Positions 1 through 64,000 of a DNA stretch of 64,000 nucleotides are shown here, piece after piece. This DNA is from Roseateles depolymerans (GTDB lineage: Bacteria; Pseudomonadota; Gammaproteobacteria; Burkholderiales; Burkholderiaceae_C). The stretch lies in the NCBI RefSeq assembly GCF_003387155.1, contig NZ_QUMT01000001.1, positions 496,001 through 560,000 of the forward strand, read 5' to 3'. The position numbers were made by a program, and so were the translations under genes. The notes below the pieces were generated by a model that saw nothing but the letters and a program-made list of their open reading frames with translations, did not search any database and was not told the origin of the DNA. Position 1 is the first letter of the stretch. Every line of letters starts with the position of its first letter.

Positions 1-104
1 ACGGCCAGGGTCATGACGAAGACGACGATTCGGATGAAGCCGAGGGCGACGACGAGGACGACGGCGAAGACAGCGGCGTCAGCGGAGGCATTGGCGCCCC
101 GCCG

Positions 105-1001
105 ATGCACGTCTATGAAGGCGACAACCGCTGCGGCCTGATCGCCATCGTCGGCCGTCCCAACGTCGGCAAGTCGACCCTGCTCAACGCGCTGGTCGGC
201 CAGAAGGTGTCGATCACCTCCAAGAAGGCCCAGACCACGCGCCATCGCATCACCGGGGTGCGGACCGTGGAGGAGGCGCAGTTTGTCTTCGTCGACACGC
301 CCGGCTTCCAGACTCGCCACAGCTCCGCCCTCAACCGCAACCTGAACCGGACGGTGCAGGGCGTGTTGTCCGACGTGGATCTGGTGCTGTTTGTGGTGGA
401 GGCCGGCAAGTTCGGTCTGGACGATGCCAAGGTGCTGTCGCTGCTGCCGCAGGACAAGCCGGTGGTGCTGATTGCCAACAAGCTGGATGCGGTCACCCGC
501 CGGGCCGAGATGATGCCCTGGCTCAAGAGCATGCAGGAGCGTCGCAACTTCACCGAATTCGTGCCGCTGTCGGCCCGCAAGGATGCGGACGTGCAGCGTC
601 TCTTCCAGATCCTCAAGCCCTACCTGCCCAAGCAGGAGTGGTTCTATGACGAGGACGCGCTGACCGACCGCAGCGAGAAGTTCCTGGCCAGCGAGATGAT
701 CCGAGAAAAGCTCTTCCGCCTCACGGGCGACGAGCTGCCCTACAGCGCCACCGTGGTCATCGACCGCTGGGAGGAAGAGGGCAACCTGCGCCGCATTTCC
801 GCCAGCATCGTGGTGGAGCGGGACGCGCAGAAGGGCATGATCATCGGTGCGGGCGGGGAGCGTCTCAAGCGGATCGGCTCGGAAGCCCGCCAGGAGCTCG
901 AAACGCTGATGGATGCTCGGGTGTTCCTGGAGCTGTGGGTCAAGGTCCGCTCCGGCTGGGCGGACTCGGAAGAACATCTGCGCAGCTACGGCTATGAGTG
1001 A
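105..1001 (+). CDS. era: GTPase Era
   Basis: Ras-like GTPase that binds 16S rRNA and the 30S subunit during ribosome maturation. Visible motifs are the P-loop GRPNVGKST (about residues 17-25), DTPG (64-67) and NKLD (125-128), followed by a C-terminal KH RNA-binding domain with [12 protein letters not shown]. At 298 residues from this ATG the length is normal for the family. The same frame stays open back to the window edge and encodes a very acidic stretch (Asp/Glu/Gly-rich), so the true start may lie upstream and the protein may carry an acidic N-terminal extension; 105 is the only ATG visible in frame. It is first in the visible era-recO-pdxJ-acpS-nagZ operon; rnc usually precedes it but is outside the window. 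The 3' end overlaps recO by 4 bases. Confidence 0.96.
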
Positions 1002-1759
1002 GTGAGCCGCTGATGGTGCAGGGCTACGTGCTTCACCATTACGACTGGAGCGAAACCAGCCTGGTGCTGGATCTCTTCACCCGGGACCATGGCCGGCTGG
1101 CGGTGGTCGCCAAAGGCGCCAAGCGGCCTTATTCCCAGCTGCGGGGCGTGCTGCTGCCGTTCCTGCGGCTGCAGGTGACGCTGAGCAAGCCGTCCAAGAT
1201 GAACGAGGAAGGCGCGGCCGAGGTGCGTACGCTGCGCGGCGCGGAATGGGTGGGCGGACAGACCTTGCCCACCGGCGCCGCGCTCTTCAGCGGCTACTAC
1301 GTGAACGAGCTGCTGCTCAAATTCCTGCCGCGCCAGGACCCGCACACGGCGCTGTTCGATGCCTATGCGGACCTGATGCCGCTGCTGCAGACGCCGGACG
1401 GGTCGCAGGCGGCGCTGCGTGCCTTTGAACTTCGCCTGCTGGCCGACTGTGGCCTGCTGCCCGACCTGAGTGTGCTGGCCACGACGCAGGCTGCGCTGGA
1501 CCCGGAGCGGCTGTACATGTTGTCGCCGGAGTCGGGCGTGGTCGTGCCGACGCAGGATGCGCCGCAGCTCACCGGGCAGGCGCTGGTGCAACTGCAGGCG
1601 GCGCTGCTGCATGGCTCCATGCCTGCGCTGCGTGCGGCCTGTGACGACGCGGGATCGGCCCTGAAGCCGTTGCTGCGCGCCTTGCTTCACTATCATCTGG
1701 GGCATCGGCCGCTGCGCACGCGGCAGGTGCTGCTGGATGTCCAGAAGCTGCTGAACTGA
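998..1759 (+). CDS. recO: DNA repair protein RecO
   Basis: RecO helps RecR load RecA on SSB-coated single-stranded DNA in the RecF recombination pathway. The 253-residue protein begins with the typical OB-fold N-terminus ([13 protein letters not shown], then [11 protein letters not shown] and AKGAKRP) and ends with a helical C-terminal domain. The start is a GTG that overlaps the era stop (GTGA), pointing to translational coupling; an ATG five codons in (1013) is a possible alternative. Its place between era and pdxJ is the common order in Burkholderiales. No zinc-finger cysteines are seen in the C-terminal part, which is usual for many proteobacterial RecO proteins. Confidence 0.95.
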
Positions 1760-1773
1760 CCGGAGTTCCCTGC

Positions 1774-2559
1774 ATGAATCCCCTGATGGCCCCTGAAGGC
1801 TTCCGTCACGACGCGCGCTGCGCGTTGTCCGTCAACGTCAACAAGGTGGCCTTGCTGCGCAACACCCGCCACCTGGGCATTCCCAGCGTCACCCGGGCGG
1901 CGCAGCTGTGCCTGGAAGCGGGCGCGCAAGGCATCACGGTGCATCCGCGGCCGGATGGCCGGCACATCCGCGCGCAGGACGTGCGTGAGCTGGCAGAGCT
2001 GCTCAAGGCCTGGCCGCATGCTGAGTACAACATCGAGGGCAACCCGACCCAGAACCTGATGGACTTCATCCGGGAGACCCGGCCCCATCAGGCGACATTC
2101 GTGCCGGACAGCGAAGACCAGTTCACCTCCGACCATGGCTGGAATCTGCCGGCGGACGCGGAGCGGCTGCGGCCCATGATTGCGGAATGCAAGTCGCTGG
2201 GCGTGCGGGTGAGCCTGTTCATGGACCCGGTGCCGGAGATGATGGCCCACGTGGCCGCGCTGGGCGCGGACCGCATCGAGCTCTACACCGAAACCTGGGC
2301 CAGTGCCTTTGGCACCGAGCGGGAGGCGGCGGTGCTGGCGAGTTTTGCCGACACCGCCCGTGCAGCGCTGGCGCAGGGGCTGGCCATCAATGCCGGGCAC
2401 GATCTGAACCGCGACAACCTGACGCGTTTCCTGCGGGACGTGCCGGGCGTGGCGGAGGTGTCGATCGGTCATGCCCTGGTGGCCGATGCGCTGGAGCTGG
2501 GGTATGGCGAAGCGGTGCGAGAGTACCAGCGCAGCATCCAGCGGGCCTATGCCCGCTGA
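1774..2559 (+). CDS. pdxJ: Pyridoxine 5'-phosphate synthase
   Basis: PdxJ condenses 1-deoxy-D-xylulose 5-phosphate with 3-amino-2-oxopropyl phosphate to give pyridoxine 5'-phosphate, the last ring-forming step of DXP-dependent vitamin B6 synthesis. The 261-residue TIM barrel contains the family signatures [15 protein letters not shown] near the N-terminus, [13 protein letters not shown] (catalytic His region), [13 protein letters not shown] and AINAGHDLN, and ISIGHAL near the end (read here as VSIGHAL). It starts 14 bases after recO and ends 14 bases before acpS, so it is inside the era operon. Length and motifs are normal. Confidence 0.97.
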
Positions 2560-2573
2560 GGGGGCGGACCGAC

Positions 2574-2969
2574 ATGATCTACGGCATTGGCACCGACATC
2601 TGCGACATCCGCCGCATCCGCGAGACCTTTGAGCGTCGAGGCGTGCGGTTTGCCGAGAAGGTGCTCGGACCGCACGAGCTGACCGTGTTCCACGACCGCT
2701 ACCAACGGGTGCCGGCGCGGGGCATTGCTTATCTGGCGACCCGTTTTTCGGCCAAGGAAGCGTTTTCCAAGGCCATTGGCATGGGCATGCGTATGCCGAT
2801 GACCTGGCGGGACTGCGAGGTGGTGAAGGCGCCCAGCGGCAAGCCCGGCTTGCGGCTGCACAACGCGCTGGCGACGTGGTTCGAAGCCAAGGGGTTGACG
2901 GCGCATGTCACCGTGACCGATGAAACCGACTATGCCGCGGCCTTTGTGGTCGTGGAGACCCGAGAGTGA
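2574..2969 (+). CDS. acpS: Holo-[acyl-carrier-protein] synthase
   Basis: AcpS transfers 4'-phosphopantetheine from CoA to the acyl carrier protein, activating fatty acid synthesis. The 131-residue product starts [12 protein letters not shown], with the metal-binding Asp8, and has [10 protein letters not shown] with the second acidic ligand Glu62. The ATG at 2574 was chosen because the conserved family N-terminus begins exactly there, although the frame is open far upstream. It follows pdxJ by 14 bases, as in E. coli where pdxJ and acpS are also adjacent, and is followed 7 bases later by nagZ. Confidence 0.97.
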
Positions 2970-2976
2970 ACCGAGC

Positions 2977-4062
2977 ATGACCGAATCCTTGCACGCGCCC
3001 GTCATCCTGGACATCGCCGGCACGGCCTTGACGGCGGATGACCGTCGGCGTCTTCAGCATCCGTTGACGGGGGGGCTGATTCTGTTCGCCCGTCATTTCG
3101 AAAGCCGTGCCCAGCTGACGGCGTTGTGTGCCGAGGCCAAGTCGCTGCGACCGGATCTGCTGATTGCGGTGGACCAGGAAGGCGGACGGGTGCAGCGTTT
3201 CCGCACGGACGGCTTCACGGCGCTGCCGGCGATGCGCAGCCTCGGTGAGCTGTGGATGGACGATGCCATGCGGGCCATCCAGGCCGCGACGGCCACGGGG
3301 CTGGTGCTGGCGCTGGAGCTGCGGGCCTGCGGGGTGGACATGAGTTTCACGCCGGTGCTGGACCTGGACCATCACGACGACACCCATCAGTCCTTGAGCG
3401 GCGTGATTGGGTCGCGCAGTTTCCATCGGGACCCGCGGGTGGTGAGTCTGCTGGGCCAGAGCCTGATGCAGGGGCTGGCGCTGGCGGGCATGGCCAGTTG
3501 CGGCAAGCATTTCCCTGGCCACGGGTATGTGGCGGCCGATTCCCATGTGGATGTGCCGGTGGACACCCGCAGCCTGAAGGCGATTCTTGCGGAAGATGCG
3601 CGGCCGTTCGAGTGGCTGAGCCTGAGTCTGTCGGCGGTGATGCCGGCGCATGTGGTCTACCGCAAGGTGGACAGCCGTCCGGCGGGTTTCAGTCGGCGGT
3701 GGTTGCAGGAGATCCTGCGGGAGCGGTTGGGGTTTGCGGGCGCGGTGTTCAGTGACGATCTGGGCATGGCGGGGGCACGGGTCATCGAAGGTCGGCCGGT
3801 GGGCTTTACCGAGGCGGCGATGGCGGCGCTGGACGCGGGGTGTGATCTGGTGTTGCTGTGCAACCAGAGTCTGGAGTCCGGTGGGCAGGCGATTGATGAG
3901 CTGCTCGACGGGTTGAGCCAGGCGCAGTCCGACGGGCGCTGGCACCCTGCGATCGACAGCGAAGCCCGCCGTGCAGCGTTGTTGCCGCAATCAGCGCCGC
4001 TGACCTGGGATGAGTTGATGTTGGCGCCGCGTTATCTGGAGGCTTTGGCGCGACTGCCTTGA
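2977..4062 (+). CDS. nagZ: Beta-N-acetylhexosaminidase NagZ
   Basis: Cytoplasmic glycoside hydrolase of family 3 that removes N-acetylglucosamine from anhydromuropeptides in peptidoglycan recycling. In other bacteria its product can signal beta-lactamase induction. The 361-residue barrel has the loop KHFPGHG (from Lys177), typical of NagZ, and the nucleophile segment FSDDLGM (Asp260). The ATG at 2977 is placed where the family N-terminus (APVILDIAG) needs it; the frame is open 57 bases further up but that overlaps acpS. It is the last gene of the era operon; the next gene lies convergent 42 bases away, and no clear terminator hairpin was seen between them. Confidence 0.95.
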   Translation: MTESLHAPVILDIAGTALTADDRRRLQHPLTGGLILFARHFESRAQLTALCAEAKSLRPDLLIAVDQEGGRVQRFRTDGFTALPAMRSLGELWMDDAMRAIQAATATGLVLALELRACGVDMSFTPVLDLDHHDDTHQSLSGVIGSRSFHRDPRVVSLLGQSLMQGLALAGMASCGKHFPGHGYVAADSHVDVPVDTRSLKAILAEDARPFEWLSLSLSAVMPAHVVYRKVDSRPAGFSRRWLQEILRERLGFAGAVFSDDLGMAGARVIEGRPVGFTEAAMAALDAGCDLVLLCNQSLESGGQAIDELLDGLSQAQSDGRWHPAIDSEARRAALLPQSAPLTWDELMLAPRYLEALARLP

Positions 4063-4104
4063 GCGGCGCGAGGCGACGGTTCGATGCTGGCCTGTGGCGC
4101 GCGT

Positions 4105-4740
4105 TCAGTCTTCTGATGCCCGTTGCGCCATGCGGGCGAACCAGGCGGATTTGCCGGTTTTGTAGAGCTGGTACCAGGCCTCCAGCGTCTCGGCGTTGTA
4201 GATGTCCAGGGTCTCGAAAATCGCTCGCGCGAATTCGATCGGCGCCATGCCGCCGGCAGTGATCAGGCCTTGGTCCAGCACGACCGGTTCATCCACATAC
4301 TGGTCGCCGCCTGCGTATCCCGTGCCGTTGAGATAGCTGGCCGCATTGCTGGTGTGACGGCGCTGGTCCAGCGCCCCGACACGGGCCAGTCCCGCCGTGG
4401 CGCCACAGATCGCCGCCACGCGCCGGCCCTGGTCCAGGAAGTCCTTGGCCTTGTGCGCCGCCTTCATGTGCTCGCCCACATCCCAGCCAGGGCCACCGGG
4501 CAAGATCAACAGTTCACTGTCCTGCGGGAACAATGAGTCCAGCCGCATGTCCGGCAGCACCGACAACCCCCCGGCCGATCTCACCAGTCCGGCACCGGCA
4601 GCCGCCACCGTCTTCACCTGCCATCGACCCGGCGTCTGCTGGAAGTCGGGCTGCTGGATACCCGCGGTGGCAAAGGCGGCTTCCCAGTCAGCGAAGCCGT
4701 CGAACAAATAGAGGTGGACTGTGCGGTCGGGGGCGTTCAT
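4105..4740 (-). CDS. DJ-1/PfpI family protein
   Basis: A 211-residue protein of the DJ-1/PfpI (class I glutamine amidotransferase-like) superfamily. The nucleophile elbow AAICGAT places the reactive cysteine at Cys112, with LILPGGPGW (oxyanion region) before it and an N-terminal acidic residue Glu20 (DWE) that usually activates the cysteine. Members include stress chaperones, deglycases, isonitrile hydratases and cysteine proteases, so substrate cannot be given. The ATG at 4740 fits the family start (VHLYLFDGFADWE); the open frame further up is translation through an inverted repeat and is not expected to be coding. It stands alone on this strand, convergent with nagZ. Confidence 0.85.
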   Translation of the reverse strand: MNAPDRTVHLYLFDGFADWEAAFATAGIQQPDFQQTPGRWQVKTVAAAGAGLVRSAGGLSVLPDMRLDSLFPQDSELLILPGGPGWDVGEHMKAAHKAKDFLDQGRRVAAICGATAGLARVGALDQRRHTSNAASYLNGTGYAGGDQYVDEPVVLDQGLITAGGMAPIEFARAIFETLDIYNAETLEAWYQLYKTGKSAWFARMAQRASED

Positions 4741-4825
4741 GACCGGGAGGCGGCAAAGGCTGTTCCTGCCGGGGGGGCCGCTTGGGACTTCGACAGGGAG
4801 AGGTCCTGCGACGTGAGGGGCGAGC

Positions 4826-4919
4826 GGAGAGGGTATGCGTTGCCCCTTTCCTCCATGTCCCCCGGACCCTGCGGGTCCTCCTCCTTTACTTACGGAAAGG
4901 GGCAACGCATACCCTCTCC
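4826..4919. repeat. Inverted-repeat element A with 42-nt conserved centre
   Basis: Perfect 26-bp arms (4826-4851 and 4894-4919) enclose a 42-nt centre (4852-4893). The centre contains its own palindrome GGACCC-TGC-GGGTCC. A second copy of the centre lies in opposite orientation inside element B at 5138-5179 with 40 of 42 bases the same, while the arms of A and B differ. The gap from 4741 to 5238 holds these two elements and no credible gene; short open frames across them are products of the repeat. It sits about 85 bases upstream of the DJ-1 gene start. It could be a REP-like or MITE-like element or a transcript-processing hairpin. Confidence 0.85.
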
Positions 4920-5109
4920 TCACCATCACCGAGCTCTGCCTTGAACCTCCTGCGGGGCACCGAGGTGATGGCTGTGTAGGGAGCCGATCACGGTGAGTGT
5001 CGAGCGACTGGTTGCGGACCGCGATTCAAGCGATCGCGCCAAACAACCAACATCACGAATGCGGCAGGCTCTCCGCACACCACCTCTCCCGCACCACTCG
5101 GTCGATCGA

Positions 5110-5207
5110 AGGGAGGCTGTGCCCCTCCCCCTTTTCCGGAAGTAAAGGAGGAGGACCCGCAGGGTCCGGGGGACATGAAGGAAAAGGGGGAGGGGCACAG
5201 CCTCCCT
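5110..5207. repeat. Inverted-repeat element B with 42-nt conserved centre
   Basis: Perfect 28-bp arms (5110-5137 and 5180-5207) around a 42-nt centre (5138-5179) that is the reverse complement of the centre of element A, with two differences. The arms are pyrimidine-rich toward the centre as in A (ending CTTTTCC against CTTTCC) but otherwise have a different sequence, so base pairing, not sequence, is what is kept. It lies 31 bases downstream of the MFS gene stop (5239, minus strand), where its RNA hairpin could end or protect that transcript. Confidence 0.85.
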
Positions 5208-5238
5208 CCGACCCGACCTCACAAAAAACCAAAACCGT

Positions 5239-6486
5239 TCAGTCGCTCTCCGCCGTCATCCGCAAAACGAGCGCGACCAAGCTGGCAAACGCCGCAAGCG
5301 CCGTCACCCCCACCCAGCCAAACTGGCTCAACAGCAGGCTCCCAAGAGCAGCCCCCGCCGCCATGCCGATGAACATGCCGGTGAAGAGGATGGCGTTGAG
5401 GCGACTCCGCGCAGCCGGGTCCAGCCCATAAACGATGGTTTGGTGGGCGATGAGCGTGGCCTGCACCCCGAAGTCGAAGATGATTGCCAGCACCACCAGC
5501 AGCACAATCGCCGCGGAGCGGTCCAGCAGGGGCGTGATCGACATGGCCGCGAAGGACAGCGCCGTGATCAGTGCGCCGATCTTGGTGACCAGCCCCGGGC
5601 CCCGGTGGTCCGCCACGCGGCCAGCCAGCGGCGCTGCAAGGGCACCCGCAGCACCCGCCAGTCCGAAGGCGCCGGACACAGCACTCCCCAGGCCAAAGCG
5701 GTGGTGCAGCATCACCGCCAGGGTGGACCAGAACGCGCTGAAGGCCAGCGAGATCAGGCCCTGCGCCAGCGTGGCCCGCCGCAGCGACGGGTAGGCCTGC
5801 CACAGGCCCCGCAGGGAACGCATCAGCGCCGGATAGGTCGTGGCCGTCGCCGGGCGAACCGACGGCAGCAGGCGCCAGCTCAGCAGGCCCACCAAGGTCA
5901 GGGCACCCGCAGCCAGCATGAAGACCCAGCGCCAGCCAAAGGCCTGCGCCACCACGCCACTCATCACCCGCGACAGCAGGATGCCCAGCAGCAAGCCCGT
6001 CATCACCTGGCCAACGATACGGCCGCGGTGGTCCGGCGGGCTCAGCGCTGCCGCCATCGGCACCACGTCCTGAGCCAGGGTGGCCGTCAGGCCCAGCAGC
6101 GCACTGGCCAGCAGGAAGGGGGTGTAGGCCGGCACCAGGCCGCACAGCAGCAAGGTCAGCACCAGCAGCACAAACTTGGTCAGAATGACCTTGCGCCGGT
6201 CAAAACGATCCCCCAGCGGCGTGAGGAGCAAAATGCCTGCCGCGTATCCCAGCTGGGTCAGCATGGGCACGGCGCCAATCTGCGCCGCACTGGCGTGCAG
6301 GTCGTCGGCCAGGGGGGCCAGGATCGGCTGGCTGTAGTAAAGCGATGCCGCGCCCAGGCCCGCAGAGGCCGCCATCAGGACGATCAGAGCCGGGGCCGGC
6401 GCCGCCTGCTGCGCCCCGGAATGCCCCGCATGCGAGGCGTTGGCCGGCACTGGGCCAGCGGTCTTGGGTAAAGGAAGGACAGACAT
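5239..6486 (-). CDS. MFS transporter (drug-efflux type)
   Basis: A 415-residue inner-membrane protein with about 12 hydrophobic segments and the MFS loop 2-3 motif GDRFDRRKV (about residue 97), as in the DHA1 family of antiporters. LYYSQPILAPLADD in TM1-2 is typical of the YnfM/arabinose-exporter-like and drug:H+ branches. The ATG at 6486 is preferred because the extra upstream 37 codons (from 6597) run into the promoter region of the divergent LysR gene and look non-coding. Divergent pairing with a LysR regulator 166 bases away suggests that regulator controls it. Substrate unknown. Confidence 0.9.
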   Translation of the reverse strand: MSVLPLPKTAGPVPANASHAGHSGAQQAAPAPALIVLMAASAGLGAASLYYSQPILAPLADDLHASAAQIGAVPMLTQLGYAAGILLLTPLGDRFDRRKVILTKFVLLVLTLLLCGLVPAYTPFLLASALLGLTATLAQDVVPMAAALSPPDHRGRIVGQVMTGLLLGILLSRVMSGVVAQAFGWRWVFMLAAGALTLVGLLSWRLLPSVRPATATTYPALMRSLRGLWQAYPSLRRATLAQGLISLAFSAFWSTLAVMLHHRFGLGSAVSGAFGLAGAAGALAAPLAGRVADHRGPGLVTKIGALITALSFAAMSITPLLDRSAAIVLLVVLAIIFDFGVQATLIAHQTIVYGLDPAARSRLNAILFTGMFIGMAAGAALGSLLLSQFGWVGVTALAAFASLVALVLRMTAESD

Positions 6487-6652
6487 GAGGGACCTTTCGG
6501 GAGCCGGCACATTCGCTGGAACGGCACGGCGGAATGAGGAGCTGAGTGGAATTGTTGCGATGCAGCAGCCGCGGCAGAAGACGGCCCGGTCGCACAAGTG
6601 CTATACCTCGCACGTATGAATCGGACGATTGCATCGGAAGAGGACGGTCCCC

Positions 6653-7729
6653 ATGAGTGAGCAAACGAACGACCCCAGGAAACAGCCGCTGAGCGAACCG
6701 GCAGGCGAGCCGATGAGGGAGCGCGGCGTCGAACGACCGCTGGAGCCAGTCCGCGACCTGGGAGGGCAGGACCGGTTGTCGCTGCTGCAGACCTTTCTGC
6801 AGGTGGTGGAGGCGGGCAGCTTCTCGGCAGCGGCCCAGCAACTCGGCACCACCCAGCCCACTGTCAGCCGTCGTCTGCAGATGCTGGAATCCCTGCTCGG
6901 CGCCCGTCTGGTGGAACGCTCCACCCGAGGCCTGCGCCTGACCGAGGAAGGCCGGCGCTGCGTGGCCCAGGCCCGCCCGCTGATCGACGGCTGGACCAGC
7001 CTCAGCGAAGACATGGGCGAGCACGGTCAGCCCCTGAGCGGCCGACTGCGGGTCCGCGTCCCGCATGCCTTCGGCCAGTACCAGCTGATGGAGGTGCTGG
7101 GCCGCTTCATGAAACAGCATCCCCACCTGTCGGTGGAGTGGATGCTGCAAGATGAACTGCCGGACTTCAGCCGCGAACCGGTGGACTGCTCCGTCGTGGT
7201 GGGCCAGGTGGAGCGGCCCGACCTGATCATGGTGCCGCTGGCCGAAGTGCCCCGCGTGCTCGTGGCCGCGCCAGAGGTGGTCCAGCAACTGCCCAAGGGC
7301 CTGGATGACCTGGCGCCAGACGCACTGGCCGTCGCGCTGGGCGACCAGCCCTGGCTGGCCCTCACCACCTTTTATCGCGACGAGGTGCGGCTGCGGCCGC
7401 AAGGCGGCGGCGATGTGCTGCCAGTGCCCATCCACTTCCGCTTCGGCACCGACAGCCTGTTCGCCTTGATCGAGGCCGCCCGCCAGGGCCTGGGCCTGGC
7501 CGCCGTATCGCACTGGGCCGTGATGGACGACCTGAACGCCGGCCGGCTGGTGCGGGTGCTGCCCCGCTGGTGCGCCATGCCGCTGCCGTTCTCGCTGGTC
7601 TTTCCCTCACGGCGCCATCAGCCGGCACGGCTGCGGGCATTCGCCGCCCTGATGCGGGAGGTGGTCCCCGCCATCCCCGGCATGCGGGCCGTCGGGGCAG
7701 GGGACCGGCCAGTGGATCAGTCGCGGTAG
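6653..7729 (+). CDS. LysR family transcriptional regulator
   Basis: 358-residue LysR-type regulator. The helix-turn-helix is at about residues 45-100 (TFLQVVEAGSFSAAAQQL, then TQPTVSRRLQMLE and GARLVERSTRGLRLTEEG), followed by a substrate-binding domain. A 40-residue hydrophilic N-terminal tail precedes the HTH, which is longer than usual. The ATG at 6653 has an AG-rich ribosome site (GGAAGAGGA) about 7 bases upstream and is preferred over a TTG at 6629. It is divergent from the MFS exporter at 5239-6486, the usual arrangement of a LysR regulator and its target. Its 3' end overlaps that of the convergent POT transporter by 13 bases. Confidence 0.93.
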   Translation: MSEQTNDPRKQPLSEPAGEPMRERGVERPLEPVRDLGGQDRLSLLQTFLQVVEAGSFSAAAQQLGTTQPTVSRRLQMLESLLGARLVERSTRGLRLTEEGRRCVAQARPLIDGWTSLSEDMGEHGQPLSGRLRVRVPHAFGQYQLMEVLGRFMKQHPHLSVEWMLQDELPDFSREPVDCSVVVGQVERPDLIMVPLAEVPRVLVAAPEVVQQLPKGLDDLAPDALAVALGDQPWLALTTFYRDEVRLRPQGGGDVLPVPIHFRFGTDSLFALIEAARQGLGLAAVSHWAVMDDLNAGRLVRVLPRWCAMPLPFSLVFPSRRHQPARLRAFAALMREVVPAIPGMRAVGAGDRPVDQSR

Positions 7730-9309
7730 CGGTTCTGCAGCTGGTAGCCGCGGGCATACAGCGCAAACAGCAGCGCAGCGACCAGGGCAAAACCCGCAAA
7801 GAAGAACATCTGGAACGCCGTCACGCTGGTGCCGGTGCTCTGGATGTAGCCCGTCACCGACTCACCCTTCACGCTGGCATTGGCCACCAGCACCCACAGG
7901 TTGCCGATGGTCACCGACAGGTTCCAGAAGCTGGTGATCACCCCCTTCATCGCCAGCGGCGCCTGGCTGTAGGCGAACTCCAGACCGGTGGCGGACACCA
8001 GCACCTCACCCATGGTCAGCAGCGCATAAGGCAGCACCTGCCAGACGATGGAGACGCTCTGGCCGCCATCGATCCACAGCTGCAGCCCGCCCACCACGAT
8101 CCAGGCCACGCCCGACAGGGCGATGCCGGCGCCCATGCGGCGCAGCGCGTTGAGCTTGACGCCCGCACGCTCCAGCAGCGGGTAGAGCACCACGTTGTTG
8201 AAGGGGATCAGGATCATGACCAGCGCCGGATTGATCGCCTGCATCATGGACGACTTGAACCATTCGGGCTTGCTCATCTGGTCGGCCTGCAGCACCCAAG
8301 TCGATGCCTTCTGGTCGAACAGGGACCAGAACGGCGTGACCAGCGCAAACAGCACCAGCAGGCGCAGCACCGTGCGCACACCTTCCACCGCTTCGTCCGG
8401 ATGCACGCCGCGAGCGCGCGGCAGCTGGATCCAGGCACCGACGCCGCCGAAGAACATCAGCAGCACCAGCGCAAAGCAGAAGGCAATCACAAAGCCCCAC
8501 TGCGGCGACATCGCCAGCGACCCGAGGGCCAGCATCGCCCCGAGGGCAGCAATGATCAGGCCCGGACGGCCTTCCCCGTCGCGACGGGCCAGCAGCGCCG
8601 TGCGCACCACCTTCAGGAAGGCGTGCGGGTCCTGCGCCGCCGTCGGCGGCACATGCACGTAGCGACGACGGCCGCTCCAGAAGATCAGGGTGGCCAACAG
8701 CATCAGCACGCCCGGAATGCCGAAGGCCACGCTGGCGCCAAAGCGGTCCAGGAAGATGGGCATCAGCAGCGAGGCGAAGAAGGAGCCGAAGTTGATGATC
8801 CAGTAGAAGGCATCGAACACCTTCTGCGCCAGCGACCGGTTGGTCTTGTCGAACTGGTCACCGATGAAGGAGCTCACCAGCGGCTTGATGCCGCCCGAGC
8901 CCAGCGCGATCAGGAACAGGCCGGTGTAGAAGCCGCGCAGGTTGTTCTCGAAGATCGCCAGGCAGGCATGGCCCACGCAATAGACCAGGCTCAGCCAGAG
9001 GATGGTGTTGTATTTGCCGAAGAACCGGTCGGCCAGCCAGCCCCCCAGCAACGGGAAGAAATACACCCCGATGACGAAGGTGTGGAAGATCTCCTTGGCC
9101 TCGCCCTTGCGCAGCGGCTCCGGAATGGCCAGCAGCAGGCTGGTCATGAGGAAGACCGTCAGGATGTTGCGCATGCCGTAGAAGCTGAAGCGCTCGCAGC
9201 CTTCGTTGGCAATGATGAAGGGCACCTGCGACGGCATCTTCGGCGCGGCAGCCGGGGCGGCACCGGCACCGGCGCCTGCAGGCAAGGGATGAGAGGGGGT
9301 GAGGCTCAA
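7717..9309 (-). CDS. POT/PTR family peptide:H+ symporter
   Basis: Proton-dependent oligopeptide transporter of the inner membrane, 530 residues with about 14 hydrophobic segments. The N-terminal signature is NEGCERFSFYGMR, which carries the conserved E-x-x-E-R-F-x-Y-Y-like motif needed for proton coupling. FFPLLGGWLADRFFGKYN and GSGGIKPLVSSF are further family blocks. The start is a TTG at 9309 with a good ribosome site (GGGAGA) 5 bases upstream; the first internal ATG (9237) would remove an Ala/Pro-rich 24-residue leader and is the main alternative. It lies downstream of rne on the same strand but a terminator separates them. Confidence 0.9.
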   Translation of the reverse strand: MSLTPSHPLPAGAGAGAAPAAAPKMPSQVPFIIANEGCERFSFYGMRNILTVFLMTSLLLAIPEPLRKGEAKEIFHTFVIGVYFFPLLGGWLADRFFGKYNTILWLSLVYCVGHACLAIFENNLRGFYTGLFLIALGSGGIKPLVSSFIGDQFDKTNRSLAQKVFDAFYWIINFGSFFASLLMPIFLDRFGASVAFGIPGVLMLLATLIFWSGRRRYVHVPPTAAQDPHAFLKVVRTALLARRDGEGRPGLIIAALGAMLALGSLAMSPQWGFVIAFCFALVLLMFFGGVGAWIQLPRARGVHPDEAVEGVRTVLRLLVLFALVTPFWSLFDQKASTWVLQADQMSKPEWFKSSMMQAINPALVMILIPFNNVVLYPLLERAGVKLNALRRMGAGIALSGVAWIVVGGLQLWIDGGQSVSIVWQVLPYALLTMGEVLVSATGLEFAYSQAPLAMKGVITSFWNLSVTIGNLWVLVANASVKGESVTGYIQSTGTSVTAFQMFFFAGFALVAALLFALYARGYQLQNRYRD

Positions 9310-9389
9310 GGGGGTCTCCCAGCGAGATCAAGGCCACGGGTGTGGCCAGCGGATCGGGCACGGTGGTGCCCATGAAAAAAACGGCAGAC

Positions 9390-9423
9390 AAAAAAGAGCC
9401 GCCGGGCCCAGGCCGCGGCGGCT
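9390..9423 (-). terminator. Rho-independent terminator of rne
   Basis: Read on the minus strand, a G+C-rich hairpin with arms AGCCGCC/GGCGGCT (9397-9403 and 9417-9423) is followed by a T-run (the A-run at 9391-9395 on plus). It starts 37 bases after the rne stop and would end the rne transcript before the POT gene. Confidence 0.8.
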
Positions 9424-9459
9424 GCGCGGACGAAAGACGCCTCAGCGTCCTTCGTCGGT

Positions 9460-12400
9460 TCAGGCTTCGAAAGGCAGCTTGAACTGGCTGAGATCCTTGC
9501 GGGTCTCGACCAGCACCAGCGGACCTTCATCCAGCACCACGACCGGCGCCGGTGCACGGCCCAGCGGCGCGGCCTTGGGCTCGGCGGCGATGGCAGCCTG
9601 GGCAGCGGCGATCTTGTCGGCGTCGCTGTTGACCCAGACCAGGCCAGCGCTCTCGGCCACCGCATTCAGGTCGGCCAGCGGCAGTTCAAAGCGCGGCACG
9701 ACCGGTGCTGCGGGAGCCGCCACTGCCGGGGCAGGGGCCGCTTGGGCCGCGACCACCGGAGCAGCTTGCGGCACCACCACCGGTGCGTGCACAGGTGCGC
9801 TCACCGGGGCAGCGACGTCCGCGCCCAGGTCGGCCTGCTGCGGCTGATCCGCCGCGACGGCGTTCGTGGCTTGCGTGCCTTCAGCGGCGACCTCCGTGCC
9901 ATGCGTGCCTTCCGCAGCGGCGTCCTGACCGCCTGCGTCGCCTTCACGGCGGTCGCGGCGATAACGGTCACGACCTCCCCGACGGCGGCGGCCATCACGG
10001 CCCTGGCCTTCGGCGTCTTCACCGGCAGGAGCTTCCCCGTCGGCACCATCGGCCACCGGTTCCGCCGAGGCTGCGGCGTCGATGTCCACGGCGGCTGCGC
10101 CTTCCGTGCCTTCCACGCCCTCGATGCCTTCCGCACCTTCCGCGCCACGTTCACCGCGGTTGCCACGGCGACGACGGCGGCGGCCGCCACGCTCTTCACC
10201 GGCTTCGGTGTTGAGCGCCAGTCCGTCCGGCAGCGTGTCGGCGAATGCGGTCGGGGATTCGGCCTGTGCCGCGTCCGTGCCAGCCAGGCTCAGGGCCTGG
10301 TCCTGCACGGCCTCGGCGCCTGCGTCCTGACGCGGCGCGCGGTCACCCCGCTCCTCACGACGACGGCGGCCTTCACCGCGCTCGCCACGATCACCACGTT
10401 CCGTGCGTTCGCCACGGTCCTGGCGCGGAGCACCGTCAGCGGCTGCCGTGTCCGGCTTCTCGCCACGAGCCTCGTTGCGACGGCCACCGCGTTCGCCGCG
10501 GTCACCACGCTCGGCACGGTCGCCCCGGTCGCTGCGCTCACCACGCTCGGCACGGTCACCGCGATCGCCACGCTCGGTGCGCTCACCACGTTCAGCGCGC
10601 AGGGCGCCGTCCTGTTGCGGCTTGTCGCTACGGCCTTCGCCCCGATCCGCACGGTCACCACGGTCACCGCGCTCAGAGCGATCACCCCGCTCGGAGCGGT
10701 CGCCACGGCCCTTGCCATCGCGCGCCTTGGATTCGCGGTCACCGCGCTCGCCGCGTTCACCGCCGCGCTCGCTGCGTTCGCCGCGACGCTGACGGTCGCC
10801 ACCACGGCCCCCGCGCTCGCCTTGACGCTCACCGCGCTCCTTGCGGGCCGGTTCTGCCGTCTTGACCTCGGCTTCCGGGGCCGGTGCCGGCGCCGGAGTG
10901 CCGCCGAACAGACGCTTGATGAAGCCGAAGAAGCCACCGCCGGCTTCCACCGGTGCGGCCGGCGCAGCGGGTGCCGTGGGCGCTGCCGCGACAGGCTCGG
11001 CGGCCGGCTTGGCCGCTGCGGGCACCGGCATCGGGGCCGGCTGCTCGGGCAGGATGCCCTTGATCACCGGTTCCTGCTTGTTGGCCTTTTCGGCGCCGCG
11101 ACGGGTGATGCCCACCTCGTCCTGCGGCTCCTCGATCATGGTGTAGCTGGCCTGCAGGTTTTCCAGACGCGGGTCGTCGTGGCGCAGGCGCTCCAGCTTG
11201 TAGTTGGGCGTCTCGAGATGCTTGTTGGGCACCAGCAGCACGGTCACGCGCTGCTTCAGCTCGATCTTGGTGATCTCGGTGCGCTTCTCGTTCAGCAGGA
11301 AGCTGGTCACTTCCACCGGCACCTGCACGTGCACGGCGGCGGTGTTGTCCTTCATCGACTCCTCCTGCACCATGCGCAGGATCTGCAGCGCGGAGGATTC
11401 GGTGTCGCGAATGTGGCCGGTGCCGTTGCAGCGCGGGCAGGTGATGTGGCTGCCCTCGGAGAGGGCCGGGCGCAGACGCTGACGGCTCAGTTCCAGCAGG
11501 CCGAACTTGCTGATCGAGCTGAACTGCACACGGGCGCGGTCCTGGCGCAGGGCGTCGCGCAGACGCTGCTCGACATCCCGGCGGTTCTTGGACTCCTCCA
11601 TGTCGATGAAGTCCACGACGATCAGCCCGCCCAGGTCACGCAGACGCATCTGGCGGGCGATTTCGTCCGCCGCTTCCAGGTTGGTACGGGTGGCGGTTTC
11701 CTCGATGTCGCCGCCACGGGTGGCGCGCGCCGAGTTCACGTCCACCGACACCAGCGCTTCGGTGTGGTCGATGACGATGGCGCCGCCCGAGGGCAGGTTC
11801 ACCGTGCGGCTGAAGGCCGTCTCGATCTGGTGTTCGATCTGGAAACGGCTGAACAGCGGGGCGTCGTCCCGGTACCGCTTGACCTTGTGCGCCGTCTCCG
11901 GCATCACATGGGTCATGAACTGGTGGGCCTGCTCGAAGATGTCGTCGGTATCGATCAGGATTTCGCCGATGTCGGCGGTGAAATAGTCGCGGATCGCGCG
12001 AATCACCAGCGACGATTCCTGATAAATCAGGAAGGCACCCTTGCCGCCATGAGCCGCCTCGTCGATGGCGGTCCACAGCTTGAGCATGTAGTTCAGGTCC
12101 CACTGCAGCTCGGCGGCACTGCGGCCGATGCCGGCGGTGCGGGCGATCAGCGACATGCCCTTGGGGTAGTCCAGCTGGTCAAGCGCTTCCTTGAGCTCTT
12201 CGCGGTCTTCGCCTTCAATGCGGCGCGACACGCCACCCCCACGGGGGTTGTTGGGCATCAGCACGAGGTAACGGCCCGCCAGGGAGACGAAGGTGGTCAG
12301 GGCGGCGCCCTTGTTGCCACGTTCTTCCTTCTCCACTTGGACCAGCAGTTCCTGGCCTTCCTTGATCACGTCCTGGATCTTGGCGGAACGCACGTCCACG

Positions 12401-12642
12401 CCTTCGCGGAAATACTGGCGGGAGATTTCCTTGAACGGCAGGAAGCCGTGGCGGTCCTCGCCGTAATCCACGAAACAGGCTTCGAGCGAGGGTTCGACCC
12501 GCGTCACGACTGCCTTGTAGATATTGCCCTTGCGCTGTTCGCGGCCTTCGATTTCGGTTTCGAAATCCAGCAGCTTCTGTCCATCGACGATGGCCAGGCG
12601 ACGCTCTTCCTGCTGCGTCGCATTGATCAGCATGCGTTTCAT
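9460..12642 (-). CDS. rne: Ribonuclease E (Rne/Rng family)
   Basis: Essential endoribonuclease that processes rRNA and tRNA and drives mRNA decay as the degradosome scaffold. The 1060-residue protein has an N-terminal catalytic half with the S1 RNA-binding region (about 35-120), catalytic aspartates in VSVDVNSA (Asp301) and VVDFIDM (Asp344), and the zinc-link CPRCNGTG (about 397). The C-terminal half is disordered: Arg/Gly/Glu/Asp repeats at about 595-750, then Ala/Pro/Val-rich sequence and a conserved C-terminal tail. The ATG at 12642 has a strong site GGAGGAGA and matches the family start MKRMLINA; 14 codons further upstream are not expected to be coding. It is divergent from rluC, as in many proteobacteria, and has a long leader (see 12656-12936). 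Confidence 0.97.
10400..10860 (-). repeat. Low-complexity Arg/Gly/Asp/Glu repeat tract in rne
   Basis: This part of rne encodes imperfect [14 protein letters not shown] and similar repeats of about 5-8 residues for roughly 150 residues. The DNA is correspondingly repetitive, with many copies of CGCTC and TCGCCACG-like units on the plus strand. The tract is the arginine-rich RNA-binding/scaffold part of the protein and is prone to length change by slippage. It also gives rise to a long open frame on the opposite strand. Confidence 0.75.
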
Positions 12643-12655
12643 CAGTTCTCCTCCA

Positions 12656-12678
12656 CGGCCGAGGAATGTTCTCGGCCG
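12656..12678 (-). promoter_or_regulatory. Stem-loop next to the rne ribosome-binding site
   Basis: In the rne leader a perfect 8-bp stem (CGGCCGAG/CTCGGCCG, 12656-12663 and 12671-12678) with a 7-nt loop ends 5 bases before the GGAGGAGA ribosome site. E. coli RNase E binds hairpins of its own 5' leader and cleaves the message to autoregulate; this hairpin is a candidate for the same role here, which is inference from position and family knowledge. Confidence 0.5.
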
Positions 12679-13287
12679 AACCACATCAGAACCGCCGCCG
12701 GATATTGGGTCTGACCGGCGGGCGATTCAACCGATGCACGAGAAACGCGAGAGAACCGAGGAAGGAATCGCCCTGGACTGCAGACAACGGACAAAACGTC
12801 CGTTTAGTGATGCAGCGTTGGCGCGTGCGCGTCGGGCTCCGGTCCGTCTGTTCCGGCCCGCAAGCATGTCCCCGAACAGGTCGGGGGCACGGCCCGCCCA
12901 CGGCCGGTGACCAGCGTCCGGGCAGAGCCGGGACGCGCACGCTGGCGGCGGGGGGTGAGGGGGACTGGGGGAATCATCCGGACAAAAAGCCTGGGCGCTG
13001 ACGCCAGGACGCAGGCGCAAGCCTCCATCCTGACGTCGTGAAACCTTGTTGTTGTACCGGCACCGCCTGATATTGAAGCGGCCACACGGCATGGTTCTGA
13101 CGACGTTGCTCTTCCGTCCCGCAGCCTGGACTGCCCGCTCACTTGGGGAACGGGCCCGACGAGGCCGAGAGGGCGTTGCACAACCATAACCACGCTGTTG
13201 TTGCGCCGCGCAGAAGGCCTCAATGGGGCCGCCGCACAAGTGCCTGCACAGGTAAAATGAGAAAAATCAAACACTTACAACGCGAAC
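12679..13287 (-). promoter_or_regulatory. Structured rne leader / rne-rluC divergent region
   Basis: About 600 bases without a credible gene separate rne and rluC. Besides the RBS-proximal hairpin there are further self-complementary stretches: ACGGAC/GTCCGT (12787-12803, 5-nt loop), CCCCGA/TCGGGG (12870-12886, 5-nt loop) and GCGTCC/GGACGC (12914-12936). A-rich sequence near 13251-13270 just upstream of rluC is the most promoter-like part, with TAAAAT at 13253-13258, but no good -35 partner was found. Open frames on the minus strand here have no family features. Confidence 0.45.
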
Positions 13288-14496
13288 GTGGCAAGCAGCA
13301 TTATAGGGGCTAAAGCCCGCAAGGCCGCCCCAGGGACTGCCCGGGGTGCCACGCGCTCAAGGGACGGGTCTACGAAGGGGCTTAACCCGGCTGCAAATGG
13401 GGCTGCAAACGGGCCTGCAAAGGGGCCTGCAAAGGGGCCTGCAAAGGCGTCTGCCCAGGAGGCTCCGCAGGCGTCTTCCAAGCGGGCTGCCGCACCCACA
13501 GCCGCGCCAGCAGCCCCACCCGCACCGACCCCGACTCCCGCCGTTCGCTTGTTGACCGTGGACGACGGCTCCGACGGCCAGCGCCTGGACAACTTCCTGA
13601 TGCGCGAACTCAAGGGAGCCCCCAAGACCCTGGTCTACCGGATCATCCGGTCCGGGGAGGTGCGCATCAACAAGGGCCGGTGCAGCGCGGACTCGCGGGT
13701 GGCGGCCGGCGACGTGGTCCGCGTTCCCCCCCTGCGTCTGGCGGACAAGGCTGACGACAGCGCGGTGCCCGGTCGCGAATTCCCGGTGGTGTTCGAGGAC
13801 GAACACCTGATCGTCGTGGACAAGCCCGCCGGCGTGGCGGTGCATGGCGGCTCCGGCGTCAGCTTCGGGGTGATCGAGCAACTGCGCCGGGCCCGTCCCC
13901 AGGCCCGCTTCCTGGAACTGGTGCACCGACTGGACAAGGAAACCTCCGGGCTGCTGATGATCGCCAAGAAGCGCAGCGCCCTGAACCATCTACAGGACCA
14001 GCTCCGCGACCGGGAAACCGGCAAGCGTTACGCTGCGCTGGTCTGGGGACACTGGTCGGCATCCAAGAAGGTGGTGGATGTGCCGCTGCTGAAGTTCGTT
14101 GGCAGCGACGGCGAACGCTGGGTGCGGGCGGTGCCCAACCCGCAGGACCCGTCCGCCGACCAGGCCAAGCGGTCGATCAGCCTGGTGCGGGTAACCGAAA
14201 AGCTGCCCCAGCACAGTCTGCTGGACGTGACCATCAAGACCGGCCGCACCCATCAGATCCGGGTGCACCTGGCCCATGAAGGCCACAGCATCGTCGGCGA
14301 CCCGAAATACGGGGATTTCGAAGCCAACCGCTTGATGGCACGGGGCGCGCTGCGCTTTGACCGCATGTTCCTGCACGCCCGGGAACTGCGATTCACCCAT
14401 CCCGCCACGGGACAAGAGCTCACGCTCACCGCCCCCTTGCCGCCGGCCTGCGAAAATCTGCTGGCCGCGCTGCGCAAGACGGCGCCCACCGTCTGA
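13288..14496 (+). CDS. rluC: 23S rRNA pseudouridine synthase RluC
   Basis: RluA-family enzyme expected to make pseudouridines in 23S rRNA (positions 955, 2504 and 2580 in E. coli). After an 85-residue low-complexity Ala/Lys/Pro N-terminus come an S4 RNA-binding domain (GQRLDNFLMRELKG, VYRIIRSGEVRIN) and the catalytic domain with HRLDKETSGLLM, whose Asp is the catalytic residue, and GRTHQIRVHLAHEGHSIVGD near the end. The start is a GTG at 13288; no other start in frame precedes the S4 domain except within the leader, and no clear ribosome site is seen, so the N-terminus is uncertain. It is divergent from rne and heads a run rluC-HAD-Rieske-sppA. Confidence 0.92.
   Translation: MASSIIGAKARKAAPGTARGATRSRDGSTKGLNPAANGAANGPAKGPAKGPAKASAQEAPQASSKRAAAPTAAPAAPPAPTPTPAVRLLTVDDGSDGQRLDNFLMRELKGAPKTLVYRIIRSGEVRINKGRCSADSRVAAGDVVRVPPLRLADKADDSAVPGREFPVVFEDEHLIVVDKPAGVAVHGGSGVSFGVIEQLRRARPQARFLELVHRLDKETSGLLMIAKKRSALNHLQDQLRDRETGKRYAALVWGHWSASKKVVDVPLLKFVGSDGERWVRAVPNPQDPSADQAKRSISLVRVTEKLPQHSLLDVTIKTGRTHQIRVHLAHEGHSIVGDPKYGDFEANRLMARGALRFDRMFLHARELRFTHPATGQELTLTAPLPPACENLLAALRKTAPTV
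13389..13448 (+). repeat. Five 12-bp tandem repeats in rluC N-terminus
   Basis: Five consecutive 12-bp units of the form GSCTGCAAANGG encode AANG, AANG, PAKG, PAKG, PAKA. The repeat is in frame (4 codons), so copy-number change would lengthen or shorten the basic tail without a frameshift. Confidence 0.85.
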
Positions 14497-14509
14497 CCGA
14501 ACCTGACCC

Positions 14510-15166
14510 ATGCCACAACGTTTTGACCTGATCGTCTTCGACTGGGACGGCACCCTGTTCGACTCCACGGCCCTGATCGTGAAGTCGATGCAGGCCGCCG
14601 CGGTGGACCTGGGCCTGGAGCCGCCCAGCCGGGAGCGCGCCAGCTATGTCATCGGGATGGGGCTGGTGGAGGCGCTGCGCCACGCGCTGCCGGGCCTGGA
14701 CCCGGCGCACTATCCCAAACTGGGTGAGCGTTACCGGCATCACTACTTCGCGTCGGCCCATGAGGTGACCTTGTTCGACGGGGTGCCCGCCATGCTGCAG
14801 GACCTGAAGGACCGGCACCACTGGCTGGCCGTGGCCACCGGCAAGAGCCGCCGCGGCCTGGACGAGGCCCTGGAAGCCGTGGAGATGCAGCGACTGTTCG
14901 ACGGCACCCGCACCGCCGACGAGACCGCCAGCAAGCCGCATCCGCAGATGCTGCTGGAGCTGATGCGCCAGTTCGGTACCGAGCCGGAGCGCACCTTGAT
15001 GATCGGGGACACCAGCCACGACCTGGAACTGGCGCGCAATGCCGGCTGTCCCGCCGTGGCGGTGACCTACGGGGCGCATGCACACGACAGCCTGCTCGCC
15101 TACGACCCGCTGCTGGTGGCCCATGATGTCGCCAGTCTGCACGCCTGGCTGCTGCAACATGCCTGA
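14510..15166 (+). CDS. HAD-IA family hydrolase (phosphoglycolate phosphatase-like)
   Basis: 218-residue phosphatase of the haloacid dehalogenase superfamily, similar to Gph. Motif I is DWDGTLFDS (nucleophile and acid/base Asp at about residues 11 and 13), motif II is VATGKSRR, motif III includes the Lys of KPHPQML, and motif IV is MIGDTSHDLELARNAG. The cap is helical (subtype IA). It begins 13 bases after rluC and its end overlaps the Rieske gene by 8 bases. This rluC-HAD-Rieske-sppA order is common in Burkholderiales; the exact substrate is not known. Confidence 0.9.
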   Translation: MPQRFDLIVFDWDGTLFDSTALIVKSMQAAAVDLGLEPPSRERASYVIGMGLVEALRHALPGLDPAHYPKLGERYRHHYFASAHEVTLFDGVPAMLQDLKDRHHWLAVATGKSRRGLDEALEAVEMQRLFDGTRTADETASKPHPQMLLELMRQFGTEPERTLMIGDTSHDLELARNAGCPAVAVTYGAHAHDSLLAYDPLLVAHDVASLHAWLLQHA

Positions 15167-15533
15167 CACCGACGTGCTGCTGTGCGCCTCCGCGGCGCTG
15201 GAAGAAAAAGGCAAGGCCCACACCTTCGACGTGCTGCATTTCCGGCAGTCCGCCACCGCCTTCGCGCTGCGCTTCGAAGGGCAGGTGGTGGCCTACCTCA
15301 ACCGCTGTGCCCACGTGCCCACCGAGATGGACTGGCAGGAAGGCGAGTTTCTGGACCGGGACAAGCGCTACATCATCTGCTCCATCCACGGCGCCGTGTA
15401 TCACCCGCTGGACGGCCGCTGCGTGACCGGCATGTGCGGCCGCATCGGCCTGACCCGCCTGGACGTCCAGGAACGCGACGGACAGGTCTACTGGACCCCT
15501 TCCCGGGACACCCGTCCCGCCTTTGAGGACTGA
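15159..15533 (+). CDS. Rieske (2Fe-2S) domain protein
   Basis: Small 124-residue single-domain Rieske ferredoxin-like protein. The cluster ligands are the Cys and His of NRCAHVP (about residues 49 and 51) and of CSIHGAVYHP (about residues 70 and 73). The ATG at 15159 overlaps the end of the phosphatase gene and gives the family start; further upstream the frame is translation through that gene. The stop is followed directly by the sppA ATG (no spacer), so the genes are probably co-translated. There is no oxygenase catalytic domain; it may be an electron carrier, with partner unknown. Confidence 0.88.
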   Translation: MPDTDVLLCASAALEEKGKAHTFDVLHFRQSATAFALRFEGQVVAYLNRCAHVPTEMDWQEGEFLDRDKRYIICSIHGAVYHPLDGRCVTGMCGRIGLTRLDVQERDGQVYWTPSRDTRPAFED

Positions 15534-16604
15534 ATGAATCAGAACCCGAACGATCTGCCGAACCCGATTCCGGACGCCACCGAGCGACCGGAGGACATGT
15601 TCAGCACCCCGCCGACCGGTGCGTCGGCCCGTGCATCGGCAGGGTCCACAGCCGGCACCGCCGGCCAGGCGTCCGCCGCACGTCCGTATGAGCAGGTGCT
15701 GGAGCAGTTTGCCAGCGAATACCTTCGCGACCGGCGCAGTGAGCGTCGCTGGAAGATCTTCTTCCGGCTGCTGTGGGCCAGCGCCTTCCTGCTGCTGGTG
15801 TGGGGGATGTTCGCGTCCCAGCGGCATCACGGCGGCACCAGTGCCGCGCCGCATACCGCGCTGGTGGAAGTGCGGGGCGAGATCGCGGCGGACACTGAAG
15901 CGAGTGCCGAACTGATCGTCTCCGCGCTGAAGAATGCCTTTGAAGACCCGGGCACGGTCGCGGTGGTGCTGCGCATGAACTCTCCCGGCGGCAGCCCGGT
16001 GCAGGCGGGCATCGTCAACGACGAGATCCGGCGGCTCAAGGCGCTGCACAACAAGAAGGTCTACGTGGTGGTCGAGGAGATGTGTGCGTCGGGGGCCTAC
16101 TACATCGCGGCGGGCGCCGACGAGATCTATGTGGACAAGGCGTCCATCGTCGGCTCCATCGGCGTGCTGATGGACGGCTTTGGCTTCACCGGCCTGATGC
16201 AGAAGGTGGGCGTGGAGCGCCGCCTGATGACCGCTGGAGAGAACAAGGGCATGCTCGATCCGTTCTCTCCCGTCTCGCCGAAGCAGCAGGCGTATGCGCA
16301 GGCCATGCTGGACCAGATCCATCAGCAGTTCATCAAGGTGGTCCGCGAAGGCCGTGGCGACCGGCTCAAGGAGACGCCGGAGACTTTCTCCGGTCTGTTC
16401 TGGAACGGCGAACAGGCGGTGAAGCTGGGCCTGGCCGATGGCATGGGCAACCTGGACTATGTGGCCCGGGAAGTGATCAAGGCCGAGGACGTGGTGGATT
16501 ACACCCCGCGCGACAACGTGGCGGAACGCCTGGCCAAGCGCTTCGGCGCCGCCATGGGCGCCGGTGCGGTGAAGACGATGCGGGAGATGACCAGCATCCG
16601 GTGA
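15534..16604 (+). CDS. sppA: Signal peptide peptidase SppA, S49 family
   Basis: Membrane-bound serine protease of 356 residues that degrades cleaved signal peptides. An N-terminal cytoplasmic segment of about 75 residues is followed by one membrane helix (FRLLWASAFLLLVWGMFA, about 78-95) and a single protease domain. The catalytic serine lies in CASGAYYIAAG and the general-base lysine in ENKGMLDPF, the Ser/Lys dyad of the short SppA form. MNSPGGSP is the ClpP-like oxyanion region. It starts immediately at the stop of the Rieske gene. Confidence 0.94.
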   Translation: MNQNPNDLPNPIPDATERPEDMFSTPPTGASARASAGSTAGTAGQASAARPYEQVLEQFASEYLRDRRSERRWKIFFRLLWASAFLLLVWGMFASQRHHGGTSAAPHTALVEVRGEIAADTEASAELIVSALKNAFEDPGTVAVVLRMNSPGGSPVQAGIVNDEIRRLKALHNKKVYVVVEEMCASGAYYIAAGADEIYVDKASIVGSIGVLMDGFGFTGLMQKVGVERRLMTAGENKGMLDPFSPVSPKQQAYAQAMLDQIHQQFIKVVREGRGDRLKETPETFSGLFWNGEQAVKLGLADGMGNLDYVAREVIKAEDVVDYTPRDNVAERLAKRFGAAMGAGAVKTMREMTSIR

Positions 16605-16607
16605 GTC

Positions 16608-17570
16608 ATGAACACTGCCCTGTCTGTGTCTCTTCGCCCTTGTGTCATCGTCGCCAAAATGGCGGCGGCGTTCACGTGGCTCGTCCTGACGGCCTGTGCC
16701 AGTGCGGGCGGGTCCACGTCACCGCAGGCCACCGCCGCCCCAGCGGTCCCGTCAGTTCCCATCGTCCGTCCCGACGCCCACTACGTGCTGCTCGGCGAGG
16801 TCCACGACAACCCGGCGCATCACCAGGCGCGGGCTGCCTTGCTGCAGCGCCTGCTGGACCAGCAGCCGGACACGGTGGTGGTCATGGAACAGATGTCCCG
16901 GGACCGGGACGCCGCCCTGGCGCAAGCGCTGCGCGAACCGCCGGTCACGCTCGACCAGGTGCTGCAGGCCGGCCAGTTCGACCGGAAGGCCTGGGGCTGG
17001 CCGCTCCATCAGCCGGTGCTGGACGTGGTGGTGAAACACGGCGCGGGACTGCGCGGCGGCAACCTGGAACGGGACGTGGTGAGGCGCATCGTGCGGGAAG
17101 GCGACACGGCCTGGCCGTCGGATCTGCTGGCCCTTCGCAACCGCACTGCCTGGACCGACGACCAGCAGCAGACGCTGGTGCGCGACATCCAGGACGGCCA
17201 TTGCGGGGCCATGCCCGCCTCGATGCTGCCGGGCATGGTGAACGCGCAGCGGGCGCGGGACGCGGCCATGGCCCAGGCCCTGCTGCAGGCCCGCAGCGGC
17301 GGCGCCAAGCGGGTGGTGCTCATCGCCGGCAACGGACATGTGCGCCGCGACGTGGCGGTGCCGGTGTATCTGCAGGCGGCGGGTGTGGCGGCGTCCGACA
17401 TCGAGTCCATTGGCTACCTGGAGCCAGATGGGCCTGAGGAGCGTCGGGCAGGCATCGTTTCGAGCCCTTCCGCCACTTCGTCCGCCGCTTCGGCCACCGT
17501 CCCCTACGACCGGATCGAGCTGGCCCCCGCGCCCAAGCGCGAAGACCCTTGCGCCGCCTTCAAGCGCTGA
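16608..17570 (+). CDS. ChaN-like putative heme/iron-regulated lipoprotein
   Basis: 320-residue lipoprotein of the ChaN family (PF04187). The N-terminus is a lipoprotein signal peptide with lipobox LTAC at about residue 30. Family motifs are LLGEVHDNPAHH near residue 63 and GNGHVRRDVAVP near 240; Campylobacter ChaN binds heme cofacially. The last 40 residues are Ser/Ala/Pro-rich and may be disordered. It begins 3 bases after sppA and is convergent with the next gene, 6 bases away. The biochemical role is not established; a link to the nearby heme genes is possible but they are 6 kb off. Confidence 0.82.
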   Translation: MNTALSVSLRPCVIVAKMAAAFTWLVLTACASAGGSTSPQATAAPAVPSVPIVRPDAHYVLLGEVHDNPAHHQARAALLQRLLDQQPDTVVVMEQMSRDRDAALAQALREPPVTLDQVLQAGQFDRKAWGWPLHQPVLDVVVKHGAGLRGGNLERDVVRRIVREGDTAWPSDLLALRNRTAWTDDQQQTLVRDIQDGHCGAMPASMLPGMVNAQRARDAAMAQALLQARSGGAKRVVLIAGNGHVRRDVAVPVYLQAAGVAASDIESIGYLEPDGPEERRAGIVSSPSATSSAASATVPYDRIELAPAPKREDPCAAFKR

Positions 17571-17576
17571 CCGGGC

Positions 17577-18494
17577 TCAGGAGGCCGTGCCAGTCGGCGC
17601 GGCCTTGACCTTGCGGGTGGGCACCGGCTCGGGCAGGTCCTTGGCCGCCAGCGCACGGGCCTGGACCACGAGCTGGTTGTGCGCATCCAGGAAAGCTGCG
17701 GCGATGACCTTGGCCTCATTGCTGTTGGCCCAGCCCGCGCCGGCAGCGCCGCCGAGCTTGCCCAGCACCAGTCCACCCATGCCCAGGTCGGTCACCCGTA
17801 CCGAGCCGGTGGCGGCGGCCACCTGTTCGGTGGTTTCGTTGTCGGTCAGCAGCAGGGCCACCTGCGCTTCCTTCAGCTTGACATGCTCGGCGGCCCCAAC
17901 GAAGCGCGCCAGCCCTGGAATCATTGCCAGCAGGCCGCCTACCTGACGGCCGGCGTCCTGCTCGCTGAAGGTGAGGCTGGGCGTGAGGGTGTACTGGGCC
18001 TCGTAGCCCTTGCCCTTGGCCACGGTGCTGCCTTCCTTGCGCAGGATGCCGGCGTCCTTGAGTTCCTGCTCCTTGATGGTGGCACGCAGACCTGCGGCGC
18101 GGTCCACCACGCGGAAGCAGCCGCTTTGCTGGGCGAGCAGGCGCACCAGCGGCAGCGGGGTGGTGGGCAGGTTGTTGGCGCCGGTCATCACATAGCCGTT
18201 GGGGTTCTCCACCAGGGCCAGCGTGGCGACGGGGGCATCGCACTTCATCAGTTCGCGGTTGGCCTTGTTGGCGCCAGCCGGTCCTGCCGAGCCGCTGATC
18301 TCCGAGCCGCCTTCACCCAGGGTCGCGCCTTGCTTGCCGCAAGCCGCCAGCAGGGCGGCGCCGGCCAGCGCCAGCGCGAGACCGGCCATGCGACTGGCTT
18401 GGCCGGCCCGGCCGGCACAGGCGCGTGTGCGGGGGACGGCAGCGCCAGCGGGCAGGATCAAGCCGTGGGACACCGGCGAGGACAGATCGGTCAT
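17577..18494 (-). CDS. CsgG/HfaB-like lipoprotein
   Basis: 305-residue lipoprotein. The long N-terminal region contains a hydrophobic helix ending with lipobox LLAAC, after which the mature protein begins CGKQ. The segment CFRVVDRAAGLRATIKEQEL and the Gly-rich block TDLGMGGLVLGKLGGAAG resemble CsgG and HfaB, outer-membrane secretion channels for curli or holdfast anchors. The ATG at 18494 with GGAG upstream is favoured over an upstream GTG/ATG at 18536. No curli or holdfast partner genes are next to it, so its role is uncertain. Mature protein has Cys residues (MKCD, SGCF) that may form a disulfide. Confidence 0.75.
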   Translation of the reverse strand: MTDLSSPVSHGLILPAGAAVPRTRACAGRAGQASRMAGLALALAGAALLAACGKQGATLGEGGSEISGSAGPAGANKANRELMKCDAPVATLALVENPNGYVMTGANNLPTTPLPLVRLLAQQSGCFRVVDRAAGLRATIKEQELKDAGILRKEGSTVAKGKGYEAQYTLTPSLTFSEQDAGRQVGGLLAMIPGLARFVGAAEHVKLKEAQVALLLTDNETTEQVAAATGSVRVTDLGMGGLVLGKLGGAAGAGWANSNEAKVIAAAFLDAHNQLVVQARALAAKDLPEPVPTRKVKAAPTGTAS

Positions 18495-18569
18495 GAAGCG
18501 ACTCCGAGCGAGAGGGAAGGGGGCAACCACCGGCAAAGGCTGGATGCGACGCGCACCTTATCGCAAGCA

Positions 18570-18586
18570 GGAGTGGGGCCCACTCC
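18570..18586. promoter_or_regulatory. 17-bp perfect palindrome upstream of the CsgG-like gene
   Basis: GGAGTGGG-G-CCCACTCC is a perfect inverted repeat of 8-bp arms around one base, 76 bases upstream of the minus-strand start at 18494. The tight centre suits a protein-binding operator more than an RNA hairpin. Regulator unknown. Confidence 0.4.
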
Positions 18587-18670
18587 CACTGATGGGTGGC
18601 TGTTCACCATCTGTTGCCAATGTGACCGCGGCAGGCAGCTTCGAGGCCACACCGACCACCCGGCTCGCGG

Positions 18671-18812
18671 GGTTGTACCGGCATCGTCTTCCGCTTCAAG
18701 CGCCGCCAGATTCTGAAGAATTTCCTGGACCGTCCGTCGCTCTACAGCCTGGCCCCGTTGAAGGACCAATGGGAAGCCCGGGCGCGGGAGAACCTGCGTC
18801 GCGCGATCGCCT
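18671..18812 (+). pseudogene. Possible C-terminal gene remnant
   Basis: The gap 18495-18884 holds no full gene, but a short frame ending at TGA 18810-18812 encodes about 45 residues with protein-like composition (GIVFRFKRRQILKNFLDR, then SLYSLAPLKDQWEARARENL). The frame has no start codon with ribosome site and closes upstream at 18623-18625. It could be the tail of a decayed gene or a very small gene; I do not recognise the family. Confidence 0.25.
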
Positions 18813-18884
18813 GAGGGCGGGTCGGGCATCACCAGGCTTGGGCCCGGCACGCGGGCGCGCCGCGAACCGCCGACGGTCCCCCCG

Positions 18885-21080
<2,196 letters not shown>

Positions 21081-21110
21081 GAAGCAACCTCCCGGAGGAC
21101 TGCACGCGCG

Positions 21111-21365
21111 TCAGGACCCAAGGCCCGGGCCGGGCGGCAGGACACCGTACAGCGCCAGCAATCCGAAGACATGGCCGATGGCCACGCCCGCTTCGCCCGA
21201 CTCGATGCGGCCAATGGTCTGGACGTGGACGCCCAGGCGCGTGGCGGCTGCGCCCTGACTCTCTCCGGCCGCCGTGCGGGCGGCCTTGGCGGCCGCGCCA
21301 AGGGCCCGGATGGCACTCAGGGCGTCTTCGCTGATGTCGACAGAAATTCGTTTTCCTTGTGCCAT
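21111..21365 (-). CDS. XRE-family helix-turn-helix regulator
   Basis: Small 84-residue protein containing one Cro/C1-type HTH (AARTAAGESQGAAATRLGVHVQ, TIGRIESGEAGVAIG), where SQGAAATRLGV and VQTIGRIESG are the two HTH helices. The ATG at 21365 is used. It has no effector domain. It lies upstream of and on the same strand as the histidine kinase, 30 bases away. It resembles antitoxin or accessory regulators, but no toxin gene is adjacent; the N-terminal KRISVDISEDALSAIRALG looks like a short dimerisation segment. Confidence 0.8.
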   Translation of the reverse strand: MAQGKRISVDISEDALSAIRALGAAAKAARTAAGESQGAAATRLGVHVQTIGRIESGEAGVAIGHVFGLLALYGVLPPGPGLGS

Positions 21366-21413
21366 CTCATCCGCATTGAAAGGTTCTTATGCCCTCATGA
21401 CGTATGCCGACAT

Positions 21414-21779
21414 TCAAGCGCGTTCATGGAACACAGCCTCGATATTGTGGCCGTCCGGATCGAGGACAAACGCGGCATAGTAACCGGCGTGATAGCGCGG
21501 GCGGTAACCGGGTGCGCCATTGTCCCGACCGCCCGCTTCCAGGGCCGCGCGGTGGAAGGCGTCCACCGTCTCCCGGCTGTGGGCCACGAAGGCGATGTGC
21601 AGCGGGGCCGGTGTCTTGTCCGTCTGCTCCAGGCACAGGGACGAGTCGCCCTCGCCGACGATCTCGATGCCGCCATGCGCTTCGTGCACGCCGGTAATGC
21701 CCAATGGGGCCAGGGCTTTCAGATAAAAGGCCTTGCTGACCGCGTAGTCGCGGACGCCGAACTTGACGTGGTCGAACAT
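21414..21779 (-). CDS. VOC family (glyoxalase/bleomycin resistance-like) protein
   Basis: 121-residue single-domain vicinal-oxygen-chelate protein. It begins MFDHVKFGVRDYAVSKAFY, the usual first beta-alpha unit with metal-ligand His4, and ends DPDGHNIEAVFHE with the matching metal ligand Glu. The ATG at 21779 is fixed by the family N-terminus. Members act as glyoxalases, dioxygenases or fosfomycin/bleomycin resistance proteins; substrate not predicted. The gene is divergent from the YihY gene with 133 bases between. Confidence 0.88.
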   Translation of the reverse strand: MFDHVKFGVRDYAVSKAFYLKALAPLGITGVHEAHGGIEIVGEGDSSLCLEQTDKTPAPLHIAFVAHSRETVDAFHRAALEAGGRDNGAPGYRPRYHAGYYAAFVLDPDGHNIEAVFHERA

Positions 21780-21912
21780 CAATGCTCCGAGCTGCGAGAG
21801 TGGGACGATGCGGCACTGTGCGCTCGGCCCGGCGGCTTGTCGAGTCACCGGAACGCCACACGGTGGGAGCGCCGGTTGCCACCTGGCGGGACGCTGCCGA
21901 GGTGCCACCGTC

Positions 21913-22941
21913 ATGTCCGTGATCCATCCAGAGCTTCCCCCTGCGTCGCCAACGGGCGACCCGTCCGGTCCTTCCGCCGCAGCGCCTGCGGTCGTATGGT
22001 CCCGTCGTTCACCGGGCACCTGGTGGGCGCTGGTCAAGGACGCGCTCTCTGCCTGGATCGACGACTACGCCCCCAGCATGGGCGCCGCCTTGTCCTATTA
22101 CTCGGTGTTTTCGCTGGGGCCGCTGCTGGTCATCGTCATTTCCCTGGCAGGACTGGTGTTCGGCGAAGAGGCGGTGCGGGGCGAACTGTTCGGTCAGATC
22201 GACGGGCTGATGGGCCCGCAGGCCGCCGAGGGCATCCAGGAGATGCTGGCGCATGTGAGCAAGCCCAGCACCGGCATTCTGGGCACGGTGGTGGGCGTGG
22301 TCATCCTGCTGGTGGGGGCGACCACCGTGTTTGCGGAATTGCAGGACGCGCTGGATCGCATCTGGCGCGCGCCCGTACGCGCCCGCAGCAGCGGCCTGTG
22401 GAGCCTGCTGCGGGCGCGCCTGCTCAGCTTCGGCATGATCGTGGGCGTGGCCTTCCTGCTGCTGGTGTCGCTGGTCACGGGCGCGGTGGTGTCGGCCCTG
22501 GGCAAGTGGTGGGGCGGCTGGTTCGGTGGCTGGGAATGGCTGCTGCAGGGGATCAATGCCGCGGTGGGATTTGCCATGACGACCGCGGTGTTTGCCGCCA
22601 TCTACCAGGTCATGCCGCGGGTGAAGGTGGCGTGGTCGGATGTGTGGGTGGGCGCGGCGGTGACGGCGGCGCTGTTCACCATCGGGCGGGTGCTGATCGG
22701 GCTTTATATCGGCAAGACCGGCGTGGCCAGCGGTTTCGGCGCGGCTGGATCGGTGGCGGTGATCTTCGTGTGGATCTATTACTCCGCCCAGGTGTTCCTG
22801 GTGGGTGCGGAATTCACCTGGCTGTATGCGCATCGGCTGGGGTCACGTCGACACCTGCCCGGCCCAGGGCAGACGGGGCCCCGGCGCTCCGGGCCGGTGC
22901 CGCCGCCGGAGGTGGTCGCCAAAACGCCGGATCAGCCTTGA
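21913..22941 (+). CDS. YihY/BrkB family inner-membrane protein
   Basis: 342-residue integral membrane protein of the YihY/virulence-factor-BrkB family (PF03631). About six membrane segments are visible, with the family blocks MGAALSYYSVFSLGPLLV, LVGATTVFAELQDALDRIW, and VFVWIYYSAQVFLVGAEFT (read from sequence as IFVWIYYSAQ). The ATG at 21913 is selected because upstream in-frame sequence runs into the VOC promoter and looks non-coding. The C-terminal 45 residues are Pro/Arg-rich and cytoplasmic. Function in this family is unsettled; older annotation as ribonuclease BN is wrong for these proteins. Confidence 0.9.
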   Translation: MSVIHPELPPASPTGDPSGPSAAAPAVVWSRRSPGTWWALVKDALSAWIDDYAPSMGAALSYYSVFSLGPLLVIVISLAGLVFGEEAVRGELFGQIDGLMGPQAAEGIQEMLAHVSKPSTGILGTVVGVVILLVGATTVFAELQDALDRIWRAPVRARSSGLWSLLRARLLSFGMIVGVAFLLLVSLVTGAVVSALGKWWGGWFGGWEWLLQGINAAVGFAMTTAVFAAIYQVMPRVKVAWSDVWVGAAVTAALFTIGRVLIGLYIGKTGVASGFGAAGSVAVIFVWIYYSAQVFLVGAEFTWLYAHRLGSRRHLPGPGQTGPRRSGPVPPPEVVAKTPDQP

Positions 22942-22954
22942 GCCGACATGGCCC

Positions 22955-23437
22955 TCAGTGAATCCACAACACTTCCCATTGGCGCCGACCCGGCCCGGCC
23001 TGAAGGGAGACTTCATCCCCTTCGCTCTTGCCGAGCAGGGCGCGTCCCAATGGAGCGTCGCCACTGATGACCTGGACCTCATGACCTTCGCTGACCAGCT
23101 TCATGCTGCCGCCGTCAGGACCGAGGAACAGCAGTTGCTGCTGGTCGTTGGCATCGACCAGGCAGACCAGGGCGCCGATCTGGATGTCCTGGCCGGGCTC
23201 GAAGGCACGAGGGCGGAATGACCGCCATTGCGTCATGGCCTGACGGATCGCCTCGGCCCGTCGCGCCTGGCCGGTGGCGAGATAGGACGCTTCCAGCCCC
23301 AGGGTGTCGTACTTGTTTTCCGCGATGTTCTCTTCGTGCGTGGCGGTTTCATGGGCAACTCGCGCGGCCTGTTCCGTGTGTCGAAGATCGTCGGCGAGGC
23401 GGTCCAGCACCAACTGCTGGAGCAAGACTTTATCCAT
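22955..23437 (-). CDS. GreA/GreB-family transcription elongation factor-like protein
   Basis: 160-residue protein. The N-terminal half is a helical region (LLQQLVLDRLADDLRHTEQ, with ENKYDTLGLEASYLATGQ), and the C-terminal half is an FKBP-like GreA/GreB domain (IGALVCLVDAND, DAPLGRALLGKSEGDEV). Gre factors rescue backtracked RNA polymerase. The conserved acidic tip of the GreA coiled coil is not obvious, so the protein may bind the secondary channel without classic cleavage stimulation. The ATG at 23437 is preceded in the minus strand by few purines; the frame is open to 23503. It is convergent with yihY and follows the DUF2325 gene by 88 bases. Confidence 0.78.
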   Translation of the reverse strand: MDKVLLQQLVLDRLADDLRHTEQAARVAHETATHEENIAENKYDTLGLEASYLATGQARRAEAIRQAMTQWRSFRPRAFEPGQDIQIGALVCLVDANDQQQLLFLGPDGGSMKLVSEGHEVQVISGDAPLGRALLGKSEGDEVSLQAGPGRRQWEVLWIH

Positions 23438-23525
23438 GGTGAGAGGCGGTATCCGGCGCAGGACAGGGCATGCCCGGATTATCAATGGTGGCGCCTGGCG
23501 CATTCAGTCCGCCTCGGTAGCTGCG

Positions 23526-24896
23526 TCATTCCCTGGTGATCGGTCTCGCGTCCTCGTCGGCCTGCGCCGAGCCCGCATCGCTCAGCGTGCACAGGGCCCG
23601 TCGAAGACCGCTGGCGCTCGGGGACTCGATGTACACACACTTCTTGCCATGCCGCTTGCAGTGGTCCTTCACCCGCCAATAGGCATCGTGGCTGATGCAT
23701 CCGGTCTGGCAGATCACCAGGTCGGCGGCTGCCAGGCTGGCGTCTAGCTTGGCCACGGCGTCTTCCTCCCCGCCGTCATGATGCAGGAAGCGGCCGCCGG
23801 TGCGTTCGATCAGCTGCCGGTAGATCGGCACCACGGCAGGACGCCCGCCGACACACAGGACCGCCCGCTCGTCCAGCGCCGGCAGGGACGGCTCGGCGGC
23901 CGGTGCCAGGTCGGCCGTCGGCGCTTCCAGCCGGCTCTGCAGCGTGTCGACCTGCCGCTGCAACTCCATCGCGCGGCGCTGCTCACGTTCCGCCGTTTGC
24001 TGCGCCGCCAGCAGGGCCCGCTCCAGGTGGTGGATGCGCTCCTGCTGATGCTGCAGCTGTTTGGCCTGCTCATGCCGGCTCTTCAGTCCCGGCACGCTCT
24101 CCTCCAGCTGCTGCATCTCGTCCCGCAGGCCCGCCAGCAGCATGTCCCGGCCCATCAACTCGCCCCGCAGGCGCAGGCATTCCGCCTGGCTGGTCTCCAG
24201 TTGCTGCGCCCGCTCCGCCAGCAGACGGGTGCTGCGTGACTGGGCCAGCGCCAGCTCGCGGCCCAGCACGGCGTTCTCGTCCTCCAGCGCGTCCATGCGC
24301 TGGAGGTCCGCCCGGTTCGCGGCGCCGACCTGATGCTGCAGCATGTGGATGTCCCGCAGGACCTGCTCCTGCAGGGCGGCGTCACAGCGTGCGTGGGTGA
24401 GCGTGGCCCACAGCGCCCCGGCCACGTCATTGCCGTCCTGCGCTGCCGTCCAGAACCGGCCCAGTGCCTCCGGCGTCTTGTGCTGGGCGGACTGCTTCAG
24501 CGCAATCGCATAACGCTGGTCCAGTTCCTTCTGCAGCGCTTCGGAGACCGTGCCGCGATGGCCGCATTCATTGATGGCGCCGCAGTGCAGCTCATAGTCA
24601 TTGCCCTGCGCATGTCCGCCCAGGACCTTGCCCAGCCGCCGACGCAGCACCTGCATCGGCAGGCAGACCCCGATGACGGGGCACAAGGACTGGGTGGGCA
24701 ACTCCCAGAGCCGACGGCGGCGTGAGCCGCGCGCAGACGGCAGGTCGGCCGGGCTGGCATCCGGTCCGTTCGACTTCTTGAGCGGCGACTGGAGCGGCAA
24801 GCCGCCGAGCTGGCGTCCGGCCGCGTCGAATCCGGAAGACGCAGGCAAGGGTTCCGCCAGGGGCAGGCGGCTGAACAGGGTGGTTTTGTCGCACAT
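23526..24896 (-). CDS. DUF2325 domain protein of the heme operon
   Basis: 456-residue protein ending in a DUF2325 domain (about 345-440): VLCVGGRPAVVPIYR, a HHDGGEED loop, LVICQTGCISHDAYW and CKRHGKKCVYIESPS, with four clustered cysteines. The middle (about 175-335) is a long coiled coil rich in Glu, Gln, Leu and Arg. The N-terminal part has a cluster of Cys and His (LCPVIGVC, LHCGAINECGHRG). Start ATG at 24896 has AAGGAG 13 bases ahead. It lies 31 bases after tonB on the same strand, so it probably belongs to the Fur-controlled heme operon. Function unknown; metal or heme sensing through the cysteines is inference. Confidence 0.82.
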   Translation of the reverse strand: MCDKTTLFSRLPLAEPLPASSGFDAAGRQLGGLPLQSPLKKSNGPDASPADLPSARGSRRRRLWELPTQSLCPVIGVCLPMQVLRRRLGKVLGGHAQGNDYELHCGAINECGHRGTVSEALQKELDQRYAIALKQSAQHKTPEALGRFWTAAQDGNDVAGALWATLTHARCDAALQEQVLRDIHMLQHQVGAANRADLQRMDALEDENAVLGRELALAQSRSTRLLAERAQQLETSQAECLRLRGELMGRDMLLAGLRDEMQQLEESVPGLKSRHEQAKQLQHQQERIHHLERALLAAQQTAEREQRRAMELQRQVDTLQSRLEAPTADLAPAAEPSLPALDERAVLCVGGRPAVVPIYRQLIERTGGRFLHHDGGEEDAVAKLDASLAAADLVICQTGCISHDAYWRVKDHCKRHGKKCVYIESPSASGLRRALCTLSDAGSAQADEDARPITRE

Positions 24897-24927
24897 GGGA
24901 CGGACTCCTTCTCAATCGGGCGATGGG

Positions 24928-26043
24928 TCATGGGTGCGGCGACAGTGCAAACCGGACCGCGTATTCGATCCAGCTCGCCACAGGCTGGTCCCCTCGGCGC
25001 GCAGGGACGTACGGGCAGGACTCGGCCACGCGCCGGGCCGCGTCGTCCAGCAGCCGGAAGCCGCTGCCACTGGCGACCAGCACCTCCGCCGCACGGCCGT
25101 GCTCGTCCACCTTGACCCGCAGCCGCACCTGACCCTGGACTCCGCGTTCACGAAGCAGCGCCGGGTAGTAGCGGGTCGTCTGGGTGTCCTGGCAGGACTG
25201 GTGACTCGCGGGGAATGAAGCGGGCTGATCGGAGGATGGGGTGGGTGGCGAGCGGTCGGTGGTGGTGCGTGGCGCGCCGGGGTTGATCAAGTCCTGCCGC
25301 TGCGACAGTGCTTGCATGGGTACCTGCGGCGATGTGGGCGATTGAAGTGGCGTTTGCGTCGGTCCAAGCGCTGGGGCGATGGACCGGTCGGTCGATACCG
25401 GCGAGGGGACGTCGGACGCATGGGCCCTGTCCGCTGCCTCTGTCTTCGTTGCAGGTGGCGCCGGGGACAGCGATTCGTTGGATGCCGCGAGGATCACAGC
25501 CGGGATGGGCAGCGGCATCGGTGGCGGGGGCACGGCATGGGGGGCGGGCGGATACGGCATCGAAGGAAGCGCCGTTTGATGCGATGCAGCCAGGGACATC
25601 GATGGGGCCGGCAGCAGCCGCACATTCACCACACCCAACGACAAGGAAGGGAGCGATGGGTGGGGCGGCGCAACCGTCAACGGACGTGTGGCCAACAGTG
25701 CCGACAGCAGCAGCCCATGCAGGGTCAGCGCGGCGGCAGCCCATCCGCTCGTGATACGGCGCTTCGGCCACGAGGGCCGCATGACGGGCCAGTCCCGCAG
25801 TGAGCTGCGGGGGGCTTCATCGGCCGGGTCACGGCGGTGATGGCGGCTGGGCCAACGCACGCTCTCGCGCAGCGCGTCCTGTGCGTCCTGCACGTCCTGC
25901 ACGTGCTGCACGTGCTGCGCGGACCGATGCTGTTCCAGAGCCTCGTCCAAGCGCCGCTCCGGCCGTTGTTGCGCCCGAGCCTCGTCCATGCGCCGCTTAT
26001 GCCGATGCTGCGGCAGACCCTCGCCGAAGCGAAGCACGCTCAT
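24928..26043 (-). CDS. tonB: TonB energy transducer with N-terminal extension
   Basis: 371-residue TonB-like protein that would couple the proton-motive force to the heme receptor. The C-terminal domain (about 280-371) has YYPALLRERGVQGQVRLRVKV and ASGSGFRLLDDAARR, the usual TonB fold. A Pro/Ser-rich spacer precedes it (PPPMPLPIP). Unusually, the membrane anchor (WAAAALTLHGLLLSALLA) starts only at about residue 102; the first 100 residues are Arg/His/Gln/Asp-rich with short repeats (QHVQDVQD). The ATG at 26043 overlaps the hmuV stop (ATGA), which supports this start and coupling; an ATG at 26109 inside hmuV is less likely. Dedicated TonB for HmuR is inferred. Confidence 0.85.
   Translation of the reverse strand: MSVLRFGEGLPQHRHKRRMDEARAQQRPERRLDEALEQHRSAQHVQHVQDVQDAQDALRESVRWPSRHHRRDPADEAPRSSLRDWPVMRPSWPKRRITSGWAAAALTLHGLLLSALLATRPLTVAPPHPSLPSLSLGVVNVRLLPAPSMSLAASHQTALPSMPYPPAPHAVPPPPMPLPIPAVILAASNESLSPAPPATKTEAADRAHASDVPSPVSTDRSIAPALGPTQTPLQSPTSPQVPMQALSQRQDLINPGAPRTTTDRSPPTPSSDQPASFPASHQSCQDTQTTRYYPALLRERGVQGQVRLRVKVDEHGRAAEVLVASGSGFRLLDDAARRVAESCPYVPARRGDQPVASWIEYAVRFALSPHP
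25874..25918 (-). repeat. Five 9-bp repeats in tonB
   Basis: Five units of the form RCGTSCTGY (plus strand) encode three-residue repeats of Gln-His/Asp-Val or Ala in the cytoplasmic tail of TonB. They are in frame and could change copy number. Confidence 0.7.
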
Positions 26044-26837
26044 CGGCAGGCCTCCGTCCTCGAGCGCGTTGTCTGCTGCGCCATGACCGGCAGCACCGCG
26101 ATGCCCCATTCATCCTGGAGCATCCGCAGCCGAGTGCCATAGAGCTGCTCCAGCAGCGGCAGCGTGGAGGGGAGCGCATCGCAGTCGGCCATCAGCTGCC
26201 CGTCCTTGACCATCCACAAGCGATCGAAGTGGTTCATCGCCAGGTTCAGGTCGTGCAGCACCGCGACCAACGCATGTCCGCGCTGCTCGGCGAAGTGTCG
26301 AAGTGCCTGCATCAGGGAGAGGGTCAGGCCCGGGTCCATGGCCGCCAGGGGCTCGTCCACCAGCAGCAGGCCCTCGCGCTCGTCCCAGGCCTGCGCCAGC
26401 ACGCGCGCCAGTTGCACGCGAGCCTGCTCGCCGCCGGACAAGGTGTCGAAGCGGCGACCGCGCAGATGATCCGCCTGCGCCTGCACCAGCGCCTCCTGAA
26501 CGATGCGCTCCTGCGCCGGATCCTGCTGACGCGCGACGCGACCCAGCGCCACCACCAGCTCCACCGGCAGGCCAAACGCCACGCCATGTTGCTGGGGCAG
26601 CACCGCACGGCGACGGGCCAGGTCCGCGGCCGACCATTGGGCGAGGGGGCGACGGTCCAGCAGCACCTCGCCCTGGGTCGGTGGCAGCTCGCGGGCGATC
26701 AAGCGCAGCAGCGTGGACTTGCCAGCACCGCTGGGGCCGAGGATGGCCACCCGCTCGCCAGCGTCCAGCCGCAGGTGGACCGGGCCCAGGCGCAAGCGGC
26801 CCAACTGGAGACCGACCTGGCGCAGCACCAGCATCAT
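26040..26837 (-). CDS. hmuV: Heme ABC transporter ATP-binding protein
   Basis: 265-residue ATPase of the heme importer HmuTUV. Walker A is GPSGAGKST (about residue 33), the Q-loop follows, the ABC signature is LSGGEQARVQLARVLAQ, Walker B is LLLVDEPLAAMDPG, and the switch His is in AVLHDLNLA. The start ATG at 26837 overlaps the hmuU stop by 4 bases (ATGA), and its own stop overlaps tonB in the same way, so translation of hmuU, hmuV and tonB is likely coupled. Length is typical for HmuV. Confidence 0.95.
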   Translation of the reverse strand: MMLVLRQVGLQLGRLRLGPVHLRLDAGERVAILGPSGAGKSTLLRLIARELPPTQGEVLLDRRPLAQWSAADLARRRAVLPQQHGVAFGLPVELVVALGRVARQQDPAQERIVQEALVQAQADHLRGRRFDTLSGGEQARVQLARVLAQAWDEREGLLLVDEPLAAMDPGLTLSLMQALRHFAEQRGHALVAVLHDLNLAMNHFDRLWMVKDGQLMADCDALPSTLPLLEQLYGTRLRMLQDEWGIAVLPVMAQQTTRSRTEACR

Positions 26838-27907
26838 GCGCTCCCCATCCGCCGCACGGCGCTGCGCAGCAACACCAGGAACCATGGGGCCCCGATCAGC
26901 GCGCTGAACACGCCCACGGGGATCTCCGCCGGCACCGCCAGCGTGCGGGCCAGTGTGTCCGCGATCAGCAGCAGCAGCGCGCCCGACATCATGGCGGTGG
27001 GCAGCATGCGGCGCAGGTCGGCGCCCACCAGCTGCCGGGCCAGGTGAGGGGCCATCAGTCCGATGAAGCCGATGCTGCCGCACCAGGCCACCGACAGCGA
27101 GGCCAGCAGGGCCACGATGGCGACGGTAGCGCGCCGCAGCCGGTCCACGTCGATGCCCACATGCGCCGCCGCGGCCTCGCCCAGCGCCAGCGCATTGAGC
27201 CTGGGGGCCAGGGCGTGGGCGCACAGTCCCAGCAGGACCAGCGCCAGCATCATCACGGCAGCCATGGTCCAGGTGGCGCCGGCCAGAGAGCCCAGCGTCC
27301 AGAAGTTGATGGCGCGAAGCTGGTCGTCATTGGCCATGAAACTGCACAGGCCCACCAGCGCGAAGGTCATGGCCTGCAAGGCCAGCCCACACAGCAGCAG
27401 TGCTGCAATGGAGCCCGGCGCCAGCCAGCGGGACAGCCGTTGCAGGGCCACGCACACCAGGAGCGCGCCGAGGAAACCCACCGTCGGCGTCACCCACAGA
27501 CGTGCAGCGGCCGGCAAGGCCAGATGCAGGCTGGAAAACACCGTCAGGGTCAGCGCCACGGCAGCCGCCGCGCCACTGGTGACGCCCAGCAGCCCCGGCT
27601 CGGCCATCGGATTGCGGAACAGCGCCTGGCAGAGCGTGCCCGCCAGACCGAGCGCCGCACCCACGCTGAGGGTCAGCACCACCCGCGGCAGCCGGAGCTG
27701 CCACAGGACGTGCGCGCCAGCGCCCGAGACGTCGCCCTGCCAGGGGCCGGCCAGCCAGTCCGAGGCAGCGATGGACACGGCGCCGAGGTGCACCGCCGTG
27801 AGAGTGGCCAGCGCGAGGGCGGCCATCAGCAGTGCCGAGCGAGGCCATGCACGGCGACGATCGGGGAGGGCCAGGCGGCCAGGCAGAGGCGGGTCCAGAG
27901 TGGTCAT
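26834..27907 (-). CDS. hmuU: Heme ABC transporter permease
   Basis: 357-residue FecCD-family permease with about 10 hydrophobic segments that forms the inner-membrane channel for heme. Family blocks: RLPRVVLTLSVGAALGLAG, CQALFRNPMAEPGLLGV near the first third, GSIGFIGLMAPHLARQLVG (cytoplasmic coupling loop to HmuV), and the C-terminal EIPVGVFSALIGAPWFLVLL. ATG at 27907. It is separated from hmuT by 107 bases, the largest gap in the hmuS-tonB part of the operon; that gap carries no credible gene. Confidence 0.95.
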   Translation of the reverse strand: MTTLDPPLPGRLALPDRRRAWPRSALLMAALALATLTAVHLGAVSIAASDWLAGPWQGDVSGAGAHVLWQLRLPRVVLTLSVGAALGLAGTLCQALFRNPMAEPGLLGVTSGAAAAVALTLTVFSSLHLALPAAARLWVTPTVGFLGALLVCVALQRLSRWLAPGSIAALLLCGLALQAMTFALVGLCSFMANDDQLRAINFWTLGSLAGATWTMAAVMMLALVLLGLCAHALAPRLNALALGEAAAAHVGIDVDRLRRATVAIVALLASLSVAWCGSIGFIGLMAPHLARQLVGADLRRMLPTAMMSGALLLLIADTLARTLAVPAEIPVGVFSALIGAPWFLVLLRSAVRRMGSA

Positions 27908-28014
27908 GGGGATGGCGGTCAGATCGCGTCGGCAGGGGCTTGACGGTCAGCGCGTGATGCCGGAACGTGATGGCAGAACGTTGTGGTCATTGCGTGACGG
28001 TGACGGCCCGAGGG

Positions 28015-28911
28015 TCAGCCCATCGCACCGGCGTGCAGCGCCGTGGCCAGCTTGGCCAGCGCCTGCGGCAGCCGCGGGCCAAAGCCCAGCATTTCCATGG
28101 TTTCCAGGCTCACGACACGTCGTTGCCGCGCCGCGGGGGTCTGCGCCAGGCCCGGCAGCCGCAGCAGTGCATCGGCACCGCCGACGGCCTCCACTCCTTG
28201 GGAGGTCGCCAGGATCACGTCCGGCGCCGCAGCGATGGCTGCTTCCGGGGACAGCGCCTGGTAGCCCTGCACCTCGCCCAGCGCATTCACCGCGCCGGCA
28301 TACCGGATCATGGCGTCGGCCGCCGTTGCGCGACCGGAGATGCGGGCCTGGTTGCCGGCGTTGGACAGCACAAACAGCACGCGCGGCGGGCGGTGACCGG
28401 CGCTGACGCGGCTGACGGTCTGCTGCGTCTGCGCCCAGGCCTGCTGAAGGCCGTCGATCAAGGCCCTGGCCTGTGCAGGGCGGTCCATCAGCTCACCGAG
28501 TCTGCGGGTGCGATCCACCACGCCTTCGAAACGGTGGTCTGCGCGCAGCACATGCAGGGGAATGCGCGCGGACTGCAGCTGGTTCAGCACGGCGGGCGGA
28601 CCGGCTTCCTCGGTGGCCACGATCATCGTCGGGGCGAGCGACAGCAGTCCCTCTGCGGCCAGGGTTCGGGCGTAGCCCACGTTGGGCAGGCGCGTGGCCT
28701 CGGCCGGGAACAGCGAGGTGCTGTCCACGCCCACCAGATCGGCTTGAGCGCCCATGGCGTAGATCAGCTCGGTGAGCGCCCCACCGACGCTGATCACGCG
28801 GGGCGCCGCAGCGGCCGCGCTGCGGTGCAGGCCCAGCAGCGGGATGCTGACCAGCGCCTGGGAGGCGGCCACCGCGGGCACGGTGGCCAGCCAGTGACGA
28901 CGGGTCAGCAT
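28015..28911 (-). CDS. hmuT: Heme ABC transporter substrate-binding protein
   Basis: 298-residue periplasmic heme-binding protein of the type III (FhuD/BtuF-like) family. The N-terminus LTRRHWLATVPAVAAS resembles a twin-arginine signal, suggesting Tat export, followed by mature sequence APRVISVGGALTELIYAMG, typical for HmuT. Tyr and His ligands of the family would be near LPNVGYARTL (Tyr) and later loops. The ATG at 28911 overlaps the end of hmuS by 7 bases (ATGCTGA), which fixes the start better than an upstream ATG at 28968. It delivers heme to HmuU. Confidence 0.93.
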   Translation of the reverse strand: MLTRRHWLATVPAVAASQALVSIPLLGLHRSAAAAAPRVISVGGALTELIYAMGAQADLVGVDSTSLFPAEATRLPNVGYARTLAAEGLLSLAPTMIVATEEAGPPAVLNQLQSARIPLHVLRADHRFEGVVDRTRRLGELMDRPAQARALIDGLQQAWAQTQQTVSRVSAGHRPPRVLFVLSNAGNQARISGRATAADAMIRYAGAVNALGEVQGYQALSPEAAIAAAPDVILATSQGVEAVGGADALLRLPGLAQTPAARQRRVVSLETMEMLGFGPRLPQALAKLATALHAGAMG

Positions 28912-30002
28912 GGCGTGGCCTCCGTCGATCCTTCCGCCATGCTTTCCAGCAATTGGCGCCAGTCGCATCGCTCCGCCTGGCCGGGCTTGCGTTCGCCAAA
29001 GAGCATCGCCACCGTGCGGCCCTGTGCGTCGAACAGTTCCATCGAGCAGACCAGCCCATCGACCGTGGGCTTGCGCACCAGCCAGGCCGTGGCGATATGG
29101 TCCTCACGCAGGTGCAGGTTGAAGCCCGGATCCAGCACGTTGATCCACGGGCCCATCATCACGACCTTCTGGATGGGGCCGCTGTGGATCTGGATGATGC
29201 CGGGGTTGCCCACAAACACCATGATCGAGATGCCTTGTTGGGCGGCGCGGCTGAGCAGGTCCTGGGCGCTGGACAGGGGAAGCGGCTGGACGAATCGAGC
29301 TTGCGCCAGCCGCAATGCCTGCGTGCGACTGAGGCCGTGGCGCTTGAGCAGGCTGAAGAAGTCGTGCGTGTCGCGCAGATCAGCCCATTCGGCGTGGAAG
29401 GCGGCGACATCGATGTCCTGGTCGGGACGCTCCGCCGGCGCTTGCCAGGCTTCCCCCACGGTCAGGCCTGGGGACTGGTCGCCCGACTGGAAGCGGGCCA
29501 CCAGCGCCTCGTAGGCAGCGCGGTCACTCTCAGGTTTGAGGAAGACCTTATGCAAGGCCACGCCGGCGGCATCGAAGAATTGCAGGCTGCGTTGCAGGGC
29601 GCCGTCGGCCAGCCGTTCGGTGACGGCAAAGCCGTGCTGCCAGTGCTGGTAGAAAAGGCGAAGGTCAATCTCACCACCCAGCACCAGGCCGGTCTGGCGC
29701 TGGGGACCGAAGGCACTGACCTGACGGTAGACGCCGACCTTCTCGTGCACGCAGGCCTCGTTGCGGGTGAGCGCCATGACCGTGCCCAGGGGCTCCAGGG
29801 ACTCGATCAGGTCCTGCCAGTCGGGGCGCAGGCGAATCGCCGTCAGCGGGGACTCGTCGGTGGTGAACGAACCCAGGTGGGCGGCCAGCAGTTCTCCTTC
29901 GGAGATGTGCAGGGCCTGCGCGATGTCGCGGTGGCGGGCGCGGCGGTCGTGGCGTGCGTGGGCAAAGGCCTGGCGCAGGGCGGTGTAGCGGGCATCATGC
30001 AT
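28905..30002 (-). CDS. hmuS: Heme-degrading/heme-carrier protein HmuS
   Basis: 365-residue cytoplasmic protein of the HemS/ChuX-like superfamily with two repeated halves; it binds incoming heme and in related species opens the ring. Conserved features include RNEACVHEKVG (with the axial-ligand His region), PIQKVVMMGPWINVLDPGFNLHLRED and AWLVRKPTVDG. The ATG at 30002 has an excellent ribosome site AAGGAG 7 bases upstream, so it is preferred over ATGs at 30023 and 30029. It is 68 bases after hmuR and overlaps hmuT by 7 bases. Confidence 0.94.
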   Translation of the reverse strand: MHDARYTALRQAFAHARHDRRARHRDIAQALHISEGELLAAHLGSFTTDESPLTAIRLRPDWQDLIESLEPLGTVMALTRNEACVHEKVGVYRQVSAFGPQRQTGLVLGGEIDLRLFYQHWQHGFAVTERLADGALQRSLQFFDAAGVALHKVFLKPESDRAAYEALVARFQSGDQSPGLTVGEAWQAPAERPDQDIDVAAFHAEWADLRDTHDFFSLLKRHGLSRTQALRLAQARFVQPLPLSSAQDLLSRAAQQGISIMVFVGNPGIIQIHSGPIQKVVMMGPWINVLDPGFNLHLREDHIATAWLVRKPTVDGLVCSMELFDAQGRTVAMLFGERKPGQAERCDWRQLLESMAEGSTEATPC

Positions 30003-30070
30003 AAGAGGCTCCTTGGCGGTCATGGGCATCGGGCGTGAGCATGGGCATGGGGCATCGGCATCGGCATCGG

Positions 30071-32305
30071 TCAGAAGTCCGCCCGCAGGGACAACTGCAG
30101 CGCTCGGCCCGGCGCGGTGTAGCTGTCCAGCACGGTGCTGTTGGCCGTCACACCGGTGACGTCGCTCCAGCGCCAGTACTTGCGGTCGAACAGGTTGGTG
30201 ACGGCGGCGGACAGGCTCAGCGTCTTGTTGAAGCGGTAGGCGCCGCCCAGGTCCACGACGTCGTAGGCCCCCGGCGCGTAGAAGGGCGTGGTGCCGCTGC
30301 TGATGTCGGACGCCTTCTTGCGGTTGCTGTGCTGCAGGCTGGCCCAGCCGGACCAGTCATCGCGCTCGTAACGCGCCTTCAGCGTGGCACGCAGCGGTTG
30401 GACCGTGTTGAGAGGCGCTTGCACGCCGTCCACGGTGCTGTGCCCCTCGGCATGGGCCACGGCGGCCTGCAGGGACAGGCCCGGTGCCACGTCCCACACC
30501 GCCCGTGCTTCCACGCCCTTGATGCGGGCCTGGCTCAGGTTGATGTATTGGTAGACGAGGTTGGCGGTGGCCAGTGATCCGCTCACCACCTGCTGGCTGA
30601 TGAAATCACGGTAGCGGTTGTCGTAGGCGCTGAGCTGCCAGCGGACCGTGCTGCCCCACTGGCCGCGTACGCCCAGTTCCCAGCTGTTGGCGTGCTCCGG
30701 CTTTAGGTCGGGATTGCCGATGCTGGAATAACCGTAGAGCGGATTGGCGAAGGCGTTGTTGACCTGGTCCGGCGTCGGCGCGCGAAAGCCTTGTGACCAT
30801 TGAACATACGGCTGCAGCCAGTCGGTGGCTCGCCAGACGGCCCCCAGCCGCGGCGTGACGGCGCGGTCGGAGAGCTTCACCGCGGTGCCGGTGTAGTCGT
30901 CGGTGCTGGGCGTGAGCTGGTAGTGCTCGAAGCGCAGGGCGGGGATCAGCGAGACCGTGCCCAGCTCGATCTCATCCTGCAGGAAGGCGCCGGCCAGTTG
31001 GTAGCGGGTCTTGGGGAAGGGGCGGCTGGGGAAGGTCTCTCCCGCCGGCGGCACCGTGCCGTCCCGCGTCGCTTCGATGGTGTTGCGGCTGACGTCCACA
31101 CCGTAGCTCAGGCGGTGCTCGTTCCACTGTGTCTGCGCCTGCGAGCTCAGGCCGATCAGGTGCTCCTCGTACCGGGTGTAGCGGGTGCGGTCGGCGGCGG
31201 TGTAGCGGTCTTCGGCGGAGAACTGCTCGGTCTTGCTGTCCTGCACATAGACGTGGGTGGTGGCTTGCTGGATCCACGTGGCATTGAGGTCTTCGTACCG
31301 ATGCTCCAGCGAGACGCGCCTGCGGTCCATGCGGTCGTTGGCGGTCAGGCCGATGACGGCGGTGGAGGCCGGCGTGGCGGTGGGCACGGAGACACCGGTG
31401 AGCACGTCGGTGTCGATCTTGCGCTCCCGCACTTCCACGGTGCCGGTGAGCTGGTGGGCCGCATTCACGCGGTAGGCCAGCTTGGCCAGGACGTTGTGGG
31501 TGTCGATGTCGGTCGGGTTGGGGGCGGTGCGGGTGCTGTTGGAGGCGTCGTTGTCGCCCTGGTTCCGGGTCTCGTGGCCGCGGCGGATCGACGCCTGGAT
31601 CAGGCTGGACCAGTCGCCGCTGCGCAGAGCCACGGCGGCGCTGGCGGTCTTGGAGCGGTCGACCGTCTGGAGACCCAGCTTGGTGTAGCCGGCGAAGGTC
31701 TTCCCGTCCTTGAGCAGATCTTCGGGGGACAGGGTGCGCATGACGAGAGCGCCGGCCAGGCCATCGCTGCCGTAGCTGGTGGACGCCGGGCCGCGCAGCA
31801 CTTCGGCGGTGGAGAGGCTGTCCAGATCCACGAAGTCCGCACGGCCGCTGGCGAAGGGGCCAAACGCAAAGCTCTGCGGAACGCGGATGCCGTCCACCAT
31901 CATCAGCACCTGATTGCCCTCAAGGCCGCGGATGTTGATGCCTTCGTTGCCGGCACGGCCGGTCGAGGCCCCTGCCGCGGTGAAGCGCGGCGTCATGGCC
32001 TTGACGGAGAGATCGACTTCGTCGCTTAGCAGGTCCTTGAGGTCGCGGGCGTCGCGGCGGTCCAGGTCCTTGCGGGTGATGACGGTGACGGTGTTGGGAA
32101 CGGAGGCGGTCGCGCGCTCGGTGCGGGTGGCGCTGACGGTGACATCGCCGAGCGGCTGGGCAGGCGGTGTGCTCGCGGAGGCGGGCGTCGGGGTCGCAGC
32201 GGGGCTCCTGGAGTCGTCGGAGCGCGCGCTCGGTGCGGTCTGCGCGAAGGCGAACGGAAGAGCGACGGAAAGGGCAAGCGCGACAGGCGTCTGGCGCAGA
32301 GACAT
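30071..32305 (-). CDS. hmuR: TonB-dependent heme/hemoglobin receptor
   Basis: 744-residue outer-membrane receptor. A signal peptide (MSLRQTPVALALSVALPFAFA) leads to a spacer, a TonB box-like DVTVSATRT (about 50), a plug domain (GNQVLMMVDGIRVPQ) and a 22-strand barrel ending with aromatic residue Phe (LSLRADF). The FRAP motif in GFRAPTPDQV and NPDLKPEHANSWE are characteristic of the hemoglobin/transferrin/lactoferrin receptor family. It would bind heme or hemoproteins and use TonB from the same operon. ATG at 32305. It lies 230 bases downstream of hemP, with a stem-loop between. Confidence 0.95.
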   Translation of the reverse strand: MSLRQTPVALALSVALPFAFAQTAPSARSDDSRSPAATPTPASASTPPAQPLGDVTVSATRTERATASVPNTVTVITRKDLDRRDARDLKDLLSDEVDLSVKAMTPRFTAAGASTGRAGNEGINIRGLEGNQVLMMVDGIRVPQSFAFGPFASGRADFVDLDSLSTAEVLRGPASTSYGSDGLAGALVMRTLSPEDLLKDGKTFAGYTKLGLQTVDRSKTASAAVALRSGDWSSLIQASIRRGHETRNQGDNDASNSTRTAPNPTDIDTHNVLAKLAYRVNAAHQLTGTVEVRERKIDTDVLTGVSVPTATPASTAVIGLTANDRMDRRRVSLEHRYEDLNATWIQQATTHVYVQDSKTEQFSAEDRYTAADRTRYTRYEEHLIGLSSQAQTQWNEHRLSYGVDVSRNTIEATRDGTVPPAGETFPSRPFPKTRYQLAGAFLQDEIELGTVSLIPALRFEHYQLTPSTDDYTGTAVKLSDRAVTPRLGAVWRATDWLQPYVQWSQGFRAPTPDQVNNAFANPLYGYSSIGNPDLKPEHANSWELGVRGQWGSTVRWQLSAYDNRYRDFISQQVVSGSLATANLVYQYINLSQARIKGVEARAVWDVAPGLSLQAAVAHAEGHSTVDGVQAPLNTVQPLRATLKARYERDDWSGWASLQHSNRKKASDISSGTTPFYAPGAYDVVDLGGAYRFNKTLSLSAAVTNLFDRKYWRWSDVTGVTANSTVLDSYTAPGRALQLSLRADF

Positions 32306-32489
32306 GGTGCTGAGGTCCTGGAGGAACTCGCACGGGCTGGCGCGACGCGGGCTTGTGCGTGGTGGGGGCTACAGAAAGAAGAGAAGAACGGGTGGGCTCG
32401 CGGGATGCGGAAATCCGTCTGTCCGAACCCGGCGGTCACGGGGCCATGGGGATCCCGCGTGACCTCGGGATCACCGTTGGCTCAGGGTC

Positions 32490-32513
32490 CGGCGAGCAAG
32501 GCCCTGCTCGCCG
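32490..32513 (-). promoter_or_regulatory. Stem-loop between hemP and hmuR
   Basis: Arms CGGCGAGCA/TGCTCGCCG (9 bp, 6-nt loop) lie 22 bases after the hemP stop. No T-run follows on the minus strand, so it is not a normal terminator; a processing or stability hairpin that sets unequal hemP and hmuR levels is possible. The remaining 32306-32489 interval shows nothing else clear. Confidence 0.4.
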
Positions 32514-32534
32514 CAACCGCCAAGCCAGCGCAGG

Positions 32535-32768
32535 CTATTTCGTCAGGATGAGCTTGCCCAGCGAGGTCAGCCGCAGCCGGTACAACTGGCCGGAGTGCTC
32601 GATCTCCACTTCCCGCTCGTTGCCCAGCAGCGCCTCGCTGCTGACGCGCCGCCGCTGGGGCAGGGAAGCCGCATCGTGGCGCGGCGAACCTGATGCGGCG
32701 ACGCGCGTGCTGATATCCAGCGCGGCGGCCGACAGGGCCTCGGTCGGGGTGGGGTGATAAGCAGTCAT
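32535..32768 (-). CDS. hemP: Hemin uptake protein HemP/HmuP
   Basis: 77-residue HemP-family protein. The C-terminal signature is intact: VEIEHSGQLYRLRLTSLGKLILTK in two parts, where HSGQLYRLRLT and GKLILTK are the diagnostic blocks. HmuP in Bradyrhizobium is a co-activator that binds upstream of the heme receptor gene; the same role here is inference. The ATG at 32768 is preferred; a GTG at 32774 is two codons upstream. There is no Shine-Dalgarno sequence in front of either. A Fur box begins 13 bases upstream, and the gene heads the heme operon. Confidence 0.92.
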   Translation of the reverse strand: MTAYHPTPTEALSAAALDISTRVAASGSPRHDAASLPQRRRVSSEALLGNEREVEIEHSGQLYRLRLTSLGKLILTK

Positions 32769-32774
32769 GTCCAC

Positions 32775-32805
32775 ATCTTAGATGAGAACGATTCGCAATA
32801 GCAAA
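32775..32805 (-). promoter_or_regulatory. Fur-box promoter of hemP-hmu operon
   Basis: A Fur-box-like palindrome TGAGAAC-G-ATTCGCA (32783-32797) matches the 7-1-7 Fur core TGATAATNATTATCA or its TGAGAATNATTCTCA variant at 11 of 14 positions of the latter. On the minus strand TTGCTA (32799-32804) and TAAGAT (32775-32780), 18 bases apart, could be -35 and -10, so Fur would cover the promoter and repress when iron is plentiful. The predicted transcript start would fall at or next to the hemP ATG. The rest of 32769-33060 shows no gene. Confidence 0.65.
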
Positions 32806-33060
32806 CTAAATCTCGCGTGGATGCTGCGGACGAGTGTTCAGCCTTCCGCGATGCGGCCCTGCACCGGCGGCGATGGCCATGCCGATGTCGTGTCGTTGTC
32901 GAGACCGCTGTGCCTGCAAGTACGGCTGCGAACGCTTCGCAAAAAGAGCGGTGAGCATGGGTTTTGTCCCCACAGTCGGTAGGGACTGGACGAGAATGCG
33001 CCCGTTGCGGGCCACGCGCCCGTTGTTGATGAATGTCAGATTTCGTTTGAGGAGAAGAAC

Positions 33061-33543
33061 ATGAAGGGCGATGCCAAGGTCATCGAATATCTCAACCTGC
33101 AGCTGAAGAACGAGCTGACGGCCATCAACCAGTACTTCCTGCACTACCGCATGCTCAAGAGCTGGGGCTTTGAGCGCCTGGCCAAGCACGAGTACGAGGA
33201 GTCCATCGAAGAGATGAAGCATGCCGACAAGCTGATGGATCGCATCCTGATGCTGGAAGGCCTGCCGAACCTGCAGGACCTGGGCAAGCTGTTTATCGGC
33301 GAGAACGCGGTGGAGGTGCTGCATTGCGACCTCAAGATCGAAACCGGGTCGCATCCGCTGCTCAAGGAAGCCATCGCCTACTGCGAGTCGGTGCGGGACT
33401 ACGTCTCGCGCGAAGTGCTGGAAGAGATCCTGAAGGACACCGAGGATCACATTGATCATCTGGAAACCCAGATCGACCTGGTGGCGCAGATCGGCGAGCA
33501 GAACTGGCTGCAGAGCCAGGTGGGCGACGGCCCGTCCGCCTGA
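33061..33543 (+). CDS. bfr: Bacterioferritin
   Basis: 160-residue heme-containing ferritin that stores iron as a 24-mer. Ferroxidase ligands Glu18, Glu51, His54, Glu94 and His130 and heme ligand Met52 (EEMKHAD) are at their usual positions. Position 127, normally Glu, is Thr followed by Glu128 (KDTEDH), a pattern I associate with betaproteobacterial bacterioferritins. The ATG has a strong ribosome site GAGGAGAAG. It is divergent from hemP across 292 bases and is followed by a terminator, so it is a single-gene unit. No clear Fur box was found directly upstream of it in its own orientation. Confidence 0.97.
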
Positions 33544-33575
33544 CCACGGCCCCTGACCCGCCCGGGTCGCCGACA

Positions 33576-33603
33576 AAACCCCGCCCCGGCGGGGTTTTTT
33601 TTG
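33576..33603 (+). terminator. Rho-independent terminator of bfr
   Basis: Hairpin ACCCCGCC-CC-GGCGGGGT (33578-33595) followed by eight T residues, 33 bases after the bfr stop. Textbook intrinsic terminator. Confidence 0.93.
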
Positions 33604-33637
33604 TATCCCGACGCGATCAAAGGTCTTGCGCGACCAA

Positions 33638-33666
33638 TTGAGAGGAATTCTTGTTTGCGTTAGCAT
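33638..33666 (+). promoter_or_regulatory. bfd promoter overlapped by a Fur box
   Basis: TTGAGA (33638-33643) and TAGCAT (33661-33666) are 17 bases apart and fit sigma-70 -35 and -10 boxes (5 and 4 of 6). A Fur-box-like sequence TGAGAGG-A-ATTCTTG (33639-33653) covers the -35 and spacer. Repression by iron-loaded Fur fits known bfd regulation in other bacteria. Transcription would start near 33673, leaving a leader of about 28 bases. Confidence 0.6.
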
Positions 33667-33700
33667 CTGGCCCATCTTAGGAACGGCTGCCGACGCCCCC

Positions 33701-33949
33701 ATGATCCTCTGCCTCTGCCATCGAGTGTCCGACCGCGATATCCGCCGAAGCGTGGCCGACGGCGTTCACAACTTTGAAGTGCTGCAGGACGAGACCCGTG
33801 TGGCATCGGCCTGCGGCAGCTGCCATGACTGCGCACGCCAGGTCTTCGACGAGGCCTTGCAGGCTTGCGCGGCGGCTCACGGCGTGACCTGCGCCAGCGG
33901 GTCGACCTCACGCGTCATCCCCATCGCCCGTCTGGCCCAGGCGGCCTGA
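33701..33949 (+). CDS. bfd: Bacterioferritin-associated ferredoxin
   Basis: 82-residue [2Fe-2S] protein that reduces bacterioferritin and releases stored iron under starvation. The cluster cysteines are Cys4 and Cys6 (CLC) and Cys38 and Cys41 (CGSC), at the same positions as in E. coli Bfd. The ATG at 33701 matches the family start MILCLC; further upstream the frame is the leader. It has its own Fur-box promoter, separate from bfr. The tail after residue 55 is slightly longer than in E. coli. Confidence 0.95.
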   Translation: MILCLCHRVSDRDIRRSVADGVHNFEVLQDETRVASACGSCHDCARQVFDEALQACAAAHGVTCASGSTSRVIPIARLAQAA

Positions 33950-34073
33950 AACACCCCGCCGGGCGCCTCACCCGCCGGCGGCCGCACAAGCTGTCTCCCT
34001 CATAAGCTGGCCCAGGCACAGCAACAGCCACACGCTGGCACGGGCAGTCCTCGCCTCACCCCATATCCGCCGC

Positions 34074-34112
34074 AAGAAAAAAGAAAAGCCGCCCACTGGG
34101 GCGGCTTTCGCG
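34074..34112 (-). terminator. Intrinsic terminator of the small secreted protein gene
   Basis: Hairpin GCCGCCC-ACTG-GGGCGGC (34088-34105) with A-rich sequence on its plus-strand left side, which reads as a T-run after the hairpin on the minus strand. It ends 44 bases beyond the stop of the gene at 34156. The rest of 33950-34155 holds no gene. Confidence 0.8.
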
Positions 34113-34155
34113 CAGAGGTGCCGTGCTCGAGGCGGCACCTTCGACCTGGAAGCGC

Positions 34156-34407
34156 TTACTTGGCGGCTTCGGAGGCCTTGGCAGCCGGCTTCTCAGCCTT
34201 GTGATGCTTGGTGCCAGCCTTGTGCTTGGTCGTCTTCTTCTCGGTCGTGCCTTCCGCCTTGGTCTCGGTCTTCACTTCAGCCTTGGCTTCGGTCTTGGCC
34301 GGGGCCGGGGTCGCGGCGGGAGCTGCAGGCGTCTGGGCCATGACTGCACCGGCGATCAGCAGGGCGGGGATCAGGGACAGGGTCTTCACGGTCTTCAGGG
34401 CTTGCAT
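34156..34407 (-). CDS. Small secreted Lys/Ala-rich protein
   Basis: 83-residue protein with a signal peptide (LKTVKTLSLIPALLIAGAVMA, cleavage after VMA-Q), then Ala/Pro-rich spacer and a tail of Lys, Ala, Glu, Thr and His (TKHKAGTKHHKAEKP). The mature part should be disordered and highly basic. Such short proteins occur widely in Burkholderiales without known function; similarity to histone-like tails or to acid-shock (Asr-like) proteins is superficial. The ATG at 34407 is chosen for the signal peptide; an ATG at 34434 is also in frame. It has its own terminator. Confidence 0.78.
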   Translation of the reverse strand: MQALKTVKTLSLIPALLIAGAVMAQTPAAPAATPAPAKTEAKAEVKTETKAEGTTEKKTTKHKAGTKHHKAEKPAAKASEAAK

Positions 34408-34462
34408 CTGGTTGACTCCAGGGGTGTTGAACAAGGTAAGCAGACAACGCCCGCTGACGACA

Positions 34463-34476
34463 CAGTGTTGACACTG
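34463..34476. promoter_or_regulatory. Operator-like palindrome CAGTGT-TG-ACACTG
   Basis: Perfect 6-bp arms around two bases, in the 214-base gap between the small secreted protein gene and the divergent gamma-glutamyltransferase-like gene. It includes TTGACA (34468-34473), a perfect -35 sequence on plus, but the -10 partner is poor. Nothing else clear in the gap. Confidence 0.4.
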
Positions 34477-34621
34477 AATCCGCTGCTTTGCATTGCGTTA
34501 CGTTCACGCTTCAGCAACACGGCAGCCGGAGACAGGCTTTGCCCGCTGGCGTGCGACTGCGCTTCAAGACAAGATGCCGCCTGACTCGGGCCGCAGCGCT
34601 TGGCCCTCGAATGGAGACCTC

Positions 34622-36247
34622 ATGCCTTCGCACGCTTTTGACTGGACGCGCGGCTATCCCAGCGTCCGCTCCCCGCTCTTCGCCCGCAATGTCGTGTCGA
34701 CGTCGCACCCGCTGGCGGCGCAAGCCGGACTGCGCATCCTGGCCCAGGGTGGCAATGCCGTGGATGCGGCAATCGCCGCGGCCGCCTGCATGACCCTGGT
34801 CGAGCCCTGCAGCAATGGCCTGGGCTCGGACGCCTTTGCCATCGTCTGGGACGGCAAGACCTTGCAGGGGCTCAATGCCTCCGGCCAGGCGCCGCAGGCC
34901 TGGACCCCTGACTATTTCGATGGCCGCCACGGCGCCGGTCTGCATCTGCCCACGCGAGGCTGGGACGCGGTGACGGTGCCCGGTGCCGTGGGCGGCTGGG
35001 TGGCGCTGAGCGATCGCTACGGCAAGCTGCCCTTTGCCGACCTGATGGCACCGGCCATCGAGATCGCGGAGCGCGGCTATGCGGTCCCGGTGATCGTGCA
35101 GCGCAAGTGGTCGATGGCCGCCGAGGTGAAAGACCTCGTCCGCCAGCCCGGCTTCGCCCAGGCCTTCCTGCCCCGGGGCCGCGCGCCCGAGGTCGGAGAA
35201 ATCTTCCGCTTTCCGGACGCTGCCCGCACCCTGCGCCTGATCGGCGAGACACGCGGCCAGGCCTTCTATCAAGGCGAGATTGCCGCGGCAGTCGAAAACT
35301 TTTCCCGAGAGTGCGGCGGCGCCATGACGGCCGCTGATTTCGCAGCCTACCGTCCCGAATGGGTCCAGACCCTGTCGATGGACTACGCCGGCCACACGCT
35401 GCACGAGATTCCTCCCAGCGGGCAAGGCATTGCGGCGCTGATTGCGCTGGGCATCCTCAAGCACACCAACGTCGCCGAAATGCCGGTGGACAGCGTGGCC
35501 TCACAGCACGTCCAGATCGAAGCCATGAAGCTGGCCTTCGCCGACGTCTACCGCCATGTCGCGGACCCGCGGCACATGCGGGTGCAGGCCCATGAGATGC
35601 TCGACCCGGACTACCTGGCCAGCCGCGCCCGTCTGATCGACATGAACCGTGCGCAGGACTTCCAGGCCGGCAATCCGGTCAAGGGCGGCACCATCTACCT
35701 GACGGCCGCGGACGAGTCCGGGATGATGGTGAGCTTCATCCAGAGCAACTACATGGGTTTCGGATCCGGCGTGGTGGTGCCCGGCTACGGACTCTCGCTG
35801 CAGAACCGCGGTCATGGATTCACCCGCGATGCCGACCATGTGAATGTGGTCGCCCCCGGCAAGCGTCCGTTCCACACCATCATTCCGGCCTTCCTGATGA
35901 AGGACGGCCAGCCGCAGATGAGCTATGGGGTGATGGGCGCCAACATGCAGCCGCAGGGCCACATGCAGACCCTGGTGCGCATGCTGGATTACCACCAGCA
36001 TCCCCAGGCCGCCTGTGATGCGCCGCGGTGGCGTTTCAACCAGGGGCTGTCGATCAATGTCGAGTCCGGCATGGATCCGGAAACGATCGAAGGCTTGCGC
36101 CAGAGAGGCCACCAGATCGGCGACATCCACGACAGCTACCAGGACTTCGGCGCGGGCCAGTTCATCTGGCGCCTGGGCGATCCGGCGTTGGAAGGGTATG
36201 TTGCGGCCAGCGACCCTCGGCGGGATGGGGCGGCGGTGGGCTGGTGA
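34622..36247 (+). CDS. Gamma-glutamyltransferase family protein
   Basis: 541-residue N-terminal nucleophile hydrolase of the GGT/cephalosporin acylase family, YwrD-like. N-terminal blocks: STSHPLAAQAGLRILAQGGNAVDAA and EPCSNGLGSDAFA. The expected autocleavage and nucleophile threonine is in KGGTIYLTAADESG (about residue 355), followed by QSNYMGFGSGVVVPGYG. No signal peptide is seen, so it may be cytoplasmic, unlike classical GGT. The ATG at 34622 has GGAGA 6 bases upstream; the open frame above it is not expected to code. The substrate (gamma-glutamyl or other amide) is unknown. Confidence 0.9.
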   Translation: MPSHAFDWTRGYPSVRSPLFARNVVSTSHPLAAQAGLRILAQGGNAVDAAIAAAACMTLVEPCSNGLGSDAFAIVWDGKTLQGLNASGQAPQAWTPDYFDGRHGAGLHLPTRGWDAVTVPGAVGGWVALSDRYGKLPFADLMAPAIEIAERGYAVPVIVQRKWSMAAEVKDLVRQPGFAQAFLPRGRAPEVGEIFRFPDAARTLRLIGETRGQAFYQGEIAAAVENFSRECGGAMTAADFAAYRPEWVQTLSMDYAGHTLHEIPPSGQGIAALIALGILKHTNVAEMPVDSVASQHVQIEAMKLAFADVYRHVADPRHMRVQAHEMLDPDYLASRARLIDMNRAQDFQAGNPVKGGTIYLTAADESGMMVSFIQSNYMGFGSGVVVPGYGLSLQNRGHGFTRDADHVNVVAPGKRPFHTIIPAFLMKDGQPQMSYGVMGANMQPQGHMQTLVRMLDYHQHPQAACDAPRWRFNQGLSINVESGMDPETIEGLRQRGHQIGDIHDSYQDFGAGQFIWRLGDPALEGYVAASDPRRDGAAVGW

Positions 36248-36268
36248 AGCAGTCGGACGGTGAAGCGG

Positions 36269-36364
36269 TGGATGAATGCGGCGCTTGATGAACGCTGCGC
36301 TCAATGAATGAAGCGTTGGGTGAATGAGGCGTTGAATGAATGAATCGTTGAATGAATGAAGCGT
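36269..36364. repeat. Six imperfect 16-bp tandem repeats
   Basis: Units of 16 bp with consensus TGAATGAATGAAGCGT run from 36269 to 36364; the last four (from 36301) agree best. They sit in a 569-base gap (36248-36816) between the GGT-like gene and the MFS gene. The period is not a multiple of three, so it is not a protein repeat. It could be a variable-number repeat or phased regulator sites. The rest of the gap holds one doubtful 40-codon frame (36451-36573) and CACCTGTG-like short repeats near 36680-36715. Confidence 0.8.
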
Positions 36365-36816
36365 TTGGTGGGGACCGTGCCGTTCTTCACTTGTGACCGC
36401 CCGCGACGCACTGCTAGCATCCATCCACCTCGCCAACCGGGACCGCTCCGATGACCAAACTGCTTGACCGCACCAGACCGGACGCCGCACTGTCGGTGGC
36501 CTCGTCAATGGCCGTGTCGGCAGCGTCGCCAGCGTCGTACGGTGACGGATTTTTCCGCCTGTTGCCAGCTTGACACCTGCCCACGGTCGCAGCCCTGGAA
36601 GAATCGCCCGGGGTCTTTGGTCGGCACGTGAAGGGTGAAGAGGCCGCATTGAGCGTCCTCCGGGTGCTCAATGGGCGTGGGGCGCCTGTGGCACCTGTGA
36701 CACCTGTGGCGCGCCTGTCCGTTCTGCCGATCCTGGCGCTTCCCTTGCGCGCATCCGCGATGGCGCGACCGAGATGTCGCCCGCGGTGTGCGTCCCGCCT
36801 CTCTCCGGAGTGAATC

Positions 36817-38184
36817 ATGTCCGCCAGGCCGTCCGCCTCGCCCCTTTCTCTGGTCGATCGATGGCTCGACCTGTGCCGCATCCCCGCCGGTGACCTGCTG
36901 CGGGATGTCATCTACCGCCGCCTCTGGTCGTCCATCCTGATCAGCTCGCTGGGAGGCCAGATCACCATGTTGTCGCTGCCGCTGACGGCCGCGCTGCTGC
37001 TGCATGCCAGTCCCACTCAAATGGGCTGGCTCACGGCGATGGAGATCATTCCCTTCGTCCTGTTCTCGCTGCCGGGCGGCGTCTGGCTGGACCGGGTGCG
37101 CAAGCTGCCGGTGTACATCGTGGGCGAGGTGAGCCTGGCAGTGGCTGTTGGCAGCGTGCCCGTTGCCGCGTGGATGGGCTGGCTGGGCATGCCCTGGCTG
37201 TACTTCGTGGCCTTCCTGCTTGGCACCGTCTACACCGTGGCGGGCAGCGCCGCGCAGATCGTGCTGACACAGGTGGTCAAGCCGGACCGCCTGGTGGAAG
37301 CCCATGCGAAGAATTCGCTGGCTTCTTCCGGCGCCGAAGTCGCCGGGCCGGGGGTGGCGGGGGCGCTGATCAAGCTGCTCGGCGCGCCGATGGCGCTGGC
37401 GGTGGACGCACTGCTGCTGCTCAGCTCCGCGCTCATCCTGCGCGGCGTGCATGTGGTGGAGCACCTGCGCCGGCCTCGCCAGGCCCACTTCTGGCGAGAC
37501 CTGCGAACCGGCGTGAGCTTTGTCTGCCGTCATTCCCTGCTGCTGAGTCTGGCGGTTGCCGTCGGCGGCTGGCAGATGTGCAACCAGGCGGCCCAGGTGG
37601 TGCAGATCCTGTTTGCAACGCGGGTGCTGGGCCTTTCCGCCCAGAGCGTGGGCCTGTCCTACATTGCCCTGGGCGCGGGCACCGTGCTGGCGAGCATCTT
37701 CGGCCACCGCATCAGCGCCCGCCTGGGTCCTGGCCCCTGCCTCATCACCGGCTTCGGCATCACGGGCCTGGGCTGGCTGTCCCTGGCGCTGGCACCGGCC
37801 AATGCCTGGGGCGTGGGCGCGTTCGGACTGGCGCTGTTTGCCTTCGGCCTCGGCGCCGTGCTGATCTTCATCAACTTCCTGTCCCTTCGCCAGGCGGTCA
37901 CGCCGGCTCCCCTACTGGGGCGAATGACCAGCACCATCCGCTGGCTGACGCTGATCCCCGCCGGTCCCGGCGCATTGCTGGGCGGCTGGCTGGGCGAGCA
38001 TGTGAGCCTGCGTGCCGCGCTGCTGTTCTCCGGCGTTGGCGCGCTGCTGCTGACGCTGCTGGCGATGCGACTGAACGCCATCCGCAGCGTGCGCAGCTTG
38101 CCGACCGTCGCGGACGAGCATCAAATGCTGGGCGTGGAAACCCAACCCGGTGGTTTGAACCTTCACTCCGCCAACGGCAACTGA
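36817..38184 (+). CDS. MFS transporter (DHA3-like)
   Basis: 455-residue membrane protein with about 12 hydrophobic segments. FSLPGGVWLDRVRKLPVYI is the loop 2-3 MFS motif in the form seen in DHA3/enterobactin-exporter-like (EntS) and macrolide-efflux proteins. VLTQVVKPDRLVEAHAKNSLASSGAEVAGPGVAG is characteristic of the same branch. The ATG at 36817 has GGAG 9 bases ahead. Last 40 residues are hydrophilic. Followed 21 bases later by an acetyltransferase gene, so the two may be one transcript, a pairing compatible with export or detoxification. Substrate unknown. Confidence 0.9.
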   Translation: MSARPSASPLSLVDRWLDLCRIPAGDLLRDVIYRRLWSSILISSLGGQITMLSLPLTAALLLHASPTQMGWLTAMEIIPFVLFSLPGGVWLDRVRKLPVYIVGEVSLAVAVGSVPVAAWMGWLGMPWLYFVAFLLGTVYTVAGSAAQIVLTQVVKPDRLVEAHAKNSLASSGAEVAGPGVAGALIKLLGAPMALAVDALLLLSSALILRGVHVVEHLRRPRQAHFWRDLRTGVSFVCRHSLLLSLAVAVGGWQMCNQAAQVVQILFATRVLGLSAQSVGLSYIALGAGTVLASIFGHRISARLGPGPCLITGFGITGLGWLSLALAPANAWGVGAFGLALFAFGLGAVLIFINFLSLRQAVTPAPLLGRMTSTIRWLTLIPAGPGALLGGWLGEHVSLRAALLFSGVGALLLTLLAMRLNAIRSVRSLPTVADEHQMLGVETQPGGLNLHSANGN

Positions 38185-38205
38185 CAGGACTTCGCCGTCA
38201 CCGGC

Positions 38206-38850
38206 ATGCCTGCGCTTGAGCGCCTTTCGCGGATGAACATGAAAGCCACCGACCCCGTCCTGATCCAGGTGCCCGAGCTGCTCGCCACCGAGCAGGTGCT
38301 GCTCACCATTCCCCGCGTGGGAGACGGTGCCGTGCTCAACCGGGCCATCCAGCGCTCCCTCGGCCACCTGCAGCCGTGGATGCCCTGGGCCCAGACGATG
38401 CCCAGCGTGGAGGAGTCCGAAGCGGTGGTGCGCCGCATGCTGGCGGAATTCCTCACGCGCCAGCACCTGGCGTATTTCCTGTACGAGCGGGCGCCCGAAG
38501 GGGGCGCTGGCCGGCTGTGCGGCGGCGCTGGCCTGATGCGGCTGGACTGGCCGCAGCGGCGTTTCGAGATCGGCTACTGGCTGGCGCCCGATGCCACCGG
38601 CCGTGGGCTGGCCAGTGAAGCCGTCTGCGCGCTGACGCGGCTCGCGTTCTCGCAGTTGCGTGCGCTGCGGGTGGAGATCCGCACCGACGCCCTCAACCGA
38701 CCCAGCCGGGCCGTCGCAGAGCGCTGCGGCTTCCAGCTGGAAGGCCTGCTGCGCAACGACATGCTGGGCGTGGACGCAACGCCCCGAGACACCTGCATCT
38801 ACGGAATGATCTCGCTGGACGAGCTGCGGGACCCGTCGCTCGGTCGGTGA
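38206..38850 (+). CDS. GNAT family N-acetyltransferase (RimJ/RimL type)
   Basis: 214-residue acetyltransferase. Typical segments: LQPWMPWAQTMPSVEESE, FEIGYWLAPDATGRGLASEAV (acetyl-CoA binding motif A, with GRGLA), and RTDALNRPSRAVAERCGFQLEG (motif B). RimJ/RimL-like enzymes acetylate ribosomal protein N-termini or small amines, and toxin-resistance members exist. The ATG at 38206 lacks a good ribosome site; ATGs at 38233 and 38239 are plausible alternatives. It follows the MFS gene by 21 bases. Confidence 0.88.
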   Translation: MPALERLSRMNMKATDPVLIQVPELLATEQVLLTIPRVGDGAVLNRAIQRSLGHLQPWMPWAQTMPSVEESEAVVRRMLAEFLTRQHLAYFLYERAPEGGAGRLCGGAGLMRLDWPQRRFEIGYWLAPDATGRGLASEAVCALTRLAFSQLRALRVEIRTDALNRPSRAVAERCGFQLEGLLRNDMLGVDATPRDTCIYGMISLDELRDPSLGR

Positions 38851-38947
38851 ACGCTCTGCGAAACGACGCTGCATGAGCCAACCGGCGTATCCGCCGCTCA
38901 TCCGCGGCTCAATCACCCCAGACTCAACCCTTCCATCTTTGAAGCGT

Positions 38948-39700
38948 TCAAGCCGTTGGACTGAACCGATCCACCGCATCGGTGATGATGCCGTCCACGC
39001 CGTTGCCGATCAGCCACTGCGCGCTCGCCGCATCGTTCACCGTGTAGACCAGCGCCTTCATGCCCAGCTTGTGCAGTTGCTCCACCATGGGCTGGTCCAT
39101 CAGCGCATAGTGGGTGACGACGGCCCGGCATTCCAGCGACTGCGCCGTCGCGAGCCAGTCCGGGTGCAGCTTGTCCAGCAGCAGGGCCCGCGGCACCTGC
39201 GGGGCCGTTTCGCGGGCGCCTCGCAGGGCGTCCGGCTCGAAGCTACTGAACAGCAGCGACACCGTCCCGGCTTCCTTCCACAACCGCAGCACTTCCTGCC
39301 CGACGACCTGCCCGGTCCGCCGCTCATCGCCGGGCGTGGGCTTGATCTCGATGTTCAGCGCATGCTGGTTCACCCGCACGAAGGCGGCAATGGCCTCCAG
39401 GCTGGCGGGCGGCTCACCGGCATAAAGGCGGCTGTGCCACCGCCCGGCGTCCAGACGGGAGAGTTCCGCCCATGTCCGGTCCGCCGCCCGTCCTCGCGCG
39501 GACGTGGTGCGGTCCAGCGTCGCGTCATGCAGCAGGAAGGGCACGCCGTCGGCGCTGAGCTTCACATCGCATTCAAAGGCCCGGTAGCCGTGCCGGGCGC
39601 CTTCCCGGAAGGCCGCCAGCGTGTTCTCGGGCGCCAGCTTGCCGGCGCCGCGATGGGCAATCCAGAAGGGCAGGGACCAGGGCCAGGGATGCGCGTCCAT
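38948..39700 (-). CDS. ugpQ: Glycerophosphodiester phosphodiesterase
   Basis: 250-residue cytoplasmic GDPD enzyme releasing sn-glycerol 3-phosphate and an alcohol from glycerophosphodiesters brought in by the Ugp transporter. Catalytic elements: IAHRGAGKLAPENT (His15 and Arg16 area), ECDVKLSADGVPFLLHDATLDRTT with metal-binding Glu/Asp and the second His, and NIEIKP. The ATG at 39700 begins 3 bases after the ugpC stop, so it is the last gene of the ugpBAECQ operon, the same order as in E. coli. Confidence 0.95.
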   Translation of the reverse strand: MDAHPWPWSLPFWIAHRGAGKLAPENTLAAFREGARHGYRAFECDVKLSADGVPFLLHDATLDRTTSARGRAADRTWAELSRLDAGRWHSRLYAGEPPASLEAIAAFVRVNQHALNIEIKPTPGDERRTGQVVGQEVLRLWKEAGTVSLLFSSFEPDALRGARETAPQVPRALLLDKLHPDWLATAQSLECRAVVTHYALMDQPMVEQLHKLGMKALVYTVNDAASAQWLIGNGVDGIITDAVDRFSPTA

Positions 39701-39703
39701 GTG

Positions 39704-40852
39704 TCACTCCTCCACACGCCGACCGGTGGTGGCGTCGAACCAGTGCAGGCGCACGGCCGGTGCCTGCATCCAGACAGTATCACCGGGATGGGGCGGATGG
39801 TCCGTCCCCGCGATGCGCAGGGTGAAAGCGGTCGGATCATTCGTGGTGCGATGGCCCACCGGTCGATCAGCCGCATGCGGGGCGCCGCCCAGATGCCCAT
39901 ACACCAGCCGCTCGGCGCCCAGCATCTCGACAAACTCCACCCGCAGCGGCCAGGCGGCCGGATCCGGCCGTTCGCTCTGGCCGGCGCCTCCGCTCAGCGG
40001 CAGGGCATGCTCCGGCCGCACGCCCAGCACCAGCTCGCCCTGGCGCGGCGCGGGCGACGGCAGATGCAGCGACGTGCCGCCCACCACGAAGCGGTCGCCC
40101 TGGGCCTGTCCCCGCAGCAGGTTCATGGCCGGGGAGCCGATGAAGCTGGCCACAAAGGTGGTGGCCGGCTTGCCATACACCTCCTCCGGCGTGCCGAACT
40201 GCTCCATGCGCCCGGCGTTCATCACGATGATGCGCTGGGCCAGCGTCATGGCCTCGACCTGGTCGTGGGTGACGAACAGCGCGGTCACGCCCAGCTCGCG
40301 GTGCAAGCCCTGGATCTCCAGCCGGGTCTGCACCCGCAGCTTCGCATCCAGGTTGGACAGCGGCTCGTCAAACAGGAACACCTGCGGGTCACGCACGATG
40401 GCCCGTCCCATGGCCACCCGCTGCCGCTGACCGCCGGAGAGTTCCCGCGGCTTGCGTTGCAGCAGATGGCCCAGCTCCAGGATGCGCGCGGCCTTGTCCA
40501 CCCGGGTCTGGATCTCGTCAGCGCTGAGCTTGCGGATCTTCAGCCCGTAGGCCATGTTCTCGAACACGCTCATGTGCGGGTAGAGCGCATAGTTCTGGAA
40601 CACCATGGCGATGTCCCGATCGGCCGGCTCCACGTCGTTGACGACGCGGCCGCCGATGTCGATTTCGCCGCCGCTGATCTCTTCCAGTCCAGCCACCATC
40701 CGCAGCAGCGTGGACTTGCCGCAGCCCGACGGGCCGACGATGACCACAAACTCACCGTCCCGGATTTCGGCATTCACGCCGTGGATGACCGGATTCGCCT
40801 TGGCCCCATGGCCGTACTGCTTGACGACATTGCGCAGGGAAATGCTTGCCAT
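39704..40852 (-). CDS. ugpC: sn-Glycerol-3-phosphate ABC transporter ATPase
   Basis: 382-residue ATPase of the CUT1/MalK type. Walker [10 protein letters not shown] (about 38), signature [19 protein letters not shown], Walker [13 protein letters not shown], switch His in VTHDQVEA, then a C-terminal regulatory OB-type domain (LVLGVRPEH). The ATG at 40852 matches [11 protein letters not shown]; the stretch above is read-through from ugpE. Energises UgpAE uptake of glycerol 3-phosphate and glycerophosphodiesters. Two bases separate it from ugpE. Confidence 0.95.
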
Positions 40853-40854
40853 GT

Positions 40855-41706
40855 TTATTTTTCGGTATCGACCAGGCCCTTGACGAACCATCGTTGCATC
40901 AGGACCACCACGAGGGCGGGAGGAATCATGGCGAGCACCGCGGTGGCCATGATGATGTTCCAGTCGTTAGCGGCATCCCCGCCGCTGATCATCCGCTTGA
41001 TGCCGATCACCACGGGGTACATCTGCTCGTCGGTGGTCACCAGCAGCGGCCACAGGTACTGGTTCCAGCCGTAGATGAACTGAATGACGAAGAGCGCTGC
41101 GATGCTGGTGGCCGACAGCGGCAGCAGCACGTCGCGGAAGAAGCGCATCGGACCGGCGCCGTCGATGCGGGCCGCTTCCACCAGTTCATCCGGCACCGTC
41201 AGGAAGAACTGCCGGAAGAGGAAGGTGGCCGTGGCGGACGCGATCAGCGGCACCGTCAACCCCGCATAGCTGTTGAGCAGCTTCAGGTCGGCCACCACCT
41301 GGTAGGTGGGCCCGATGCGCACTTCCACCGGCAGCATCAGCGTGACGAAGATCGCCCAGAAGAACAGCTGCCGCAGCGGAAAGCGGAAATACACGATCGC
41401 AAACGCCGACAGCAGCGAAATGGCGATCTTGCCCACCGCAATCAGCACCGCGCAGACCAGGCTCACCCACATCATGCGGGCGACCGGGGCATTGGAGCCG
41501 GCCCCGGTGCCGCTGCCGGTGAGGGCGGCCTGGTAGTTGTCCAGCAGATGGGCGCCCGGCACCATTGGCATGGGGGCCTGCACGATCGCATCGGCGGTCT
41601 GGGTCGACGCGACGAAGGCGATGTACAGCGGAAAAGCCACGATCATCACGCCCAGCACCAGGATCAGGTGGGAGAGCAGTGTGAGCGCGGGTCGGCGTTC
41701 AACCAT
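40855..41706 (-). CDS. ugpE: sn-Glycerol-3-phosphate ABC transporter permease UgpE
   Basis: 283-residue inner-membrane permease with six hydrophobic segments and the EAA loop ([24 protein letters not shown]) that contacts UgpC. Long periplasmic loop after TM1 (about 30-75) is as usual for UgpE. ATG at 41706; it follows ugpA by 12 bases and ends two bases before the ugpC start. Confidence 0.95.
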
Positions 41707-41718
41707 GAGGACACCCGT

Positions 41719-42606
41719 TCAGTAATTGACCTTGCGCTCGACGAAGCGGAACTGGATGACCGTCAGCAGGATCACGATGGCCATCAGCACCACGCTCTGT
41801 GCGGCCGAGCCGCCCAGGTCCATGGCCTTGAAGCCGTCGTAGTAGACCTTGTAGACCAGGATGGCCGTGTCCTTGCCGGGGCCGCCCTGCGTGGCCGCGT
41901 CGATGATGCCGAAGGTGTCGAAGAAGGCATACACCACATTGATCACCAGCAGGAAGAAGCTGGTGGGCGAGAGCAGCGGGAAGGTGATGGTCCAGAAACG
42001 CTTCCAGGGGCTGGCGCCGTCGATGGCGGCGGCTTCCAGCAGCGACCGCGGGATGGACTGCAGCCCGGCCAGGAAGAACAGGAAGTTGTAGGAGATCTGC
42101 TTCCAGACCGCCGCCGCGACGACCAGCGTCATGGCGTGGTTGGGATTGAGCAGGTGATTCCACTGGAAGCCCAGCCGGTCCAGCCCGTAGGAGACCACGC
42201 CGATGGACGGCGCAAACATGAACAGCCACAACACGCCCGCAATGGCCGGGGCCACCGCATAGGGCCAGATCAGCAGTGTGCGGTAGATCGTGGCGCCCCG
42301 CACCACGCGGTTGGCCATGGCCGCCAGCAGCAGCGATATCGCCAGCCCCAGCACCGCCACCAGCAGCGAGAACACCGCGGTGGTGCGGAAGGACGCCAGG
42401 TAGCCGGCGTCCTCCCAGAGGCGCCGGAAGTTGTCCAGCCCGACCCAGTCCACCGACAGCCCGAAGGCATCCTGCTGCTGCAGGCTCTGCAGCAGCGCCT
42501 GGCTGGCCGGCCAGAAGAAGAACGCCGCGATGACGGCCGCCTGGGGTGCCAGCAGCACCCAGGGCAGCCATCCCGAGCGGAAGACGACGCGCTTGTCCTG
42601 GCTCAT
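41719..42606 (-). CDS. ugpA: sn-Glycerol-3-phosphate ABC transporter permease UgpA
   Basis: 295-residue permease with six membrane segments. The EAA loop is [45 protein letters not shown] at TM1 and the C-terminal [12 protein letters not shown] are typical for UgpA. The start ATG at 42606 shares one base with the ugpB stop (TGATG), indicating coupled translation. Confidence 0.95.
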
Positions 42607-43931
42607 CAGAGCTTGGCCGACTTCTGGAAGCGTTCCAGCAGCTCGTTGCCGCGACGCACTGCGTCATCCAGCCCCTGCTTGGCCGTCTTGCGGCCGGCCC
42701 AGACCTGCTCCATTTCCTCGTCCACGATGGTGCGGATCTGCGGCAGGTTGCCCAGGCGCACGCCGCGGCTCTTGTCGGTGGTCTTGCGGATCATCTGCGT
42801 CACGGCGACATCGGTGCCGGGGTTGGCCTGATAGAAGCCGCTCTTCTCGGTCATTTCATACGCCGCCTTGGTCACCGGCAGGTAGCCGGTGCGCTTGTGG
42901 CTTTCGGCGGCCACTTCCGGACGGGCCAGGTATTGCAGGAAGGCGGCCACGCCCTTGTATTCCTGCGGCTTCTTGCCCGCCATCACCCACAGGCTGGCGC
43001 CGCCGATGATGGTGTTCTGCGGTGCGCCGGGGACGTCCGGGTAGTAGGGCAGGGGCGCGATGCCCGAGGCGAACTTGGCGCTCTTCTTGATGTTGGCATA
43101 CAGGCCCGACGAGCCGGTCTCCATGGCGCATTCGCCGGACACGAAGGTCGCGTCGGCCGTGTTGCCGCGGCCCTTGTAGACGAACAGGCCCTGCTTGGCC
43201 ATGTTGGCCAGGTTCTCGATGTGGCGCACATGCAGCGGGGAATTGAACACCAGCCGTGCGTCCAGCCCGCCGAAGCCGTTGTTGCGGGTGGCGTATTCGA
43301 CGTTGTGCCAGGCGGAGAAGCTCTCCAGCTGCGTCCAGCCCACCCAACTGGTGGTGAAGGGGCACTTGTGGCCGCTGGCCTTGAGCTTGGCGGCGGCGGC
43401 GGCCACCTCCGGCCAGGAGGACGGCGGCTTGTTCGGATCCAGCCCGGCGGCCTTGAAGGCGTCCTTGTTGTAGTGCAGGACGGTGGTGGAGCTGTTGAAC
43501 GGGAAGCTCAGCATCTGCCCATTGGGGGCGGTGTAGTAACCCGCCACCGCCGGCACGTAGGCGGCGGTGTCGAACTTCACCCCGGCCTGCTTCATGACCT
43601 CGCCCACCGGCACCACGGCGCCCTTGCTGGCCATCATGGTGGCGGTGCCGACTTCGAAAACCTGCAGCAGATGTGGCGCATTGCCGGCGCGGAAGGCGGC
43701 AATCGCCCCGGCCATGGACTCGTCATAGGCGCCCTTGTAGACCGGCACCACCTTGTAGTCCTTCTGGCTGGCATTGAAATCCTTGGCCAGGTCGTTGACC
43801 CAGTCGCCCAGGCCACCGCCCATGGAATGCCACCACTGGATCTCGGTCTGGGCCTGTGCGGCGAGGGGGGAAGCGACCAGGGCGGCCGCGAGCAGGGCTG
43901 CCGGCGCGGCAGCAAGCAGGGAAGTCTTCAT
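42606..43931 (-). CDS. ugpB: sn-Glycerol-3-phosphate-binding protein UgpB
   Basis: 441-residue periplasmic binding protein of family 1. A signal peptide ([20 protein letters not shown], cleavage after AQA) is followed by [20 protein letters not shown], the conserved UgpB start, and [18 protein letters not shown]. Ligand-binding aromatic residues (WWHS) are present. The ATG at 43931 was chosen for the signal peptide; the frame is open 13 codons further. It is the first gene of the operon, and two palindromes lie 27 and 68 bases upstream (see 43958-44012). Confidence 0.96.
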
Positions 43932-43957
43932 GGGTCTCCGATGCTCAAGAGGGTGTT

Positions 43958-44012
43958 GTGACGGCGTCACGGGACGCCGCAGAGCTTATGAAGGGATTGT
44001 GACACCCGTCAC
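43958..44012 (-). promoter_or_regulatory. Two GTGAC/GTCAC palindromes upstream of ugpB
   Basis: GTGAC-GGC-GTCAC (43958-43970) and GTGAC-ACCC-GTCAC (43999-44012) have perfect arms and centres about 41 bases apart, near four helical turns. The second, extended as TGTGA-N6-TCACG, is one base from the CRP consensus TGTGA-N6-TCACA. In E. coli ugp is controlled by PhoB and CRP; no good PhoB box (repeated CTGTCAT) was seen here. The remainder of 43932-44344 holds no credible gene. Confidence 0.55.
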
Positions 44013-44344
44013 GACACGTCTGACCGCTCTGCGGACAGCGAACACTCGGGAGAACCCAGGGATTGGGGAGCCCGGGCTGGTTCCCTAGAGGCCCCTGACC
44101 ACGGCGGCCCTCTGTCGCTAAGGTAGGATTCCGTCCATTGCCCCGCCCGGGCCGGCCGACATCCAGGCCTTTCGCGAACGCCACTTCCGGCGGCTGACCT
44201 GTTCAGCCGTGCCGGCGGACCAAAAGTCCGGGCGACGCCCGATCCCGGGGCCACGGTTCGCCGTCCGGTTTCCAGTGTCTCAGCCTGGCCCGCCGCTCTC
44301 CAAGCGCCGGGCCGCAACCCAGGGTGTTCACGCACCTGGCCGCC

Positions 44345-47300
44345 ATGAATGCACCGCATCTCCTGATGCCCGCCGACCCCGCGATGGCCGGCGATCTGAT
44401 CCAGACCCACGCGCCCGCTCCCCGGCTGCGCGAGATTCCCTACAACTACACCTCCTTCTCCGACCGCGAAATCGTGCTGCGGCTGCTGGGCGCCCGCGCC
44501 TGGGAGCTGCTGGACCAGTTGCGCGGCGAGCGCCAGACCGGCCGCTCCGCCCGCATGCTGTATGAGGTGCTGGGCGACATCTGGGTGGTGCAGCGCAACC
44601 CCTATCTGCAGGACGACCTGCTGGACAACCCCAAGCGCCGGGAAGCGCTGATCGGCGCACTGCGCCACCGCCTGACCGAGGTGCAGCGCCGCCGGCATCC
44701 GGAAGACGACACGCAGCGGGACGCCTGGGTCGGTGAACTGCTGACCGCCGCCGAAGCGGCCGTGGCAGCGTTCTCCCACCAGTTCGAGCAGGTGGCCGAG
44801 CTGCGCAAGCGGGCCACCAAGGTGTTTGCCCGCCACACCGCCAAGGACAACGTCAAGTTCGATGGCCTCTCGCGCGTGGCCCACGTCACCGACGCCACCG
44901 ACTGGCGGGTCGAATATCCCTTCGTGGTGCTCACGCCCGACACCGAAGCCGAAATGGCCGCCCTGGTGGCCGGCTGCTTCGAACTGGGCCTGACCGTCAT
45001 CCCGCGCGGGGGCGGCACCGGCTACACCGGCGGCGCCGTGCCGCTGGTCTGGAACACCGCCGTCATCAACACCGAAAAACTCGAAGCCATGCGCGGCGTG
45101 GAGATGATGGTGTTGCCCGGCATGGACAAGGAAGTGCCCACCATCTTCACCGAAGCCGGTGTGGTCACCCAGCGGGTGTCCGACCTGGCCGAGCTGCACG
45201 GCTTCGTGTTCGCGGTCGACCCCACCTCGGCCGAAGCCTCCTGCGTGGGCGGCAATGTGGCGATGAACGCCGGCGGCAAGAAGGCAGTGCTCTGGGGCAC
45301 GGCCCTGGACAACCTGGCCTCCTGGCGCATGGTCACGCCGGAAGCCAAGTGGCTGGAGGTGCACCGCATCGGCCACAACCTGGGCAAGATCCATGACGTG
45401 GAGGTGGCCAGTTTCGAGCTGCGTTACTTCGACGCCACCGGCAAGAAGCTCGAGCGCACCGAGCGCCTGGACATCCCCGGCCGCACCTTCCGCAAGGAAG
45501 GCCTGGGCAAGGACGTCACCGACAAGTTCCTGGCCGGCCTGCCCGGCATCCAGAAGGAAGGCTGCGACGGCCTGATCACCAGCTGCCGCTGGGTGGTGCA
45601 CCGCATGCCGGCCCATGTGCGCACGGTCTGCCTGGAATTCTTCGGCAATCCGAAGGAATGCGTGCCGTCCATCGTGGACATCAAGGACTTCATGTTCGCC
45701 GAGATGAAGAAGCCGGGCGGGGCCATCCTCGCCGGGCTGGAGCATCTGGACGACCGTTATCTGAAGGCGGTGGGCTACGCCACCAAGAGCAAGCGCGGCG
45801 GCCTGCCCAAGATGGTGCTGATCGGCGACATCGTCGGCGACGACGCCGATGAAGTGGCCCGCGCCACCAGCGAGGTGGTGCGCCTGGCCAATGGCCGCTC
45901 GGGCGAGGGCTTCATTGCCGTCAGCGCCGATGCGCGCAAGAAATTCTGGCTGGACCGCAAGCGCACCGCGGCCATCTCCAAGCACACCAATGCGTTCAAG
46001 GTGAACGAGGACGTGGTGATCCCGCTGCCTCGCATGGGCGAATACACGCTGGGCATCGAGCGCATCAACATCGAGCTTTCGCTGCGCAACAAGCTCAAGC
46101 TGGTGGACGCGCTGCGGGACTTCTTCGCCAGCGGCCACCTGCCGCTGGGCCGCAGCGACGATGCTGGCGAGATCCCCAGCGCCGAGCTGCTGGAAGACCG
46201 GGTGCAGCAGGCACTGTCGCTGCTGGACGAGATCGGCACCCTGTGGCGCACCTGGATGCAGCAGCTGGACGTGCAGCAGCCCGAGGGCCGCAGCTTCTTC
46301 GAACTGCTGCAGGACTACACGCTGCGCGCCAGCTGGCGCACCCAGATCCTCAAGCCGCTGCAGGACATCTTCGCCGGTGCCGCCTTCACGCCCATCCTGG
46401 AGGAATGCAAGCGCATTCACAAGGAGGTGCTGCGTGGACGCGTGTGGGTGGCGCTGCACATGCATGCCGGCGACGGCAACGTGCACACCAACATCCCGGT
46501 CAACTCCGACAACTACGAGATGCTGCAGACCGCGCATGAGGCGGTGGGCCGCATCATGACGCTGGCGCGGTCGCTGGACGGGGTGATCTCGGGCGAGCAT
46601 GGCATCGGCATCACCAAGCTGGAATTCCTGACCGATGACGAGCTGGCCAACTTCGCCAGCTACAAGGCCAAGGTCGATCCGGAAGGCCGCTTCAACAAGG
46701 GCAAGCTGCTGCGCCCGGCGCCCGGTTCACAGACCACCTTCGCCGACCTGACCAATGCCTACACGCCCAGCTTCGGGCTGATGGGGCATGAGTCGCTGAT
46801 CATGCAGCAGAGCGACATCGGCGCCATCAGCGAGTCCATCAAGGACTGCCTGCGCTGCGGCAAGTGCAAGCCGGTCTGCGCCACCCACGTGCCGCGCGCC
46901 AACCTGCTCTACAGCCCGCGCAACAAGATCCTCGCCACCTCGCTGCTGGTCGAGGCCTTCCTGTATGAGGAGCAGACCCGCCGGGGCGTCTCCATCAAGC
47001 ACTGGGAGGAATTCGAGGACGTGGCGGACCACTGCACCGTCTGCCACAAGTGCCTGAATCCCTGCCCGGTGAAGATCGACTTTGGCGACGTCACCATGAA
47101 CATGCGCAACCTGTTGCGCAAGATGGGCAAGAAGAGCTTCCGCCCTGGCAATGCCGCGGCCATGTTCATGCTCAACGCCACCAATCCGGAGACGATCAAG
47201 GTGGCGCGCGCCGCCATGGTCGGCGTGGGCTTCAAGGCCCAGCGCATGGCCAACCGGGTGCTGGGCGGCCTGGCCCGCAAGCAGACGCAGGCCCCGCCGG

Positions 47301-48259
47301 CCACCGTCGGCAACGGTCCGGTGAAAGAGCAGGTCATTCACTTCATCAACAAGAAGCTGCCGGGCGGCCTGCCCAAGAAAACTGCGCGGGCACTGCTGGA
47401 CATCGAGGACAAGAACTACGTGCCCATCATCCGCAATCCGGCCACCACCCGGTCGGATGCGGAAGCCGTGTTCTATTTCCCGGGCTGCGGCTCGGAGCGC
47501 CTGTTCAGCCAGGTGGGCCTGGCCACCCAGGCCATGCTCTGGCATGCGGGCGTGCAGACGGTGCTGCCGCCGGGCTACCTGTGCTGCGGTTATCCGCAGC
47601 GCGGCTCCGGCCAGTTCGACAAGGCCGAGAAAATCATCACCGACAACCGGGTGCTGTTCCACCGCGTGGCCAACACGCTGAACTACCTGGACATCAAGAC
47701 GGTGGTGGTGTCCTGCGGCACCTGTTATGACCAACTGCAGGGCTACAAGTTCGAGGAGATCTTCCCCGGCTGCCGCATCGTGGACATCCACGAATTCCTG
47801 CTGGAAAAGGGCATCACGCTGCAGGGCAAGCAGGCCTATCTCTATCACGACCCCTGCCATTCGCCGATGAAGCTGCAGGACCCGATGAAGACGGTCAAGG
47901 CGCTGGTCGGGCCCGAGGTCATGAAGAGCGAGCGCTGCTGCGGCGAAAGCGGCACGCTGGGCGTGACCCGTCCGGACATTTCCACCCAGGTCCGTTTCCG
48001 CAAGGAAGAGGAACTGCGCAAGGCCGAGGCGCAACTGCGCGGCACCGGCAAGGTCGGCGAGCAGGACAATCTCAAGATCCTGACCAGCTGCCCGAGCTGC
48101 CTGCAGGGCCTGAGCCGTTACGGGGGCGACCTGCAGAACGGTCTGCTGGAGGCGGACTACATCGTGGTGGAGATGGCGCGCCAGATCCTCGGCGAGCAGT
48201 GGATGCCGGAGTATGTGGCGCATGCCAACAACGGCGGCATCGAGCGGGTGCTGGTCTGA
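44345..48259 (+). CDS. FAD/Fe-S oxidoreductase, D-lactate dehydrogenase-like, DUF3683
   Basis: Very large 1304-residue multidomain protein. An N-terminal DUF3683-like segment (about 20-165) precedes a GlcD-type FAD-binding domain ([29 protein letters not shown]), an FAD-oxidase C-terminal domain ending in [15 protein letters not shown] and GEHGIG, then two 4Fe-4S motifs ([11 protein letters not shown] and [12 protein letters not shown], about 845 and 905) and two CCG domains ([19 protein letters not shown]). The layout equals GlcD, GlcF and ferredoxin parts fused, so oxidation of a D-2-hydroxy acid with transfer to quinones is likely. No ribosome site decides between ATG 44345 and GTG 44324. 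It is followed by a terminator. Confidence 0.9.
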
Positions 48260-48308
48260 GCGGGCCCCCTGCCTCCCGCCCGCTGCCGCTTCCATGACTC
48301 ACCGCACG

Positions 48309-48334
48309 GCCGGCCCTTGGGCCGGCTTTGTTTT
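48309..48334 (+). terminator. Rho-independent terminator after the oxidoreductase
   Basis: Perfect hairpin GCCGGCCC-TT-GGGCCGGC (48309-48326) followed by TTTGTTTT, 50 bases after the stop. Confidence 0.92.
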
Positions 48335-48386
48335 GCCGGGGGAGTTTTCACCGCGCTGGTGAAAGCCCGGTGGTCAATGCCCTTTG

Positions 48387-48399
48387 GTTGTCGTACAAC
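48387..48399. promoter_or_regulatory. GntR-type operator upstream of the regulator gene
   Basis: GTTGT-CGT-ACAAC is a perfect inverted repeat 22 bases before the GntR gene start, and fits the TTGT-N3-ACAA pattern common for FadR-subfamily regulators. Autoregulation is likely. Confidence 0.6.
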
Positions 48400-48421
48400 T
48401 CGCCTTTCATCGCCGCCGCTC

Positions 48422-49165
48422 ATGAACGCCCGTCCGTCCACACGTCGTCCCCGCAGCCTGGCCCATGGCCTGGTCGAGTCCCTGGGTGAGCGCATCCGTA
48501 CCGGGGGGCTGGCGGCCGGGGACAAGCTGCCGACTGAAGCGGCCATCATGGCGGAATTCGACGTCAGCCGCACCGTCGTGCGGGAGGCCATCTCCAAGCT
48601 GCAGGCGGCCGGGCTGGTGGAGACGCGGCACGGCATCGGCACCTTCGTGCTGGGCATGGGGGAGGGCGGTGCGTTCCGCATCACGGCGGACCAGATGGCG
48701 ACACTGAACGACGTGGTGGCCGTGCTGGAGCTGCGCATTGGCGTGGAGACCGAAGCGGCGGCGCTGGCGTCCCAGCGCCGCACCGAGGCGCAGCTGGCCG
48801 CGATGCGGGACGCGCTGGGTGCCTTCGCGGCTGCGGCCGAAGCCGGCCGGGACGCGGTGGGCGCGGACTTCCAGTTCCACCTGGAGATCGCCCGCGCCAC
48901 CGGCAACCCGCACTTCGAGCAGTTGATGACCACCCTGGGCGCGCCCAGCATCCCCCGGGCACGTCTGTCAACCGAGCAGCCCGACGCAGCCGCGCAGCGC
49001 GACTACCTGCGCCGGGTCAATGCCGAGCACGAAAGCATCCTGAATGCGATCGCCGCGCAGGACAGCGAGGGCGCCCGTGCGGCCATGCGCACGCATCTGG
49101 CCAACAGCCGGGAGCGTCGCCGGCGGGCCGCCCTTGCGCTGCAGGGTCAAGGTCACGGGCAGTAG
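48422..49165 (+). CDS. GntR/FadR-family transcriptional regulator of the glucarate cluster
   Basis: 247-residue regulator with an N-terminal winged HTH (LPTEAAIMAEFDVSRTVVREA, SKLQAAGLVETRHGIGTFVLG) and a C-terminal all-helical FCD ligand domain that has metal-ligand His/Asp residues (FQFHLEIARATGNP and HESILNAI). The ATG at 48422 fits the family; sequence above it is the operator region. It is directly upstream of the glucarate genes on the same strand, so it most likely represses them and is released by glucarate or a downstream acid. Operator-like repeats lie both before it and before the next gene. Confidence 0.92.
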   Translation: MNARPSTRRPRSLAHGLVESLGERIRTGGLAAGDKLPTEAAIMAEFDVSRTVVREAISKLQAAGLVETRHGIGTFVLGMGEGGAFRITADQMATLNDVVAVLELRIGVETEAAALASQRRTEAQLAAMRDALGAFAAAAEAGRDAVGADFQFHLEIARATGNPHFEQLMTTLGAPSIPRARLSTEQPDAAAQRDYLRRVNAEHESILNAIAAQDSEGARAAMRTHLANSRERRRRAALALQGQGHGQ

Positions 49166-49263
49166 GTCAGCGGCACTCGGTCAAGGGCGTTCGGTCCGGG
49201 CTGCGCAGCTTGTGCCCGACCGCTTCTCGGTAAAAGTCCTGATCCCCAGGCATGGCCTTGCCG

Positions 49264-49304
49264 GTTGTCAGTCCTGCGGATCCACTTGTATGATGACTGA
49301 CAAC
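49264..49304. promoter_or_regulatory. Operator-like repeats before the first Bug gene
   Basis: GTTGTCA (49264-49270) and TGACAAC (49298-49304) are perfect inverted arms 27 bases apart, with TTGTATGATGACTGACAA within, similar to the TTGT/ACAA operator ahead of the GntR gene. The region 49166-49392 has no gene. It could contain the promoter of the glucarate operon. Confidence 0.5.
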
Positions 49305-49392
49305 AAGGTCGCCACACGCTGTTGAGAGAGTGACCCGTTCGAAATCGGTCCCGTCCGCTGGCAGGACAGGGGTCGTCCACTGGAGACACTTG

Positions 49393-50400
49393 ATGAATCG
49401 CTTGATCCGCCGCCTGGGCTCGGGCCTGGCCTCTGCCCTTTTCACCCTCGGGTTGACGACGACGCTGTCGCTCGGCCCCCTGAGCCCCGCGCTCGCGGCC
49501 GGCTTCCCCGACAAACCGGTCACCCTGGTCGTGCCGTTCCCACCGGGCGGCACCAGCGACTTCCTGGCACGTGCCATGGGCGCGAAGCTGCAGACCAAGT
49601 GGGGCCAGACGGTGATCGTGGACAACAAGCCGGGCGCCACCGGCACGCTGGGCACCGCGCAGGTCAAGCGGGCGGCGCCGGACGGGTACACCGTGCTGGT
49701 GTCGTCGCTCGGGCCCTTTGTGATCGCGCCCCACCTGCTCAAGGCCGTGCAGTACGACGCGCTCAAGGACCTGGACCTGCTGACCGTGGCGGTGCAGGCG
49801 CCGAATGTGCTGGTGGTGCCGGCCTCGTCGCCGCTCAAGTCGATGAAGGATGTGATCGAGGAGCTGAAGAAGCGTCCTGGTCAGGTGAGCTTCTGCTCGT
49901 CCGGGAACGGGTCGTCGGACCATCTGACGGCGGAGCTGTTCTGGCTGCAGACGGGCACGTCGGGCCTGCATGTGCCCTACAAGGGCGGCGGCCCGGCCAT
50001 CAGTGACCTGCTGGGGGCGCAGATCGATGCGTCGTTCCAGAACATCAATTCGGTGCTCACGCACATCCAGGCCGGCAAGCTGCGCGCGCTGGCGGTGACC
50101 GGGGACAAGCGGTCGCCGGTGCTGCCGGATGTGGCGACGCTCAGCGAGCTGGGGGTGAAGGGCGCGGATGTGTATTCGTGGCAGGGCGTGGCGGTGCCGC
50201 GTGGCATGGCGCCGGCGCTGCGGTCGCAGTTGGAGAAGGATATGAACGCGGTGCTGCAGGACCCGGCGCTGCAGAAGCAGTTCAAGGACCTGGGGTTTGA
50301 GGTCGTGGCCAGCCACCCGGACCAGGCCCAGGCCTTCCAGAAAGCTGAGTTCAACCGCTGGAAGCAACTCATCGATACCCGAAAAATCACTGCAGACTAG
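49393..50400 (+). CDS. Bug-family tripartite tricarboxylate transporter binding protein
   Basis: 335-residue periplasmic binding protein of the Bug/TctC family. Signal peptide of about 37 residues ending ALAAG, then FPDKPVTLVVPFPPGGTSDFLAR and VVDNKPGATGTLGT, the two hallmark motifs for carboxylate binding. The ATG at 49393 has GGAG 8 bases upstream. Given its place between the GntR regulator and gudD it may bind glucarate or galactarate; membrane partners TctA and TctB are not in the window. Confidence 0.93.
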   Translation: MNRLIRRLGSGLASALFTLGLTTTLSLGPLSPALAAGFPDKPVTLVVPFPPGGTSDFLARAMGAKLQTKWGQTVIVDNKPGATGTLGTAQVKRAAPDGYTVLVSSLGPFVIAPHLLKAVQYDALKDLDLLTVAVQAPNVLVVPASSPLKSMKDVIEELKKRPGQVSFCSSGNGSSDHLTAELFWLQTGTSGLHVPYKGGGPAISDLLGAQIDASFQNINSVLTHIQAGKLRALAVTGDKRSPVLPDVATLSELGVKGADVYSWQGVAVPRGMAPALRSQLEKDMNAVLQDPALQKQFKDLGFEVVASHPDQAQAFQKAEFNRWKQLIDTRKITAD

Positions 50401-50590
50401 ATTGTTGCCCCCCCCCTACGCGCTGACGCGCGCCCCCCAAGGGGGCAAGACGGAGCCCGGCAAAGCCGGATCTCCGGTCTTCGCTGGGGGCGGGCGGCAG
50501 GACGTGTTGAGCGCCTCTCTAGGCCTGGCGGCCGCCCTCTGTTGGGGGCGGTGGGATGCGGGGGAGGGCGCGGGTGGCGGGTGATGGTGC
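50401..50590. repeat. REP-like G+C-rich palindromic repeat
   Basis: Directly after the Bug stop comes a palindromic stretch: TTGCCCCC (50405-50412) pairs with GGGGGCAA (50441-50448), enclosing CGCGCTGACGCGCG, then GCCCGGCAAAGCCGG-like and CTCCGG pieces. Similar TTGCCCCC...CCAAGGGGGC elements are, from general knowledge, dispersed in Comamonadaceae and relatives. It may reduce read-through or protect the 3' end. Nothing else credible lies between 50401 and 50672. Confidence 0.6.
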
Positions 50591-50672
50591 TGTGAGGCGC
50601 GCCGTTGGGTGGCGCAGTGGTCAGTGACTGGTAGCGCACGGCGCTGGCGGTGTTGTGGATGTGGAGATCGTG

Positions 50673-52004
50673 ATGACGAGTCCGTTGGTGAAGTCGGCGC
50701 GGGCCATTCCCGTCGCAGGGCGCGATGGCATGCTGATGAATCTGAGCGGTGCGCATGCGCCGTTCTTTACGCGCAATCTGCTCGTCCTGGAGGACAACGC
50801 GGGGCGCGTCGGCGTGGCAGAAGTGCCGGGTGGCGAATCGATTCGGAAGACGCTTGAAGAGGCGGGGCAGATGCTTGTTGGGCAGCCCGTGGCGCGGTGG
50901 AATGCATTGCTCGCGCAGGTGCGGGCTCGCTTTCAGAACCTTGATGCGGGTGGGCGGGGGCTTCAGACTTTTGATCTGCGCACCACCATTCATGTGCTGA
51001 CCGCCGTCGAGTGCGCACTGCTGGATCTGCTCGGGCAACACCTCGGTGTGCCCGTCTGTGAGTTGCTCGGCGAAGGGCAGCAGCGCGAAGCCGTGCCCAT
51101 GCTTGGCTATCTATTTTTTGTCGGGGATCGCACGCGGACGGGGCTGCCCTATCTCAATCCCGAGGACGAGCAGGGCAGCGATGCCTGGCTGTCTCAGCGA
51201 CACCAGGTCGCCATGACGCCCGAGGCCATCGTCGCCCAGGCTGAAGCCGCGCAAGCCCGTTATGGGTTCAAAGACTTCAAGCTCAAGGGCGGCGTGCTCG
51301 CCGGAGAAGTCGAAGTCGAGGCCGTGCGCGCCCTCAAGGCCCGCTTCCCGGACGCCCGCATCACCCTCGATCCCAATGGCGGCTGGCTGCTCAAGGACGC
51401 CATCCGCCTCCTGCGCGATCTCGGCTCCGTCCTGGCCTACGCCGAAGACCCCTGCGGCGCGGAGGACGGTTTTTCTGGCCGCGAAATCATGGCCGAGTTC
51501 CGCCGCGCCACCGGCCTGCCCACCGCCACCAACATGGTCGCCACCGATTGGCGCCAATTCACCCATTCGCTGGCGCTGCAGTCCGTGGACATCCCGCTCG
51601 CCGATCCGCACTTCTGGACCATGTCCGGCGCCGTGCGCGTCGCCCAGGCCTGCCGCGACTTCGGCCTGACCTGGGGCTCCCATTCCAACAACCACTTCGA
51701 CGTGTCGCTGGCGATGTTCACCCACGCCGCCGCCGCCGCGCCCGGTCGCCTCACCGCCATCGATACCCACTGGATCTGGCAGGACGGCCAGCACCTCACC
51801 AACAATCCGCTGCGCATCGTCGGCGGCGAAGTGGCCGTGCCCCGCACCCCAGGCCTCGGCGTGACCCTCGACATGGACGCCGTCGAAGCCGCGCATCAGC
51901 TCTACCTCCAGCACGGCCTCGGCGCCCGCGATGACGCCATCGCCATGCAGCACCTCATCCCCGGCTGGCGCTTCGATCCGAAACGGCCTTGCATGGTGCG
52001 CTGA
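50673..52004 (+). CDS. gudD: D-glucarate dehydratase
   Basis: 443-residue enolase-superfamily enzyme converting D-glucarate (and L-idarate) to 5-dehydro-4-deoxy-D-glucarate. The N-terminus [24 protein letters not shown] is diagnostic. Catalytic Lys is in KDFKLKGG, metal ligands in LDPNGGW, AEDPCG and ATNM, and the general base His is in GSHSNNHFD. The ATG at 50673 follows GGAG by 6 bases; a GTG at 50655 is also in frame. It is the first committed enzyme of the cluster with garL, garR and glycerate kinase downstream. Confidence 0.96.
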
Positions 52005-52158
52005 ACGCTCCGCACGCACCGGGCCGCCCGCAGCGGCAGCCCGGCCCCCGCTTGACCTGCATCCCACCGCCGACGGCGCGCTCCCTCCGAGAGTCCTGAA
52101 GGAGATCGCAAGATCCCGCCGCCCCGGTGACTGGCCTTCCACCCCCTTGGAGAGAGAC

Positions 52159-53196
52159 ATGTCCATGATCCGATTGAGCCGTCGCAGCGTCGCCGCTGCA
52201 TCCACTGCCTCCGGTGCACTCGCCGGTCGCCCGCTGCTGCGCCTGCTGGCCACGGCCACCGCAGTCACCGCACTGAGCCTGGGCACCAGTGGCGCCTGGG
52301 CGCAGGCCTGGCCGACCAAGCCGGTGCGCATCATCGTGCCCTACACGCCTGGTGGCTCGTCGGACATCATTGCCCGGGCCATCCAGCCGATGCTGGCCGA
52401 GGCGCTGAAGCAGCCGATCATCATCGACAACAAGCCCGGCGCCAGCGGCAACCTGGGCGCTGATGCCGTGGCCAAGGCCACTGACGACCACACACTGCTG
52501 ATGTGCGACGTCACCGCCCTGGCCATCAGTCCGTCCCTCTACACCAAGCTGGCGTTCGATCCTTCCAAGGACCTCAAGGGCGTTGCCATGCTGGCCTACA
52601 GCCCGCACATGCTGGTGGTGCATCCCTCTGTGCCCGCCAACAACCTCAAGGAGCTGGTGGCCCTGTCCAAGACCACCAAGATCGACTTCGCCGTCACCGC
52701 CATGGGCAGCGCGCCACATCTGGCCGGTTTCGCCGTCGCGGCGGCTACCGGCGCCAAGTGGGAATACATCCCCTACAAGGGCGGCTCGCAGGCGGTCACC
52801 GACACCATTGCCGGCCAGACCCAGGTGCTGATGAATGGCATGCTGGCCACGCTGCCATTTGTGCAGAACGGCAAGCTCAAGGTGCTGGGTGTGAGCAAGG
52901 CCACCCGCGTGCCTCTGCTGCCCAATGTGCCCACGATTGCCGAGCAGGGGGCACCGGGCTTCGAGTCCGGCACCTGGCAGGGCATCCTGGCGCCGACCAG
53001 CCTGCCACCTGCGGCGATGAACAAGCTCTCCGCCGAGCTGATCCGCATCATCCGCTCGCCCGATCTGCGCGCTCGCCTGGCCTCGCAAGGGGCCGAGGTC
53101 AACACGATGAACCCGACCGAGTTCAATGCCTTCTTTGCCAAGGAGCGCCAGAACTGGGCGGGTGTCGTGGCCAAGAGCGGCATCAAGCTGGACTGA
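52159..53196 (+). CDS. Second Bug-family binding protein
   Basis: 345-residue TctC/Bug-type periplasmic protein. A long signal region (about 48 residues, with SRRSVAAAS near the start, ending GAWAQ) could be Tat or Sec. Mature motifs are [23 protein letters not shown] and [15 protein letters not shown]. The ATG at 52159 has GGAGAGAG ahead. It is only distantly like the other Bug protein 2 kb upstream, so the two may bind different sugar acids, or one may be a sensor. It starts 154 bases after gudD, a gap with no gene. Confidence 0.92.
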
Positions 53197-53242
53197 GCGC
53201 CGCACTGCCCCCCGACTGTTTTCCAGGATCCAAGGAGCCTCC

Positions 53243-54025
53243 ATGCCCACGCCCACCACGCCCTACAGCAGCTTCCCCAACACCTTCCGCCAGCGGCTGA
53301 TCGCGGGGGAACCGCTCATTGGCTGCTGGTGCTCGCTGGCGAACCCGATCACCACCGAGGTGCTGGGCGTGGCTGGCTTCGACTGGCTGCTGCTGGACGG
53401 TGAACACTCGCCCAATGACGTCATCAGCTTCGTGCCGCAGCTCATGGCGCTCAAGGACAGTGTCAGCGCGCCGGTGGTGCGTCCGTCCAGCAACAACGTT
53501 GTCGAGATCAAGCGACTGCTGGATGCCGGCTTCTCCAACTTCCTCGTGCCTTTCGTCGAGACGGCGGACCAGGCCCGCATGGCGGTGGCGGCCACGCGTT
53601 ATCCGCCGCAGGGCATCCGCGGCGTCTCGGTCTCGCAGCGCAACAACCGCTACGGCACCATCCCGGGCTACTTCCAGGGCGTGAACGAGCAGATCAGCGT
53701 CAGCCTGCAGATCGAAAGCCCGGCCGGTGTCGACGCCGTGGCCGAGATTGCGGCGGTGGAGGGCGTGGATGCCATCTTCATCGGCCCCTCGGACCTCGCC
53801 GCAGGTTATGGCCACCTGGGCAACCCGGGCCACCCGGACGTGCAGGCTGCCATGGCCAGCGTGTTCCAGACCGTCAAGGGCCTGGGCAAGGCGGTGGGCA
53901 TCCTGGCGCCGGTGGAAGCCGATGCGCGCCGCTACATGGGCATGGGCGCCACCATGGTGGCCGTGGGCAGCGACCTGGGCGTCTTCCGCGGCGCCACGCA
54001 GGCCTTGCGCGACAAGTATCTGTAA
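53243..54025 (+). CDS. garL: 2-Dehydro-3-deoxyglucarate aldolase
   Basis: 260-residue class II aldolase of the HpcH/HpaI family that splits 5-keto-4-deoxyglucarate into pyruvate and tartronate semialdehyde. Features: [32 protein letters not shown] with catalytic His, [17 protein letters not shown] with metal-ligand Glu, and [15 protein letters not shown] with metal-ligand Asp. The ATG at 53243 has AAGGAG 8 bases upstream. Its 47-base spacing to the preceding Bug gene and 36 bases to garR fit an operon. Confidence 0.95.
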
Positions 54026-54061
54026 CCCGAGATTCCGAACCTGAGATCTGAAGGAGAAGTC

Positions 54062-54946
54062 ATGAGCACCAACATCGGTTTCATTGGCCTGGGCATCATG
54101 GGCGCCCCCATGGCGCTGCGCCTGGCGCAGGGTGGCCACAGCCTGTTTGTCCACACCCGCAGCAAGGTGCCGGACGAGCTGGTGGCTGCGGGCGTCACCG
54201 TGCTGCCCAGCGCTGCCGAGGTGGCCCGCAAGGCCGACGTCATCTTCACCATGGTGCCGGACACGCCGGACGTCGAGCTGGTGCTGTTTGGTGCCAACGG
54301 CGTGGCGGAGGGCTTGTCCAAGGGCAAGACGGTGGTGGACATGAGCTCCATCTCGCCGATGGCCACCAAGGATTTCGCGGCGCGCATCGAAGCGCTGGGG
54401 GCCGACTGGCTGGACGCGCCGGTCTCCGGCGGCGAGGTGGGCGCCAAGGCGGGCACGCTCAGCATCATGGTGGGCGGCAAGCCCGAGACCTTCGAGCGCA
54501 TCCAGCCGCTGTTCGCGCTCATGGGCAAGAACATCACGCTGGTGGGCGGTGCTGGTGCGGGCCAGACCACCAAGGTGGCCAACCAGATCATCGTTGCCCT
54601 GAACATCGCGGCCGTCAGCGAAGCCCTGGTCTTTGCGTCGAAGGCCGGTGCCGACCCGGCCAAGGTGCGTGAGGCCCTGATGGGCGGCTTTGCCTCCAGC
54701 CGCATCCTGGAAGTGCATGGGGAGCGCATGATCAAGCGCACCTTCAATCCCGGCTTCCGCATTGGCCTGCACCAAAAGGACCTGAACCTGGCTCTGCAGA
54801 GCGCCAAGGCCCTGAGCCTGTCCCTGCCCAACACAGCCAACACCGCGCAGCTCATGCAGGCCTGCGCGGCGCAGGGCTGGGACCAACTGGACCATTCCGC
54901 CCTGGTGCGCGCTGTTGAACTGTTGGCCAACCACGAACTGAGCTGA
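54062..54946 (+). CDS. garR: 2-Hydroxy-3-oxopropionate (tartronate semialdehyde) reductase
   Basis: 294-residue beta-hydroxyacid dehydrogenase that reduces tartronate semialdehyde to D-glycerate with NAD(P)H. The dinucleotide-binding motif is GLGIMGAPMA, the substrate loop is DAPVSGGEVGAKAGTLSIMVGG, and the catalytic Lys is in GAGQTTKVANQ (about 172). The ATG has GAAGGAG ahead. It follows garL and precedes the glycerate kinase, completing the pathway. Confidence 0.96.
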   Translation: MSTNIGFIGLGIMGAPMALRLAQGGHSLFVHTRSKVPDELVAAGVTVLPSAAEVARKADVIFTMVPDTPDVELVLFGANGVAEGLSKGKTVVDMSSISPMATKDFAARIEALGADWLDAPVSGGEVGAKAGTLSIMVGGKPETFERIQPLFALMGKNITLVGGAGAGQTTKVANQIIVALNIAAVSEALVFASKAGADPAKVREALMGGFASSRILEVHGERMIKRTFNPGFRIGLHQKDLNLALQSAKALSLSLPNTANTAQLMQACAAQGWDQLDHSALVRAVELLANHELS

Positions 54947-55018
54947 CCGACCGCACCCGCCCCAAAGTCTCATGATGAGGCCTTGGGGCCTGACGGCTGG
55001 CTCACAGGCAGGACACCG

Positions 55019-56320
55019 ATGCAAGCAGACACCGCTCTCCAAGACCCTCGCGCCTTCCTGCGCCACCTCTACCAGGTGGCGGTCGAGCGCGCCTTGCCTG
55101 GCAAGATTTTGGCGGGCCACCTTCCGAGGCCGCCCAAGGGCCGCACCCTGGTGCTGGGAGCGGGCAAGGCGGGCGGCTCCATGGCGCAGGCGCTGGAAGC
55201 GGCCTGGCCGGCCGACGCACCGCTGTCTGGCCTCGTCATCACCCGTTATGGCCACATCCCACCGGACTACCGTCCTCAGCGCCTGGAGCTTGTCGAAGCC
55301 TCGCACCCGGTCCCGGACGCCGCTGGCGAGCGCGCTGCAGCCCGCATGCTGGCCCTGGTCCAGGACACCCAACTCACCGCCGATGACCTTGTCATCTGCC
55401 TCATCTCTGGCGGCGGATCGGCCCTGCTGAGCCTGCCTGCTCCGGGCCTGACGCTGGCGGACAAGCAAGCGGTCAACCGTGCCTTGCTGGCCAGCGGCGC
55501 CCCGATCCAGGAGATGAACTGCGTCCGCAAGCACCTCTCTGCCATCAAGGGCGGCCGCCTTGCGGCGGCCTGCGCCCCGGCCCGCGTGCTGACGCTGATG
55601 ATTTCCGACGTCCCGGGCGACGACCCTGCCATCATTGCCTCCGGCCCCACGGTGCCGGATGCCACCACCTGCGCGGACGCCCTGGACATCTGCCGCCGCT
55701 ACGGCATTGAACTGCCCGCCACGGCCAGGCAGGCGCTTGAGCGTGGCGACTGGGAAACGCCCAAGCCCGGCGACCCGCGCTTCCACGGGCACGAACAGCA
55801 CATCATTGCCGCGCCGCGCCAAAGCCTGGAAGCGGCGGCCGAGGCCGCGCGCCGCCTGGGACTGCCAGCCTATGTGCTCTCCGACGAAATCGAGGGAGAG
55901 TCCCGCGACGTAGGCCGTGTTCATGCGGCACTGGCTCGTGAGGTCGCACGCCACGGCCAACCCTTCCAGCGCCCCTGCGTGATCCTGTCCGGCGGCGAGA
56001 CCACGGTCACGCTCAAGCCGAACCCGGGCCGTGGCGGCCGTGCCGGCGAATTCCTGCTGGGTTGCGTCCTGGCGCTCGGCGCCGAGCCGTCGATCTGGGG
56101 CCTTGCAGCCGACACCGATGGCATTGATGGTGTGGAAGACAACGCGGGCGGCTACATCACGCCGGACAGTTTGGCGCGAGCACAGGCGCTGGGCCTGAAG
56201 CCTGCGGAACTGCTGGCGGCCAACAATGGTTATGCGTTCTTTGAGGCATTGGGCGACCTGCTGATCACGGGCCCGACACAGACCAACGTCAATGACTTCC
56301 GCGCACTCCTGATTCGCTGA
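55019..56320 (+). CDS. Glycerate 2-kinase, MOFRL family
   Basis: 433-residue kinase of the TtuD/GckA (DUF4147 + MOFRL) family that phosphorylates D-glycerate to 2-phosphoglycerate for glycolysis. Visible are LVLGAGKAGGSMAQALE, ICLISGGGSALLSLP, NCVRKHLSAIKGGRLA, SDVPGDDPAIIASGPTVPD, and the C-terminal MOFRL block (LSGGETTVT, GGRAGEFLLG, ADTDGIDG). It is unrelated to E. coli GarK in sequence but has the same product, so the symbol is left open. The ATG at 55019 follows AGGACA; the cluster ends here. Confidence 0.93.
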   Translation: MQADTALQDPRAFLRHLYQVAVERALPGKILAGHLPRPPKGRTLVLGAGKAGGSMAQALEAAWPADAPLSGLVITRYGHIPPDYRPQRLELVEASHPVPDAAGERAAARMLALVQDTQLTADDLVICLISGGGSALLSLPAPGLTLADKQAVNRALLASGAPIQEMNCVRKHLSAIKGGRLAAACAPARVLTLMISDVPGDDPAIIASGPTVPDATTCADALDICRRYGIELPATARQALERGDWETPKPGDPRFHGHEQHIIAAPRQSLEAAAEAARRLGLPAYVLSDEIEGESRDVGRVHAALAREVARHGQPFQRPCVILSGGETTVTLKPNPGRGGRAGEFLLGCVLALGAEPSIWGLAADTDGIDGVEDNAGGYITPDSLARAQALGLKPAELLAANNGYAFFEALGDLLITGPTQTNVNDFRALLIR

Positions 56321-56456
56321 CCGATTGAGCCGCGTCCCGACCGCCACACGGTGCTTGAATGTGGGGATGGTGGTGGCTTGCGAAGCGCCGCGTCGTCTTG
56401 ATAGACACGGAGGCTGATCGCAAGGTTTTTGGTCTTGATGGTGAAGCAGGTTGTCC

Positions 56457-56485
56457 TGCCACGCGCGGCGCGTGATGGCGTGGCA
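56457..56485. other. Stem-loop in the gap after the glycerate kinase
   Basis: TGCCACGC (56457-56464) and GCGTGGCA (56478-56485) form an 8-bp perfect stem with a 13-nt loop. It is the first of two strong secondary structures in the 426-base gap 56321-56746, which holds no credible gene. Confidence 0.5.
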
Positions 56486-56532
56486 CGATGGCCGGCTTGA
56501 CGAGAAACTCGATCGCAGTGCTTGATGGCAGG

Positions 56533-56606
56533 GCAGGGTCTCGGAAGGTGCCCGGGTCCGCACCTTCCAGCGGAGTGCACTGACCCCAGGGCTCTCGAGA
56601 CCCTGC
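56533..56606. ncRNA. Candidate structured RNA element with nested stems
   Basis: An outer perfect 11-bp stem (GCAGGGTCTCG 56533-56543 with CGAGACCCTGC 56596-56606) encloses a second perfect stem (GAAGGTG 56544-56550 with CACCTTC 56561-56567) and about 28 further bases. The multi-branch form is unlike a simple terminator. A weak CACTG/CAGTG hairpin plus T-run follows at 56700-56727. It could be a small RNA, a leader element of the Crp gene or a mobile palindromic repeat; orientation is unknown. Confidence 0.35.
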
Positions 56607-56746
56607 TCCCCCCAGAAAGAGCGCGCCACCGCCGTATCAACCCCAAGCCCCCCAAACGACGGCCCCGAGCCAGATCTTGACCTGACGCAAACCCGATCCC
56701 ACTGCGACACGCGACAGTGCTGTTTTTCGGCTCTGACTTCTGCCCC

Positions 56747-57613
56747 GTGTCCGACCCCACTCCCTGGCTTGAAGATCCCGAGCGCGCTGCCCAGCCCGCG
56801 GCTGCTGCGCGCGGAACGCAGACTGCGTCGGTGCCGATGCCGCCCCCGCCGCCGGTTCCATCCGGTGCCTTACCCACCCCCGCCGTCCCGCTTCCTGCCG
56901 GCGAGACCATCGTCTCGTCCCCCTTGGCGGAACGCCTGATCGACTGGACGCCCCTCTTCAGCGGCCACGTCCTTGCCGACGACGCCCGGCAATTGCTCAA
57001 CAGCTTGGTCGGCCTGCGCGCCTTCCGCCAGGGCGCTGCCATTTTCCGCCAGGGCCAGATGGCCACCCATCTCTACGCAGTCTGCCAGGGCACCGCCGGC
57101 CTCGGCCGAAACCGCCTGGGCCGTGCCGATGTCCTGATGCAGAGCTTCCAACTCCGCCGCCCCGTCTCCCCCGGCCAATGGCTGGACCTGCACACCGCCT
57201 GGCTGGGCCAGGCCCACGACCTGGACGCATGCGCCCTCACCACGCCCACGGTGGTGCTGGAATGGCCGCTCCACCTCGCCCGCGACTTCCTCGCCAGCCG
57301 CTGCGCCCCCGCCCTGTCCCTGCTGCAGGCCATGGCCGGCCAGGTGCGCCTGTGCAACAGCGACCTGCACGACGTCCTCTCCAAGGACGCCCTGCGCCGC
57401 GTCGCCGCTTGGCTCATGCGCTGCGCCGGCGCTCACACGGTCTTCCAGATGCAGGAGCGCAAACGCGATGTCGCCGCCCAACTCTCGGTCTCTCCCGAAA
57501 CCTTCTCCCGCATGATGCGCCAGCTCGAAAAACGGGGCCTCGTCCAGGTCGACGGCTACCACATCACCCTCCTGGACCGGATCGCGCTTATACGCCTGAC
57601 CGGCGACACATGA
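56747..57613 (+). CDS. Crp/Fnr-family transcriptional regulator
   Basis: About 288 residues from a GTG at 56747; a GTG at 56717 is also in frame but lies in a T-run hairpin. A 60-residue Pro/Ala-rich tail precedes the cyclic-nucleotide-binding-like beta-roll (about 70-180; FRQGAAIFRQGQMATHLYAVCQG) and a C-terminal winged helix (RRVAAWLMRCAG, KRDVAAQLSVSPETFSRMMRQLEKRGLV). The cAMP-contact residues of Crp and the cysteines of Fnr are not evident, so the signal is unknown. SPETFSRMMRQLE is the recognition helix region. It stands alone between the glucarate and HDOD genes. Confidence 0.82.
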   Translation: MSDPTPWLEDPERAAQPAAAARGTQTASVPMPPPPPVPSGALPTPAVPLPAGETIVSSPLAERLIDWTPLFSGHVLADDARQLLNSLVGLRAFRQGAAIFRQGQMATHLYAVCQGTAGLGRNRLGRADVLMQSFQLRRPVSPGQWLDLHTAWLGQAHDLDACALTTPTVVLEWPLHLARDFLASRCAPALSLLQAMAGQVRLCNSDLHDVLSKDALRRVAAWLMRCAGAHTVFQMQERKRDVAAQLSVSPETFSRMMRQLEKRGLVQVDGYHITLLDRIALIRLTGDT

Positions 57614-57779
57614 CGCCCCTGTGAATGCCCCCACTCGCCATGAAACCGCTCCCCCGTGACGTCCGACCGCCCATCGCGATGCACGAGCATCCGGCCCCAC
57701 CCCACGCTCATCCACCCCTAGCCGCCGCCCAAAGACCGGCATAGACTCAGGCGCCACGAGCAACCCTCCAGGGGCGGTC

Positions 57780-58616
57780 ATGGCGATGAACTCCAGCGCG
57801 GAACGGTTCTTCAGTGGGCACGGCAACCTGCCGGTCATGCCCGAGGTCGGCAGACGATTGCTGCACAGCCTGGATGACGACAACGTCACCCTGCCTCAGA
57901 TTGCGGACCTGATCAGCAAAGACTCCACCTTGTCCGCCAAGGTCCTGCGCCTGGCCAACTCGGCGCGCTACAGCCCCTCTCACACGATTGCCACCCTCCA
58001 GGACGCTGCCATGGCGCTCGGCCTGGAAACTCTGCGCAATTTGGCCATGGCCGCCAGCCTCTCCGGCAGCTTTCCGCAGGTCCAGGGCCTGGACCGCCAG
58101 CGCTTCTGGCGGCACAGCGTGCGCACGGCGGGCTACGCCAGACTCCTGTGCAAGCTCCTGCAAGGCGATGCTGATACCGCTTACCTGGCCGGCCTCATGC
58201 TTCGCACGGGACAACTGCTGATGGCCATGCGCGAGCCGGTGCAGATCGCGGAAGTGGAATCCCATGCCACGGAGCCGGGCAGCCGCTTCTCCCTGGAAAT
58301 GCATCGCTTTGCCTGCACCCACGCCGACGTCACGGCGGCCCTGGCGCAGCATTGGCATTTTCCGATCGGCCTGGTGGAAGCCTTCAAGGACGCCAATGCG
58401 CCGCTGGAGATCCGGCCGTTCTCATTGCTGGCGGCGGTGCTGCACCTGGCCGAAGTCCTGGCCGATGCGGCGGACCAGCAGATCGACCCCGTCAAGGCGC
58501 TGCAGGTGGCGGTGCCCGAGCTGGTCGAACACCTGCATCTGGACCTGGATTTTCTGCGGTTGCGGCTGGATGGCGCCGGTGACCCCGGGCAGGATGTGGA
58601 CCTGATGCTGCATTGA
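57780..58616 (+). CDS. HDOD domain protein
   Basis: 278-residue protein consisting of a single HDOD domain (PF08668), a signalling domain related to HD phosphohydrolases but usually lacking metal-binding residues. Blocks: LPVMPEVGRRLLHSLDDDN, ISKDSTLSAKVLRLANSARY, ATLQDAAMALGLETLRNLAM and HSVRTAGYARLLCKLL, with GLMLRTGQLLMAM. No GGDEF, EAL or kinase domain is fused. The ATG at 57780 lies 166 bases after the Crp-like gene; the two may or may not be co-transcribed. Role probably regulatory, partner not known. Confidence 0.88.
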   Translation: MAMNSSAERFFSGHGNLPVMPEVGRRLLHSLDDDNVTLPQIADLISKDSTLSAKVLRLANSARYSPSHTIATLQDAAMALGLETLRNLAMAASLSGSFPQVQGLDRQRFWRHSVRTAGYARLLCKLLQGDADTAYLAGLMLRTGQLLMAMREPVQIAEVESHATEPGSRFSLEMHRFACTHADVTAALAQHWHFPIGLVEAFKDANAPLEIRPFSLLAAVLHLAEVLADAADQQIDPVKALQVAVPELVEHLHLDLDFLRLRLDGAGDPGQDVDLMLH

Positions 58617-58728
58617 AGCCCGGCAAGCCGCGGCCTCAGACGCACGCTGCGACCGCTCCCTCCGCCAGGCTGGGAGCGGCTTCACGCGACCTGCACGCCG
58701 CGAACACGGCCTATACGACCAATACGCC

Positions 58729-61122
58729 CTATACGGCCGGAGCGCGCTGACTACCCCCCGCGGCCTGAGCGCCCTGGACGGCGTCCACCGCACGGAGCAC
58801 CGCCTCCGCCGTCGCGGGCGCCCGCAGCGGCGGATCGCAACGCGCCGGCCCGGCGGCTGCCACCGCATCCTTGATCGCCAGCAGCACCGAGAACGGCAGC
58901 AGCAGCGGCGGCTCTCCCACTGCCTTGGAGCGATGGATGCTGTCCGCCCGATTCGGCGCATCAAACAGCGCCACCCGGAAATCCGCCGGCATGTCATTGG
59001 CCGTCGGAATCTTGTAGGTGCTGGGCGCATGCGTCAGCAGCAGCCCGGACTTCGGATGCCACACCAGCTCCTCGGTGGTCAGCCAGCCCTGGCCCTGCAC
59101 GAACGCGCCTTCCACCTGCCCGATGTCCAGCGCCGGGTTCAGCGACTGGCCCACGTCGTGCAGCACATCGGCTCGCAGCACGCGGGACTCGCCGGTGAGG
59201 GTGTCCACGACCACCTCCGCCACGGCGGCGCCATAGGCAAAGTAGAAGAAAGGCTTGCCGGTCAGCGTCGTGCGATCCCAGTGCAGACCGGGCGTGGCGT
59301 AAAAGCCTTCGCTCCACAGCTGGATCCGCTCCAGATAGGCCTTGGCCACGAGCTCGGTGAAGGCGATGCGACGCGATGGGTCCGCCGAACCGGCCCCGGC
59401 CGCCACCCGCACCCAGCCCGCCTCGAACACCAGCGCCTCGACGTCGCAACCCAGCAGCCGCGCCGCCAGCGGCTCCAGCCGCTGCCGGATCTTGAGCGCC
59501 GCGTCCTGCGCCGCCTTGCCATTGAGGTCTGCGCCCGTGGAGGCGGCCGTGGCCGACGTATTGGCCACCTTGCTGGTGTCGGTGGCGCTGGTCCGCACCC
59601 GCGACAGCGGCACGCCCAGCGCCTGCGCCACCACCTGGGCCACCTTGGTGTTGAGCCCTTGGCCCATCTCGGTGCCGCCGTGGTTCACCAGCACCGAGCC
59701 ATCGGTGTAGACGTGCACCAGCGCGCCGGCCTGGTTGAGGTGCACCACGTTGAAGGAGATGCCGAATTTCAGCGGCGTCAGCGCCAGACCGCGCTTGAGC
59801 ACCGGACTGCCGGCGTTGAACGCATCGATCTCCTGGCGGCGCGCGTGATAGTCGCTCGTGGCCACCAGCCGGTCGGTCAGCGGCTGCAGCAGGTTGTCTT
59901 CCACCGGCTGGCCGTAGGGCGTCACGTCGCACCCGTCCCGATAGAAATTGCGCTGCCGCACCAGCAGCGGGTCCAGCCCCAGCCGCCGGGCGACGCTGTC
60001 CAGGATCATCTCGATCGCCAGTGCCCCTTGCGGTCCGCCAAAACCCCGGAAGGCCGTGTTGCTCTGCGTGTTCGTGCGGGCGCAGTAGCCATGCATGCTG
60101 ACGTTGGGCAGCCAGTAGGCATTGTCGAAGTGGCACAGCGCGCGGGTCATCACCGGCGCAGACAGGTCGGCACTGTGGCCGCAGTTGGAGATCAGGTCGA
60201 TGTCCGCGGCCAGCAGATGACCCTGGTCATCAAAGCCGACCGTCCAGCGGTAGTCGAAGCCGTGACGACGGCCGGTCACCAGGAAGTCGTCATCGCGGTC
60301 CACCCGCAGTTTCACCGGCGCCCGCAAGCGGGCCGCCGCCACGGCAGCGATGCAGGCAAACAGCGCGGACTGCGATTCCTTGCCGCCAAACCCCCCGCCC
60401 ATGCGGCGGCACTGCACCGTCACCTGATGGGCCAGCCCGCCCAGCGCATGGGCCACCAGGGCCTGCATCTCCGAAGGATGCTGGGTGGAGCAATGCACCA
60501 GCAGCCCTTGGTCTTCCTGGGGCAGGGCATAACTGATCTGGCCTTCCAGATAGAACTGCTCCTGCCCGCCGACGGACCATTCACCGTCCAGCCGGTGCGG
60601 CGCCTGGGCGAGCGCGGTGGCCGCGTCACCGCGCTTTAGGTGCATCGGCGGCACCACGTACTGGCCCAGCGCATGGGCCTCGCGGGCCGTCAGCACGGGC
60701 GGCAGGGGCTCGGCCTGGATGGCGGTGCGGGCCAGCGCGGCGGCACGGCGGGCCAGTTCTCGGTCGGTGGCGATCACGGCAAACACAGGCTGGCCCAGAT
60801 AGCGCAGCTCCCCGTCGGCCAGCAGCGGGTCGTCATGCAGCAGCGGGCCGCAGTTGTTCTCCCCGGGCAGGTCGGCGGCGGTGATCACGTCCACCACGCC
60901 GGGCTGGCGGCGCAGCAGCGCCACATCGATGGACTGCAAGCGGCCATGCGCCATTGGCGACAGGCCCAGCGCCGCATGCAGGGTGCCGCGGACTTCGGCG
61001 ATGTCGTCGGTGTAGACCGCCTCGCCGCTCACATGCAGGTGGGCCGACTCATGGGCACGGCTCACGCCCACCTGGGGCTGCGGGTCGAGGACCGGCAGGG
61101 GGAGGTCCAGCGGCTTGTTCAT
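58729..61122 (-). CDS. xdhB: Xanthine dehydrogenase, molybdopterin-binding subunit
   Basis: 797-residue large subunit that hydroxylates hypoxanthine and xanthine to urate. Motifs: GRAMAN-like start VGVSRAHESAHLHVSGEAVYTDD, GQEQFYLEGQ (active-site Glu/Gln), GGGFGGKES (molybdopterin binding), RGFGGPQG (with the conserved Arg), and KAVGEPPLLLPFS with the catalytic Glu near the C-terminus. The ATG at 61122 overlaps the xdhA stop by 4 bases (ATGA). Upstream reading in this frame is only the shadow of xdhA. XdhC, the sulfuration/insertion chaperone, is not seen. Confidence 0.96.
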   Translation of the reverse strand: MNKPLDLPLPVLDPQPQVGVSRAHESAHLHVSGEAVYTDDIAEVRGTLHAALGLSPMAHGRLQSIDVALLRRQPGVVDVITAADLPGENNCGPLLHDDPLLADGELRYLGQPVFAVIATDRELARRAAALARTAIQAEPLPPVLTAREAHALGQYVVPPMHLKRGDAATALAQAPHRLDGEWSVGGQEQFYLEGQISYALPQEDQGLLVHCSTQHPSEMQALVAHALGGLAHQVTVQCRRMGGGFGGKESQSALFACIAAVAAARLRAPVKLRVDRDDDFLVTGRRHGFDYRWTVGFDDQGHLLAADIDLISNCGHSADLSAPVMTRALCHFDNAYWLPNVSMHGYCARTNTQSNTAFRGFGGPQGALAIEMILDSVARRLGLDPLLVRQRNFYRDGCDVTPYGQPVEDNLLQPLTDRLVATSDYHARRQEIDAFNAGSPVLKRGLALTPLKFGISFNVVHLNQAGALVHVYTDGSVLVNHGGTEMGQGLNTKVAQVVAQALGVPLSRVRTSATDTSKVANTSATAASTGADLNGKAAQDAALKIRQRLEPLAARLLGCDVEALVFEAGWVRVAAGAGSADPSRRIAFTELVAKAYLERIQLWSEGFYATPGLHWDRTTLTGKPFFYFAYGAAVAEVVVDTLTGESRVLRADVLHDVGQSLNPALDIGQVEGAFVQGQGWLTTEELVWHPKSGLLLTHAPSTYKIPTANDMPADFRVALFDAPNRADSIHRSKAVGEPPLLLPFSVLLAIKDAVAAAGPARCDPPLRAPATAEAVLRAVDAVQGAQAAGGSQRAPAV

Positions 61123-62666
61123 GGCTGAACTCCGGGGGTGTTGGGCGTTGGGCGCGCTGGGGAGGCGTGGGCCCCCAGGCGCCAGACACTGACTGCCTGC
61201 GGGGCGAGCGGTGCGTCGTCCCGCGTTTCCAGCCAGAAGCGTCGCAGCAGGTTGGCGGCCACCCGCAGCCGATAGTCGGCGCTGGCCCGCAGATCGGTCA
61301 GCGGCTGGAAGTCCTGGGACAGGGCCTGCGCGGCCGCAGCGACGGTGGTCTCGGTCCAGGGCTGGCCCAGCATCGCGGCTTCCGCGGCGGCGGCGCGTTT
61401 CACGATGGCCGCCATGCCGCCGAAGACCAGGCGGGCCTGCTCGACCCGGCCTTGATCGACCCGCACCGACAGCACGGCGCACAGCGCGGAGATGTCGCTG
61501 TCGTAGCGCTTGGAAATCTTGTAGGCCCGCAGGCGGCGAGCCGTGGTGGGGGAGGCCAGCGGCACCTCCAGCGCCTCCAGGAACTCGCCGGCCTCCATGG
61601 CGTTCTTCATGTAGTCCAGATAGAACGACGCCAACGGCATCCGTCGCTGACGCTCGCCGCGACGCAGCACCACCTCCGCGTCCAGTGCCATCAAGGCCGG
61701 CGCCCCGTCCCCGATCGGTGATCCGTTGGCGATGTTCCCCCCGAGGGTGCCGGCATGCCGCACCGGCGGCGAGGCAAAGCGCAGCCACAACTCCCGCAGC
61801 TCCGGCACCTCGGCCACGAGCGCCGCCCAGGCGTCTTCCAGCGCCACGCCGGCACCGATCCGCAGCAGGCCGTTGTCCCTGGAGATTTGATTCAACGCCG
61901 CCACCCGGCCCAGCAGGATCACCTCCCCCAGGTCCCGATGCTGCTTGTTGACCCACAGGCCCACGTCGGTGGCGCCGGCCACCAGTCGTGCCTTGGGCTG
62001 TGCCTCGTACAGCGCCGCCAGCGACTGGATCGACTGCGGCGCATGAACCCGCTGCGCGCCACCGTCGCGCGCGGGGCTTTCATAGGTCAAGGGGGCGTCG
62101 GCAGCGAGTGTTTGCAAAGCCTGGACCAGCGGTGCGCGGTCCAGCCGCCGCACCGGCAGGTCGAACATGCGCTCACCCGCGTCCAGCAGCGGCCGATAGC
62201 CGGTGCAGCGGCACAGGTTGCCTGACAGGTCATCTGCCAACTGCTGCCGGCTGGGCCGTGTGCCGTCGTCCTGGTGCCGCTCATACAGCGTCTGGAGCGT
62301 CATCGCAAACCCAGGCGTGCAGAAGCCGCATTGCGAGGCATGGCAGGACACCAGCGCCTGCTGCACCGGATTCAGGTCCCGGCTGCTGCCCAGGTCTTCC
62401 ACCGTCAGCAGCGCCTTGCCGTCCAGCATGGGGAGGAACTGGATGCAGGCATTCACATTGCGCAGCGCCACGGCCTGCCCATCGGCGGCCAGCTCGCCCA
62501 CCATCACGGTACAGGCGCCGCAGTCGCCCTCGGCGCAGCCTTCCTTGGTGCCGCACTGATGCGCCTGCTCCCGCAGGTACTGCAGCACCGTGGTGGTGGG
62601 CTGCAGCCCGGACACCGACCGGATGGCTCCGCGGTGGAAAAAACGAATGGGGCGGGCGGCTGTCAT
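61119..62666 (-). CDS. xdhA: Xanthine dehydrogenase, Fe-S and FAD subunit
   Basis: 515-residue small subunit. First domain: [2Fe-2S] ligands in CGTKEGCAEGDCGAC and a second set in CGFCTPG and CRCTGYRP. The FAD-binding domain (about 190-370) has LVAGATDVGLWVNK and TLGGNIANGSPIGD, then the C-terminal CO-dehydrogenase-flavoprotein domain (RAYKISKRYDSDIS). The ATG at 62666 is chosen; a GTG at 62696 is in frame. It is the first gene of xdhAB and is divergent from a LysR regulator 99 bases away, which probably controls purine use. Confidence 0.96.
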   Translation of the reverse strand: MTAARPIRFFHRGAIRSVSGLQPTTTVLQYLREQAHQCGTKEGCAEGDCGACTVMVGELAADGQAVALRNVNACIQFLPMLDGKALLTVEDLGSSRDLNPVQQALVSCHASQCGFCTPGFAMTLQTLYERHQDDGTRPSRQQLADDLSGNLCRCTGYRPLLDAGERMFDLPVRRLDRAPLVQALQTLAADAPLTYESPARDGGAQRVHAPQSIQSLAALYEAQPKARLVAGATDVGLWVNKQHRDLGEVILLGRVAALNQISRDNGLLRIGAGVALEDAWAALVAEVPELRELWLRFASPPVRHAGTLGGNIANGSPIGDGAPALMALDAEVVLRRGERQRRMPLASFYLDYMKNAMEAGEFLEALEVPLASPTTARRLRAYKISKRYDSDISALCAVLSVRVDQGRVEQARLVFGGMAAIVKRAAAAEAAMLGQPWTETTVAAAAQALSQDFQPLTDLRASADYRLRVAANLLRRFWLETRDDAPLAPQAVSVWRLGAHASPARPTPNTPGVQP

Positions 62667-62738
62667 GCGGGCAAGGGTAAGGGCGCAATGGGTCACCCGA
62701 ACGGTACTCCTTCGATGGCGGAATGGTTATAGGATCTG

Positions 62739-62757
62739 CCGCATGGTGAGTATGCGG
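62739..62757. promoter_or_regulatory. LysR-type operator in the xdhA-lysR divergent region
   Basis: CCGCAT-GGTGAGT-ATGCGG, perfect 6-bp arms around 7 bases, lies 9 bases before the LysR start and 73 bases before the xdhA start. This size and position suit a LysR recognition site. Confidence 0.5.
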
Positions 62758-62765
62758 AATTCAAT

Positions 62766-63719
62766 ATGACGGCGCTGCTGGATTTCGACAAGATCGAGCT
62801 CCAACTGGTGCGGGTCCTGCAAACCTTGATCGTCGAACGGAGTGTCTCCAAAGCCGCCTTGCGGCTGGGCAGCACGCAGCCCGCGATAAGCGAGAAGCTG
62901 CGGCGCCTGCGTGCGCTCACGGGCGACCCGCTGCTGGTGCGCAGTGGCGCGGGCATGACGCCCACCACCGTTGCGCTGGAGCTGCTGGCGCCCGCCGAAC
63001 GCCTGCTGCGGGAAGCGGACCAGCTCTTTGGCACCCGGCTTCGCCGCGGCGGATTCGACCCCGCCACCGCCGAGCTGCGCTTTCGCATCGCCGCCAGCGA
63101 CTACCTGGACCCGCTGTTCCTGCCGGAGCTGGTGACCCGCCTGCAGCGCCAGGCCCCTGGCGTGCAACTGGACCTGCACCCGCTCACCGCCGACTATGAC
63201 TACCGCGCCGCCCTGGCCCGGGGCGAGGTGGACCTGGTGATCGGCAACTGGCTGGAACCGCCGGGTGAGCTGCACATGGGCCGCTTGCTGACGGACGAGG
63301 TGGTCTGCCTGGTCAGCCAGCAGCATCCGGCCGCCCGCATGAGTGCCCGCGCCTGGACGCAGCAGCGCTACCTGGACTGCCAGCATCTGGCGCCCATGCC
63401 GCTGAGCCCGGGCCAGTCGGGGGTGATCGAGCAGCATCTGCTGTCGCTGGGGCTGGAGCGCCGGATTGCCGTGCGCGGGGCCCACTTCGGCCAGTTGCCG
63501 CAGATGGTGGCGCGCAGCTTGCTGGTGCTCACCACCGGCCGCCTGTTCTGCCGTCGTTATCTGGACCAGTTGCCCGTCACCATCCTGCGCTGCCCGGTTG
63601 CTTTTCCGCCCATGACCTACTACCAGCTCTGGCATGACCTCAGCCACCACAGTGCCCCGCTGCGGTGGCTGCGGGAGCAGGTGCGGGAGGTGGCCAAGGA
63701 ATTGGTCAAGCCCGTTTGA
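62766..63719 (+). CDS. LysR family regulator of purine catabolism (predicted)
   Basis: 317-residue LysR-type regulator. HTH: VRVLQTLIVERSVSKAALRLGS, TQPAISEKLRRLRALTGDPLLVRSGAGMTPT. The effector domain (about 95-300) includes FRIAASDYLDPLFLPELV and RGEVDLVIGNWLEPP. Divergent from xdhAB and followed 90 bases later by a guanine deaminase gene on the same strand, so purine intermediates such as urate or xanthine are likely effectors; this is inferred from context. Confidence 0.93.
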   Translation: MTALLDFDKIELQLVRVLQTLIVERSVSKAALRLGSTQPAISEKLRRLRALTGDPLLVRSGAGMTPTTVALELLAPAERLLREADQLFGTRLRRGGFDPATAELRFRIAASDYLDPLFLPELVTRLQRQAPGVQLDLHPLTADYDYRAALARGEVDLVIGNWLEPPGELHMGRLLTDEVVCLVSQQHPAARMSARAWTQQRYLDCQHLAPMPLSPGQSGVIEQHLLSLGLERRIAVRGAHFGQLPQMVARSLLVLTTGRLFCRRYLDQLPVTILRCPVAFPPMTYYQLWHDLSHHSAPLRWLREQVREVAKELVKPV

Positions 63720-63809
63720 TTCCGCGGTTGCGCCCAGTCTTGGTTCCCCATCCTCGCGCCGCCCCATCTCTTCCCGTCCTGTCCCGCTTGCCGCCCTGTG
63801 TCCCACACC

Positions 63810-64000
63810 ATGACCGCATTGCCTCCCGCCGCCGACCGCCTCGCCCTGCGTGGTGACCTGCTCGATTTCACCGGCACACCGGCCTGGGGTCGCGTGGACG
63901 ACCCGGCCGTGCGCTTTCGTCCCGACCACTGGCTGCTGGTGGAGGGCAGCCGCGTGGTGGGCGTCTCCGCCACCGATCCCGGCGACGGCTGGCAGCGGGA
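63810..64000 (+). CDS. guaD: Guanine deaminase, N-terminal part
   Basis: The first 63 codons are visible, running off the window end. LALRGDLLDFTGTPAWGRV and VRFRPDHWLLVEGSRVVGV match the start of bacterial guanine deaminases, which convert guanine to xanthine, the substrate of the neighbouring xanthine dehydrogenase. The metal-binding HxH motif lies beyond the window, so activity cannot be checked. The ATG at 63810 is used; no strong ribosome site is visible. Confidence 0.82.
   Translation, partial: MTALPPAADRLALRGDLLDFTGTPAWGRVDDPAVRFRPDHWLLVEGSRVVGVSATDPGDGWQR

Follow-up and report, generated by a model that had tools for sequence, protein, structure and literature searches.

A pair of inverted hairpins with a common core

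The window, i.e. the whole 64-kb stretch of Roseateles depolymerans DNA that was analyzed, contains two long inverted repeats between a DJ-1/PfpI-family gene (~4104-4740, minus strand) and an MFS transporter gene (~5238-6450, minus strand), downstream of a family-3 glycosidase gene. Gene calls, here and around the copies elsewhere, were made with a codon-usage script trained on the window. The two elements (Table 1) are the sole perfect 18-nt inverted repeats in the window with starts less than 200 nt apart. The arms of element 1 are 26 nt long and 100% complementary, and those of element 2 are perfect over 28 nt (5110-5137/5180-5207) and reach 32 nt with one mismatch (97% complementary) when taken more widely (5106-5137/5180-5211). 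In both elements the arms are spaced by 42 nt, and the two centres are identical at 40 of 42 positions once one of them is inverted. Arm lengths, centre length and inverted identity were thus all reproduced as claimed in a previous sequence-only reading of this DNA, and the GGACCC/GGGTCC palindrome that it had noticed in the centre was located in the inner hairpins of both elements. A 38-nt piece of the centre, allowing up to 3 mismatches, occurs at 2 places in the window and at none in 100 dinucleotide shuffles. The core of element 2 consists, in this order, of GGAA, GT, a purine tract, the inner hairpin, a second purine tract, AC and ATGAA. The folded strand is the purine one, which is the minus strand in element 1 and the plus strand in element 2.

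Table 1. Coordinates of the two hairpin elements and their parts in the window.
Feature	Position	Strand	Remarks
Element 1, hairpin	4826..4919	- (purine-core strand)	arms 26 bp, 0 mismatches
Element 1, 3' arm (sense orientation)	4826..4851	-	inverted-repeat comparison
Element 1, core, 42 nt, type A, X/Y purine state A/G	4852..4893	-	
Element 1, inner 6-bp hairpin in core	4864-4869/4873-4878	-	
Element 1, 5' arm (sense orientation)	4894..4919	-	
Linker separating both elements of the composite unit	4920..5109	.	
Element 2, hairpin	5106..5211	+ (putative functional strand)	
Element 2, core, 42 nt	5138..5179	+	part roles from covariation
Element 2, purine tract X of internal loop, AAGGAGGA	5145..5152	+	one base swaps A/G with tract Y
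Element 2, inner hairpin with GCA triloop	5153-5158/5162-5167	+	
Element 2, purine tract Y, GGGG	5168..5171	+	

Distribution of the hairpin family

A BLAST search with element 1 retrieved further copies in the genome, and a covariance model (R1) built from 17 copies yielded 48 full-length matches there (E <= 2e-7) plus three partial ones. The 48 copies, once delimited, have stems of 22-33 bp (one reaching 45) and cores of either 41-43 nt (type A, 21 copies) or 49 nt (type B, 27 copies), and 46 of them lie outside called genes. The sequence-only reading had proposed a family of arm-variable elements, and this was borne out: the centre recurs throughout the genome, and the 5' arms of the copies show a mean pairwise identity of 0.52.

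Model R1 found matches in all 15 congeners, from 1 to 45 each (the single match in congener G006 being weak, E 0.002); among 44 other genera sampled, 7 gave matches. At least 120 stretches of the named genome collection contain a pattern of 20 fixed bases; Rubrivivax, Hydrogenophaga, Rhodoferax, Ideonella, Variovorax, Paucibacter, Methylibium, Aquabacterium, Sulfuritalea, Sulfurisoma, Luteimonas and Pseudoxanthomonas are among the genera of the 80 matches listed. A second model (R2), with at most 10 candidates scored per genome, was run on 397 genomes drawn from the phylum and gave matches in 14, namely in 9 of the 16 genomes listed of the own family, in 4 of one other family and, weakly, in 1 of a third. 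Four plasmid records carry the element, and three of these are Variovorax replicons larger than 1 Mb. A conjugative plasmid of Burkholderia anthina (L419) has a copy at 3001-3056, in sense orientation within a catechol meta-cleavage gene cluster. A phage-borne element was rejected, as IMG/VR gave only 2 exact pattern matches and GenBank phages, searched with one 56-nt query, gave none.

In several organisms copies adjoin similar carboxylase genes, which we take to be pccB/accC-like (both genes at L227, L237 and L273, one at L277 and L298), and this suggests positions common to several genera. When the window region and 44 loci were compared with Rfam 15, no family matched the element at its cut-off; the matches that did reach their cut-off, one tRNA and two riboswitches, lie elsewhere in the loci. 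Below threshold, animal-type miRNA precursors were hit (best E 7.7e-5, 38.6 bits for a cut-off of 90) and were discarded as reflecting hairpin shape. In open-licence papers no recognisable description of these hairpins was found, and the family, which is large, is apparently so far undescribed. What is new here is a widespread form of dispersed bacterial palindrome with a fixed core, a free stem and a readable strand.

Core architecture and covariation

On the sense (purine) strand, the parts follow in the order 5' arm, GGAA, GT, purine tract, apical hairpin, purine tract, AC, ATGGA and 3' arm; in other genera, an internal loop GAA/ATGA replaces GGAA/ATGGA. Covariation was assessed in 22 gapless other-genus elements of equal length, chosen from the 143 in which 20 or more of the 24 outer pairs were standard, a selection that raises the percentage paired and cannot alone yield changes on both sides. 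Standard pairs were formed in 97.8% of 814 cells, and in 33 of 37 pairs both partners vary. The covariation score was 0.848, as compared to 0.202 (s.d. 0.017) for shuffled alignments and at most 0.160 when the alignment was slid. Of four helices tested, only the invariant GT/AC helix was devoid of both-side changes.

The purine tracts flanking the apical hairpin, X and Y, vary reciprocally. In congeners, the 45 scorable cores out of 121, which include orthologous and hence non-independent copies, were all A/G or G/A, and never A/A or G/G; elsewhere, among 152 scorable of 170 copies, 129 were A/G, 17 G/A, 6 A/A and none G/G. In type B cores the reciprocity takes the form of four-base tracts that are swapped (GAAG|GAGG, AAGG|GAAT, GAAT|AAGG). 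This is the behaviour that would be expected of a non-canonical purine internal loop. Reading the 3' part as a start codon after a Shine-Dalgarno-like tract (AAGGAGG ... ATG) was rejected, as some other-genus copies have ACG there.

A c-GNA-g triloop closes the apical hairpin in 47 of 48 own copies, 41 of 45 copies of congener G008 and 100 of 170 other-genus copies, i.e. 188 of 263, the other 70 of the 170 being devoid of it. Among these 263 copies, only 5 GNRA and 1 TTCG tetraloops were found; the 12 hairpins in the window available as controls for apical loops were too few. Apical loops of 4 nt, some of them GNRA-like, occur in some cores of congeners such as G002, G004, G009, G013 and G015.

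Strand specificity of stem mismatches

Mismatches were counted on the sense strand, on which the detection models were also built, in fixed windows next to the core, so that trimming could not remove them. The R. depolymerans genome (24 pairs in each of 48 copies) gave 1100 Watson-Crick pairs, 41 G.T, 1 A.C and 10 other mismatches, all of the latter purine-purine; when each arm group was represented by a single copy (20 in all), the counts were 9 G.T, 0 A.C and 3 others. In other genera (first 20 pairs of 170 copies), 3047 Watson-Crick pairs were accompanied by 268 G.T, 13 A.C and 72 others. Transitions yield G.T and A.C with equal chance, and the large excess of G.T on the sense strand therefore argues that neither the duplex nor the other strand is screened: the sign of the mismatches reveals which strand folds. 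What is maintained seems, from these counts, to be the folded single purine strand and not duplex DNA, and a function as cruciform or duplex is disfavoured. The selection of the elements as hairpins, put forward in the sequence-only reading, is well supported by the covariation and by the strand-specific G.T.

Classified by neighbouring genes, 44 own copies comprise 18 parallel, 12 antiparallel and 12 convergent settings and 2 between divergent genes; single copies in other genera comprise 8 parallel and 13 antiparallel ones, and only 3 of 128 copies elsewhere lie between divergent genes. The G.T:A.C counts, which include orthologous and thus non-independent copies, were 107:1 in parallel, 108:3 in antiparallel, 104:1 in convergent and 17:0 in divergent settings, and the bias was weaker (66:8) in copies without two called neighbours. 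A bias that is the same whatever the direction of the neighbours, together with the lack of a clear direction preference, argues against a cis-acting role in the mRNA of neighbouring genes. Nor was a shared neighbour gene found, the largest clusters of neighbour proteins holding only 5 of 277.

Where neighbouring copies in other genera lie less than 400 nt apart, 52 of 53 are divergent in sense, with gaps of 34-69 nt in 48 of the 52. Either strand of such a unit thus carries a single sense hairpin. Divergent genes flank none of the 90 paired copies whose neighbours were called. Within the 52 pairs, left and right members are biased alike (G.T:A.C of 84:6 and 86:3, respectively). The pair in the window has the same divergent order, but its linker is 190 nt long. 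The close likeness of its two cores is not a general rule for inverted pairs, since in other genera the median core likeness was 0.796 within pairs as compared to 0.769 for random pairs. At L128 (G000:C1:665886-666290), three hairpins stand in direct order with a spacing of 146 nt, an apparent tandem duplication of a whole unit.

A folded strand as the putative functional form

The interpretation that we favour, giving it slightly better than an even chance, is that these are dispersed, intergenic, strand-specific REP-like hairpins whose core would be read on the folded purine strand, single-stranded DNA being slightly favoured as the form. A long stem of largely free sequence would present the conserved core, composed of an internal loop, the short GT/AC helix, a purine-purine internal loop and the apical hairpin, usually c-GNA-g. 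The core, displayed on the folded purine strand, would be the target of a putative trans-acting factor, presumably a protein, and the stem would only clamp the core, so that any pairing sequence would suffice. The functional form might be single-stranded DNA exposed at replication or by supercoiling; an RNA transcribed independently is a slightly less favoured candidate. The family turns the common design of bacterial palindromic repeats around, its loop being fixed and its stem largely free, and it would point to a putative binding partner in many environmental beta-proteobacteria. The family itself, its spread, its covariation and strand-specificity, the indifference of its bias to the direction of neighbouring genes, its persistence at orthologous loci and the replacement of cores with arms kept (see below) are direct observations made by comparing sequences.

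The foremost alternative is that the purine strand is transcribed and that the RNA hairpin is functional, e.g. as a protein-binding or mRNA-processing element, a possibility that we take seriously while judging it to have clearly less than an even chance. The excess of G.T on the sense strand would correspond to G.U in RNA and is more classically an RNA signature; the compensatory changes throughout, the intergenic location seldom found between divergent genes, the copy in sense within the catechol-degradation cluster and the GNRA-like apical loops of some congeners would all fit. Like the structured RNAs of Rfam, the family has covarying helices, non-canonical purine pairs and strand-specificity; it differs from them in matching no Rfam 15 family at its cut-off, in its 48 copies and in lacking a clear preference of gene direction. 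Against an RNA also stand the antiparallel copies, which show the same G.T bias, and the absence, by eye, of a conserved promoter-like block upstream beyond ~20 nt of flank. The c-GNA-g triloop is a preferred form of very stable DNA mini-hairpins, and DNA hairpins of this type are in use; its prevalence tips the balance towards single-stranded DNA, not decisively in view of the 4-nt loops of several congeners. For attC and other hairpin sites of single-stranded DNA, it is the folded single strand that is recognised while the paired sequence is variable. The hairpins described here would resemble them in the recognition of a folded strand, and differ in how conserved and variable parts are arranged.

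Comparison with REPs and mobile elements

The likeness to REP, BIME and REPIN sequences lies in the tens of intergenic palindromic copies per genome, the inverted dimers and the strand asymmetry; the difference lies in the stem, which is long and largely free in sequence while the core is conserved, whereas in a REP it is the other way round. The ranges given in a REP survey are 5-13 bp for stems and 2-20 nt for loops (PMC3733652), as compared to stems of 22-33 bp (one to 45) and cores of 41-49 nt in the present family. The tags GTAG and CGTC are rare near the stem foot: counted per side and tag within a distance of 10 nt, at most 3 of 48 own copies have one, as do at most 10 of 170 copies elsewhere; in the genus, the flanks at the stem foot read CAGTCCTCGGT / GCGCAGTCAAAGAA.

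REPs proper would be mobilised by a RAYT, a Y1 HUH transposase, and a linked transposase was looked for, as the sequence-only reading had suggested. A Y1_Tnp (HUH) gene with a hairpin in sense at its 5' end was found in G000, G008 and G011 (L358, L359, L360). This gene type occurs in every congener except G007 (14 of 15), which showed only a second Y1 type; two of the translations compared (L373, L376) seem to be in a wrong frame. In the remaining 12 of 15 genus genomes examined no copy was found beside this gene, and none of 120 element loci of other genera carries a Y1 gene as judged with a profile built from the genus genes. The association, seen in 3 of 15 genus genomes with the own one included, is weak and appears not to be general. 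Although dispersed, intergenic, strand-asymmetric palindromes in inverted pairs and these three Y1 neighbours would suit REP/BIME or REPIN sequences moved by a RAYT, this explanation is unlikely given the scarcity of both Y1 neighbours and foot tags, the stem and loop sizes outside the surveyed REP ranges and the conservation of the loop instead of the stem. The family is accordingly classed as REP-like in its lifestyle and not as a REP.

MITEs and IS ends are likewise short and multicopy, and one copy of the hairpin does reside on a conjugative plasmid; here, terminal inverted repeats common to the copies are absent (arm identity 0.52) and, for the Y1 type tested, no transposase is generally associated. 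The earlier verdict that the elements are not a standard REP, IS or MITE is supported by the stem, loop and tag features and by the arms, which are not shared between copies.

Evolution at orthologous loci

Tens of copies at orthologous positions constitute a natural experiment on whether repeats are kept perfect by selection or by template switching. Same-orientation orthologues in G008 were found for 31 of the 48 own copies, and four congeners together gave 60 orthologue pairs, of which 57 were kept (3 were dropped because the core was mis-delimited) and 50 have an arm identity of at least 0.7. G008 has both elements of the window at its orthologous locus, and their arms differ there by compensated changes. 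The two flanking genes are adjacent in G001 too, with no element detected between them, the junctions being too diverged from the window locus for an insertion to be read. Target-site duplications were sought through empty sites, but G001 and two further loci gave no clean site, the comparisons being too diverged.

For 28 own copies compared with G008 at an arm identity of at least 0.8, 606 pairs were unchanged and 37 were compensated doubles (18 of transition type, 19 of transversion type), along with 20 single G.T, 8 other single mismatches, 0 A.C and 1 other double; some arm indels were compensated in the opposite arm. These numbers bear on a purely mutational explanation, in which template switching between arms keeps the repeats perfect without functional selection. 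The homogenisation of arms and the inversion of spacers by template switching have been described (PMC8604942). The equal frequency of transversion-type and transition-type doubles, the paucity of unpaired intermediates and the compensated indels are consistent with such a process. Yet it would correct G.T and A.C alike, leaving the 41:1 ratio of the own genome unexplained, it does not account for the conservation of the core, and members of inverted pairs share a replication direction while each is biased in its own sense strand, which together make it very unlikely as the whole explanation. Within the favoured reading of a folded purine strand, arm pairs may nonetheless be partly re-templated by replication template switching. 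The regeneration of arms from the partner strand, as formerly suggested, is possible and fits the compensated transversions and indels; no direct event was seen, and regeneration leaves the excess of G.T over A.C unaccounted for.

At three loci, core types A and B were swapped with the arms kept (arm identity 0.73-1.0); a fourth probable swap (arm identity 0.65) and a fifth locus (arms 0.42) were also noted, the total being 8 of the 57 pairs. Since point mutation is most unlikely to convert into each other types A and B that are found at many loci, cores are probably copied between loci. Taken further, the hairpins could form a so far undescribed class of strand-specific nucleic-acid element, whose core, of type A or B and with flipped purine tracts, would be an exchangeable cassette copied among dozens of loci, each locus with its own stem of two co-evolving halves, and would be read as folded single-stranded DNA by a common factor, a reading that we hold tentatively and consider rather doubtful. 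A factor common to Burkholderiales, Sulfuritalea-like bacteria and some Xanthomonadaceae forms part of this cassette proposal and shares its tentative standing.

Between G000 and G008, the entire element L085/L160 is inverted together with ~19 and ~13 nt of its flanks. This disposed of an in-place inversion of the loop at that locus and makes re-insertion, or differential loss from an inverted pair, possible. A G008 element has an orthologue at L414 (G000:C2:472300-476300, near 575-595) that breaks off within the core; ~2.8 kb with unrelated genes follow, and then the other flank resumes.

Bidirectional transcription terminators, which would explain a placement downstream of genes and seldom between divergent ones, are the least probable explanation of all, as TTTT within 12 nt after the stem was found in 0 of 48 own copies in either direction and in 0 and 3 of 170 elsewhere, and a generic terminator needs neither a conserved core nor reciprocal purine covariation.

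Extended cores and further hairpins at element loci

Extended cores were seen at L417, L416 and L418 (contigs C5, C6 and C1 of the own genome), L309 (G011), and L224 and L303 (other genera). Placed between GGGGGA and the ATGGA/ATGAGC part, the insert (GAGCCCGGACACAAACAGTCC...) consists of two hairpins, the first having a conserved stem and the second a variable one, and the outer arms are still paired. At L195, in a Hydrogenophaga MAG, two NMT1 xanthine riboswitches lie close together on opposite strands (1438-1492 and 1574-1631). At L212, a GAGCCCGGACACAAGCAGTCC hairpin occurs twice (~2444-2568 and ~4437-4561) beside gene fragments, which presumably represent the end of an IS91-type transposase and a group II intron reverse transcriptase.
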